Shown: piece by piece, positions 1-33,594 of the stretch
Layout: every line of letters begins with the position of its first letter
Position numbering within the stretch: the stretch's first letter is position 1
Source: a virus
IMG/VR virus record: IMGVR_UViG_3300025598_000104
Location: 1 to 33,594 of that record
DNA: 33,594 nt
Reading direction: 5' to 3' (one strand)
The notes under the pieces: generated by a model
Database searches by the model: none
What the model was told of the DNA's origin: nothing
Seen by the model: the letters and a program-made list of their open reading frames with translations, nothing else
Translations under genes and position numbers: made by a program

Positions 1-152
1 CTTGAATGTGTTCATCCCGGGGCCACCGGGTACGCCAACGTTGTTGCCAACGGGTACATAATCTCCAAGGACACAAAGGGTTCCCTAGCAGTTGGGCCGC
101 CGGCTATTGCAGTTTTCTCGCATCTTTAATTATGCTTTCTGTTAGATTGTTT
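1..152. other. No convincing gene at left edge
   Basis: Short open frames exist on both strands but none has a good start, ribosome binding site and sensible length. On the minus strand an ATG at position 15 follows a G-rich stretch and could begin a gene that runs out of the window (first residues MNTFK), but only five codons are visible. A G/C-rich inverted repeat (CCCGG...CCGGG, about 16-30) suggests some RNA structure. Confidence 0.3.
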
Positions 153-226
153 TGGAGATGCCAGATGGAGTTGAACCATCCTAGAAAGTTTTGCAGACTT
201 CCACCTAACCGCTCGGACATGGCATC
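153..226 (-). tRNA. tRNA-Cys (GCA)
   Basis: Cloverleaf read on the minus strand: acceptor GATGCCA/TGGCATC, anticodon loop CTGCAAA giving GCA, T-loop TTCAACT, discriminator T, and CCA encoded. It is the last tRNA of the cluster in transcription order. Confidence 0.9.
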
Positions 227-236
227 ATAAAATAAT

Positions 237-310
237 TGGCGGGGGTGGAAGGAATCGAACCTCCACTAGCGGTTTTGGAGACCGCCGCACTGCCATTATA
301 CTACACCCCC
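237..310 (-). tRNA. tRNA-Trp (CCA)
   Basis: Acceptor GGGGGTG/CACCCCC, anticodon stem GCGGT/ACCGC with loop CTCCAAA giving CCA, T-loop TTCGATT, discriminator G, CCA encoded. Confidence 0.92.
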
Positions 311-317
311 AACTAAC

Positions 318-393
318 TGGTACCTGGTGACAGTCTCGAACTGCCGACATTCGCGGTGTAAGCACGACGCTCTACCAACTGAGCTAACCAGGC
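318..393 (-). tRNA. tRNA-Val (TAC)
   Basis: Acceptor GCCTGGT/ACCAGGT, D-arm GCTC/GAGC, anticodon loop CTTACAC giving TAC, T-loop TTCGAGA, discriminator A, CCA encoded. Confidence 0.92.
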
Positions 394-400
394 AAAAACT

Positions 401-474
401 TGGAGCGGAATACCAGAATCGAACTGGTGTCTAGACGTTGGCAACGTTTCGTTTTACCATTAAACTAATCCCGC
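401..474 (-). tRNA. tRNA-Gly (GCC)
   Basis: Acceptor GCGGGAT/ATTCCGC, loop TTGCCAA giving GCC, T-arm ACCAG/CTGGT with TTCGATT loop, CCA encoded. It is the first tRNA downstream of the sigma70 promoter at 485-513. Confidence 0.9.
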
Positions 475-484
475 ATTACTATCT

Positions 485-513
485 ATTATACTGTACTTAT
501 CATTCGTTGTCAA
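485..513 (-). promoter_or_regulatory. sigma70-type promoter inside tRNA cluster
   Basis: Minus strand: TTGACA, exactly 17 nt, TATAAT, followed by AGATA as in the two tandem promoters near 6820-6950. It lies between tRNA-Thr(GGT) and tRNA-Gly(GCC) and would drive the last four tRNAs (Gly, Val, Trp, Cys). Confidence 0.8.
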
Positions 514-514
514 G

Positions 515-588
515 TGGTGCTCTAGGAAAGAATCGAACTTTCTACGCAGTCTTACCAAGACTGTGTTATGCCATTTAACTACAAGAGC
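515..588 (-). tRNA. tRNA-Thr (GGT)
   Basis: Acceptor GCTCTTG/CTAGAGC (one T-T mismatch), anticodon stem CAGTC/GACTG with loop TTGGTAA giving GGT, T-loop TTCGATT, discriminator A, CCA encoded. Confidence 0.88.
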
Positions 589-589
589 T

Positions 590-667
590 TGGTACCCCCG
601 CTCCGAGTCGAACGGAGAAAACTTTTCCTTTTGAGAGAAATGACTTTGCCAATTTGTCTACGGGGGC
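590..667 (-). tRNA. tRNA-Leu-like (CAA) with short variable loop
   Basis: Acceptor GCCCCCG/CGGGGGT, anticodon stem TTTCT/GGAAA with loop CTCAAAA giving CAA (Leu), T-arm CTCCG/CGGAG, discriminator A, CCA encoded. The D-arm (GAC, AAATTGGCAAA, GTC) looks like that of phage tRNA-Leu, but the variable region is only about 6 nt (AGTTTT), whereas bacterial tRNA-Leu is class II with a long variable arm. The amino acid assignment is therefore less certain than the gene. Confidence 0.75.
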
Positions 668-671
668 AGGT

Positions 672-750
672 TGGTGGAAGGTCGTGGAATTGAACCACGT
701 TCTTATGCTCTTCAGGCATACGCTGAAATCACCAGACTAGCTCACCTTCC
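672..750 (-). tRNA. tRNA-Phe (GAA)
   Basis: Acceptor GGAAGGT/ACCTTCC, anticodon stem TATGC/GCATA with loop CTGAAGA giving GAA, T-arm CGTGG/CCACG, CCA encoded. The D-loop is longer than usual. The 5' 22 nt overlap the 3' end of the endonuclease gene ending at 729. Confidence 0.85.
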
Positions 751-1340
751 AATAACTTATAGTATTGTTCTTTTTCAACAATAACAATATTTTTATCTGG
801 GTACGTTTTCAAAACAATTTCCATCTTTTCTTTATCTCTTCCCCACCAATGCCCTTTAACTTCTAAAAATACATCGTATGTTGGCAGATAAAAATCGGGG
901 GTATAACAACGAACTTTGTTGTCCATTACATACTCTAACACATCTTTATTAGTTTTAAGTTTTTTCCACTCTATTCCCAACTCCTCAAACTTTAAAGCAA
1001 CATTTCTTTCCCAAGTACCTTGAACTTTTTGCCCTGCAACTTCGTACCATTTTGATCTACCACCTTTATTGTTAATAGATAATTTTTGGCTAATTTTTCG
1101 TTTAGTTTCTTCTGTATGTTTTTTTCCTTTAAATGTACCGGGCAATCCTACATTCCAAGGAACCTGAACGCCTGTTAGTCCTTTGTTCCATGCAGGTTTT
1201 CCTACTTGATGTCCGCCAAAAGATACTCCTGGATTTGTATGTGTTCTGTAGATATGTGAAGTGGTCGCCTGCCGGCTAGTAAACTCACGTTGGCATTCCT
1301 TACATACCCACGTATTGTTTAGTTGGTAATAGTTATTCAT
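729..1340 (-). CDS. Putative homing endonuclease: zinc finger, NUMOD3, PD-(D/E)XK-like nuclease
   Basis: A 203-aa protein starting at the ATG at 1340. Residues 13-34 form a C2H2-type finger (C-x2-C-x12-H-x4-H). Residues about 48-90 carry NUMOD3-like DNA-binding elements (PAWNKGLTG; KHTEETKRKIS). The C-terminal half has a nuclease-like pattern with E112 (TWERN), PDF at 148-150 and EVK at 160-162, as in restriction-like homing enzymes of T4-type phages. I infer that it cuts DNA to spread itself into tRNA clusters. An upstream in-frame GTG at 1409 would add 23 residues and overlap the preceding gene, but a T4 late box (TATAAATA, 1346-1353) sits directly before the ATG at 1340 and favours that start. 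Its stop lies inside tRNA-Phe. Confidence 0.75.
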   Translation of the reverse strand: MNNYYQLNNTWVCKECQREFTSRQATTSHIYRTHTNPGVSFGGHQVGKPAWNKGLTGVQVPWNVGLPGTFKGKKHTEETKRKISQKLSINNKGGRSKWYEVAGQKVQGTWERNVALKFEELGIEWKKLKTNKDVLEYVMDNKVRCYTPDFYLPTYDVFLEVKGHWWGRDKEKMEIVLKTYPDKNIVIVEKEQYYKLLEGELVW

Positions 1341-1345
1341 ACACT

Positions 1346-1353
1346 TATTTATA
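1346..1353 (-). promoter_or_regulatory. T4-type late promoter box TATAAATA
   Basis: Exact T4 late consensus on the minus strand, with only 5 nt (AGTGT) before the ATG of the endonuclease. With T4 spacing, transcription would start at or next to that ATG, giving a leaderless mRNA. Confidence 0.65.
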
Positions 1354-1392
1354 CCTAAGCGCACCGCTATGACCACATCAGCTAAAGTTGCA

Positions 1393-1824
1393 TTAGAAAT
1401 CACGAACACTCTTTAGTTCGGCAATTTCTTCTTCGTTGAGTTCTCTACGACGTTCAACGTGTCCACCGTAGTAGCCGTTGTGCGTGTTGCGTACTTCTAG
1501 GTCGATCCAGCCACGAGAGGTTTGAATACTCCAAAACGCATCTTCAATGACATCATACGAGTCCTTGTCCTCGTTGGCCACATCGCTCCAACCTTTGGTT
1601 TCTTCGCCCAGTACCTCGGTACCACGCAAGATATCAAACAAGTCGCCTGTGCCCAATGCGTTGGTGCAAGTCAAGTGGTTGAACCAAACATCGTTGCAAC
1701 ATTCCCCACTGGCATAGTAGCCTAGATACTCGCCTTCTATGGTCCTAAAAGCGATCACTGTTTTGTCATCGTTGACCAGTACATCATTGATACGCCGTCC
1801 AATTAAGTCTGTAAATGTTCCCAC
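1393..1824 (-). CDS. DUF7448-like phage protein
   Basis: A 143-aa soluble protein. It resembles the DUF7448 family of phage proteins: an N-terminal LIGRRINDV segment, a glycine/cysteine stretch (YYASGECCNDVWF) and a C-terminal part rich in charged residues (HVERRRELNEEE). The function of that family is unknown. The start is GTG at 1824, chosen because GGAG lies 6-7 nt upstream; an ATG four bases earlier is out of frame. It follows the 72-aa gene by 11 nt and probably shares its mRNA. It could be a moron carried within the tRNA cluster. Family assignment is from motif memory, not a search. Confidence 0.6.
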   Translation of the reverse strand: MGTFTDLIGRRINDVLVNDDKTVIAFRTIEGEYLGYYASGECCNDVWFNHLTCTNALGTGDLFDILRGTEVLGEETKGWSDVANEDKDSYDVIEDAFWSIQTSRGWIDLEVRNTHNGYYGGHVERRRELNEEEIAELKSVRDF

Positions 1825-1835
1825 GACATTCTCCG

Positions 1836-2054
1836 TTATATTACTGTTACTTTGTAAGTAGTACGGTGTGTCACTGTGTATTGTCCATACCCAATAGTGG
1901 CACCATCTACTCGCTCTAATTTAACCAGTCCCAATCGGGCCAGTCGTTCTGCTTTTGCTAGATCACGTCCGCCAGCAAGGCTAGCATATCTGCCGGTAGC
2001 GCCGTTACGCAAACGGTCGTGATCAAATGTAAAACTCATTGTGTCATTGCTCAT
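1836..2054 (-). CDS. Hypothetical small protein
   Basis: A 72-aa basic protein with a clear ribosome binding site (AGGAG, 8 nt before ATG at 2054). The sequence contains a run typical of a small alpha/beta domain (GRDLAKAERLARLGLVKLERV) and a C-terminal strand-rich segment. I do not recognise the family. It begins 28 nt downstream of the CCA end of tRNA-Met(CAT) and is followed by the DUF7448-like gene, so the pair forms a small cargo operon within the tRNA cluster. Confidence 0.6.
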   Translation of the reverse strand: MSNDTMSFTFDHDRLRNGATGRYASLAGGRDLAKAERLARLGLVKLERVDGATIGYGQYTVTHRTTYKVTVI

Positions 2055-2081
2055 AGGGTGCTCCTATATAGTTAATAAAAA

Positions 2082-2158
2082 TGGTGCGTCAAACAGGACT
2101 CGAACCTGTGACCCAGCGATTATGAGTCGCTTGCTCTAACCAACTGAGCTATCAACGC
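2082..2158 (-). tRNA. tRNA-Met or tRNA-Ile2 (CAT)
   Basis: Acceptor GCGTTGA/TTGACGC (two wobble pairs), D-arm GCTC/GAGC, anticodon stem AGCGA/TCGCT with loop CTCATAA giving CAT, T-loop TTCGAGT, discriminator A, CCA encoded. The anticodon stem resembles bacterial tRNA-Ile2, in which C34 becomes lysidine; elongator Met is the alternative. Confidence 0.88.
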
Positions 2159-2161
2159 ATA

Positions 2162-2863
2162 TTATGTTTGCTTTAGGATATGTTTAGCCCATTGATAATA
2201 ATGGCTAACTGCTCCAGGATATCCCATTGCCTTTAATGCTTTATTCATACTCTTAGTATTTGCATAATGCATTTTTAATTCTTCTTCTTTGCCTTCAAAA
2301 CTTTTAAATTTACCTTTTAAGATTTCTTGACATGTATAACTGCAAGTCTTTTTCTTAAAATGGTTTCTGAAGTCTTTTCCACAAACTGCACAATTTTGAT
2401 ATACGCTATCAAAATCATAAACTCTTCCTTCATGCCACCCGGTGGCAATAAACGTAGATAATTCAGATTTTTTAACTTTTTTATTTTCTTTTAAGATATC
2501 GTTAAATACCCAGACAGATCCAAATTGGCTATTACCTTTTCCGGATTGTGAAACACTCATTGCAACTGAATGTTTTTTTCTCAACCATTCATAAACTCTA
2601 TTCCCTATTCTATTATGACCTGTGCCACTAACAGTCATCATAACGGCCGCTTTCACAAGTTTATGATTACCCGGATTATTCTTAACTAGGCATAAATGTG
2701 CTATAAAATGTTCTCTAGCTGTTAGATTTACTAAATTATCAATACTATCATTACCACCTAAACATCTAGGAACAATGTGGTGCGATTCATAATATTCACC
2801 ATCTATTAAACATCGATCTCTAGCACGATCTATTAAATTTTCGTATATTTTCTTATAATCCAT
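2162..2863 (-). CDS. HNH homing endonuclease
   Basis: A 233-aa protein of the phage HNH homing type. The catalytic region is at residues 26-56: SHHIVPRCLGG with H28-H29, then N43 and the EHFIAH element, which together make the beta-beta-alpha metal fold. A cysteine-rich C-terminal part (CAVCGKDF, then CSYTC) looks like a zinc-binding DNA-recognition module. The gene sits between tRNA-Met(CAT) and tRNA-Arg(TCT), a usual insertion site. It has its own signals: a late box CATAAATA at 2893-2900 and an AGGAG ribosome binding site about 8 nt before the ATG at 2863. Its stop lies 3 nt from the tRNA downstream. Confidence 0.88.
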   Translation of the reverse strand: MDYKKIYENLIDRARDRCLIDGEYYESHHIVPRCLGGNDSIDNLVNLTAREHFIAHLCLVKNNPGNHKLVKAAVMMTVSGTGHNRIGNRVYEWLRKKHSVAMSVSQSGKGNSQFGSVWVFNDILKENKKVKKSELSTFIATGWHEGRVYDFDSVYQNCAVCGKDFRNHFKKKTCSYTCQEILKGKFKSFEGKEEELKMHYANTKSMNKALKAMGYPGAVSHYYQWAKHILKQT

Positions 2864-2892
2864 TACTTCTACTCCTAGTCTTTACATAGAAG

Positions 2893-2900
2893 TATTTATG
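2893..2900 (-). promoter_or_regulatory. Late promoter box CATAAATA
   Basis: T4-type late box 29 nt upstream of the HNH endonuclease ATG, with a proper AGGAG site between them. Confidence 0.65.
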
Positions 2901-2905
2901 ATAAA

Positions 2906-2982
2906 TGGTACCACTGGCGAGATTCAAACTCACATCGTACGCTTTAGAAGAGCGGTGCCTTATTCAGTTAGACTACAGTGGT
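2906..2982 (-). tRNA. tRNA-Arg (TCT)
   Basis: Acceptor ACCACTG/CAGTGGT, anticodon loop CTTCTAA giving TCT with inner stem CGCT/AGCG, T-loop TTTGAAT, discriminator A, CCA encoded. The outermost anticodon-stem pair is a mismatch. Confidence 0.85.
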
Positions 2983-2984
2983 GT

Positions 2985-3070
2985 TGGTGCAAGTACCCGG
3001 AATCGAACCGGGACGAGTCAAACTCGGCAGATTTTAAGTCTGCTGCGGCTACCGATTACGCCATACTTGC
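2985..3070 (-). tRNA. tRNA-Leu (TAA), class II
   Basis: Acceptor GCAAGTA/TACTTGC, anticodon stem GCAGA/TCTGC with loop CTTAAAA giving TAA, long variable arm (CGAG...CTCG), T-arm CCCGG/CCGGG, discriminator A, CCA encoded. The 5' 15 nt overlap the end of the radical SAM gene. Confidence 0.92.
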
Positions 3071-4126
3071 GAAGCCTATAAAAAATACATCGTTGTATTT
3101 TTCTTTGAGTCGATTAAAAGTATCAATTGTTGATTGGTACTGTTGGTGTGCGTTATCAAGCACATCGTGTGCTAAAAATTCTTGCTCGGTGAAAGTTCCC
3201 CAATTGGCCAACTTACAGTATTCAACTCGATCAGCGTCGTGTTGTTTGCAATAATCATAAAATTGTTCGATCTCGTTGCAATTTGTTTGTTGCGTTACTG
3301 ATCTAATATAATACTGAAACCCTAGCTCGCGTTTTTTCTTTGAAAAAAACTCTAAGCTACTTTCCATATCTTCAAATTTACCACCTCGTCTCAATAGTTC
3401 ATAGCTTTGTTTGGTACAACTATCTATGGTAACTGTGATACGATGTATATTCTTTTCTAAATGTTGGATCCTAGACCATCTACGTTCGGCCAATAACCCG
3501 TTTGTTTGTAGACTTAATCTAATGTTAGGGTATCGATCAATGGGCAATTTTTCCAACAAACCCAGTAACAGTGAACTAGCAAATACTTCAGCAGTTGCGC
3601 TCATGTACAAGGTAATTTCTTTATCGCTGGAGCCAGGAAAAATATGTTGAACTAAATTATCTAATAGCTCTTGATTTTGTCGTTGTTGTGCTTCTGTTTC
3701 TCGAATTATGCTTTTTCTACAAGATGGACAAGAAAGGTTACAGGTCATGTCACCACTTATCCATATCTCAGATGGTATTGTAAAATTTGCAGGATCAAGT
3801 AAATTTTTTAATAATTGATCTTCTTGCGTTACTGTAATTAATCCTGTGTCTGAATTAAGCAATACTCCGCATCTGGTTTCGTCACAGTATCTAAAATTAC
3901 CATCAACAATAGATTGTCTTATTGTTGTGGATCTTGCATTAACTAAAATATCTTGTAAGGAATTTTCATAAATGTTGCCAACTGTGGATAGCATCCAATC
4001 AGTACACATACATATACGAACATCACCTTCAATTGATATTGCTACAGTATTAAAAGGGATCGTGCAAATTTTGCCCGATAAATCTTTGTCACCATAAATC
4101 TTTAATGGCCAAACTATTCTTTTCAT
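3056..4126 (-). CDS. Radical SAM protein with N-terminal cysteine cluster
   Basis: A 356-aa protein. The radical SAM motif CNLSCPSC is at residues 129-136 (Cys129, 133, 136 would bind the 4Fe-4S cluster that splits S-adenosylmethionine). Ahead of it, cysteines 21, 39, 41, 81 and 86 (CTIPFNTVAIS, RICMC) resemble a SPASM/twitch-type auxiliary cluster site, here N-terminal to the core. SATAEVFAS at about 173 occupies the place of the usual GGEP-type motif. The substrate is unknown; SPASM enzymes often modify peptides, but phage members are uncharacterised. It is inserted among tRNAs, and its stop lies inside tRNA-Leu(TAA). A late-like box (ATTAAATA) is 4 nt before the ATG and no Shine-Dalgarno is seen. 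Confidence 0.82.
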   Translation of the reverse strand: MKRIVWPLKIYGDKDLSGKICTIPFNTVAISIEGDVRICMCTDWMLSTVGNIYENSLQDILVNARSTTIRQSIVDGNFRYCDETRCGVLLNSDTGLITVTQEDQLLKNLLDPANFTIPSEIWISGDMTCNLSCPSCRKSIIRETEAQQRQNQELLDNLVQHIFPGSSDKEITLYMSATAEVFASSLLLGLLEKLPIDRYPNIRLSLQTNGLLAERRWSRIQHLEKNIHRITVTIDSCTKQSYELLRRGGKFEDMESSLEFFSKKKRELGFQYYIRSVTQQTNCNEIEQFYDYCKQHDADRVEYCKLANWGTFTEQEFLAHDVLDNAHQQYQSTIDTFNRLKEKYNDVFFIGFASMA

Positions 4127-4138
4127 ACTATATTTAAT

Positions 4139-4216
4139 TGGTCGGAGTACAAGGATTCGAACCTTGGACCCTCTGCTCCCAAAGCAGATGCGCTAGCCAG
4201 ACTGCGCTATACTCCG
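4139..4216 (-). tRNA. tRNA-Pro (TGG)
   Basis: Acceptor CGGAGTA/TACTCCG, anticodon stem TCTGC/GCAGA with loop TTTGGGA giving TGG, T-loop TTCGAAT, discriminator A, CCA encoded. The 5' 10 nt overlap the end of the membrane-protein gene. Confidence 0.93.
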
Positions 4217-4455
4217 TTATTCTTTTTAATGAATCGCATACCTATATAAGTGCCGGCTCCGGCACCCAGTAAACTTGATATCAGTGTCCAATGGTTCTCG
4301 GTGTAGTTGATCACTGCTATACTAGCAGTAAATGTAACTACCATACTCCAAAAGGTTGCACGCCATATTTTATGATCTGTTACGGCTTTAACATAATAGA
4401 TATAAAGTATGTCGGTTGCAAATACTAATAAAAAAGTTTCTAAGTATGTCCACAT
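4207..4455 (-). CDS. Small membrane protein
   Basis: An 82-aa protein that is mostly hydrophobic, with three likely membrane segments (about residues 3-22, 33-50 and 57-76, the last glycine-rich: LLGAGAGTYIG) and a positively charged tail. I infer an inner-membrane location in the host; the family and function are not recognised. The ATG at 4455 lies 7 nt beyond the CCA end of tRNA-Thr(TGT), with no Shine-Dalgarno visible, so it may be translated after tRNA processing or from a minor start. Its stop codon (TAG) falls inside tRNA-Pro, so RNase P maturation of that tRNA would cut the message at its end. Confidence 0.65.
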   Translation of the reverse strand: MWTYLETFLLVFATDILYIYYVKAVTDHKIWRATFWSMVVTFTASIAVINYTENHWTLISSLLGAGAGTYIGMRFIKKNNGV

Positions 4456-4462
4456 TGTTGTT

Positions 4463-4536
4463 TGGTGCCCCCAGACGGAATCGAACTGCCAATAGATGAT
4501 TACAAATCAACTGTTATACCATTTAACTATAGGGGC
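4463..4536 (-). tRNA. tRNA-Thr (TGT)
   Basis: Acceptor GCCCCTA/TGGGGGC, loop TTTGTAA giving TGT, T-loop TTCGATT, discriminator A, CCA encoded. The anticodon and T stems each have one mismatch. Confidence 0.85.
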
Positions 4537-4541
4537 AAATT

Positions 4542-4616
4542 TGGCTCCAAAGGGTGGGTTCGAACCACCGACCAATTGATTAACAGTCAACTGCTCTACC
4601 ACTGAGCTACTTCGGA
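4542..4616 (-). tRNA. tRNA-Asn (GTT)
   Basis: Acceptor TCCGAAG/CTTTGGA, D-arm GCTC/GAGC, loop CTGTTAA giving GTT, T-arm GGTGG/CCACC, discriminator G, CCA encoded. Confidence 0.93.
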
Positions 4617-4624
4617 ATTGTGTT

Positions 4625-4653
4625 ATTATATATGACAACTCATTTGTTGTCAA
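4625..4653 (-). promoter_or_regulatory. sigma70-type promoter, perfect consensus
   Basis: Minus strand: TTGACA, 17 nt, TATAAT, between tRNA-Ile(GAT) and tRNA-Asn(GTT). It would drive Asn, Thr, the membrane protein, Pro and onward. Confidence 0.8.
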
Positions 4654-4661
4654 ATTAAATT

Positions 4662-4735
4662 TGGTACCCCCGGGAGGTAACGCTCCTCCAACTCCGCGTT
4701 ATCAGCACGGTGTTATACTTTTTAACTAAAGGGGC
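4662..4735 (-). tRNA. tRNA-Ile (GAT), T-loop degenerate
   Basis: Anticodon stem CCGTG/CGCGG with loop CTGATAA giving GAT; discriminator A and CCA encoded. The acceptor GCCCCTT/CGGGGGT has one mismatch and two wobbles. The T-stem GGAGG/CCTCC is perfect, but its loop is AGCGTTA instead of the near-universal TTCRANT. Either a divergent functional tRNA or a decaying gene. Confidence 0.65.
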
Positions 4736-4743
4736 AATAAATA
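4736..4743 (+). promoter_or_regulatory. Late promoter box AATAAATA (+ strand)
   Basis: Late box starting directly after the 5' end of tRNA-Ile on the opposite strand, 4 nt before the ATG at 4748; a leaderless arrangement. Confidence 0.6.
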
Positions 4744-4747
4744 CTGT

Positions 4748-4948
4748 ATGGAAGATGTCTACGACGAGTATCGAGTACTCTACAAATTTAGTAAACAACC
4801 TTATCAACAACGGATGTTTAACTGTGTTCCAGCGGAGTTTGTGCTGGATCCACACCCTCCACAGGATAAAGATTTTCGGGAAACTAATCTAAAGAGGACT
4901 ACACCGCCACTTCCCGGTGTAGAAGATCAGTCGTTGTCTCGAAAGTGA
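4748..4948 (+). CDS. Hypothetical 66-aa protein, opposite to the tRNA cluster
   Basis: A 66-aa hydrophilic protein (starts MEDVYDEYRVLYKF; proline-rich middle PHPPQDKDF). It is the only plus-strand gene in the tRNA cluster. Support comes from the exact late box 4 nt before its ATG, as seen before other genes here. There is no Shine-Dalgarno. An 8-bp perfect stem (4899-4906 with 4915-4922) lies inside its 3' part, and more hairpins follow, so an alternative is that this whole stretch is structured RNA. Family not recognised. Confidence 0.5.
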   Translation: MEDVYDEYRVLYKFSKQPYQQRMFNCVPAEFVLDPHPPQDKDFRETNLKRTTPPLPGVEDQSLSRK

Positions 4949-5044
4949 GAGTTTATACTACCCGCAGTCTACTGCCGTGTCACACCAGCCGCCTGGTGCT
5001 AAGACTGTCAGGGACTCAATCACTCCGTCTATCCCGAAACTGAG
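4949..5044. other. Structured non-coding stretch
   Basis: Nested inverted repeats: CAGTCT at 4965-4970 pairs with AGACTG at 5002-5007, enclosing CACCAG/CTGGTG (4983-4988 with 4993-4998, loop CCGC). The octamer ACTACCCG at 4957-4964 recurs at 6571-6578 in the other structured stretch. No ORF or tRNA is seen. The transcribed strand is uncertain. Confidence 0.45.
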
Positions 5045-5117
5045 TGGTAATAGTTGGACTCGAACCAACGATAGGCGGCGTATGAAGCCGCTGCATTAGC
5101 CACTATGCTATATTACC
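5045..5117 (-). tRNA. tRNA-Met (CAT), CCA not encoded
   Basis: Acceptor GGTAATA/TATTACC, anticodon stem GCGGC/GCCGC with loop TTCATAC giving CAT, T-arm GTTGG/CCAAC with TTCGAGT loop, discriminator A. The genomic 3' flank is CTC, so CCA must be added by the host enzyme. Ile2 (lysidine) is an alternative identity. Confidence 0.85.
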
Positions 5118-5185
5118 ATATAAAAACACACTCGGCTAAATTTACTTTCGTACCGGATGCCTTAATGAATGTGTTTTTATATGGT
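5115..5185. repeat. 16-bp perfect inverted repeat between two tRNAs
   Basis: ACCATATAAAAACACA at 5115-5130 and its exact reverse complement at 5170-5185, with a 39-nt spacer. The left arm overlaps the 5' end of tRNA-Met and the right arm overlaps the CCA end of the class II tRNA. The minus-strand RNA would form a long hairpin joining the two tRNAs, possibly an RNase III site. Confidence 0.75.
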
Positions 5186-5269
5186 GAGACAGGTGGGAAT
5201 CGAACCCACACGGAGAAATTTCTCGCCAGATTAAAAGTCTGGAGCCGCAACCTATTCGGCGTCTGTCCC
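5182..5269 (-). tRNA. Class II tRNA with anticodon TTT (Lys codons)
   Basis: Acceptor GGGACAG/CTGTCTC, D-stem GCCG/CGGC, anticodon stem CCAGA/TCTGG with loop CTTTTAA giving TTT, a 16-nt variable region with its own stem (GAGA/TCTC), T-arm GTGGG/CCCAC, discriminator A, CCA encoded. Lys tRNAs are class I; the long arm, and the similarity of loop and variable arm to tRNA-Leu(TAA) at 2985-3070, suggest derivation from tRNA-Leu. Charging identity is unresolved. Confidence 0.8.
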
Positions 5270-5274
5270 ATATT

Positions 5275-5350
5275 TGGTCCCTCCGGGCAGACTTGAACTG
5301 CCAACCAGCGGATTAAGAGTCCGTTGCGCTACCAATTGCGCCACAGAGGG
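5275..5350 (-). tRNA. tRNA-Lys (CTT)
   Basis: Acceptor CCCTCTG/CGGAGGG, inner anticodon stem CGGA/TCCG with loop CTCTTAA giving CTT, T-arm GGCAG/CTGCC, discriminator A, CCA encoded. Ordinary class I shape. Confidence 0.92.
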
Positions 5351-5384
5351 TTGGTGTATTAAATTGTCTTTAATGTGCCAACCC
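5348..5384 (-). other. Hairpin at 5' side of tRNA-Lys
   Basis: GGGTTGG (5348-5354) pairs with CCAACCC (5378-5384), and an inner ATTAAA/TTTAAT pair strengthens it. It begins inside the tRNA-Lys 5' end, so it could compete with folding or guide processing. Confidence 0.4.
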
Positions 5385-5408
5385 TAGACCAAATACGGGA
5401 TCTAGAGC

Positions 5409-5430
5409 GACACTACTGTTTAGCAGTGTC
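5409..5430 (-). other. 9-bp hairpin over a seven-codon ORF
   Basis: GACACTACT/AGCAGTGTC forms a stem with a 4-nt loop. On the minus strand the same bases carry a mini-ORF (MKDTAKQ, ATG at 5436) with an upstream AAGGAAAA. No T-run follows, so it is not an obvious terminator. It could be a leader peptide with a stem, or chance. Confidence 0.3.
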
Positions 5431-5469
5431 TTTCATAGTGTTTTCCTTTTAACGACTAACAAACTCGGG

Positions 5470-5540
5470 CAGGGGGTAATGGAATCGAACCATTAATAGC
5501 GGAATCAAAATCCGCTGTTATACCATTTAACTAACCCCCA
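5470..5540 (-). tRNA. tRNA-Gln (TTG), CCA not encoded
   Basis: 5' TGGGGGT against ACCCCCT (T-T at pair 1-72), anticodon stem GCGGA/TCCGC with loop TTTTGAT giving TTG, T-arm AATGG/CCATT, discriminator G. The weak first pair is typical of tRNA-Gln. The 3' flank reads CCC rather than CCA. Confidence 0.87.
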
Positions 5541-5548
5541 ACTAACTT

Positions 5549-5636
5549 TGGCGGAAAGTATAGGAATCGAACCTATGCACCGGTTACCCAGTGACAGTTT
5601 AGCAAACTGTTGCCTTAACCACTCGGCCAACTTTCC
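5549..5636 (-). tRNA. tRNA-Ser (GCT)
   Basis: Acceptor GGAAAGT/ACTTTCC, anticodon stem ACAGT/ACTGT with loop TTGCTAA giving GCT, long variable arm (CACTGG...CCGGTG), T-loop TTCGATT, discriminator G, CCA encoded. Confidence 0.93.
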
Positions 5637-5641
5637 TTATT

Positions 5642-5726
5642 TGGTGGAGAATACTGGGATCGAACCAGTCGTGCCTGAAGGCGGCGGATTTACAGTCCAC
5701 TGCATCACCATTGATGCTTCTTCTCC
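5642..5726 (-). tRNA. tRNA-Tyr (GTA)
   Basis: Acceptor GGAGAAG/ATTCTCC (last pair mismatched), anticodon stem GTGGA/TCCGC with loop CTGTAAA giving GTA, long variable arm (GCCTTCAGGC), T-arm ACTGG/CCAGT, discriminator A, CCA encoded. Confidence 0.92.
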
Positions 5727-5732
5727 AAATTT

Positions 5733-5808
5733 TGGTGGAGGTAACAGGATTCGAACCCGCCGCCTTGACCTTGCAAAGGTCCTGCTCTACCAAATGAGCT
5801 ATACCCCC
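5733..5808 (-). tRNA. tRNA-Ala (TGC)
   Basis: Acceptor GGGGGTA/TACCTCC (one wobble), D-arm GCTC/GAGC, loop TTTGCAA giving TGC, T-loop TTCGAAT, discriminator A, CCA encoded. The outer anticodon-stem pair is mismatched. Confidence 0.9.
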
Positions 5809-5821
5809 AAAAATTTTACAC

Positions 5822-5896
5822 TGGGGAGTCGTACGAGAATCGAACTCGTGATAGCGGAATCACAACCCGCGGTTTTACCACTAAACTAACAACTCC
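5822..5896 (-). tRNA. tRNA-His (GTG)
   Basis: Acceptor GAGTTGT/ACGACTC with the extra G at -1 opposite discriminator C73, the hallmark of tRNA-His. Anticodon loop TTGTGAT gives GTG; T-arm ACGAG/CTCGT; CCA encoded. Confidence 0.93.
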
Positions 5897-5902
5897 ATTG
5901 CA

Positions 5903-5977
5903 TGGTGCCGCTATATGGAATCGAACCACAATTACCGCGTTCGTAGCACGGCGTATTATCCATTATACTATAGCGAC
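5903..5977 (-). tRNA. tRNA-Arg (ACG)
   Basis: Acceptor GTCGCTA/TAGCGGC, anticodon stem CCGTG/CGCGG with loop CTACGAA giving ACG (A34 is normally deaminated to inosine by host TadA), T-loop TTCGATT, discriminator A, CCA encoded. Confidence 0.92.
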
Positions 5978-5982
5978 AGAAT

Positions 5983-6058
5983 TGGTTGCGGGAGGAGGAA
6001 TTGAACCTGCCATCTATGAGCTTATGAGACTCATGTGCGACCACTACACTTTCCCGCC
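5983..6058 (-). tRNA. tRNA-Met (CAT), initiator-like acceptor
   Basis: Acceptor GGCGGGA/TCCCGCA leaves G1 opposite A72, and the 3' end CCCGCAACCA and T-loop TTCAATT resemble initiator tRNA. Loop CTCATAA gives CAT. The three G-C pairs of initiator anticodon stems are absent, so initiator function is doubtful. CCA encoded. Confidence 0.8.
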
Positions 6059-6068
6059 ATTAAAATAT

Positions 6069-6144
6069 TGGTACATCGTACGAGATTCGAACTCGTGTAC
6101 CCGCCGTGAAAGGGCGGTGTCCTAGGCCTCTAGACGAACGATGC
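6069..6144 (-). tRNA. tRNA-Glu (TTC)
   Basis: Acceptor GCATCGT/ACGATGT, anticodon stem CCGCC/GGCGG with loop CTTTCAC giving TTC, T-arm ACGAG/CTCGT, discriminator A, CCA encoded. Confidence 0.93.
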
Positions 6145-6202
6145 CGAATTAGATTAGACTTACATTACACTATCTTGGTGACTGTGCAAATGCCATAACA
6201 CG

Positions 6203-6364
6203 TTAAGTCCAAGCACCTTTCAGTACTTTTGCTCTTTGAATTCTTTTACACAAACATTTCCACATTGAAAAACTTTCGTAATAACCTGAGAAATACTTGG
6301 GTTTCATTTCTGTTTTACAATAGGGACACACGGGTTTTAGGATTTGTTCTTTGCTCGCACTCAT
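6203..6364 (-). CDS. Zinc-ribbon-like microprotein
   Basis: A 53-aa protein (starts MSASKEQILKP) with a strong ribosome binding site (AGGAG, 6 nt before the ATG at 6364). Cysteines in CPYC (about residues 13-16) and CLC (about 37-39) give a C-x2-C...C-x-C pattern able to bind zinc. It is basic at the C-terminus (KRIQRAKVLKG), which fits nucleic acid binding. It lies between tRNA-Asp and tRNA-Glu on the same strand. Family and target are unknown. Confidence 0.65.
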   Translation of the reverse strand: MSASKEQILKPVCPYCKTEMKPKYFSGYYESFSMWKCLCKRIQRAKVLKGAWT

Positions 6365-6390
6365 GTCTACTCCTACATAAATTATAAATT

Positions 6391-6468
6391 TGGCGGTCTC
6401 AACGGGATTCGAACCCGTGATCTCCTGCGTGACAGGCAGGCATATTAGGCCAACTATACTATGAGACC
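6391..6468 (-). tRNA. tRNA-Asp (GTC)
   Basis: Acceptor GGTCTCA/TGAGACC, anticodon stem CCTGC/GCAGG with loop CTGTCAC giving GTC, T-arm ACGGG/CCCGT, discriminator G, CCA encoded. It is the first standard tRNA below the tandem promoters at 6820-6950. Confidence 0.94.
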
Positions 6469-6479
6469 GAAATTGTTAG

Positions 6480-6795
6480 TAGTTGGAGAGTACCACTCAC
6501 TTCTCTCTTTATTACCAGTGGATTTAATCTAGAGTTTCAACTACTTTAAAAAACACTAAAGGAACTCTGGACTACCCGATGGGTCTGTCTCCCACACGCT
6601 AGGTGCCTTCATCATTACTGCCTACAGACTCTGTCGCTATCGCCAAGCATTACTGCTTTGTTTCATGTGCTCGCATACCTCGTCCCCATCGAGACTGTCT
6701 TCTTTGCGACGCACCTAACAGTGTAGGTAACCTCTAATGTGTTTTAAAGTAGTGCTTCTTGCGAAGCAGTACTAAAAATTTGTATTTTTAAAGAG
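6480..6795 (-). ncRNA. Putative structured non-coding RNA below tandem promoters
   Basis: About 300 nt without an ORF between tRNA-Asp and the tandem sigma70 promoters, so it should be transcribed on the minus strand. Visible pairings include GCACCTA/TAGGTGC (6600-6606 with 6711-6717), a competing 9-bp helix with one bulge (6705-6714 with 6667-6675) enclosing CTCG/CGAG (6679-6682 with 6690-6693), and a hairpin AAGCA/TGCTT (6645-6658). It is not an evident tmRNA or RNase P RNA. T4 also encodes stable RNAs C and D beside its tRNAs, which is the nearest known analogue. Confidence 0.5.
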
Positions 6796-6799
6796 CATT

Positions 6800-6925
6800 G
6801 TTAATTTCTTAACTTGTATCTATTGTAACACTAACATCATTTCTTTGCAAATTTGGTGTTGTTGTTACGCTACACACTTGTTGTCTCAATTAACTGTGTT
6901 AATTTCTTAACATGTATCTATTATA
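6800..6925 (-). repeat. Two 28-nt near-identical promoter-proximal repeats
   Basis: 6800-6827 and 6898-6925 match at 26 of 28 positions. Each contains the palindrome-like GTTAATTTCTTAAC, followed by the -10 region. The palindrome falls at about +2 to +15 of each predicted transcript, where an operator or initial-transcribed control element could sit. Confidence 0.75.
6822..6850 (-). promoter_or_regulatory. sigma70-type promoter (proximal of tandem pair)
   Basis: Minus strand: TTGCAA, 17 nt, TACAAT, then AGATACA and the GTTAA...TTAAC palindrome. It reads into the structured stretch and the tRNA cluster. Confidence 0.75.
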
Positions 6926-6948
6926 GCTGAGTATTCATTACTGTGCAA
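6920..6948 (-). promoter_or_regulatory. sigma70-type promoter (distal of tandem pair)
   Basis: Minus strand: TTGCAC, 17 nt, TATAAT, followed by the same AGATACA-palindrome element as its partner 98 nt downstream. Confidence 0.75.
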
Positions 6949-6973
6949 ATTGGTTGTTGCACAAATACAACAT

Positions 6974-7062
6974 TGGAGGAGAGCTAGTAGAATCGAACTC
7001 TATGCGCTTTCGCACACCATCGGTTTTCAAGACCGTGCTAGGCCCAGCCTAGTTAACCCTCC
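6974..7062 (-). tRNA. tRNA-Ser-like (TGA), irregular T-arm
   Basis: Acceptor GGAGGGT/GCTCTCC, anticodon stem CGGT/ACCG with loop CTTGAAA giving TGA, long variable arm (GTGCGAAAGCGCA region), CCA encoded. The T-arm does not form five pairs in the normal register and there is one extra base between T-loop and acceptor; discriminator is T, not the G usual for Ser. It may be a degenerating gene. Confidence 0.6.
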
Positions 7063-7063
7063 A

Positions 7064-7261
7064 TTATAAGTAACACAACACCACAGTTGGAACACTGATC
7101 TTGCGAACTGCCCCGTCATAGTTTATCAATCTATCGGCTTTTTTCGTCTGGGTGTTGTATTCTAAAACACACCAGTTATCACGGGCGCCGTGTCTGCCTT
7201 GGCGGGCTCTCATTGCCCCCAGGAATTGTCGTCTGGTGTGTTTTAGAATACCCTCTTGCAA
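7064..7261 (-). CDS. Doubtful 65-aa ORF spanning an inverted repeat
   Basis: A 65-aa open frame starting at a TTG (7261), or 49 aa from an internal ATG preceded by GGGGGC. The sequence is basic (RRQFLGAMRARQGRHGARD) and then mixed. A 19-bp perfect inverted repeat lies wholly within it, which a protein gene rarely needs, so the stretch may be a structured RNA or a small mobile remnant. No family recognised. Confidence 0.3.
   Translation of the reverse strand: MQEGILKHTRRQFLGAMRARQGRHGARDNWCVLEYNTQTKKADRLINYDGAVRKISVPTVVLCYL
7157..7251. repeat. 19-bp perfect inverted repeat, 57-nt spacer
   Basis: GTATTCTAAAACACACCAG at 7157-7175 and its exact reverse complement at 7233-7251. The spacer contains a further palindrome-like CACGGGCGCCGTG (7180-7192). 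Such a long perfect pairing suggests a stable stem in RNA or a target of a recombinase or other DNA-binding protein. Confidence 0.8.
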
Positions 7262-7392
7262 GAGGATATGATAGAGTTATACTCTACCCAGGAGTCTTAC
7301 TCGGCACGTTGTCGCCATGCCATTCATGTGTCCTGTCCGCCCGTTTGCATTTTTAAAGTGATGCTAGGACCTCGTTTCCTTAACACTTTTGA

Positions 7393-7545
7393 TCAGCGTT
7401 TTTCAGCTAATCGTTTTGCCTGTTTGGCTAGAGCCTGCACATAGTGCTCGGCCCTTGCCAACTTGGCTTCTATTAGAGCTAGCCTTTGTTCCTGTGTAAG
7501 AACAGCAGGCACTTGCTCCAATAACTTTTTCTTTTCTGTTCTCAT
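7393..7545 (-). CDS. Small helical protein, hypothetical
   Basis: A 50-aa lysine/alanine-rich protein (starts MRTEKKKLLEQVPAV, ends KRLAEKR), probably one or two helices. A GAGGAAAG ribosome binding site lies just upstream of the ATG at 7545. It is the first gene after the terminator/antiterminator structure at 7559-7632, so its expression may depend on readthrough. Family not recognised. Confidence 0.6.
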   Translation of the reverse strand: MRTEKKKLLEQVPAVLTQEQRLALIEAKLARAEHYVQALAKQAKRLAEKR

Positions 7546-7558
7546 ATTTCTTTCCTCA

Positions 7559-7590
7559 TTAAAAAACCCTGGGTGTTTAGTCCAGGGTTT
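7559..7590 (-). terminator. Intrinsic terminator of an attenuator-like element
   Basis: Minus strand: AAACCCTGG pairs with CCAGGGTTT (7582-7590 with 7564-7572, 9-nt loop), followed by a T-run. Its upstream arm is shared with a competing 14-bp hairpin. Confidence 0.75.
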
Positions 7591-7632
7591 AAGTTAAAAT
7601 ATGATTTGATATTATACGTTAACTTAAACCCT
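7584..7632 (-). promoter_or_regulatory. 14-bp hairpin competing with the terminator (antiterminator)
   Basis: 7619-7632 pairs perfectly with 7584-7597 (AGGGTTTAAGTTAA with its complement, 21-nt spacer). The downstream arm is the upstream arm of the terminator at 7559-7590, so only one of the two can form. The upstream arm ends exactly at the stop codon of the 44-aa leader ORF, where a terminating ribosome would block it. Confidence 0.65.
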
Positions 7633-7753
7633 CTCTTGGTTCACGATCACTATTAATTGATGCGGGCATTGCATCGAACTGTGACCAATAGGTTGTCCCA
7701 CCTAAATTGGCTATCAGTTGTAGTTGCGAATGTTTCGTAATGTTTTGCATCAT
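7619..7753 (-). CDS. 44-aa leader ORF upstream of attenuator
   Basis: A 44-aa ORF (starts MMQNITKHSQLQL, ends REPREGLS) directly downstream of a sigma70 promoter. The -10 box is 6 nt from the ATG, so the transcript would be leaderless or nearly so. The last codons and stop form the upstream arm of the 14-bp antiterminator hairpin. It could be a regulatory leader peptide or a small functional protein. No striking run of one amino acid is present. Confidence 0.5.
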   Translation of the reverse strand: MMQNITKHSQLQLIANLGGTTYWSQFDAMPASINSDREPREGLS

Positions 7754-7759
7754 GTTCGT

Positions 7760-7788
7760 ATTATAGTTTATTTATGATTCGTTGTAAA
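7760..7788 (-). promoter_or_regulatory. sigma70 promoter with embedded late box
   Basis: Minus strand: TTTACA, 17 nt, TATAAT. The spacer contains CATAAATA (7769-7776), a T4-type late box, so the same DNA may work both early and late. Confidence 0.7.
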
Positions 7789-7817
7789 GCTCTTTGGATA
7801 AATTGTTGTATTTTTAC

Positions 7818-7825
7818 AATAAATA
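7818..7825 (+). promoter_or_regulatory. Late promoter box AATAAATA (+ strand)
   Basis: Late box 16 nt upstream of the propeller gene ATG at 7842, with AAGGA between them. Confidence 0.65.
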
Positions 7826-7841
7826 CTCAAAAGGACTCAAA

Positions 7842-8747
7842 ATGACCTGGACCACAGGAACAATAAACACCCCCGACGCTTGGTCAGGAATCGCATACGG
7901 TGCCGGTATATTTGCCACTGTTGCCAATATAAGCTCTAACTCTTCGTACAGTACCGACGGAATAACTTGGACTCCGGGAGTTACACAACCTTCTAGCCCC
8001 AGTAGATACTTAACCAGTATAATGCCGGTCAATGCGTATTGGCAAAATATCACATACGGTAATGGCAAATTTGTTGCTGTTGCTACAGGTGCGTATTCGG
8101 CTATCAGCATTGACGGGGCCAATTGGACTTTTGTTAACTTACCAAAATCAAAAAATTGGCAGAGTGTTGCTTACGGTTCTGATTACTTTGTTGCAGTAGG
8201 GTCGGGATTTACTACAAAATTTGGTTACCCTTACGGAAATCAAACTGTGGGAGTTACCCCAGATCCACATGATTGGGCCAATAGCTTGATGGACATAAGT
8301 TTGCCTTGGACCGAGGTTGCATATGGTCTTGGTCAATTTGTTGCTATAACTTCAAATAGTAACAGTAGTTCTAGTAGTACCACTGGAGCAAGTTGGGTTA
8401 CCAGTAATGCCATGCCTGTGGCACAAAATTGGACTGGATTGGCATTTGGCAATAATCGATTTGTTGCAGTTGCTGCCAATAGCAATGTTGCTGCATACAG
8501 TCTAAATGGACATACTTGGACTGCTTCTACGTTGCCCGGTGCACAACAATGGACCAGTATTGCTTACGGGAATGGTACTTTTATATCGGTTGCACATAAC
8601 AGCAATGTGGCAGCAGTCAGTAGTGATGGCATAACTTGGCACACCGAAGCGATGCCGGCTACACAACCTTGGACTGCCATCACATTTGGACAGGATAGGT
8701 TTGTAGCCGTTGCTTGCAATACTCGAGTAACTGCGGTTAGAGTTTAA
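7842..8747 (+). CDS. Seven-bladed beta-propeller protein (possible adhesin or tail-fibre moron)
   Basis: A 301-aa protein of seven repeats of roughly 40 residues. Each carries a W-x3-(A/T)-(Y/F)-G-x2-x-F-(V/I)-(A/S)-V core, for example WQNITYGNGKFVAV and WTSIAYGNGTFISV, and most end in a S-x-DG-x-TW strand. Seven repeats fit a closed seven-bladed propeller, the fold of many carbohydrate-binding lectins and fibre tips. There is no signal peptide. The start at 7842 is set by AAGGA 7 nt upstream and by the first repeat beginning soon after. It is on the opposite strand to nearly all genes around it and has its own late box, so it behaves as an independent late cargo gene. Receptor binding is an inference from the fold. 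Confidence 0.75.
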   Translation: MTWTTGTINTPDAWSGIAYGAGIFATVANISSNSSYSTDGITWTPGVTQPSSPSRYLTSIMPVNAYWQNITYGNGKFVAVATGAYSAISIDGANWTFVNLPKSKNWQSVAYGSDYFVAVGSGFTTKFGYPYGNQTVGVTPDPHDWANSLMDISLPWTEVAYGLGQFVAITSNSNSSSSSTTGASWVTSNAMPVAQNWTGLAFGNNRFVAVAANSNVAAYSLNGHTWTASTLPGAQQWTSIAYGNGTFISVAHNSNVAAVSSDGITWHTEAMPATQPWTAITFGQDRFVAVACNTRVTAVRV

Positions 8748-9250
8748 CTGTTCAACACCTTTGCGGCACTGTTGATAACTGAGGCAATACGTCCGATGTC
8801 GCGTAGTTGCTCTACAGTATAGCCTTCTTTTTTCAGTGTTTCATAATGTGCCTTGACACAGAAGTGACACTTGCCCACAATACTTGCAGCCAAACTAAAT
8901 GCTTCAAAATTGCTTTTGGTTGTTCCGCCATGTGAGGCAATAGCGTTCATGCGTAAGCCTGCAGGTAGTCCGGCAAGTGCAGGATCATCGGCCATTTCAA
9001 CGTAGGGATACCATACATTGTTTTGGGCCATGATTGACGCTGCAGTCATTGCTGCATCTGCATAAACAGGAGCATCTGCTAGTAGTACGCTTAAAAGTTT
9101 ACCATTGCCAGTTGCAGCCAAGGCAGCCACTGCACATCCTATAGCCACATCTGCATCTAAGGTACTACGTAGTAATACCGCATCCATGTTTAACTTGGTG
9201 TCTTTTGCATAGTCCGGTAAAGCACCTTTTACTGATTCTATAAAATTCAT
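8744..9250 (-). CDS. ahpD: AhpD-type alkylhydroperoxidase (CMD family)
   Basis: A 168-aa protein of the AhpD/carboxymuconolactone decarboxylase family, close to the usual length. The catalytic motif is CHFCVKAH, residues 128-135: Cys128 and Cys131 form the redox pair, and His135 and Glu116 lie at the same spacing as Glu118, Cys130, Cys133 and His137 of mycobacterial AhpD. In bacteria AhpD reduces AhpC, itself being reduced through lipoylated dihydrolipoamide succinyltransferase. Here it is the third gene of an operon headed by an AhpC-type peroxiredoxin. Its start overlaps the SGNH stop by 4 nt (translational coupling), and its stop overlaps the convergent propeller gene by 3 nt. Confidence 0.88.
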   Translation of the reverse strand: MNFIESVKGALPDYAKDTKLNMDAVLLRSTLDADVAIGCAVAALAATGNGKLLSVLLADAPVYADAAMTAASIMAQNNVWYPYVEMADDPALAGLPAGLRMNAIASHGGTTKSNFEAFSLAASIVGKCHFCVKAHYETLKKEGYTVEQLRDIGRIASVINSAAKVLNS

Positions 9251-9648
9251 TTTGTTTTCTCCTCTATTTGTTTATATCCTGCCCAACTTGGATGAATCTT
9301 GTCTGCTTGCCAACGTGTTGTAGGTATAACTACATCACCAAACTGTTCAGCAACTGATCTCACATTCTCGACTGCTCGGGGTTTGCTTTCGGGATTGGGC
9401 TCAATCCAAAATACTCGCTTGCCCCGGACTTTGTTACGAATTTCAATCAGTTTTGCGTGAGTGTCTGCTTGTTCCCAATCATTGGTACTTAAACTGATAA
9501 TAACGGTTTCAGCAGACAAGTCATTCATGCCAAATCGCTTGTCCCAACCATGACTAGTAATACCGCCTTTGGCATAGTCCCTACATTCAGGTCTGAACAT
9601 TTTTGTGCCAACTGCGATACTGTCGCCAATGATCAAGCAATCAATCAT
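9247..9648 (-). CDS. Small SGNH/GDSL-type hydrolase
   Basis: A 133-aa alpha/beta hydrolase-like protein with all SGNH blocks: block I IIGDSIAVG (Ser10), block II Gly in AKGGITSH, block III Asn in LSTNDW, and block V DKIHPSWAGY with the catalytic Asp and His. It lacks a signal peptide, so it probably acts inside the cell. It is shorter than typical SGNH esterases, consistent with a minimal core. It lies between ahpC and ahpD, overlapping both by 4 nt. The substrate is unknown: an ester or acyl group, possibly on a lipid or glycan. Confidence 0.8.
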   Translation of the reverse strand: MIDCLIIGDSIAVGTKMFRPECRDYAKGGITSHGWDKRFGMNDLSAETVIISLSTNDWEQADTHAKLIEIRNKVRGKRVFWIEPNPESKPRAVENVRSVAEQFGDVVIPTTRWQADKIHPSWAGYKQIEEKTK

Positions 9649-10187
9649 CCCAGTGTTGCTCCGCCAACTGTGCGGTTACATGCACACAATTCACCAGTTT
9701 GCAATGCATCAAGGATACGCAATGTTTCTTCTGGGCTACGACCCACGTCCAAGTTGTTGACAGTAACGTGTTGGATTGTGTTGTCGGGATCAACAATGAA
9801 TGTGGCACGTAGTGCAGCACCGGCTGGAGCATAGAATACACCCAGTTGTTCAGCAAGACTTAATTCACCACGTTGTGTATCAGCGAACTGATTGTGTGTG
9901 ATCTTGATCAAGTCTTCGTGTGATTTTTGCCATGCCAGTTTGCAGAACTCATTATCAGTACTACCTGTTAGCAATACTGCATCACGATCCGCAAAGTCTT
10001 GATTTAGTTTGTCGTATGCTACGATTTCTGTTGGACATACAAATGTAAAGTCCTTGGGATAGAATACAATTACTTTCCATTTGCCCGCAAAACTAGTTTC
10101 GTCAATTGTGAAGAAAGCATCTTCTGGTTGTCCGGGCTTGACGCCGGTTACTGCGAAGTGAGTTAATTTATCGCCGATTGTTTTCAT
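9645..10187 (-). CDS. ahpC: 2-Cys peroxiredoxin, AhpC type
   Basis: A 180-aa typical 2-Cys peroxiredoxin that reduces hydrogen peroxide and organic peroxides. The active site PxxxTxxC is at residues 44-51 (PKDFTFVC), with peroxidatic Cys51 and a conserved Arg in LRATF. The C-terminus ELCACNRTVGG has two cysteines (168 and 170), the CxC pattern of mycobacterial AhpC that partners with AhpD, unlike the single resolving Cys of the AhpF-dependent type. This matches the AhpD gene in the same operon. A sigma70 promoter (10244-10272) and an AAAGGAG site precede it. I infer protection of phage replication from peroxide. Confidence 0.92.
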   Translation of the reverse strand: MKTIGDKLTHFAVTGVKPGQPEDAFFTIDETSFAGKWKVIVFYPKDFTFVCPTEIVAYDKLNQDFADRDAVLLTGSTDNEFCKLAWQKSHEDLIKITHNQFADTQRGELSLAEQLGVFYAPAGAALRATFIVDPDNTIQHVTVNNLDVGRSPEETLRILDALQTGELCACNRTVGGATLG

Positions 10188-10243
10188 AATTTTCTCCTTT
10201 AATGTTAAATTGAAAACTTATTAGTGTTTCTACTAATGTTGTT

Positions 10244-10272
10244 ATTGTAATAGTATTTAACAATTAAGTCAA
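10244..10272 (-). promoter_or_regulatory. sigma70-type promoter of the ahpC operon
   Basis: Minus strand: TTGACT, 17 nt, TACAAT, about 57 nt before the ahpC ATG. The spacer contains GTTAAATA, one base from a late box. Confidence 0.75.
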
Positions 10273-10328
10273 TGAAAATAATAGGTTTTTATCAAATATT
10301 TTTTAATTGCGTTTATAGGAAAAATTAA

Positions 10329-11891
10329 TTAACGGCGTTCTCGTCCTATGCCACCGCTGGCGGCTTTTTTTCCGGGACGTGCAATAACGTCTGCACCAAT
10401 TGAGTGTTGTTGGCCTATTGTGCTGATCTTTTTGTTGATTGCAACTGTGTCCACTGCCGGAGCTTCGTCTTCTTTACCTTTCTTGGTGGGCTTGGCACCG
10501 CCCTTCAAGATTTCAAATGTAAAGTTGCCTTTGCCCTGTGTGCTCATATATGCCTTGCTGGCATCAAGCAAAACACCAGTAACAGTGTCACTGGGATATA
10601 CTGCATTGAAACTTTCAATTACAATGTTGTTGCCCATTTCTTTTGCAGTGGTATACATTTGCACTAGAGCACTACGGTTTAAAATTTTACTGGCTGCTAG
10701 GCCAAATCGTGTGTTGGTGTTGACATAGTCGGCCACTCGATACGCAATGGCTGCTAACAAATGCTCTAGTGGAATAATCTTGCTCATGTCCTTGGCTTTA
10801 CGATCAGTATAGAACTTTTCTAGACGCTTGGTCAATACTCCTGATCCAATAATATCATCTGTGGGTGCAAACTGTTTCAGGCCTTTAACTTGCTTGGCTT
10901 CTACTGCGTTGATTATATCGTATTTGACTGCAAGATCCAGCGGTGCATCGGTATGGCCACGTTCAAAGATGGTTTTTAAAATTTCAATTTCTTCTTTGAA
11001 ATCATTTACTAGTTTTTTACCATCAGGAGCAACTTCTAATTCTCTAACACTGGTCAATAGATTGCTGACACTGGCATTAGCACCTGACTTGCCTTTACTG
11101 CTTAATTTAATACGTCCGCCATCGGGACTGGTCAGCAAACTGTCATACAATCCGCCGCTGACTCCTTGGTGAAATTTGATTTTACAATTTCGATAATCGG
11201 CACCTTTGCCAAAGAATATGTCGGCAGCTTTGCCGGCATCGCCTTCTACATTCATGCCTTTGACTAGTGCAATGGGTTGTAGCATTTCACAGAAGTAATC
11301 TCTAAATGCTTCGAGATTCATGTTGCCTTTGGGCACTGTTACCGGGAACGATCTTGATGCTAGAAATATTCTTGCGGCATTTGCTTCGTCACTGTCTTGC
11401 CCAAAGTGATCGGTAATTTGTCTAACAATGTCCACTGGGCTTAAATCTTCAAACGTGGTCAATATTTCACTGGCCTTGTAACCGGCACTTTCTTTTTTGC
11501 CCAGGCCGCTTTGTAATCTGAATCCGCCCGGAATGTCGTCGGTGGCAAAACTGTTGTCGGTTTTATTGGGACTGATTTGTTTAAAATATTTGCCTAAATA
11601 ATATTGTCCGCCCTGTATATCAAATGTGGCTATGCCAAATCCCAGAGTACCAGCGTTGCGCCGGTTGACCCAGTGTATATTCAAGCCCAAGGCCTGTATG
11701 GCTTGATCCATCTCTTCGGGAGTGGCAAATTGTCCTCGTGCGGGATAAAATTCAATTGATTGAAATGTGATAACATCGCCATTGGCGTTGGCGTATTGCT
11801 CGCCGGGTTTTCTAGCGGCTAGTCCACGTCCTTCAGTGATAGGGGCAGATAAATTTTCAATTAGATCTATTAGTTTGCGTAAATCGGTCAT
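10329..11891 (-). CDS. Putative internal virion protein with capsid-targeting-like leader
   Basis: A 520-aa protein starting at the ATG at 11891. An AATAAATA late box lies 7 nt upstream, and a longer frame reaching 11969 overlaps the methyltransferase and lacks signals. The first 20 residues end in PITE followed by GRG, fitting the (L/I)xE cleavage rule of T4 prohead protease, so it may be a packaged head protein. A middle segment (DGGRIKLSSKGKSGANAS, about residue 250) is lysine/serine-rich and resembles restriction-nuclease-like cores, but I cannot confirm catalytic residues. The C-terminal tail is basic (GRERR). Specific function unknown. Confidence 0.6.
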   Translation of the reverse strand: MTDLRKLIDLIENLSAPITEGRGLAARKPGEQYANANGDVITFQSIEFYPARGQFATPEEMDQAIQALGLNIHWVNRRNAGTLGFGIATFDIQGGQYYLGKYFKQISPNKTDNSFATDDIPGGFRLQSGLGKKESAGYKASEILTTFEDLSPVDIVRQITDHFGQDSDEANAARIFLASRSFPVTVPKGNMNLEAFRDYFCEMLQPIALVKGMNVEGDAGKAADIFFGKGADYRNCKIKFHQGVSGGLYDSLLTSPDGGRIKLSSKGKSGANASVSNLLTSVRELEVAPDGKKLVNDFKEEIEILKTIFERGHTDAPLDLAVKYDIINAVEAKQVKGLKQFAPTDDIIGSGVLTKRLEKFYTDRKAKDMSKIIPLEHLLAAIAYRVADYVNTNTRFGLAASKILNRSALVQMYTTAKEMGNNIVIESFNAVYPSDTVTGVLLDASKAYMSTQGKGNFTFEILKGGAKPTKKGKEDEAPAVDTVAINKKISTIGQQHSIGADVIARPGKKAASGGIGRERR

Positions 11892-11898
11892 AGTACTG

Positions 11899-11906
11899 TA
11901 TTTATT
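11899..11906 (-). promoter_or_regulatory. Late promoter box AATAAATA
   Basis: Exact late box, 7 nt before the ATG of the 520-aa protein, with no Shine-Dalgarno between; leaderless arrangement. Confidence 0.6.
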
Positions 11907-12657
11907 AGTTCTTTGCCAATCTCCAATCGCGATCCAGCCAATTAAACACCAAGTCTTCTTGTCGTACATGCCCGTAGGTGTTCAAACTGGCAATTACACT
12001 GTCATTTACCACTCTTAGATCTACTAGATCGTGCCAGGATGTTGTTTCGGGATCTAACGGATTGCTGTTTTTATATACTGCAAACTGTATCCAAGGATTG
12101 TTTTCTTCCATGAACAGGTAACAATCTCTGCAATCAAATCCCGACACTGCCAACATGTACATTAAATTACACACATTGTAATGATAGTAACAACCATTAT
12201 AACTTCTAGTTTGAATACGATCGTATTGATATGTTTGATGTTGTGGCACGCTTAGAACCAACATACCGTTGACATTCATTGTTGAATTCCAGGCACGCAA
12301 AGTTTTTAACGGGTCAAGACTGAACTGAAAACTATTGTGACTCCATAGTAAATCCACTTGTCTGGGAATAATACGTTCACTGTAATCTCCTTGTATTGCA
12401 ACAACATTTTTATTTGCTAGTACTTCGGGTTCGATTTGATCTATATTTTTATCTATAGCGTAGCATACATAATTTCTAGGTTCGTATGGCTCTTCTCGTG
12501 TCAGCACGTTTGCCCACCAATGTGTGTCTAGTCCTGCGCCGCATCCCATGTCTGCTACCACTTTTATACCATCCATGAAACTATCGTAGGTGTATAATAA
12601 ATCTAGAATTTTTAGACTGTGTTCGTGACTAGCTAATGCGTTTTTGAATTGATTCAT
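11905..12657 (-). CDS. Class I SAM-dependent methyltransferase
   Basis: A 250-aa protein with the Rossmann SAM-binding motif VVADMGCGAGLDTHWWA (about residues 33-49), an acidic residue at the end of strand 2 (AIDKN), and a motif-IV-like LLWSHNSFQF. The layout matches small-molecule or surface-group methyltransferases rather than DNA methyltransferases, since no DPPY/NPPF-type motif is seen. It is the last gene of the uvsX-uvsY operon; its ATG lies inside the preceding 88-aa gene (29-nt overlap). Similar methyltransferases occur near uvsY in aquatic T4-like phages as I recall. The substrate is unknown. Confidence 0.8.
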   Translation of the reverse strand: MNQFKNALASHEHSLKILDLLYTYDSFMDGIKVVADMGCGAGLDTHWWANVLTREEPYEPRNYVCYAIDKNIDQIEPEVLANKNVVAIQGDYSERIIPRQVDLLWSHNSFQFSLDPLKTLRAWNSTMNVNGMLVLSVPQHQTYQYDRIQTRSYNGCYYHYNVCNLMYMLAVSGFDCRDCYLFMEENNPWIQFAVYKNSNPLDPETTSWHDLVDLRVVNDSVIASLNTYGHVRQEDLVFNWLDRDWRLAKN

Positions 12658-12895
12658 CTGTTAATATATCCAATACTACTGTTTCTTTAAATTTTTTAAG
12701 GCGGGGTTCTAGTTGATAGCAGGCCTCGGCTATATCGTTTGGCTCGCCCCAGGCACGTTGTGTTGCCAAATGACTAGCCCAAGTTGCACAACTTTCTTTG
12801 GCTATCTCAACATCAAGAGCATTGTGATAAGGCCGTGCACGACAACAAGCATCGTATTCTTCTAGCAATTCAGTTGCACGTTGCTGCCAATCCAT
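12629..12895 (-). CDS. Hypothetical 88-aa protein
   Basis: An 88-aa, mostly helical, acidic protein (starts MDWQQRATELLEEY, ends DESIQKRIS) with four cysteines. Its ATG overlaps the uvsY stop in a TAATG junction, so it is translationally coupled. A longer in-frame version starting at 12991 would overlap uvsY by about 100 nt and is rejected. Conservation next to uvsY would suggest a role in recombination, but no motif shows it. Confidence 0.65.
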   Translation of the reverse strand: MDWQQRATELLEEYDACCRARPYHNALDVEIAKESCATWASHLATQRAWGEPNDIAEACYQLEPRLKKFKETVVLDILTDESIQKRIS

Positions 12896-13347
12896 TAGAC
12901 TACCACGTCCTCCATTCCGGCAGTTCGCAAACGAACCACGTGTCCCAGCATGAAGTTTTTGCTCTCTATGCCTTTCATTACCCCTAGCCATTTGTTACGT
13001 AACAATGCTACTTCATTGATAATGGTTTCCATATCAATAACTTCGTCCTCGCCTTCGGCATACTTTTCTGCGTCACGACTTGTTAGTGCTCGTGCATAGG
13101 CTTCTAAATATTTTTTGTAGTGTGTTTGTTTGATCTTGCGTAATTGAATATTGAGATAATTCAATACTGCTTCAATTTCTTGTAGCTGATTAAATCGGTG
13201 TTCGGTGACTCCCGGCAGATTACTTAGTGCTCGTTCTACATTACCCGATATTTTAATTTCAGATTTGGCACTGATTAATTCGTGCTCGTAGTAATCAATA
13301 AATGCCGGGATTTCGCCCAAGTTGCTGACTATTTTATTATACCACAT
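12895..13347 (-). CDS. uvsY: UvsY-like recombination mediator
   Basis: A 150-aa highly helical protein similar in length to T4 UvsY (137 aa). The C-terminal part (GIESKNFMLGHVVRLRTAG) aligns by eye with the end of T4 UvsY (AIKSRGFAIKHIQDMRAFEAG), and the upstream helical region carries many charged residues, as expected. UvsY loads UvsX onto ssDNA coated with gp32; both partners are encoded nearby. It overlaps the radical SAM gene by 11 nt and is coupled to the 88-aa gene by TAATG. Confidence 0.8.
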   Translation of the reverse strand: MWYNKIVSNLGEIPAFIDYYEHELISAKSEIKISGNVERALSNLPGVTEHRFNQLQEIEAVLNYLNIQLRKIKQTHYKKYLEAYARALTSRDAEKYAEGEDEVIDMETIINEVALLRNKWLGVMKGIESKNFMLGHVVRLRTAGMEDVVV

Positions 13348-14569
13348 TTTCGTACTCGGTTAACCATGGAAAGGTTGTGCGCCAATTGGTTTGGCGTCGG
13401 CGATCTTTTTCGTTTAAGAATGTAAACAATTTATTAATTTCAACGGCGTTGATGTTGTTTGATTTAATTTCGTTTGCTATACCGGACATGGCATGAACTG
13501 CTCGTTGTTCGTCGGCGGTGTTGCTTGGCATTAATTTTAATATATTTTCGAAATCGTTGTCAAATACTCCGGGGCCAAATATATTTGGTCTCATGTAACT
13601 GGGACCAGGTTGTACGACACTGAAAAAATGTCCCACTGGCCTTTTACAGTTCCATTCATTTAATTTTACAATTAACTCTGGCATGGTTTTAATTGTTAGT
13701 ACCGATATTGCTTGATTGATATTTAATTTAATCCATTTTTGATCCAATAGATATGTAAAATTTTCTAACCAAGTGTTTAAGTCTAATCCGTAACGCACAT
13801 ATTCTTGTTCCGGGCCCCAACAGTCAATACTGACAGTTAAATCAAATCTTTTAATTTTTCTTTTAATAATTAATTGTTTAATTTCATCAATTTTTTTAAC
13901 CAGTGTATCATGGGAAATCATGAGGTTTGTTACAAGGTTAAGTTCGAGATTGGGATTGGCATTGTCTTGAATAAAATCAATCAATGTGTTTAATTGTTTT
14001 TGATAAAAAGGTTCGCCACCTAAAAAATGAAATCTTTGAAGTTTAGAAAAATTATCTTTCATCCACTGCCAAAATTTTGGCTCTAGTTCTCCAATATGCT
14101 TTTTGCTCAAGGGCGATAAAATTATTCCGTTTTTGTTAAAAACACCAAATTTATTATTTTCTTGATCTATACTAGAACTTAGTTCTGGCTTGCAGTACAA
14201 ACAAGATAAGTTGCAGGTGTTATTAAAATATACTTCTAATATCGCAGGATCTACTGTAGTAGAGTCCAGTGAACTGGGGTGCAGTCCCGGAATAGAATTA
14301 TGCAACATCCTGTCACTGAAACCGCCAGAATTTTCTATACCTTGACAGTACTCGCAACCGCCCGCAGGCCATTTTCCGTCAAACATCAACTCACGTGCTT
14401 GTAATTTTGTTTCCGTATTATGAAAATTATGGAAATTATCTGTATCAATATCGCTTTTGGAAGCTCGATGACAGGATGCAGTTGTTCCAGAATTTAAGTA
14501 AATAGTACTCCAACTCCATTTTAATTTACAAGCAGTTTCTGTTTGAATCGGAAAATAATTGGGTAGCAT
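13337..14569 (-). CDS. Radical SAM protein, twitch/SPASM-like
   Basis: A 410-aa radical SAM enzyme. The cluster-binding motif is CNLSCLYC, residues 119-126 (Cys119, 123, 126), followed by FLGGEPF, the GGE motif that helps bind SAM. Upstream cysteines 14, 33, 72 and 75 (GCEYC) form a likely auxiliary-cluster region, again N-terminal to the core as in the other radical SAM protein at 3056-4126. It lies inside the recombination operon, coupled to its neighbours by TAATG upstream and an 11-nt overlap downstream. Its substrate is unknown; no precursor-peptide gene is evident beside it, though the 74-aa acidic protein upstream is a candidate partner. Confidence 0.85.
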   Translation of the reverse strand: MLPNYFPIQTETACKLKWSWSTIYLNSGTTASCHRASKSDIDTDNFHNFHNTETKLQARELMFDGKWPAGGCEYCQGIENSGGFSDRMLHNSIPGLHPSSLDSTTVDPAILEVYFNNTCNLSCLYCKPELSSSIDQENNKFGVFNKNGIILSPLSKKHIGELEPKFWQWMKDNFSKLQRFHFLGGEPFYQKQLNTLIDFIQDNANPNLELNLVTNLMISHDTLVKKIDEIKQLIIKRKIKRFDLTVSIDCWGPEQEYVRYGLDLNTWLENFTYLLDQKWIKLNINQAISVLTIKTMPELIVKLNEWNCKRPVGHFFSVVQPGPSYMRPNIFGPGVFDNDFENILKLMPSNTADEQRAVHAMSGIANEIKSNNINAVEINKLFTFLNEKDRRRQTNWRTTFPWLTEYENVV

Positions 14570-14793
14570 TATTCATCTTCTTCGTTGTAGTTGTCGTCTT
14601 CGTCAACCACATACTCTTTAAGAGCTTTTTTAAGATTACTGTCAGTGCCACCAAACTCTTGCAGATCAATGTCGTTTAACATATCTACTAGTACACTCAT
14701 TAAATTGTCTGCAGCTTCTTGTCTGTCTTTTACCGGGATATACTGTTTTAAAATAGTATATACTTCGCCAAGTACGTCTACATCTATACTCAT
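14569..14793 (-). CDS. Small acidic protein downstream of uvsX
   Basis: A 74-aa acidic protein with a highly acidic tail (DEDDNYNEEDE). The ATGA junction couples it to uvsX, and its stop overlaps the radical SAM start (TAATG). Similar small acidic ORFs follow uvsX in aquatic T4-like phages as I recall, so a role with UvsX is possible. The position just before a radical SAM gene also leaves open that it is a substrate or carrier for that enzyme. Neither is proven. Confidence 0.7.
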   Translation of the reverse strand: MSIDVDVLGEVYTILKQYIPVKDRQEAADNLMSVLVDMLNDIDLQEFGGTDSNLKKALKEYVVDEDDNYNEEDE

Positions 14794-15866
14794 TCTGTTG
14801 CTTCCTCTTCTGTTTGTTCAATTGGTGTGGTCTTTGATAGTACATGCGGATGTGCAGTGATATCACTCATAATCCGATCCAAACATCCATCATCATTGCG
14901 TTCCCATGCTTTGCGGAACTTTTTAATGATTTCGCCATCCACTGTTGTATATACCAAACTATTGCCTTCCTTCTTTAAAAGATCTTTACCTTCAACTAGG
15001 TCAGTCAAGCCCGAATAAGGATTCATACCAGTTTCGTAAGGAATTTTGACTTGTACTGATTCAAAAGGTTTTGCGTAACGTGTTTTCATGATCTTACATG
15101 CAGCACGGATACCTTTGACTTCACTAATCTTGTTGCCATCTTCGTCTTCTTTTAGTTTCAACTTACGCATAGCAACAACAATACTTGATGCATAAATGAA
15201 GCCTTGTCCGCCCGATATCTTGTCATCGGGATCAAACATGTCTTGGCTGGCGTATGTGTGATTGGTTGCAACCAAGCCAATATTTAAGTCTCCAAACATA
15301 TTAACACAGTTACGAACTAGGGCAGTAAGTGCTTTGGGCTTGCGTCCTAGGTCACCTTTCAAGTCACCAGCTGCAAATTGATTTACGTCAGTAGGAGTCA
15401 ACAACATGCCCAAACTGTCAATAACAAACAACACCTTGGGACGTTCGGTTTCGGGAATGGTTTTGTATTCTTTTACAAAGTCATTGATCATTTTGGCTAG
15501 ATCATCGATCATGGCCATGTTCAATTTTAGTAACTTGTCTTCGCTAGTGTCTACATCCAGTGCCTGCAACCAAGCTTCATCAAGTGCGTTTTCTGTATCT
15601 ACTAGGATAACATAAATGCCCTGTGCTTGTGCGTTTTTAATCAAGTTACCCGAACAGATAAAACTCTTACCTGCGCCCGATTCTCCGGCAAATACAGTGA
15701 CCTTGCCCATGGGGATTCCCTTGTTAAAGTCACCCGAGATAAGATAGTTCAGCGCATAGTTGTTGGTACTAATCCAATCGGTTGGGTCGGTAAAACCTAT
15801 ACTGATACCGTCAATACTTTTAGTAATGCCTTTTCTAAATTTGCTAACGTCAAATGCTTTTGCCAT
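14790..15866 (-). CDS. uvsX: UvsX, RecA-like recombinase
   Basis: A 358-aa RecA/UvsX-family ATPase, slightly shorter than T4 UvsX (391 aa). Walker A GESGAGKS is at residues 61-68, the catalytic-glutamate region is VDTENALDE at about 89-97, and Walker B is VLFVIDSLGML at about 144-154. It forms filaments on ssDNA and catalyses strand exchange for recombination-dependent replication and repair. AAGGAAAA lies about 9 nt before the ATG. It follows an SGNH gene by 2 nt and leads into the small acidic, radical SAM and uvsY genes. Confidence 0.95.
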   Translation of the reverse strand: MAKAFDVSKFRKGITKSIDGISIGFTDPTDWISTNNYALNYLISGDFNKGIPMGKVTVFAGESGAGKSFICSGNLIKNAQAQGIYVILVDTENALDEAWLQALDVDTSEDKLLKLNMAMIDDLAKMINDFVKEYKTIPETERPKVLFVIDSLGMLLTPTDVNQFAAGDLKGDLGRKPKALTALVRNCVNMFGDLNIGLVATNHTYASQDMFDPDDKISGGQGFIYASSIVVAMRKLKLKEDEDGNKISEVKGIRAACKIMKTRYAKPFESVQVKIPYETGMNPYSGLTDLVEGKDLLKKEGNSLVYTTVDGEIIKKFRKAWERNDDGCLDRIMSDITAHPHVLSKTTPIEQTEEEATE

Positions 15867-15868
15867 AA

Positions 15869-16831
15869 TTATTTTTCCTTAATAAAATTGTATATTTGTT
15901 CCGAGTACCATTTTTGTGTAATAGGTCCCGGATGTAATCCATCTGTTCCAATATCAAAATACTTGTTTAGACATTCACTTATTGGAAAGTCTTTGGTTAG
16001 ATCCAAGAACGATTCGTTGTCCTTGAGCACCGTCGACATCCAAGTTATATCATATAAATTTACTAGATATAGTTTAGCGTTTATTTTACTACAAAAGTTC
16101 ATAACTTGTAAAACTTTACGGACAGATTGAGTTATCATTGTGGTACTGTCAAAGTATTCCAAAGGCCAATATCTAAGTTCTTTTGGTATTTGATTGTAAC
16201 GTGCCGCCGGCATCGAGTATAGATCCCAATCTAGTGCATATTCAAATCGTTGTATGTTGGTTAGTCCCCAAACCACAATGTCGTTGGCCCTGACATCTGA
16301 TCTTAACAACTGATCGGCAGCCCAGGCTTGACTGGCTCCGTTACGTGACAGTGTAATCTCGGGACGATTTAGTTGTTTGCCCAACAAATATCCATAACGT
16401 TGTTCATTGGTGACACCTTCGCCGGCAGTAAACGAACATCCAATGGTCCACAATACTGGATCATCAGTTGCTCTAACGCTATCTAGGTTATCAAACTTAT
16501 CTAGATTAAAACCGTCAATGAAATCAAAATTTTGTACTTTGTGTCGTACCTTGATCAATTCGTAAAATAATCGACCATAACTGTATTGGTCGTTATTTTT
16601 ATAGTCTTGTTGCACCACTGTGTTCAAATCAATGTCTACTAGATGTATTTTGTTAGCGGATTGGCAAACTTTTTGTAAATTTTGAGTTGTTATGTCATCA
16701 ATGGTGGTATGGTAGTCTACTAGATTTCGTAATATTAATGCTTGATTCAAATTTCCTTTATCCAACAATTTGATGCTGGCGTCTTTCCAATGATAGTCAA
16801 CTGTTGTTATGTAAAGATTGTTAATAGACAT
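15869..16831 (-). CDS. SGNH/GDSL-like hydrolase
   Basis: A 320-aa protein whose C-terminal two thirds carry SGNH features: block I TIGCSFTAGEG (catalytic Ser, about residue 133), a later Asn-containing strand (VVWGLTNIQRFE), and the terminal DGLHPGP motif with Asp and His. The first 110 residues are not recognised. Related phage proteins are annotated as GDSL-type hydrolases; substrates could be acyl groups on glycans. It is coupled by TAATG to the glycosyltransferase-like gene, which supports joint work on a sugar-containing target. Confidence 0.75.
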   Translation of the reverse strand: MSINNLYITTVDYHWKDASIKLLDKGNLNQALILRNLVDYHTTIDDITTQNLQKVCQSANKIHLVDIDLNTVVQQDYKNNDQYSYGRLFYELIKVRHKVQNFDFIDGFNLDKFDNLDSVRATDDPVLWTIGCSFTAGEGVTNEQRYGYLLGKQLNRPEITLSRNGASQAWAADQLLRSDVRANDIVVWGLTNIQRFEYALDWDLYSMPAARYNQIPKELRYWPLEYFDSTTMITQSVRKVLQVMNFCSKINAKLYLVNLYDITWMSTVLKDNESFLDLTKDFPISECLNKYFDIGTDGLHPGPITQKWYSEQIYNFIKEK

Positions 16832-17706
16832 TATTTGTTACCGTGTAATTCGGGGTTGTAACCAAATTCATTGATACATTCTTGTTGTATATGATACGGA
16901 AGATTTTTAAAATCTTCTTCGTTGTCGCAGTCGGGCCACTCCTGGCCACGTATTTGTTGATAAAAAGTCAACCATTTGGTTTTGCCGCCGGTGTTGCTGG
17001 TTGCGTTGGCTCGAGGTCGACTAATATAATTGTCGAAACGTTTTTGTTTAATTTGATTGACCAATGGCCTATAATTTTTGTAAAAGTAATTCCCGTATAT
17101 GTCATACTCGGACATGATGTACAAAGGATTTCTTTCTATTCCTACTAGTAGCAGATCGGCAAACACTTCAAGCCAGGGTTGGCGATGTTTTTGTTCTATT
17201 TGAGTTTTTATTTCTTTTAATACGTCGGTAACAAAAATCATACTTTCGGTTACAAAACTGGCATCAAGTTGTCGTTCTAGATCTACAACATCTCGTAACA
17301 TGTTTCTAGTGTCACGGTCCAATTGTGGCATTATGTCTTCGGTGTACATATCTACTCGTCCGTCAACAATCCATTGAGTTTTATTGACGAATAAAACTTC
17401 GGCGTCGACAATCAATGCATTACCATTGACATATTCGTCAACTGCAAGTTTAAAAATTTGTTGTTTAATCCAATTGTGATTGTATAAATTTTTAAACTTA
17501 AAGTCGGGATCGATTCGTGCCCAAAAGTCGGGATCTTTAATTGTGTTACATCCAGTACGTGTTATCGATGTGTTTGTTACTATGTTAAGTGATAGCACGG
17601 TATCAAGTACATTTAGCTTGATTGAATCAATGCATTCGTCAAGAAAGTGTTCGTATTCTGCACAACAAAATACAAATACATGAATGCCGTTATTTGATAT
17701 AATCAT
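16831..17706 (-). CDS. Glycosyltransferase-like protein (DUF6492-like)
   Basis: A 291-aa protein similar in pattern to DUF6492 nucleotide-sugar transferase-like proteins: an N-terminal beta-alpha start (HVFVFCCAEYEHFLDECIDS), the NHNWIKQQIFKL segment, an acidic DAEVLFV strand in place of a DxD, and the SEYDIYGNYF motif. These features suggest a GT-A fold using a nucleotide sugar, but activity is inferred. It heads the uvsX operon, lying just downstream of the gp32 terminator-like hairpin. No good Shine-Dalgarno is seen before ATG at 17706. Confidence 0.65.
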   Translation of the reverse strand: MIISNNGIHVFVFCCAEYEHFLDECIDSIKLNVLDTVLSLNIVTNTSITRTGCNTIKDPDFWARIDPDFKFKNLYNHNWIKQQIFKLAVDEYVNGNALIVDAEVLFVNKTQWIVDGRVDMYTEDIMPQLDRDTRNMLRDVVDLERQLDASFVTESMIFVTDVLKEIKTQIEQKHRQPWLEVFADLLLVGIERNPLYIMSEYDIYGNYFYKNYRPLVNQIKQKRFDNYISRPRANATSNTGGKTKWLTFYQQIRGQEWPDCDNEEDFKNLPYHIQQECINEFGYNPELHGNK

Positions 17707-17724
17707 TTAAGTAAAACAAGAAAT

Positions 17725-17746
17725 GGGTAGGGACCGTACCCTACCC
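17725..17746 (-). terminator. Hairpin downstream of gp32 gene
   Basis: GGGTAGGG/CCCTACCC with a 6-nt loop, followed on the minus strand by a T-rich ATTTCTTGTTTT. A second small hairpin (ATCTAC/GTAGAT) overlaps the gp32 stop. Probable partial terminator limiting readthrough from gp32 to the next operon. Confidence 0.6.
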
Positions 17747-17764
17747 GACACAAGCATCTACTGT

Positions 17765-18763
17765 TTATGTAGATTTACGGTTTCGAATCATTGCCAAAAT
17801 GTCTTCGGCTTTTTGACTTGATGGCTTTGCTGCTGGTGTTGCTACCGGAGCAGTTGCTACCGGAACATCATCCTCTATATCATCTGGCTCTACTGGAGCA
17901 GATGCTACCACTGCAGGCTTGGCTTGAGCAACTGGAGTTGCTGCTGGCAATGCGTCGGCATCTACACCGTCGCCACCTTTAAAGCCACTGGGCTTGTAGT
18001 AGTTGGCCCAACGATCGGGATCGTAAGGTTGTCCATCTACACTGGCTTCAAACATTTCCTTGATCACTTTCAATTCAACGTCTGTTGGCTTCTTGGGCAA
18101 AAAGTCTTGTAAGTCATACAAACCAAACTTTTCAATTGCTTCAGCTTCATCAGCATTAAGAGCAGTTTCTTTACGTGCCCATGTTGATGTGTTGTAGTCT
18201 GCATAGCCACCCTTGCTTGTCTTCTTAATGTTAAAGTCAAGTCCAGCACTATAGTCTGTGGGCAAGTTCTCCATGTCTGGATCCATCAGGGCGTTCTTGA
18301 TCAAGTTAAAGATCTGTGGGCTGATGATAAATCTACGGATTGGATTTTCTGGAGTCTTGTCATCTCCAATTGGGTTTTCTCTTACAAAGCCTTGGAACAG
18401 GTAACTGCGTTTCTTCCAGTACTTACGTCCCATTTCTTCAAGATTGGGATCCTTGAACCAAGGACGTACTTCGGCTAAGATTGGACATGCCTCGCCCCAC
18501 ATTTCCATGCAAGGTACTTGCACATTGACCATTTTACTATCTGCTTGGCCTTTAATGCCGGCAAATGGTAAACGAATCATTGCACGTTCTACCCAAAAGA
18601 AGGAATTTTTTGTATTTGCGTCGGGGAGGAATCTTACGCGAGCCGTTGTGTTTTCTGGAATGTTCCAGTGTGCGTAAATGGCGTTGTCGCCTTGTGTTTT
18701 ACCGCTACCGCGGTTCTCGTTCGCTTGTAGTTTTGCGCGAATTTCTGCTAGTGTCATGGCCAT
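17765..18763 (-). CDS. 32: gp32-like single-stranded DNA-binding protein
   Basis: A 332-aa protein with T4 gp32 architecture: a basic N-terminal region (LAEIRAKLQANENR) for cooperative binding, a core OB-fold region (ARVRFLPDAN, FWVERAMIRLPF; PCMEMWGEACP may be part of the zinc site), and an acidic, Ala/Pro-rich C-terminal tail that usually binds partner proteins. The expected His ligand of the zinc site is not obvious. It coats ssDNA in replication and recombination with UvsX and UvsY. TAAGGAG precedes the ATG. The promoter is a sigma70/late hybrid at 18826-18854, allowing expression at all stages. Confidence 0.92.
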   Translation of the reverse strand: MAMTLAEIRAKLQANENRGSGKTQGDNAIYAHWNIPENTTARVRFLPDANTKNSFFWVERAMIRLPFAGIKGQADSKMVNVQVPCMEMWGEACPILAEVRPWFKDPNLEEMGRKYWKKRSYLFQGFVRENPIGDDKTPENPIRRFIISPQIFNLIKNALMDPDMENLPTDYSAGLDFNIKKTSKGGYADYNTSTWARKETALNADEAEAIEKFGLYDLQDFLPKKPTDVELKVIKEMFEASVDGQPYDPDRWANYYKPSGFKGGDGVDADALPAATPVAQAKPAVVASAPVEPDDIEDDVPVATAPVATPAAKPSSQKAEDILAMIRNRKST

Positions 18764-18825
18764 AATAATTCTCCTTAATAAATGTGCCTTAATGTTTTGT
18801 GCCTAAATATACAATGCACTCCCGT

Positions 18826-18854
18826 ATTGTATAATATTATTTATGACTAGTCAA
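18826..18854 (-). promoter_or_regulatory. sigma70 promoter of gp32 with embedded late box
   Basis: Minus strand: TTGACT, 17 nt, TACAAT. The spacer contains CATAAATA (18838-18845). The -35 begins next to the T-run of the upstream terminator. Confidence 0.75.
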
Positions 18855-18883
18855 GGAAAAAGGCACAAAATTTGTGCCTTTGG
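18855..18883 (-). terminator. Intrinsic terminator after the 186-aa gene
   Basis: Near-perfect palindrome AAAGGCACAAA...TTTGTGCCTTT (18859-18881), followed on the minus strand by TTTTTCC. It separates the upstream virion genes from gp32. Confidence 0.8.
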
Positions 18884-18902
18884 TAAAATGCTCAAAAATA
18901 GC

Positions 18903-19463
18903 TTAGAAGCTACCTTGTCCCATTCCAGCACTCAATCCGCCTTTGGCAGGCGCTTGACCAGGTTTAGCATTTGCGTTGTCAGTAAAGTCATAGTGTCCAC
19001 AACCCCAAACCAAAGCAGCACTTACCACATACCATATAGCAGATGTTAAACCGCCGCCCATCATATTGCCTAGATGTCCGCCAGTTACTAAATCTAGTAT
19101 TCCAGTTAATGGTAAAACATTCGCTAGCACTGTTAGGATTTTTCCTTTTAGCGAACTACTATTCCAGTCCTCGTGTACTGGTGCAGCTTGACCTGGTTGG
19201 GCTTGTTTGGCCAAAGGTGCTAGGTCTTGTGTGGTAATACCAATTGCTGCCATCATTTTATTACGATCACCGCCGCTGGCCTGGTATGCTTGTTGCAAGC
19301 CTTGTAAAGTTTGTGGATCAAGTTTGCTCATGATAGCATTTGCCAATTTTTTCATTGGCGCTTGTAACGTGTCCATTAAGCCTTCGTCCAGTTGTTGAAC
19401 TGATAAATCTTTTTCTGCAGCCTCAACTAGATTTGCGTATTTTCTAAAAAATCTTGGGTCCAT
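18903..19463 (-). CDS. Putative internal head protein with membrane-active segment
   Basis: A 186-aa protein. The N-terminus MDPRFFRKYANLVE followed by AAEK fits a capsid-targeting leader cut after LxE by the T4-type prohead protease; a second LxE is at QQLDE. The middle contains glycine-rich and hydrophobic stretches (GILDLVTGGHLGNMMGGG, AIWYVVSAALVWGCG) that could insert in a membrane, as expected of an injected protein. GGAAT precedes the ATG, and the late-box repeat at 19478-19506 lies just upstream. Family not recognised; function inferred from signals only. Confidence 0.65.
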   Translation of the reverse strand: MDPRFFRKYANLVEAAEKDLSVQQLDEGLMDTLQAPMKKLANAIMSKLDPQTLQGLQQAYQASGGDRNKMMAAIGITTQDLAPLAKQAQPGQAAPVHEDWNSSSLKGKILTVLANVLPLTGILDLVTGGHLGNMMGGGLTSAIWYVVSAALVWGCGHYDFTDNANAKPGQAPAKGGLSAGMGQGSF

Positions 19464-19477
19464 TTTTATTCCTTTTA

Positions 19478-19506
19478 TATATTTATTTATTTATTTATTT
19501 ATTTAT
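19478..19506 (-). repeat. (ATTT)n tandem repeat of overlapping late boxes
   Basis: About 6.5 copies of a 4-nt unit. Read on the minus strand it is a run of AATAAATA boxes overlapping at 4-nt steps. It contains the stop codon of the 498-aa gene and ends about 15 nt before the next ATG. Confidence 0.75.
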
Positions 19507-20995
19507 CCAATCCAGCCAATCTACGCATGAACTCAAGTGGATCTGCGCTTTCGGCTGCGGGCTTAACTGCACTGGGATCGGTTCCAGGAGCGCCAACCAC
19601 ACCCTGTCCCTGTGCCTGGGCCTGTTGCATGGCTGCATCTTGTTGGTTTTGTTGTGCTTGGGCCTGCAACGGTGCAGTATTTTGAGTGTACTCCTGATCG
19701 TATCTATCGGCCAATTCTGTGTAACTGTGGTTTCTTAACCATTCAATTATTACCCCGCGAGCATCTGCATCAGGGCCTTCGGCATCGGCCAACATATGAA
19801 GTTTGTCAAATAATTCATCATCGCCAATTATGTTGTACAGTACACCAGTGGCATTTTCTGCTTCTGCACCAACTTCCAAAGGTTGAGTCATGATTTTATC
19901 TAGATCTTGAACTTCTTCATCTTGATCGGGCAATGCCCAACTTCCTTCGGTTACTTCGTTTGCCCAGGATTCAAATTCTTCGGCCATTGGCGTATCTTGT
20001 TGTTGTTTGTGTTTCATATAAGCTCTATATACGTATGGTAACGCTTCGTCAAATCGATCATTGTAAACTTTTTTAGCAAAACGATCACGTAACTCTTGTA
20101 AATTTATATCTTCGTCATCGTGCGATTCTGAGCTATAAGATTCTAATTTATAATCCCCATAACCACGACGTCCGCCAATGTGTCTAAGTTGATGCTTTAA
20201 TTGATTATATCTGCCGACAGCAGCATGTGCCATTTCACCAGTTTCGGCATCTTCAAATTGTCTACGGACCGCTCCACGTACAAAATGTCGCATGGCTTCC
20301 ATTTCTGTTACCATGTTGGTAATGCCTTCACCTAACTCGTCATGTATGTCGCCGCCTTGGCTCATGTGTTGTGCCATTGCTCGAGCACCGTGCAGGTTCT
20401 TAAACGGCAATAGTCTACGCTCGCCTAGGTGTGTTTCGATAAACACTGATTCAATATTGCGTGCTCGTGCTCCGCGTTTTTCTTCATCAACATTGTCAGT
20501 GTGGCGCACAATAATTCTAACCGGACCACACTCTTGATAGCTACTACGACTGGTGCCGTGCATACGACTTTCGTTCACTGCTATATCATCAGTGTCCAAT
20601 GTAGAGTCGGCCTTGCTCTGTTGTTTGACATCTTTGATTTGCAAATTCTTTTTGGCAATATCACGTGCATCAAAGCTCAATAGGTTACGTTTGGCAAATC
20701 CACGTAAACCTCGTAAAAATTTATACCATTGTATTTCGGCCGTGCCATCGTCAATCTTCTTGAGATTGTCAACAATGTTCTGTCCATAGTAGACTTTTAA
20801 ACTGTTTTCGTCAATTAAACTGATTGTGATAGTGCCAACTTTGTTACCATCAACTTTGTAATCAAAATTAACAAAACGAGCTTTTTCCGGATCTGTGGTG
20901 GCTTTGCTTTTTTCGTCGCCCAGTCTCACGTCGTCGAATCTGGTACGAATTTTATCAAATAATGCTGATGCTATTGCTTCTACTTCACGGGCCAT
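19499..20995 (-). CDS. Conserved phage virion-type protein, hypothetical
   Basis: A 498-aa, highly charged protein. The N-terminal part is mixed alpha/beta (VNFDYKVDGNKVGTITISL), the middle is helical and basic, and the C-terminal 80 residues are Gln/Ala-rich (QAQAQQNQQDAAMQQAQAQ), ending in DPLEFMRRLAGLDK. The final RRLAGL matches a short motif repeated in other proteins of this block. It follows the terminase by 32 nt with its own late box (21017-21024). Similar large proteins sit next to gp17 in aquatic T4-like phages as I recall, but no function is known. Confidence 0.65.
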   Translation of the reverse strand: MAREVEAIASALFDKIRTRFDDVRLGDEKSKATTDPEKARFVNFDYKVDGNKVGTITISLIDENSLKVYYGQNIVDNLKKIDDGTAEIQWYKFLRGLRGFAKRNLLSFDARDIAKKNLQIKDVKQQSKADSTLDTDDIAVNESRMHGTSRSSYQECGPVRIIVRHTDNVDEEKRGARARNIESVFIETHLGERRLLPFKNLHGARAMAQHMSQGGDIHDELGEGITNMVTEMEAMRHFVRGAVRRQFEDAETGEMAHAAVGRYNQLKHQLRHIGGRRGYGDYKLESYSSESHDDEDINLQELRDRFAKKVYNDRFDEALPYVYRAYMKHKQQQDTPMAEEFESWANEVTEGSWALPDQDEEVQDLDKIMTQPLEVGAEAENATGVLYNIIGDDELFDKLHMLADAEGPDADARGVIIEWLRNHSYTELADRYDQEYTQNTAPLQAQAQQNQQDAAMQQAQAQGQGVVGAPGTDPSAVKPAAESADPLEFMRRLAGLDK

Positions 20996-21016
20996 ATTAG
21001 TCTCTGGTATATTTGT

Positions 21017-21024
21017 TATTTATG
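21017..21024 (-). promoter_or_regulatory. Late promoter box CATAAATA
   Basis: Late box just after the terminase stop, 21 nt before the ATG of the 498-aa gene. Confidence 0.6.
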
Positions 21025-21027
21025 CTT

Positions 21028-22590
21028 TTACATCATTATAAAAGGCATAGGGGAAACGAACTCTTCATCGCTGCGTAATTTTTCATCAATTGCCGAGTCA
21101 AAGTTCTGTATCAGTTGCATCATTCTAATTGCCAACAACATGGCCATTACCAAATCGTCAGTTTCTCCAATTTTTGCTTCAAAACTGGTACCTTTGGCTA
21201 CAAAATTCTTTAGCTCGCTGATTAACATCTTACTTGCTAGTTTGAGCTTGGTGGTTTCTACCCAATTTTTTAATTTACTACAGGCCGCAATTTTTGACTT
21301 GTTTAGTGTTGTAAATCCTTTGCGGTAACTTCTTCCTGTTCCGCTTCTGGCTGGCTCATGTAAAAATATACCACGAATCTTTTCTTCGCCGATATTGCTA
21401 ATTTCTACCAAGGCAGCTTCACCTAGGGTATTATTTTCTACACTGTAATAGATATCGGTTTCTATTCCGGTGCAGTCAAAGATATGTTGTGTTACTTCTT
21501 GTAATATTCTAACTTGTCGTTGAACCGGAGTTTTATTGTCACGCCATTCGCCAACTTGCATCATACTGGGCAATTCAACAATCTGCATTGCTGCAGGATC
21601 ACCACCTGTACCCAAACTGGGATCTAATGCCACTACATATATGTTGCCCTTAGTGGGCTTCTTGTACCAGCGCACTTGTCCTTGTTTTTCTATAGGCTCT
21701 ATACCCGACATCTCTACAAGTTTAAGCGGATTGATCAAGGTCTCGTCGAAAATAATGAATTCACATTCCATTTCACGACGGAAACGTTCTTCGCCAAGTT
21801 GGGATTTCATTTGGTCGGCCCAGGCTTGATCTCTGCCGGGAGTTTCCTGCCACTTGCTGGTAAATGCTTTGAATCCGTTTTTGCCCAAAGCAGTTGTATT
21901 GCCATTGGCATCAAATGTGTCGTTGGCAGCTCGCCATATCTGTGCAAACTGATCTTCATCTGAGTTGGGGGTACTTGTAATAATACACTTACCACCAGTT
22001 GATAATGTTGGTGTAATCGCAGTCCAAAATTCACTTGCAATAGTGGGCCGTACGAACGCAAACTCGTCACAGTACAGGAGCGATATGGACATACCACGAC
22101 CGGTGTTTTCGGTTGTTGTTTGACTTACTATGCGACTACCGTTTTCAAAGTCCAGGCTACCTTTGTTATAACTGGTAACACCGGCACGTATAAAGTCCGG
22201 ACAGTTTTCATAACTGTATCTTATACGTTGCATAATCTCCTGTGCACCCAAATACTTGTGCGCCGCAACAAGAATGGTACTATCCGGAACAAACATAGCA
22301 AACCACAACAAGTATCCTGCGGCACTGATGGTCTTACCTGTTTGTCTAGGCATTAGACTTATTGAGAATCTATTGTTATGATAAGCATCTATTAGGCGTA
22401 CCTGATATTCGTACGGCTTGTACTGGATACTTCCCTTGGTAGGATGTTGGATATAAAAGTAATTGGTCATGAAGTATTTGGGACCGGTTACTGGATCGGC
22501 ACATCGAGCAAACTCAAGGATCTGTTCCTCAGTCATACTCAAGGCCTTATAAGGGCTACGTATAATTGCGGTTTCTAATTCTTTGCTCAT
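21028..22590 (-). CDS. 17: Terminase large subunit, gp17-like
   Basis: A 520-aa packaging motor and nuclease, shorter than T4 gp17 (610 aa). ATPase: Walker A PRQTGKT at about residues 81-87, Walker B LLYCDEFAF at about 173-181, and a coupling motif ITSTPNSDEDQF. Nuclease (RNase H fold): VVALDPSLGTGGDP (first Asp), SVENNTLGE (Glu), and ETDDLVMA (last Asp). It cuts concatemeric DNA and pumps it into the prohead with the small subunit encoded at 27317-27817. The ATG region overlaps the divergent HNH promoter. Confidence 0.95.
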   Translation of the reverse strand: MSKELETAIIRSPYKALSMTEEQILEFARCADPVTGPKYFMTNYFYIQHPTKGSIQYKPYEYQVRLIDAYHNNRFSISLMPRQTGKTISAAGYLLWFAMFVPDSTILVAAHKYLGAQEIMQRIRYSYENCPDFIRAGVTSYNKGSLDFENGSRIVSQTTTENTGRGMSISLLYCDEFAFVRPTIASEFWTAITPTLSTGGKCIITSTPNSDEDQFAQIWRAANDTFDANGNTTALGKNGFKAFTSKWQETPGRDQAWADQMKSQLGEERFRREMECEFIIFDETLINPLKLVEMSGIEPIEKQGQVRWYKKPTKGNIYVVALDPSLGTGGDPAAMQIVELPSMMQVGEWRDNKTPVQRQVRILQEVTQHIFDCTGIETDIYYSVENNTLGEAALVEISNIGEEKIRGIFLHEPARSGTGRSYRKGFTTLNKSKIAACSKLKNWVETTKLKLASKMLISELKNFVAKGTSFEAKIGETDDLVMAMLLAIRMMQLIQNFDSAIDEKLRSDEEFVSPMPFIMM

Positions 22591-22611
22591 AAATGATTTT
22601 TGCTATATAAT
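22583..22611 (+). promoter_or_regulatory. sigma70-type promoter for the HNH gene (+ strand)
   Basis: Plus strand: TTGCTC, 17 nt, TATAAT. The -35 overlaps the terminase start codon on the other strand. Confidence 0.65.
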
Positions 22612-22651
22612 ATAAGTATATTTAACACCATTTCAAAAAGAGGTAATCAAA

Positions 22652-23188
22652 ATGAGTGATACTTTGTTGCTCAACAGCAACTACGAACCAATTTCAATCC
22701 TGCCTCTGAGTGTAATCAACTGGCAACATGCCATTAAACTTATGTTTTTGGGCAGAGTTAATGTACTGGAAACTTACCCAGATTGGTTAATCCGTTCTGA
22801 GCATTTGACCATCAATGTTCCCAGCGTATGTGTTACCAAAGATTACTTTCATTTCAAGAAAGGAGTTAGATTTAGTCGTTACAACATGTACCTGCGTGAC
22901 CTGTTTCAATGCCAGTACTGTAATGATGTGTTTGATTTTGAAGATTTAACTATTGATCACGTTTTACCACGTGTTAGTGGTGGTAAGACCAATTGGACTA
23001 ACTGTGTGACTGCTTGCAAGACCTGTAACTTTAATAAGGGCAGTAAGACCAACATCCTGCCTCGTATTAGGCCCTACAAGCCCGACTACTATGCTTTAGT
23101 TAAAAAGTGGAAAGAAATGCCATTTACAGTACGGCAAGAGTCATGGAATCAATACTTGGGTACTGACAAAAAAGTAGCTAGTCGCTAG
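22652..23188 (+). CDS. HNH endonuclease (McrA-like, with zinc cysteines)
   Basis: A 178-aa HNH nuclease of the type common in bacteria and phages. CQYC (about residues 87-90) and CKTCNFNK (about 124-131) supply four zinc-binding cysteines. Between them, DHVLPRVSGGKTNWTNCV holds the catalytic His, Asn and final His/Asn positions. The N-terminal part (LLNSNYEPISILPLSVINW) is typical of the family. HNH proteins of this type can assist terminase in cos-phages, but this phage has a gp17-type nuclease, so homing or host-DNA cutting is as likely. AAGAGGT precedes the ATG. It lies on the strand opposite to the packaging genes; its 3' end overlaps the convergent gene by 11 nt. Confidence 0.88.
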   Translation: MSDTLLLNSNYEPISILPLSVINWQHAIKLMFLGRVNVLETYPDWLIRSEHLTINVPSVCVTKDYFHFKKGVRFSRYNMYLRDLFQCQYCNDVFDFEDLTIDHVLPRVSGGKTNWTNCVTACKTCNFNKGSKTNILPRIRPYKPDYYALVKKWKEMPFTVRQESWNQYLGTDKKVASR

Positions 23189-23567
23189 AGGGTTTTTTAG
23201 TCATTCGATCTATACGCGGAGCCGGTGCATCACCCACCGGCTTTTCTCCGGTTAATAATGGCTTTGCAAACCAAAGTTTAAACCATTCATCACTACCAGG
23301 CTTGATGCCTTTTTCTTTTTCTATTTTGCGTTTGTCAGTGACGTTCTTATTGCCAATGCCGCCTAATACACTTGGCATTGCTTGATCGTTATTGTTGGGA
23401 GTATCTATTGCAGGATCGTGCCCACCGGCTTGATAATAGTCCTCGTTAACAGGAACTCCGGCCAGTTGCTTTAGTCTACGCAAATCTGCAGGATCCATGC
23501 CGGCGTCGGGATAACCTTGTTCGCCCCGGGGCACAAAGTGTTCAGAAGTTATGCGTATCTGTTTCAT
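23178..23567 (-). CDS. Hypothetical virion-block protein
   Basis: A 129-aa protein, hydrophilic and rich in Pro, Gly and charged residues, probably partly disordered. Residues 26-38 (ADLRRLKQLAGVP) match the short LxxLAG(I/V/L) motif found in the 750-aa and 498-aa proteins. It is coupled to the 127-aa gene by an AAAATGA junction and is last in a series of five coupled genes. Function unknown. Confidence 0.6.
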   Translation of the reverse strand: MKQIRITSEHFVPRGEQGYPDAGMDPADLRRLKQLAGVPVNEDYYQAGGHDPAIDTPNNNDQAMPSVLGGIGNKNVTDKRKIEKEKGIKPGSDEWFKLWFAKPLLTGEKPVGDAPAPRIDRMTKKPSSD

Positions 23568-23947
23568 TTTCGTAATTTAATAGGGCCGGGATTGCGATGT
23601 GGGCTTCGATTATGTGTCTCGGGATGTTCTTTGCTCTTGTGGTCTGCTTCGGTATGATAAACTTCACTGCCAATGGCTTTGAATGCCTGTTGCATCATTT
23701 TGTGTTCGATATCGCTATAGGGACGAGCCACGTTGAACACACTGACCCAACTGGCCGGATCTATTTCTATCTTTTTGTTGCTTCCATCAGACATGCCGGC
23801 TGCCATCATGACACGATTTAGATTATACGTGGGATACCAACCGCCAACGTCACGAAATTGCCACTCGCCGGTATTGGCATGTTTGGCATGGTCGGGATGT
23901 TCGCCAACCGGGCCTCTACCTTCTCGAATGATCTCGTTTATTTTCAT
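23564..23947 (-). CDS. Putative internal head protein (paralogue of next gene)
   Basis: A 127-aa protein. The N-terminus MKINEIIRE followed by GRG fits a capsid-targeting leader cut after IxE. The body includes WQFRDVGGWYPTYNLNRVMMAAGM, and the C-terminus HNRSPHRNPGPIKLRK is nearly the same as that of the 147-aa protein next door, so the two arose by duplication or share a targeting tail. ATGA couplings lie on both sides. No enzyme motif is seen. Confidence 0.65.
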   Translation of the reverse strand: MKINEIIREGRGPVGEHPDHAKHANTGEWQFRDVGGWYPTYNLNRVMMAAGMSDGSNKKIEIDPASWVSVFNVARPYSDIEHKMMQQAFKAIGSEVYHTEADHKSKEHPETHNRSPHRNPGPIKLRK

Positions 23948-24387
23948 TTGCGATTTAGTTTAATTGGTCCAGGATTGCGATGTGGACTTACTTTATAAAC
24001 ATCTGAATGTTCGGTACTACGATTGTTGCCCATTGGTAGTGCACGTCCACCATTGACCATGTCGAGAGCATTTTGAATCATTCGATCTTCTTCATCGGTG
24101 TAGCCTAGAGCCAAAGGATCGCCAGCAAATGCTCCAATCGGATCCATTTCTTCACTCTTGTCTTTGTCACTGTGTGCACCAGCTAAGGCAATAAAATAAC
24201 GCATTTGAGTGTATTGACGGCCAAATGACTTATTGTTACTGATGTCAGGAGTTGATATTGCTCCGTTCAATGCCGACACATGTGGCCCGTGTAGCTTGTC
24301 CGGATCCGCTGGAATATCGTCGGGACCGTTGCTTTCGGTCAGTTGTCGTCCTTCGGCTTCGGCCAAGTAATCTAAAAATGTTTTCAT
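23944..24387 (-). CDS. Putative internal head protein with T4-like capsid-targeting leader
   Basis: A 147-aa protein. Its first residues, MKTFLDYLAE followed by AEG, closely match the capsid-targeting sequence of T4 internal proteins (MKTYQEFIAE followed by A), including the LxE site for the prohead protease. It ends in SPHRNPGPIKLNRK, shared with the 127-aa neighbour. The middle (QYTQMRYFIALAGAH; EEDRMIQNALDMVNGG) is helical. It is coupled by ATGA to the 750-aa gene. I infer it is packaged into the head and ejected with DNA. Confidence 0.7.
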   Translation of the reverse strand: MKTFLDYLAEAEGRQLTESNGPDDIPADPDKLHGPHVSALNGAISTPDISNNKSFGRQYTQMRYFIALAGAHSDKDKSEEMDPIGAFAGDPLALGYTDEEDRMIQNALDMVNGGRALPMGNNRSTEHSDVYKVSPHRNPGPIKLNRK

Positions 24388-26636
24388 TTTTGTAGTTTAA
24401 TACTCTCGTATTGTTTCATCAACTTACGGCCCATTGCTTCAATTGGATCAAAAGTTGCGGCTTCTTTCATTGCAAGTGGGTTGTCACTGAAGCGTGCTGC
24501 ACCATCTTTGGCCATTTTCTTTTCTTGGCCAGCAACTTCGCCATCGCCACCTTTTAACAATACATCTTCACCTTGCACTTCTTCGTTGGGAGTATTGTCA
24601 TATGTGGGTGCTTCATTGAAACTTGTATCACCGTAGTCTTTACCTTCTACTGCAATACCTGCTAGTCGAGCAATGTCTTCTAACTTCATTGAAGTTTCAT
24701 CTAAATTGCTTGTGTCTTTGTACTGTTTACCATCTAGCTCAAATTCGCCACCTTTGGGTGTTTGTGCCAATTTCTTAGTAAACAAGTTACCTTCTGTGCA
24801 ACTACATTGGCTTTCGTACATGCCACATTCGTTGCATGTTTCTTCATCAAGTTGACTTGTATCTTTGTAAGTTTTACCATCTAGGTCAAAACTGTCACCG
24901 TGTGCAGTCTTGGCCAGCTTGCCAGTAAACGCATTACCTTCATCAGTGATACCAGCTAGTTGTGCTAGTTCATCCAACTCATCATGTGCGTTGTCAGGAG
25001 CACTACTTGCTCCGGGTGGTAATGTATCTTTGTACAGTTTGTCCAGCATTGCGTCATCATCGGGATGGCTTACTTTTTCCCAACCTGTTTTAACTGCGCT
25101 ACCAATTTTGTCCAATACTTTGGGCATTTTGGCTTCATCGGCCAATTGCTTTTTGCTATGTCCATGTACACGTAAGAACGCATCTAGTTTTGGACTGCAC
25201 TCGCCAGTTAGTTTAAAGTTAGCAATGTCGCTTTGTAACTCGGTCAACATTTCTTGAACAGTTTGATCTGTTTCTTTCATCATGTTGGCAAAGTTAAAAC
25301 TTTCAAACATGAAGTTTTGCTTTTTGTACTTGGTGCTTTCGGTCACGCTTTCTAAACGAACTCCGTTGTAGTGTGTGATCAATCCTTTAGACTTTAATCT
25401 ATTAATAACCTGTTGCGCTTGTTGTGGTGAGTATTTTTGATTGACTGTATCAGCTTGTAATTGGCCAGTACGATTGTATCTAGCCGCCATAGCTCGATCA
25501 TTGGCGTCGGCCGATTTTTGCATGTTGGCTTGGTAATCGGCTGGGTTATAGTTTGCAGTTCTAGTATTGTAATCATACTGACCATTATCGCCCATGCCCG
25601 GGACAGCTGAAGCTGCTTTGCCAGCATAACGATTGGCTTGATAAGTATTATATTTTTCTTTAGCCCAATCAACAACACCTTCGTCCATCTCGCTTTCGTT
25701 GCTCTTTTCAGGATGCATACCATAGTAAGCACCTAGTGCTTGGTTCTTGCGTTGCTCTTTGCTCTTGCCAGCAAACTTTTTGTTTTTGCTATGCATGAAG
25801 TCATGTATAATATCACCAGCTGGTGTTTTCTTTGTTATAACTTCGTCCACCATGTCTTTGCCCTTGACACGTGTGCCTTTTTTACCTTTTGGCACATCAC
25901 CTGTAGTACGTCCAAAGATATCGCCTTTTGGGGCTGCTTTAGAATCTAGTGGCTTTTCGGCTTTTGGGCGACCTTTTTGTCCGTGTTTGATTTCACGTTT
26001 GGGCTTGTCTTTTTTCTCTTCGTCGCTAGGATCATAACTTGTACCGTATGTGCCTTTGTGCACACGTACATTATCCTTAGCAGCTTTTTTCATTGACTCT
26101 TTTTCATTACCGTCATGATCTAAATCAAGGAAGTCGGGCTTTGCGTCTTCTGCCATACCTCGATTATCCTCAGCATCTTGGCGTTCCATGTCTTCCCAAT
26201 CTTTAGCATCATCTCTTTCATAATAATAATACTCAAGAGCTTCTTGTTTGCTCAATCCGTATTTTCGCATTATGTCTTGAATCTCTTCCCAGTAGTTGTC
26301 ATCGCCTTTTGACATACCCTGTGATTCGTGCATCTTTTTGCCTTTGGCAGCAGCCTTTTGGAATGCGTCCTTACCATATTTTTTACGACCAATTGAGGCA
26401 GCCACTGCTTCAGGATCACGTACCTTGGGATTTTTTGCCACTGCGGCTGCAGTTTTTTTAAAGCCCATGTACTTTTCGCTTAGTGTTTGTTCAACAGATG
26501 TAACACCTGCAGTAATACTGCCCTGCGCTTCCACGCTTTCATAGATACGACGAGCAGTTTCTTTAACTGTTTGTTCGGGAGTGGGCTCTAAACTTTTTAA
26601 TGTGTTTAGAATGTTGTACATGTTGTTGCTGCTCAT
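24384..26636 (-). CDS. Large repetitive virion-type protein
   Basis: A 750-aa protein, highly charged and probably largely disordered (long lysine/aspartate-rich stretches in residues 100-300). Near the C-terminus a unit of about 35 residues is repeated twice: EGNAFTGKLAKTAHGDSF... and EGNLFTKKLAQTPKGGEF..., each followed by LDGK-YKDTS-LDE. Between them is CNECGMYESQCSC, a possible zinc site. The motif LAQLAGI/IARLAGI occurs beside each unit. The position between the small terminase region and the internal-protein genes suggests a scaffold, core or packaged protein. Family not recognised. Confidence 0.6.
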   Translation of the reverse strand: MSSNNMYNILNTLKSLEPTPEQTVKETARRIYESVEAQGSITAGVTSVEQTLSEKYMGFKKTAAAVAKNPKVRDPEAVAASIGRKKYGKDAFQKAAAKGKKMHESQGMSKGDDNYWEEIQDIMRKYGLSKQEALEYYYYERDDAKDWEDMERQDAEDNRGMAEDAKPDFLDLDHDGNEKESMKKAAKDNVRVHKGTYGTSYDPSDEEKKDKPKREIKHGQKGRPKAEKPLDSKAAPKGDIFGRTTGDVPKGKKGTRVKGKDMVDEVITKKTPAGDIIHDFMHSKNKKFAGKSKEQRKNQALGAYYGMHPEKSNESEMDEGVVDWAKEKYNTYQANRYAGKAASAVPGMGDNGQYDYNTRTANYNPADYQANMQKSADANDRAMAARYNRTGQLQADTVNQKYSPQQAQQVINRLKSKGLITHYNGVRLESVTESTKYKKQNFMFESFNFANMMKETDQTVQEMLTELQSDIANFKLTGECSPKLDAFLRVHGHSKKQLADEAKMPKVLDKIGSAVKTGWEKVSHPDDDAMLDKLYKDTLPPGASSAPDNAHDELDELAQLAGITDEGNAFTGKLAKTAHGDSFDLDGKTYKDTSQLDEETCNECGMYESQCSCTEGNLFTKKLAQTPKGGEFELDGKQYKDTSNLDETSMKLEDIARLAGIAVEGKDYGDTSFNEAPTYDNTPNEEVQGEDVLLKGGDGEVAGQEKKMAKDGAARFSDNPLAMKEAATFDPIEAMGRKLMKQYESIKLQK

Positions 26637-27283
26637 TTTAGTTTCAATCCTTTACTGCCTTGGTAAACTTTGTTTTGTTGTGTCATAGGAGTCTTATCTC
26701 CCATTGGTAAATCGTTTGTTGTCTTGCCATATGATGATTGCTTGTCGCCACCAATGGTAGTATCTGTGCCCGACACCTCGTATGCTCTTGACATTTGTGG
26801 TCGTTTGGCTAGATCTTTTAGTAGGCTGTCCACTCGTCGTTGTCCAGCGATTTCTTGACCTCCAGGAGCTTCTTTTAGTTCTGGGTTTTCAATTATAGGG
26901 CCACCTTCGCCTTGCTCTAAAATTTTAGCATTGACTTCGTCTTCTTGTTCGGCTTGATTTAATGTTTCAACACATACACAATGGTTAGGAACCCGTGCAC
27001 GATTGATAACTAACTGACGAACTTGTTCGGCTATAGTTGGGTAGTTTACTGCTACATCAACCACATAAACTTCACAGGGACCTAATTTTCCAAAGTCCTT
27101 GTGTTCTTGTATGGGCAAACGTTTTGGTGCAGAAATTGATTCTACTTCGTAGGCATTCAAAGCATTTTTAATGGCTTCCATTATTGCTTTGTTAGTGATG
27201 TCTAAATTAGCTACTTTGATGCGAAATTCATACAATTTCTTTGCATTGAAGTAGTAATTTTGGTATGATTGTGTTACTGGCAT
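26633..27283 (-). CDS. Conserved T4-like phage virion-type protein
   Basis: A 216-aa protein. The N-terminal 110 residues form a compact domain (YEFRIKVANLDI..., KRLPIQEHKDF, GPCEVYVVDVAVNYP) which I recall from many cyanophage-type T4-like genomes without known function. The C-terminal 100 residues are Gly/Gln/Asp-rich and probably flexible. It has its own late box (27304-27311) and a TAGGAT site 20 nt before ATG. It is coupled to the 750-aa gene by an AAAATGA junction. Confidence 0.65.
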   Translation of the reverse strand: MPVTQSYQNYYFNAKKLYEFRIKVANLDITNKAIMEAIKNALNAYEVESISAPKRLPIQEHKDFGKLGPCEVYVVDVAVNYPTIAEQVRQLVINRARVPNHCVCVETLNQAEQEDEVNAKILEQGEGGPIIENPELKEAPGGQEIAGQRRVDSLLKDLAKRPQMSRAYEVSGTDTTIGGDKQSSYGKTTNDLPMGDKTPMTQQNKVYQGSKGLKLK

Positions 27284-27303
27284 AGTGTGTTATCCTATTA
27301 CTA

Positions 27304-27311
27304 TATTTATT
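27304..27311 (-). promoter_or_regulatory. Late promoter box AATAAATA
   Basis: Exact late box 20 nt before the ATG of the 216-aa gene, immediately after the small-terminase stop. Confidence 0.65.
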
Positions 27312-27316
27312 AAAGT

Positions 27317-27817
27317 TTATTTCTTTTGGCCTGCTAAGATTTGTTTTAGCAGTTCATTACGATCAAGCACAATGCCTTTGCCGTCAACTGCTTCTTCAGG
27401 GTCGTCAATTACTTTAGCATCTTTTTTAATTTGATGATCTAATCGAGCTTTGGCCAACTGTAGATTGATCATTCTCAACTTCTTGTCCATTTTGGCAGTT
27501 TTGGCAGTGATTGCATGGCCCAACATAGTGCCCGCAGTCTGCATGATAACGCCGGCAAATCTGGGATCAATATTCATACCCAAATCCATCAAGTCTTCGG
27601 CTTTGCTTTTTGCTAGGTCAGCAAGTTCGTCGAGTTCGGCGTCCCCGGCTTCTAGGTCTCGTACTAGGGGCAGGGCAGCATCAATTTTACCGATAGCACT
27701 GTCTACGTCAGCGATTACATCCTGGTTTTCTTTGATAAAATCCAAGGCTTCTTGTGCAGTGGTATCTTCACTGGTGGATGTGGGAAGATTCAATAAGTTT
27801 TCTAATTTTTTAGTCAT
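27317..27817 (-). CDS. 16: Terminase small subunit, gp16-like
   Basis: A 166-aa, almost wholly helical protein like T4 gp16 (164 aa). The segment LMDLGMNIDPRFAGVIMQTAGTML and the following helix AKTAKMDKKLRMINLQLAKARLD match what I recall of gp16 homologues in cyanophage-type T4-like phages. It forms a ring that recognises viral DNA and stimulates gp17. An AATAAATA late box ends 5 nt before ATG and no Shine-Dalgarno is visible. Confidence 0.8.
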   Translation of the reverse strand: MTKKLENLLNLPTSTSEDTTAQEALDFIKENQDVIADVDSAIGKIDAALPLVRDLEAGDAELDELADLAKSKAEDLMDLGMNIDPRFAGVIMQTAGTMLGHAITAKTAKMDKKLRMINLQLAKARLDHQIKKDAKVIDDPEEAVDGKGIVLDRNELLKQILAGQKK

Positions 27818-27822
27818 ACCAA

Positions 27823-27830
27823 TATTTATT
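27823..27830 (-). promoter_or_regulatory. Late promoter box AATAAATA
   Basis: Late box 5 nt before the gp16 ATG; with T4 spacing the A of ATG would be +1. It overlaps the 3' end of the gp4-like gene. Confidence 0.65.
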
Positions 27831-28263
27831 TGGCGCGACCTTGATGGAACAAATCATTTTCGGTAATGATTCTAAATGTAAGATTGTTGGCTTGACAATA
27901 GGCACGGGCCGCTTGCCATTTGCACATGTTGAGTATTGCAGCTGCTTGGGCACGTTTGCTATTGCCCGCGGCTTCCAGTGTGGTTTCTTTTTGCGGTTTT
28001 ATTTCCCAAAGTTCGGCATGTTGTCGATTGTTGGCATCCTGATACATCACAAAGAAGTCGGGTACATAAATGGTGTTGCGATTGGTAAAGGGATTCTTGT
28101 AATTGATGTGCAGTGCTTCGTTGGCCCATTGCAATATACTGGGATTGGCATCGCACATACGCATTACTGCGTGTTCCCAACTGCTGCGATAGTGTGGTGC
28201 TTTTTTGCCTATATATTTTTCTGGGTTGAGTAATTGATAAAACCCATTTGCATATTTGCTCAT
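27826..28263 (-). CDS. 4: Head completion protein, gp4-like
   Basis: A 145-aa protein close to T4 gp4 in length (150 aa). Typical elements are YRSSWEHAVMRMCDANPSI, then VPDFFVMY and LWEIKPQ, which together look like a PD-(D/E)XK nuclease-type core (E29, D69, E86, K88 approximate). In T4, gp4 joins the filled head to the neck together with gp2 and gp50. It is preceded by the 126-aa gene with a 1-nt gap and followed by gp16. Confidence 0.85.
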   Translation of the reverse strand: MSKYANGFYQLLNPEKYIGKKAPHYRSSWEHAVMRMCDANPSILQWANEALHINYKNPFTNRNTIYVPDFFVMYQDANNRQHAELWEIKPQKETTLEAAGNSKRAQAAAILNMCKWQAARAYCQANNLTFRIITENDLFHQGRAK

Positions 28264-28264
28264 G

Positions 28265-28645
28265 TTATGCCAATATCGATCGTGTAATATATTTGTTCAC
28301 AATGGGTTGATTGTTTAATCCTACTAGGCTTGTTCCAACTCTATTTAGATTTAAAAACATAGCAAGATACAATGTAAGTTGCCCTTGTGGAACTTCTTGG
28401 AACTGTTGAATAATACTCATTGGATCTAAGCCTTGGCTCATTGCTGTATAGATCACGGTACTGGCCAATATTTGTGCCGATTGAGTATTACCGCCTGTGA
28501 CTTTTTGAAAGTAGGCCGTTACTGCATCGTTTTGATTGCTGGATATGTTTGGAGTTCCTACAAAATAATTGTTGAAGTAGGTCTGTGCCGAAGTGTCACT
28601 GTTGCTGGCAACATTGACGCCGGTTATGTTTGATGGTGAGCTCAT
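28265..28645 (-). CDS. Conserved hypothetical virion-type protein
   Basis: A 126-aa protein, Asn/Ser/Thr-rich at the N-terminus, with a helical middle (AQILASTVIYTAMSQGLDPMSIIQQF) and a C-terminal GTSLVGLNNQPIVNKYI segment. I recall similar proteins beside gp4 in aquatic T4-like phages but not a function. It overlaps the 82-aa gene by 4 nt and precedes gp4, so it probably belongs to head-tail joining or the baseplate. Confidence 0.6.
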   Translation of the reverse strand: MSSPSNITGVNVASNSDTSAQTYFNNYFVGTPNISSNQNDAVTAYFQKVTGGNTQSAQILASTVIYTAMSQGLDPMSIIQQFQEVPQGQLTLYLAMFLNLNRVGTSLVGLNNQPIVNKYITRSILA

Positions 28646-28890
28646 TTGTTAAGTCCTCGAGGTAGTGGATTGTATGGAAGTTGTGCATTGCCTATTAGCT
28701 CGCCATTGCTTTGTATAACCGACGCTGCGTCGGTGTTGCCCGGTATTGGCGCTTGCGGAGCGATGCCAGGGGCAATAGCATATAAACTTACTGCTGCAAC
28801 TCCGGCAAGATTTTGATTAGGATTACCGCCAGTGGGTCCAGTGGGTCCGGAATTATTATTGTAAATTAATATAATAGGTTTTTGCGCCAT
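28642..28890 (-). CDS. Small collagen-like hypothetical protein
   Basis: An 82-aa protein with a GPTGPTGGNPNQN stretch, a Gly-X-Y-like short run, followed by Ala/Pro-rich sequence (APGIAPQAPIPG). GGAG lies 8 nt before ATG at 28890. It sits between the tube-fold gene and the 126-aa gene, overlapping the latter. Possibly a minor structural protein; no family recognised. Confidence 0.55.
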   Translation of the reverse strand: MAQKPIILIYNNNSGPTGPTGGNPNQNLAGVAAVSLYAIAPGIAPQAPIPGNTDAASVIQSNGELIGNAQLPYNPLPRGLNK

Positions 28891-28891
28891 A

Positions 28892-29914
28892 TTAATCTCC
28901 AGCCGAGACCAAACTATTAGTTCCGTTGGCTGATCCGGCTTTGGGCAGAGCCAATCGGTTCAAAGCATTAGTGTCGCCGCTTAATATGCTCATGCCAAGA
29001 TTTTTAAGTTCGGTTCCGGCTAGTGCGCCAAGATTTTGACCTTTGAGTTTATTAAATGTTTGTCCTGCAATCAATCCAGCACCTAATAAATTACCAGAGC
29101 CAACTTGTTGTGCTATACCGTCTGCTGAACTTAATAAACCGCCAGGGCCCAGTAGGCTTGTTGTTCCGCCACCACCAGGAGTCAATGGACTTGGTTGTTT
29201 ATCATAATCGGGCATGATGCCGGCAGGCTCGCCGCCGAGTTTAAATGAACCGTAATTGTAAATAACAGTTTCGTACTCAACTGTCATTGTATTTTCCATA
29301 AATTCATTTTGTCCTTGTACATGTTGCCCGTGTTGGAAACTTGTAATAACAGGATTGACCAAGATGTATTCGGTGAATCGTTTTTGATGTAAACTGTAAA
29401 TTTTAATAAAGTTTAAAATTCTTTCTTCTGCACCACTCTGTGTATACTTGGCCGGCAAATATCCCCAATGTTCAGTTTGTTGTGCATTGTACTTTGTATG
29501 TTGTTGATAAAAGCCGGGATTGGCTCCGTAGTCACTGTCACGATAAAAGTGACTCATATAATCATACCAAAAGTCTCTTACTGCATCGGCACTGTCATCG
29601 TGGAACGTAATTTGTACCGGATCGTATTTTATTTTGGTATTTACATAGTTAGGACGATTGTAAGCATTGTATGTCTTTACATCCATGGTGTACTTGGGCA
29701 AATTTACACTCTTAACCATCATACCAGCTTGTATTTTTTCTAAGTTAGGCAATCTACTTAATTGTGGATTGATGTCGAATGCAACATGAAATAGAAAACT
29801 ATACTTGGGGCTTAGTGAATAGTTGTTGTTTGTAAATAAATTATGGGCGTGCTTGAAGTCACGCAAATTTGCCCCGGTAACTGCACCACCTAAGAAATCA
29901 TTTATTATACTCAT
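28892..29914 (-). CDS. Tail tube-fold protein (baseplate/tube junction, gp54- or gp48-like)
   Basis: A 340-aa protein. Residues 30-230 have the pattern of the gp19-type tube fold (YSFLFHVAFDIN, VKSVNLPKYTMDVKTYNAYNRPNYVNTKIKYDPVQITFHDDSA, FWYDYMSHFY), which T4 also uses in gp48 and gp54 that start the tube on the baseplate. The C-terminal 110 residues are Gly/Leu-rich and flexible. The length fits gp54/gp48 (320-364 aa) better than the tube itself, but I cannot choose between them. It follows a terminator; a weak box GCTAAATA lies 5 nt before the ATG. Confidence 0.7.
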   Translation of the reverse strand: MSIINDFLGGAVTGANLRDFKHAHNLFTNNNYSLSPKYSFLFHVAFDINPQLSRLPNLEKIQAGMMVKSVNLPKYTMDVKTYNAYNRPNYVNTKIKYDPVQITFHDDSADAVRDFWYDYMSHFYRDSDYGANPGFYQQHTKYNAQQTEHWGYLPAKYTQSGAEERILNFIKIYSLHQKRFTEYILVNPVITSFQHGQHVQGQNEFMENTMTVEYETVIYNYGSFKLGGEPAGIMPDYDKQPSPLTPGGGGTTSLLGPGGLLSSADGIAQQVGSGNLLGAGLIAGQTFNKLKGQNLGALAGTELKNLGMSILSGDTNALNRLALPKAGSANGTNSLVSAGD

Positions 29915-29929
29915 ATTATTATTTAGCCA

Positions 29930-29954
29930 TAAAAAAACCCGCCGTTAGCGGGTT
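29930..29954 (-). terminator. Intrinsic terminator after tail tube gene
   Basis: AACCCGC/GCGGGTT stem with a 5-nt loop, followed on the minus strand by seven or more T. It ends the tail tube transcript. Confidence 0.9.
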
Positions 29955-29971
29955 CTTTATAATTACCAGGA

Positions 29972-30610
29972 TTAACCAGTAATTGTTGCTCCAACAGTAC
30001 GAGCAATTGTTGCACCAACACCAGCAGCAGTTGTTTGATTGCCTTGTGGTATTTGTTCTGCATTGTCGTAACGTACAGTCAATTGTACTGTTGCTTGTTC
30101 GTTAGTGGCATAGTTCATTTCACCGTAGTCAACTTGACTCAAGAAGCATCCGTATAATTGCCATGATTCCAAAGTTATTGGGGTATTTGTACCGTTTCCG
30201 CCATCTAGTATTTCTAGTAATAGTGTAAACTTGTAATCGATACCAGATGCAGCACTTGACTGTTCTTCAAAGTCAAACTGTTTCTGAATCTGTTCACCAA
30301 CCAACTTGCTAACATTACCGCCTGCATCATCACGCAATGTAATTGTAATTTCGCCCCACTCAGGTTTACCTTGCAAGTATACCTTGCTATTGTAAACATC
30401 AATGGTAATTGGATTAAAGTTTAAAGTTGGACGCTTTACATCTTGAACTTGTTTTGTTAGTTCAACTAATTGTCCTGCGCTGACGCCAAATCCTGTAAAA
30501 CTTAAACGGAATCTAAATTTTAATTTTGGCATTAACAGACCTTGCCCAGTGGCCGAACTACCGCCGGCCGCTAGGGGTACTGTTATATTTGTTAAGGATG
30601 CTGTTGACAT
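29972..30610 (-). CDS. 19: Tail tube protein, gp19-like
   Basis: A 212-aa protein, slightly longer than T4 gp19 (163 aa). Core tube-fold strands are visible: PKLKFRFRLSFTGFG, LTKQVQDVKRPTLNFNPITIDVYNSKVYLQGKPEWGEITITLRDD, and the C-terminal CFLSQVDYGEMNYATNEQATVQLTVRYDNA. It forms hexameric rings stacked inside the sheath, through which DNA passes. AGGAGAAG precedes the ATG, and a late box (GATAAATA) lies 19 nt upstream. A strong terminator follows, so it can be made in large amounts on its own transcript. Confidence 0.92.
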   Translation of the reverse strand: MSTASLTNITVPLAAGGSSATGQGLLMPKLKFRFRLSFTGFGVSAGQLVELTKQVQDVKRPTLNFNPITIDVYNSKVYLQGKPEWGEITITLRDDAGGNVSKLVGEQIQKQFDFEEQSSAASGIDYKFTLLLEILDGGNGTNTPITLESWQLYGCFLSQVDYGEMNYATNEQATVQLTVRYDNAEQIPQGNQTTAAGVGATIARTVGATITG

Positions 30611-30629
30611 TTCTTCTCCTGTATACTTT

Positions 30630-30637
30630 TATTTATC
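30630..30637 (-). promoter_or_regulatory. Late promoter box GATAAATA
   Basis: Late box between sheath and tube genes, 19 nt before the tube ATG, with AGGAGAAG between. Confidence 0.7.
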
Positions 30638-30644
30638 TGTTTTC

Positions 30645-33594
30645 TTACTTACCTAGCGAAGCGATTTGACCTGGGTTATACAAGCGAATCGGAACGTAAA
30701 TAAACTCAACAGCTCTTTCAGGCTCAATAGCAACATCCGCATAAAGCTCATTATTTGCAATAATATCTGGAGTATTGTTTGTTGTATCACAAACCACCAA
30801 ATAATCGTAAATACCACGTTTTGCAACCAAGTCGTTCAATGCACTACTTAAGACTGCTGCAAACTGGTCACGTGTAGTCTTATCGTTGGGTTCAAATAAG
30901 AACGCATTACCAGCACTAGCAAAAATAGTACGCAAGTAATTTACCAAACGACTTACGTTAACGCGGTCCATGCTTTCTGTATTTGGATCACGAGTCTTTT
31001 GACCCCAAACAACAATACCAATTCCTGGTAAAATTGTGATTGGATTAATCTTTAGTTGATACAATGCATCACGTAGACTTTGTTGTACACCAGTACGTAC
31101 AAATTCTCCAGTTGCATAATCTACATAACCTAAGTCTGTAGCATTGTTAACCAATCCACGACGTGTACCTGCAGGAGCAAACCAAGGATAACTTACGTTA
31201 TCGCTATACAAGTATGTGCGTAGTGCCATGTGACTTGGCGGAACCATAATAGTATTTCCGCTTAGATCTGTGCTCAATCCGCTTGGATAGTACACTGCCA
31301 AATAAGGGTCATCAGTTGCCAATCCTGTACCATTGGTATCATTGCTCCAATTTGTAATGTCTACAACGTTAGTATCCAGTCCCATTGGTGTATCACCAAT
31401 AACAAATGCTGTATTAGCACGGTCATTGTTTAGTGCAACCAAATTTGGAATCAATTCAGGATATCCAGGAGCACAAATTAACTGGTAGCTAAATTGTTCT
31501 TCACGGATTTCTGTATTTGCTTCAACTGCGGCATTCATTGCAGCAACTACCATTTGGCGTTGAGCATAATGTCCAGCATATGGAGTATTGTTTGTGGTGT
31601 TTAGGCCACTTGCAGTTACCCAAGATGCAGTTTGTAAAGGAGTCCAGTAAGTTGTCTGCGATGCTGGATTTTGGTTTGTGTTAGAATTTTGCAAGCTAAC
31701 ATAAATTGTTGATCCGTAGTACACTGTTGAACCTGTGTTATAAGTTGTAGTGCTACTCCAGTTTGCTACATTAAATGCAGTTGGGGTGAAGTAATCTGCA
31801 ATGTATTTCTTAACGTTATAACCACTGCGACGTGTGTTGAATAACAACATACCACGTGGATATAATTCTGGGTTAGGTGCGTCTAAGTCAATATAGTTAC
31901 TTGTTAGGAATGGACTTGGTGATGCATCTGTACCTGTTGTTAATACTTCTGTTCCACTAATAGGATCAGTTGTACCACTTGTGTCCCAACGTGCATCAGC
32001 AAATATGATACCGTTTTGACTTACATGATCAGTGTTATCAATTGATACCCAAGCACTGCCGTTATAACGATACAATGCTGGCCAGTTTTCTAAATCACTT
32101 GTGTTCAACCATAAATCACCAGCAACAAGACTGCTGCCATCGCTTTGTGCTACTGGTGCGCTGGCTTGTACATTTACACCATTTGAGTCAGTTACTGATA
32201 GGTTGTATCCACGAGCATCCGAAGTTACATTTTGGTAACCTTTCCAAGTTGTTCCAGTGTTGATCATGATATCAACAATTGTAGGATCACTGTAGTACCA
32301 CAATGTGCCATTTGCAGGATCTGCAACTGGTTGGGTCGCACTGTATGTATATGTTAACGGTGCAAATCCACTGATTACTGCGCTTGTTCCGTATACATAA
32401 ACATTGGTAACACCGCTGATAAATCCTGCAGCACTAATCACTGTAGGATAACTGCCGTTTGGAGTTAATACAATATCGCCACCAGCTAAATGTGTAATAG
32501 TAATGCTGCCATTTGAATTAACTTGTGCACTTACATTTGGAATATTGGCTTTGAGGATTGCTGTTACGAAATCAGTTGCGCCTGTGCCTGCAAGAGTAAT
32601 TGTATATGTTGTCGAAGTAGTTGCTCCGGGCTGAGTTACAGCCATTGTAAAGATCGACCCGTTTGTGAAAGTTGGATTCAATGCGCTACCGGTAGCACTA
32701 ACTTGTCCGCTGACTTGGCGAACTTTTGGTTTGAAACCAGCATAACCTAGCTTTCCAGTTCCTGCAGGATTTGGATCTTCATCAAGAAAAATTGTTCCGT
32801 TTGCAATATTGCTTCCGCCAGCACTTGGATCTAATCCATATATTGCTTGAGCGGTTGTTGGGTACGCTTGTGAAGTTTCTGGATTCCACAATTGTGTAGT
32901 TGCATTGTATGTTTTGAATACAAAGTTTGCTCCGCCACCAATTGCGCCAACTTTGAACCAAACGCTACCACTTGGGGCAGCACCCGATCCAGGGGCAGTA
33001 GGTGTTCCGGCTGAATAAGAATCTGCAGTGGTCCAATATGGAACACTGGCGTAGTTACTGTATTGGAAACTGGTATTGTTATAAGTACCAGAAGTTAGAC
33101 CCAATGCATTAATTAATGCAGTATTACCTGCACCATTGTAGGCCGTAGAAATTACGATTCTACCATCACCGGCATTTAGACCAGTTGAAGTTCCGTCACT
33201 GTAAATAGCAAGTTGATTGCTGACCACGTCAGCAGAAATACCAGTAATAGCCGCGCTATTAATATTAGCTGCAAATGCTGCTGCTGTTGCAACAGAACCT
33301 AAAGTAACAGTATGTCCGTTAATGCTTAAATTACCACTGCTGGTCAATGAAGCCAATGCAGTTGTATTTGCAGTTGTAGCCAATACAGTTGGGTGGCACT
33401 TGTGCCAAGCAGGAGTTCCAACCAATACCCATGTATTAGAAATACTTCTTAAGTTCAAATCGCCGCTGTCGTCGCCGGCTTTATAAAACACACGATTGTT
33501 TATTGTTGTTGCAACCACTGCATAGCTACCAACAGTACCAATACTTTGTAGTGGAGTTGGCTCGTTTGTCAAGCTACCTTGTGTAGAGGTTGTG
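30645..33594 (-). CDS. 18: Tail sheath protein, gp18-like (5' end outside window)
   Basis: At least 982 residues; the frame is open to the window edge (TTSTQGSLTNEP...), so the start is not in view and a TTG at 33572 is not the true start. The last 200 residues have the conserved sheath C-terminal domain (PGIGIVVWGQKTRDPN, RVNVSRLVNYL, FEPNDKTTRDQF, AVEFIYVPIRLYNPGQIASLGK). It forms the contractile outer tail. It is much longer than T4 gp18 (659 aa); the extra length is Thr/Ser/Asn-rich beta-type sequence in the N-terminal 600 residues with two related stretches (SINGHTVTLGSVATAAAF; TYTITLAGTGATDFVTAI), probably surface-exposed domains. Confidence 0.92.
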   Translation of the reverse strand, partial: TTSTQGSLTNEPTPLQSIGTVGSYAVVATTINNRVFYKAGDDSGDLNLRSISNTWVLVGTPAWHKCHPTVLATTANTTALASLTSSGNLSINGHTVTLGSVATAAAFAANINSAAITGISADVVSNQLAIYSDGTSTGLNAGDGRIVISTAYNGAGNTALINALGLTSGTYNNTSFQYSNYASVPYWTTADSYSAGTPTAPGSGAAPSGSVWFKVGAIGGGANFVFKTYNATTQLWNPETSQAYPTTAQAIYGLDPSAGGSNIANGTIFLDEDPNPAGTGKLGYAGFKPKVRQVSGQVSATGSALNPTFTNGSIFTMAVTQPGATTSTTYTITLAGTGATDFVTAILKANIPNVSAQVNSNGSITITHLAGGDIVLTPNGSYPTVISAAGFISGVTNVYVYGTSAVISGFAPLTYTYSATQPVADPANGTLWYYSDPTIVDIMINTGTTWKGYQNVTSDARGYNLSVTDSNGVNVQASAPVAQSDGSSLVAGDLWLNTSDLENWPALYRYNGSAWVSIDNTDHVSQNGIIFADARWDTSGTTDPISGTEVLTTGTDASPSPFLTSNYIDLDAPNPELYPRGMLLFNTRRSGYNVKKYIADYFTPTAFNVANWSSTTTYNTGSTVYYGSTIYVSLQNSNTNQNPASQTTYWTPLQTASWVTASGLNTTNNTPYAGHYAQRQMVVAAMNAAVEANTEIREEQFSYQLICAPGYPELIPNLVALNNDRANTAFVIGDTPMGLDTNVVDITNWSNDTNGTGLATDDPYLAVYYPSGLSTDLSGNTIMVPPSHMALRTYLYSDNVSYPWFAPAGTRRGLVNNATDLGYVDYATGEFVRTGVQQSLRDALYQLKINPITILPGIGIVVWGQKTRDPNTESMDRVNVSRLVNYLRTIFASAGNAFLFEPNDKTTRDQFAAVLSSALNDLVAKRGIYDYLVVCDTTNNTPDIIANNELYADVAIEPERAVEFIYVPIRLYNPGQIASLGK

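Follow-up and report, generated by a model that had tools for sequence, protein, structure and literature searches.

In B. thailandensis, AhpC carries Cys57 together with Cys171/Cys173, AhpD binds AhpC and its CxxC motif is required, and SucB and Lpd pass electrons from NADH to AhpD-AhpC (PMC6626918). AhpD is a better donor than TrxC in this system, about 5-fold more efficient with cumene hydroperoxide, and OxyR binds the ahpC promoter (PMC6626918). Thioredoxin C, too, is an efficient reductant of mycobacterial AhpC (PMC5505994), and a CxC motif combined with AhpD is therefore no proof of exclusive AhpD dependence. Among viruses, ahpC has been reported as a metabolic gene of Microcystis viruses (PMC12542629), likewise a phage peroxidase gene, with AhpD unmentioned in the passage on this gene. 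Phage ahpC by itself has thus already been noted; a search of open-licence papers returned no description of a phage AhpC-AhpD pair, which is apparently unreported in that literature.

Such a pair is encoded on a 33.6-kb T4-like virus record, of which the whole stretch of 33,594 nt (the window) was analyzed; the contig also bears a T4-type terminase, a RecA-like protein, a gp32-like single-strand binding protein and 25 tRNA genes. The features of the locus are summarized in Table 1. The phage pair resembles the Burkholderiales operon, including the AhpC-AhpD-SucB-Lpd system of B. thailandensis (PMC6626918), in gene order, in the CxC-type AhpC and in the C-H-F-C motif of AhpD. It differs in that the phage copies form separate branches, and in a 5' hairpin that is present in phage leaders and rare in bacterial ahpC leaders. 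M. tuberculosis provides the top solved-structure relatives of both proteins, with a CxC-type AhpC and an identical Glu/Cys/Cys/His spacing in AhpD, at an AhpD identity of only ~36%.

Table 1. Features of the ahpC-ahpD locus (window coordinates)
Feature	Coordinates	Strand	Remarks
ahpC, 180 aa	10187-9645	minus	CxC-type 2-Cys peroxiredoxin
SGNH/GDSL-type hydrolase, small, 133 aa	9648-9247	minus	S10, N56, D116, H119; variable passenger
ahpD, 168 aa	9250-8744	minus	redox AhpD; E116, C128-H-F-C131, H135
Sigma70-like promoter of ahpC, TTGACT-N17-TACAAT	10272-10244; TTGACT 10272-10267, TACAAT 10249-10244	minus	consensus match
5' leader hairpin ATTAGT-AGAAAC-ACTAAT	10237-10220	minus	first base at predicted +1
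OxyR/LysR-type-like box, candidate	10293..10329	minus	9/16 consensus letters
Shine-Dalgarno AAGGAG of ahpC	10194..10199	minus	read off sequence

The AhpC and AhpD proteins

On re-reading, the sequence features named in the original prediction were all confirmed, i.e. PKDFTFVC and the C-terminal CxC of AhpC, the E116/C128/C131/H135 set of AhpD, the sigma70-type promoter, and the 4-nt overlap (ATGA) at both the ahpC/SGNH and the SGNH/ahpD junction. The predicted peroxidatic cysteine of AhpC, C51, lies within PKDFTFVC (DFTFVCPTE, in keeping with the F[TV]CP motif of AhpD-dependent AhpC) and the resolving cysteines in C168-A-C170. All three are invariant in 36 phage relatives, the CxC motif was found in 49/49 phage AhpC sequences counted, and the longer string GELCACNR in 44 of the 49. 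AhpC matches the Pfam AhpC-TSA family with 80.7 bits; the closest NCBIfam model is TIGR03137, with a score under its equivalog/subfamily cut-off. By sequence, the solved structure closest to the phage AhpC is M. tuberculosis AhpC (2bmx), and a second AhpC entry (7bz6) is likewise among the best solved relatives. Judged by its sequence, the protein is an AhpC of the CxC type.

The pattern E-N11-C-x-x-C-x-x-x-H, spaced as E118/C130/C133/H137 of M. tuberculosis, is present in all 50 phage AhpD sequences, and the catalytic residues are invariant in 36 sequences down to an AhpD identity of 51%. AhpD matches Pfam CMD with 36.9 bits and passes the cut-off of the domain model TIGR00778. Against the ahpD model TIGR00777 it scores 115 bits, short of the subfamily cut-off of 192 bits, and its membership therefore rests on fold and residues. 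M. tuberculosis AhpD entries are the only solved relatives by sequence. An AlphaFold2 model of the phage protein (pLDDT 87.8) has M. tuberculosis AhpD as all of its best 12 PDB matches (TM 0.80-0.89); beyond these, matches have E > 0.03, and other structures of the CMD family are far behind. The proton-relay His132 of M. tuberculosis is replaced by Phe130 in the phage protein and by Phe or Tyr in Burkholderiales AhpD. Conservation of His132 is described as less than absolute (PMC3141380), and this residue was not counted as defining for a redox AhpD. Based on its residues, its nearest solved structures by sequence and its predicted fold, the protein is a true redox AhpD. A place among the non-redox CMD proteins, which would have undone the proposed pair, is ruled out by the matches of the fold to M. 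tuberculosis AhpD and by the E/CxxC/H residues.

Conservation and phylogeny of the pair

Scans of IMG/VR returned at least 600 matches each for AhpC and AhpD. Where at least 3 kb of room was available, AhpC was found upstream of AhpD on the same strand in 66/67 AhpD loci, and AhpD downstream of AhpC in 110/110 AhpC loci; both figures refer to the best-scoring matches, with some contigs repeated, and hold for close relatives. The fixed order expected of a matched pair is thus observed, and ahpC-ahpD is a conserved phage module. Comparison of the window with its relatives gave dN/dS values of 0.03-0.06 for AhpC and of 0.03-0.10 for AhpD where unsaturated, most comparisons lying at 0.03-0.06, and the pair is under strong purifying selection. 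Taken together, residues, nearest structures and co-conservation bear out the claim that the phage carries a matched AhpC and AhpD. In the GenBank phage set, AhpC relatives were found only at up to ~36% identity over most of the length, and an AhpD query against 50,697 GenBank phage records gave no match.

Among bacteria, the closest relatives are mainly Burkholderiales, where ahpC and ahpD occur in identical order with a gap of typically ~50-130 nt, in contrast to the phage genes, which often abut each other or have cargo between them. Identities to Burkholderiales are 61-70% for AhpC and 49-57% for AhpD in most of the tabled loci. Quick, unrooted trees built from 50 phage and 22 bacterial rows place the phage rows together behind a single branch, with SH-aLRT values of 100 for AhpC and 96 for AhpD. 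A bacterial counterpart of the operon thus exists, as would be expected if the pair were a recent bacterial contamination or a functionless passenger. This explanation is nevertheless barely conceivable: the genes are found on hundreds of viral contigs, the contig itself bears the terminase, gp32-like, RecA-like and tRNA genes mentioned above, and the phage-only clades and the strong purifying selection rule contamination out.

Two IMG/VR contigs (L155 and L160) encode a typical phage AhpC (85-87% identical) beside a distant AhpD (51-55%), which suggests that ahpC and ahpD can move independently of each other. There is no support for the pair being core to the lineage defined by gp32, as none of 18 contigs related by gp32 (33-261 kb, each possibly a fragment) had an AhpD match.

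The strong selection and the shared occurrence on hundreds of viral contigs show that the peroxidase and its dedicated reductant stay together. Reports of metabolic genes in phages mostly concern single enzymes dependent on host partners. Since the pair is kept together under strong selection, the idea that peroxide limits the infection of freshwater bacteria by phages becomes testable.

The gene between ahpC and ahpD

The SGNH protein scores 30 bits against Pfam Lipase_GDSL_2, below the cut-off of 32.9. This weak score is offset by S10, N56, D116 and H119, which are invariant in 27 relatives, and by a structural model (pLDDT 96.9) whose PDB matches are OatA-C and GDSL acylhydrolases. The original prediction had treated the three genes as one operon in which SGNH might act on a peroxidised or esterified lipid, or which might be a new defence or cargo system that includes the pair. 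The 4-nt overlaps in the window and the intact catalytic residues are in line with such an operon; the relatives are not. The order ahpC-SGNH-ahpD was recovered in only 13/104 distinct loci, 47 have no room for any gene between ahpC and ahpD, and when SGNH was used as query, the 17 strong loci were mostly without AhpC or AhpD nearby. The other inserts at the junction include class II aldolase (29 ORFs), an unknown 211-aa protein (10), BI-1-like (5), DUF2061 (5) and PsiE-like (4) proteins, and TerC, cytochrome c and alternative oxidase once each, and these families are functionally unrelated to one another. Because SGNH is missing from most pairs and occurs elsewhere without AhpC and AhpD, it is cargo, one of many interchangeable passengers outside the peroxidase pathway. 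Synteny thus rules it out as a pathway partner, and with SGNH absent from most relatives there is no support for the three genes as a defence system; a joint function of the three, with SGNH de-esterifying peroxidised lipids or otherwise, is already largely refuted and in our judgement highly improbable.

The alternative oxidase that occupies this junction in a single viral contig is a full one (L080:2893-3444; Pfam AOX, 238 bits), and relatives of it are encoded in 393 stretches of IMG/VR viral contigs (including loci L408-L487). A literature search for phages with alternative oxidase among their metabolic genes returned nothing evidently on that subject. In the window, a 320-aa protein (15869-16831, minus strand) with SGNH-like stretches, GCSFTAGEG near the middle and DGLHPG near the end, has no Pfam match and is possibly a second, larger SGNH protein.

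Promoter and leader of ahpC

A TTGAYY/TACAAT-like arrangement is repeated upstream of ahpC in the relatives. The hairpin in the window, which the original prediction does not mention, has a perfect 6-bp stem and begins at the predicted transcription start. In order to count such hairpins, a non-redundant set of 69 phage ahpC promoters with scores of 9/12 or higher was searched for stems of at least 5 Watson-Crick base pairs at most 32 nt past the -10 element. A hairpin was found in 62 of them. Shuffling with dinucleotides preserved gives an expectation of 13.3, and four windows placed upstream in these sequences gave 10-24 of 69. The hairpin starts mostly 4-9 nt past the -10, the start site being a predicted one. 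By a similar count, hairpins occur in 71/85 phage ahpC promoters, 29/120 other phage promoters and 3/39 bacterial ahpC leaders. The stems comprise 35 different strings. In a sequence-only alignment, 74.4% of the pairing cells are paired, compared with 63.0 +/- 1.8 after shuffling and 26-42% when slid, and the covariation score is 0.273 compared with 0.178 for shuffled alignments, a value reached by 0/500 shuffles.

A role at the RNA level is favoured over a fixed DNA operator, because the stems vary while pairing and position persist. Hairpins at the 5' end of an mRNA are known to protect the transcript (reviewed in PMC3997798), for which reason stabilization of the mRNA is the likeliest function of the leader hairpin. 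Like the bacterial 5'-terminal stabilizing stem-loops (PMC3997798), it lies at the extreme 5' end; it differs from them in that an Rfam search assigned it to no family at gathering score and in that its stabilizing effect is putative. A covarying hairpin at the predicted first base of phage ahpC mRNA is new in this analysis, as is the weaker OxyR-like box described below, and the hairpin offers a ready handle on expression control in uncultured phages. The TCAGT/TTAGT sequence of the hairpin was rejected as a genome-wide phage promoter signature, with 7 other plus-strand sites in 1.29 Mb, which is about chance. The gp32-like gene of the window has the same promoter hexamers as ahpC (TTGACT-N17-TACAAT, 18854-18826, minus strand), and there the -10 itself opens an inverted repeat, TACAAT...ATTGTA.

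Upstream of this promoter, a four-part AT-rich box was scored against the OxyR consensus ATAG-N7-CTAT-N7-ATAG-N7-CTAT (16 letters). In 74 phage relatives the best fit lies exactly 80 nt before the -10, with a mean of 8.26/16 compared with 4.81 +/- 0.82 over 150 offsets, and 26/74 reach at least 11. Bacterial ahpC promoters have OxyR-like sites scoring at least 12 in 24/58 cases, compared with 0.4% in shuffled sequences. The phage leaders compared are related to each other, the window copy is weak, and half-site covariation in the box is mixed, unlike that expected of a clean palindrome; for these reasons the box is kept as a candidate, and the position-specific signal for OxyR control of phage ahpC is suggestive.

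Electron donor and host

Twelve long phage contigs, all with AhpC and nearly all with AhpD seen too, were searched for proteins that might recharge the pair. No lipoyl domain or protein and no thioredoxin was found in them, nor any Pyr_redox_2 match above cut-off, and a phage-encoded lipoyl protein, thioredoxin or pyridine-nucleotide disulfide reductase was accordingly dismissed as the electron source for these contigs. Glutaredoxin is encoded in 11 of the 12. The host is therefore the most likely source of the lipoamide reductant, and the chief rival is glutaredoxin. AhpC might then be the working part, recharged by phage glutaredoxin or host thioredoxin, and AhpD a slow peroxidase or an accessory. 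The frequent position of glutaredoxin upstream together with nrdAB, and the reduction of mycobacterial AhpC by thioredoxin C (PMC5505994), are consistent with this; AhpD, however, is retained as tightly as AhpC with all its redox residues, and the ~5-fold advantage of AhpD over TrxC with cumene hydroperoxide in B. thailandensis (PMC6626918) points the same way. Recharging of AhpC by glutaredoxin or thioredoxin is thus quite unlikely.

Upstream of ahpC, nrdB and glutaredoxin were identified in ~24/111 distinct loci and nrdA in 13; the nrd genes lie ~2-8 kb away in IMG/VR loci, e.g. L153:610-1987 and L398:22-909. Based on this arrangement, the pair could mainly shield the oxygen-dependent NrdB during DNA synthesis and belong to a nucleotide module and not to a general stress defence. 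We consider this doubtful, since nrd genes were unseen in the flanks of most loci (many of them short), none was recognised in the window, and ahpC has a promoter of its own.

An AhpD match is present in 32/300 Burkholderiales genomes (~10%) and a close AhpC in 31/300, and the two tables combined give 26 genomes with strong matches to both. AhpD being rare in the genomes sampled, a phage bringing AhpC alone would often lack the reductant; the phage thus probably brings its own AhpD. A TctC-type receptor (PF03401) occurs in some ahpC neighbourhoods, and this cargo together with the phylogeny weakly suggests a Burkholderiales host. As we read the record set, the source samples are mostly fresh water.

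Proposed peroxidase relay

The phage thus probably carries a self-contained AhpC/AhpD peroxidase that is recharged by the host and protects the infected cell, its activity, donor, host and benefit being predicted from the genes and their neighbours. The pair would derive from, or share common ancestry with, the Burkholderiales ahpC-ahpD operon. By analogy with B. thailandensis, from which we carry the mechanism over as an inference, C51 of AhpC would be oxidised by hydrogen peroxide, organic hydroperoxides or peroxynitrite, and the disulfide would then move to C168/C170, to be reduced by C128/C131 of AhpD. AhpD in turn would be recharged by the lipoylated E2 of a host 2-oxoacid dehydrogenase (SucB) and lipoamide dehydrogenase at the expense of NADH. 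The sigma70-type promoter is predicted to drive the pair, from a transcript that would begin with the hairpin, most likely mRNA-stabilizing. The relay may protect the infected cell and, probably, the synthesis of phage DNA against peroxide from sunlit fresh water and from respiration, and its own ahpD would free the phage peroxidase from the need for a host AhpD, absent from most of the Burkholderiales sampled.

A bolder extension, which we regard as possible but tentative, is that large freshwater phages run a complete relay into the lipoamide/NADH pool of the host, controlled by an OxyR-type box and a lineage-specific hairpin promoter, with the junction as a slot for redox genes. If so, peroxide in the cell would itself turn on the protection of the phage, and the ahpC-ahpD junction would be an exchange slot for respiratory and redox genes such as alternative oxidase and cytochrome c.

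Other genes in the window

A 317-aa plus-strand protein (7794-8747) is convergent with ahpD, 4 nt being common to both ends; it has repeated units resembling W-x-x-I/L-A/T-Y/F-G-x-x-x-F-V-A-V-A and has no Pfam or PHROG match. Two further minus-strand genes, at 3056-4126 and 13337-14569, encode a radical-SAM/SPASM protein and a further protein that contains CNLSCLYC, a CxxxCxxC motif, but has no Pfam match. The 25 tRNA genes are located between 153 and 6468 on the minus strand, with small ORFs between them that include an HNH-type and a NUMOD3/endonuclease-I-like protein.
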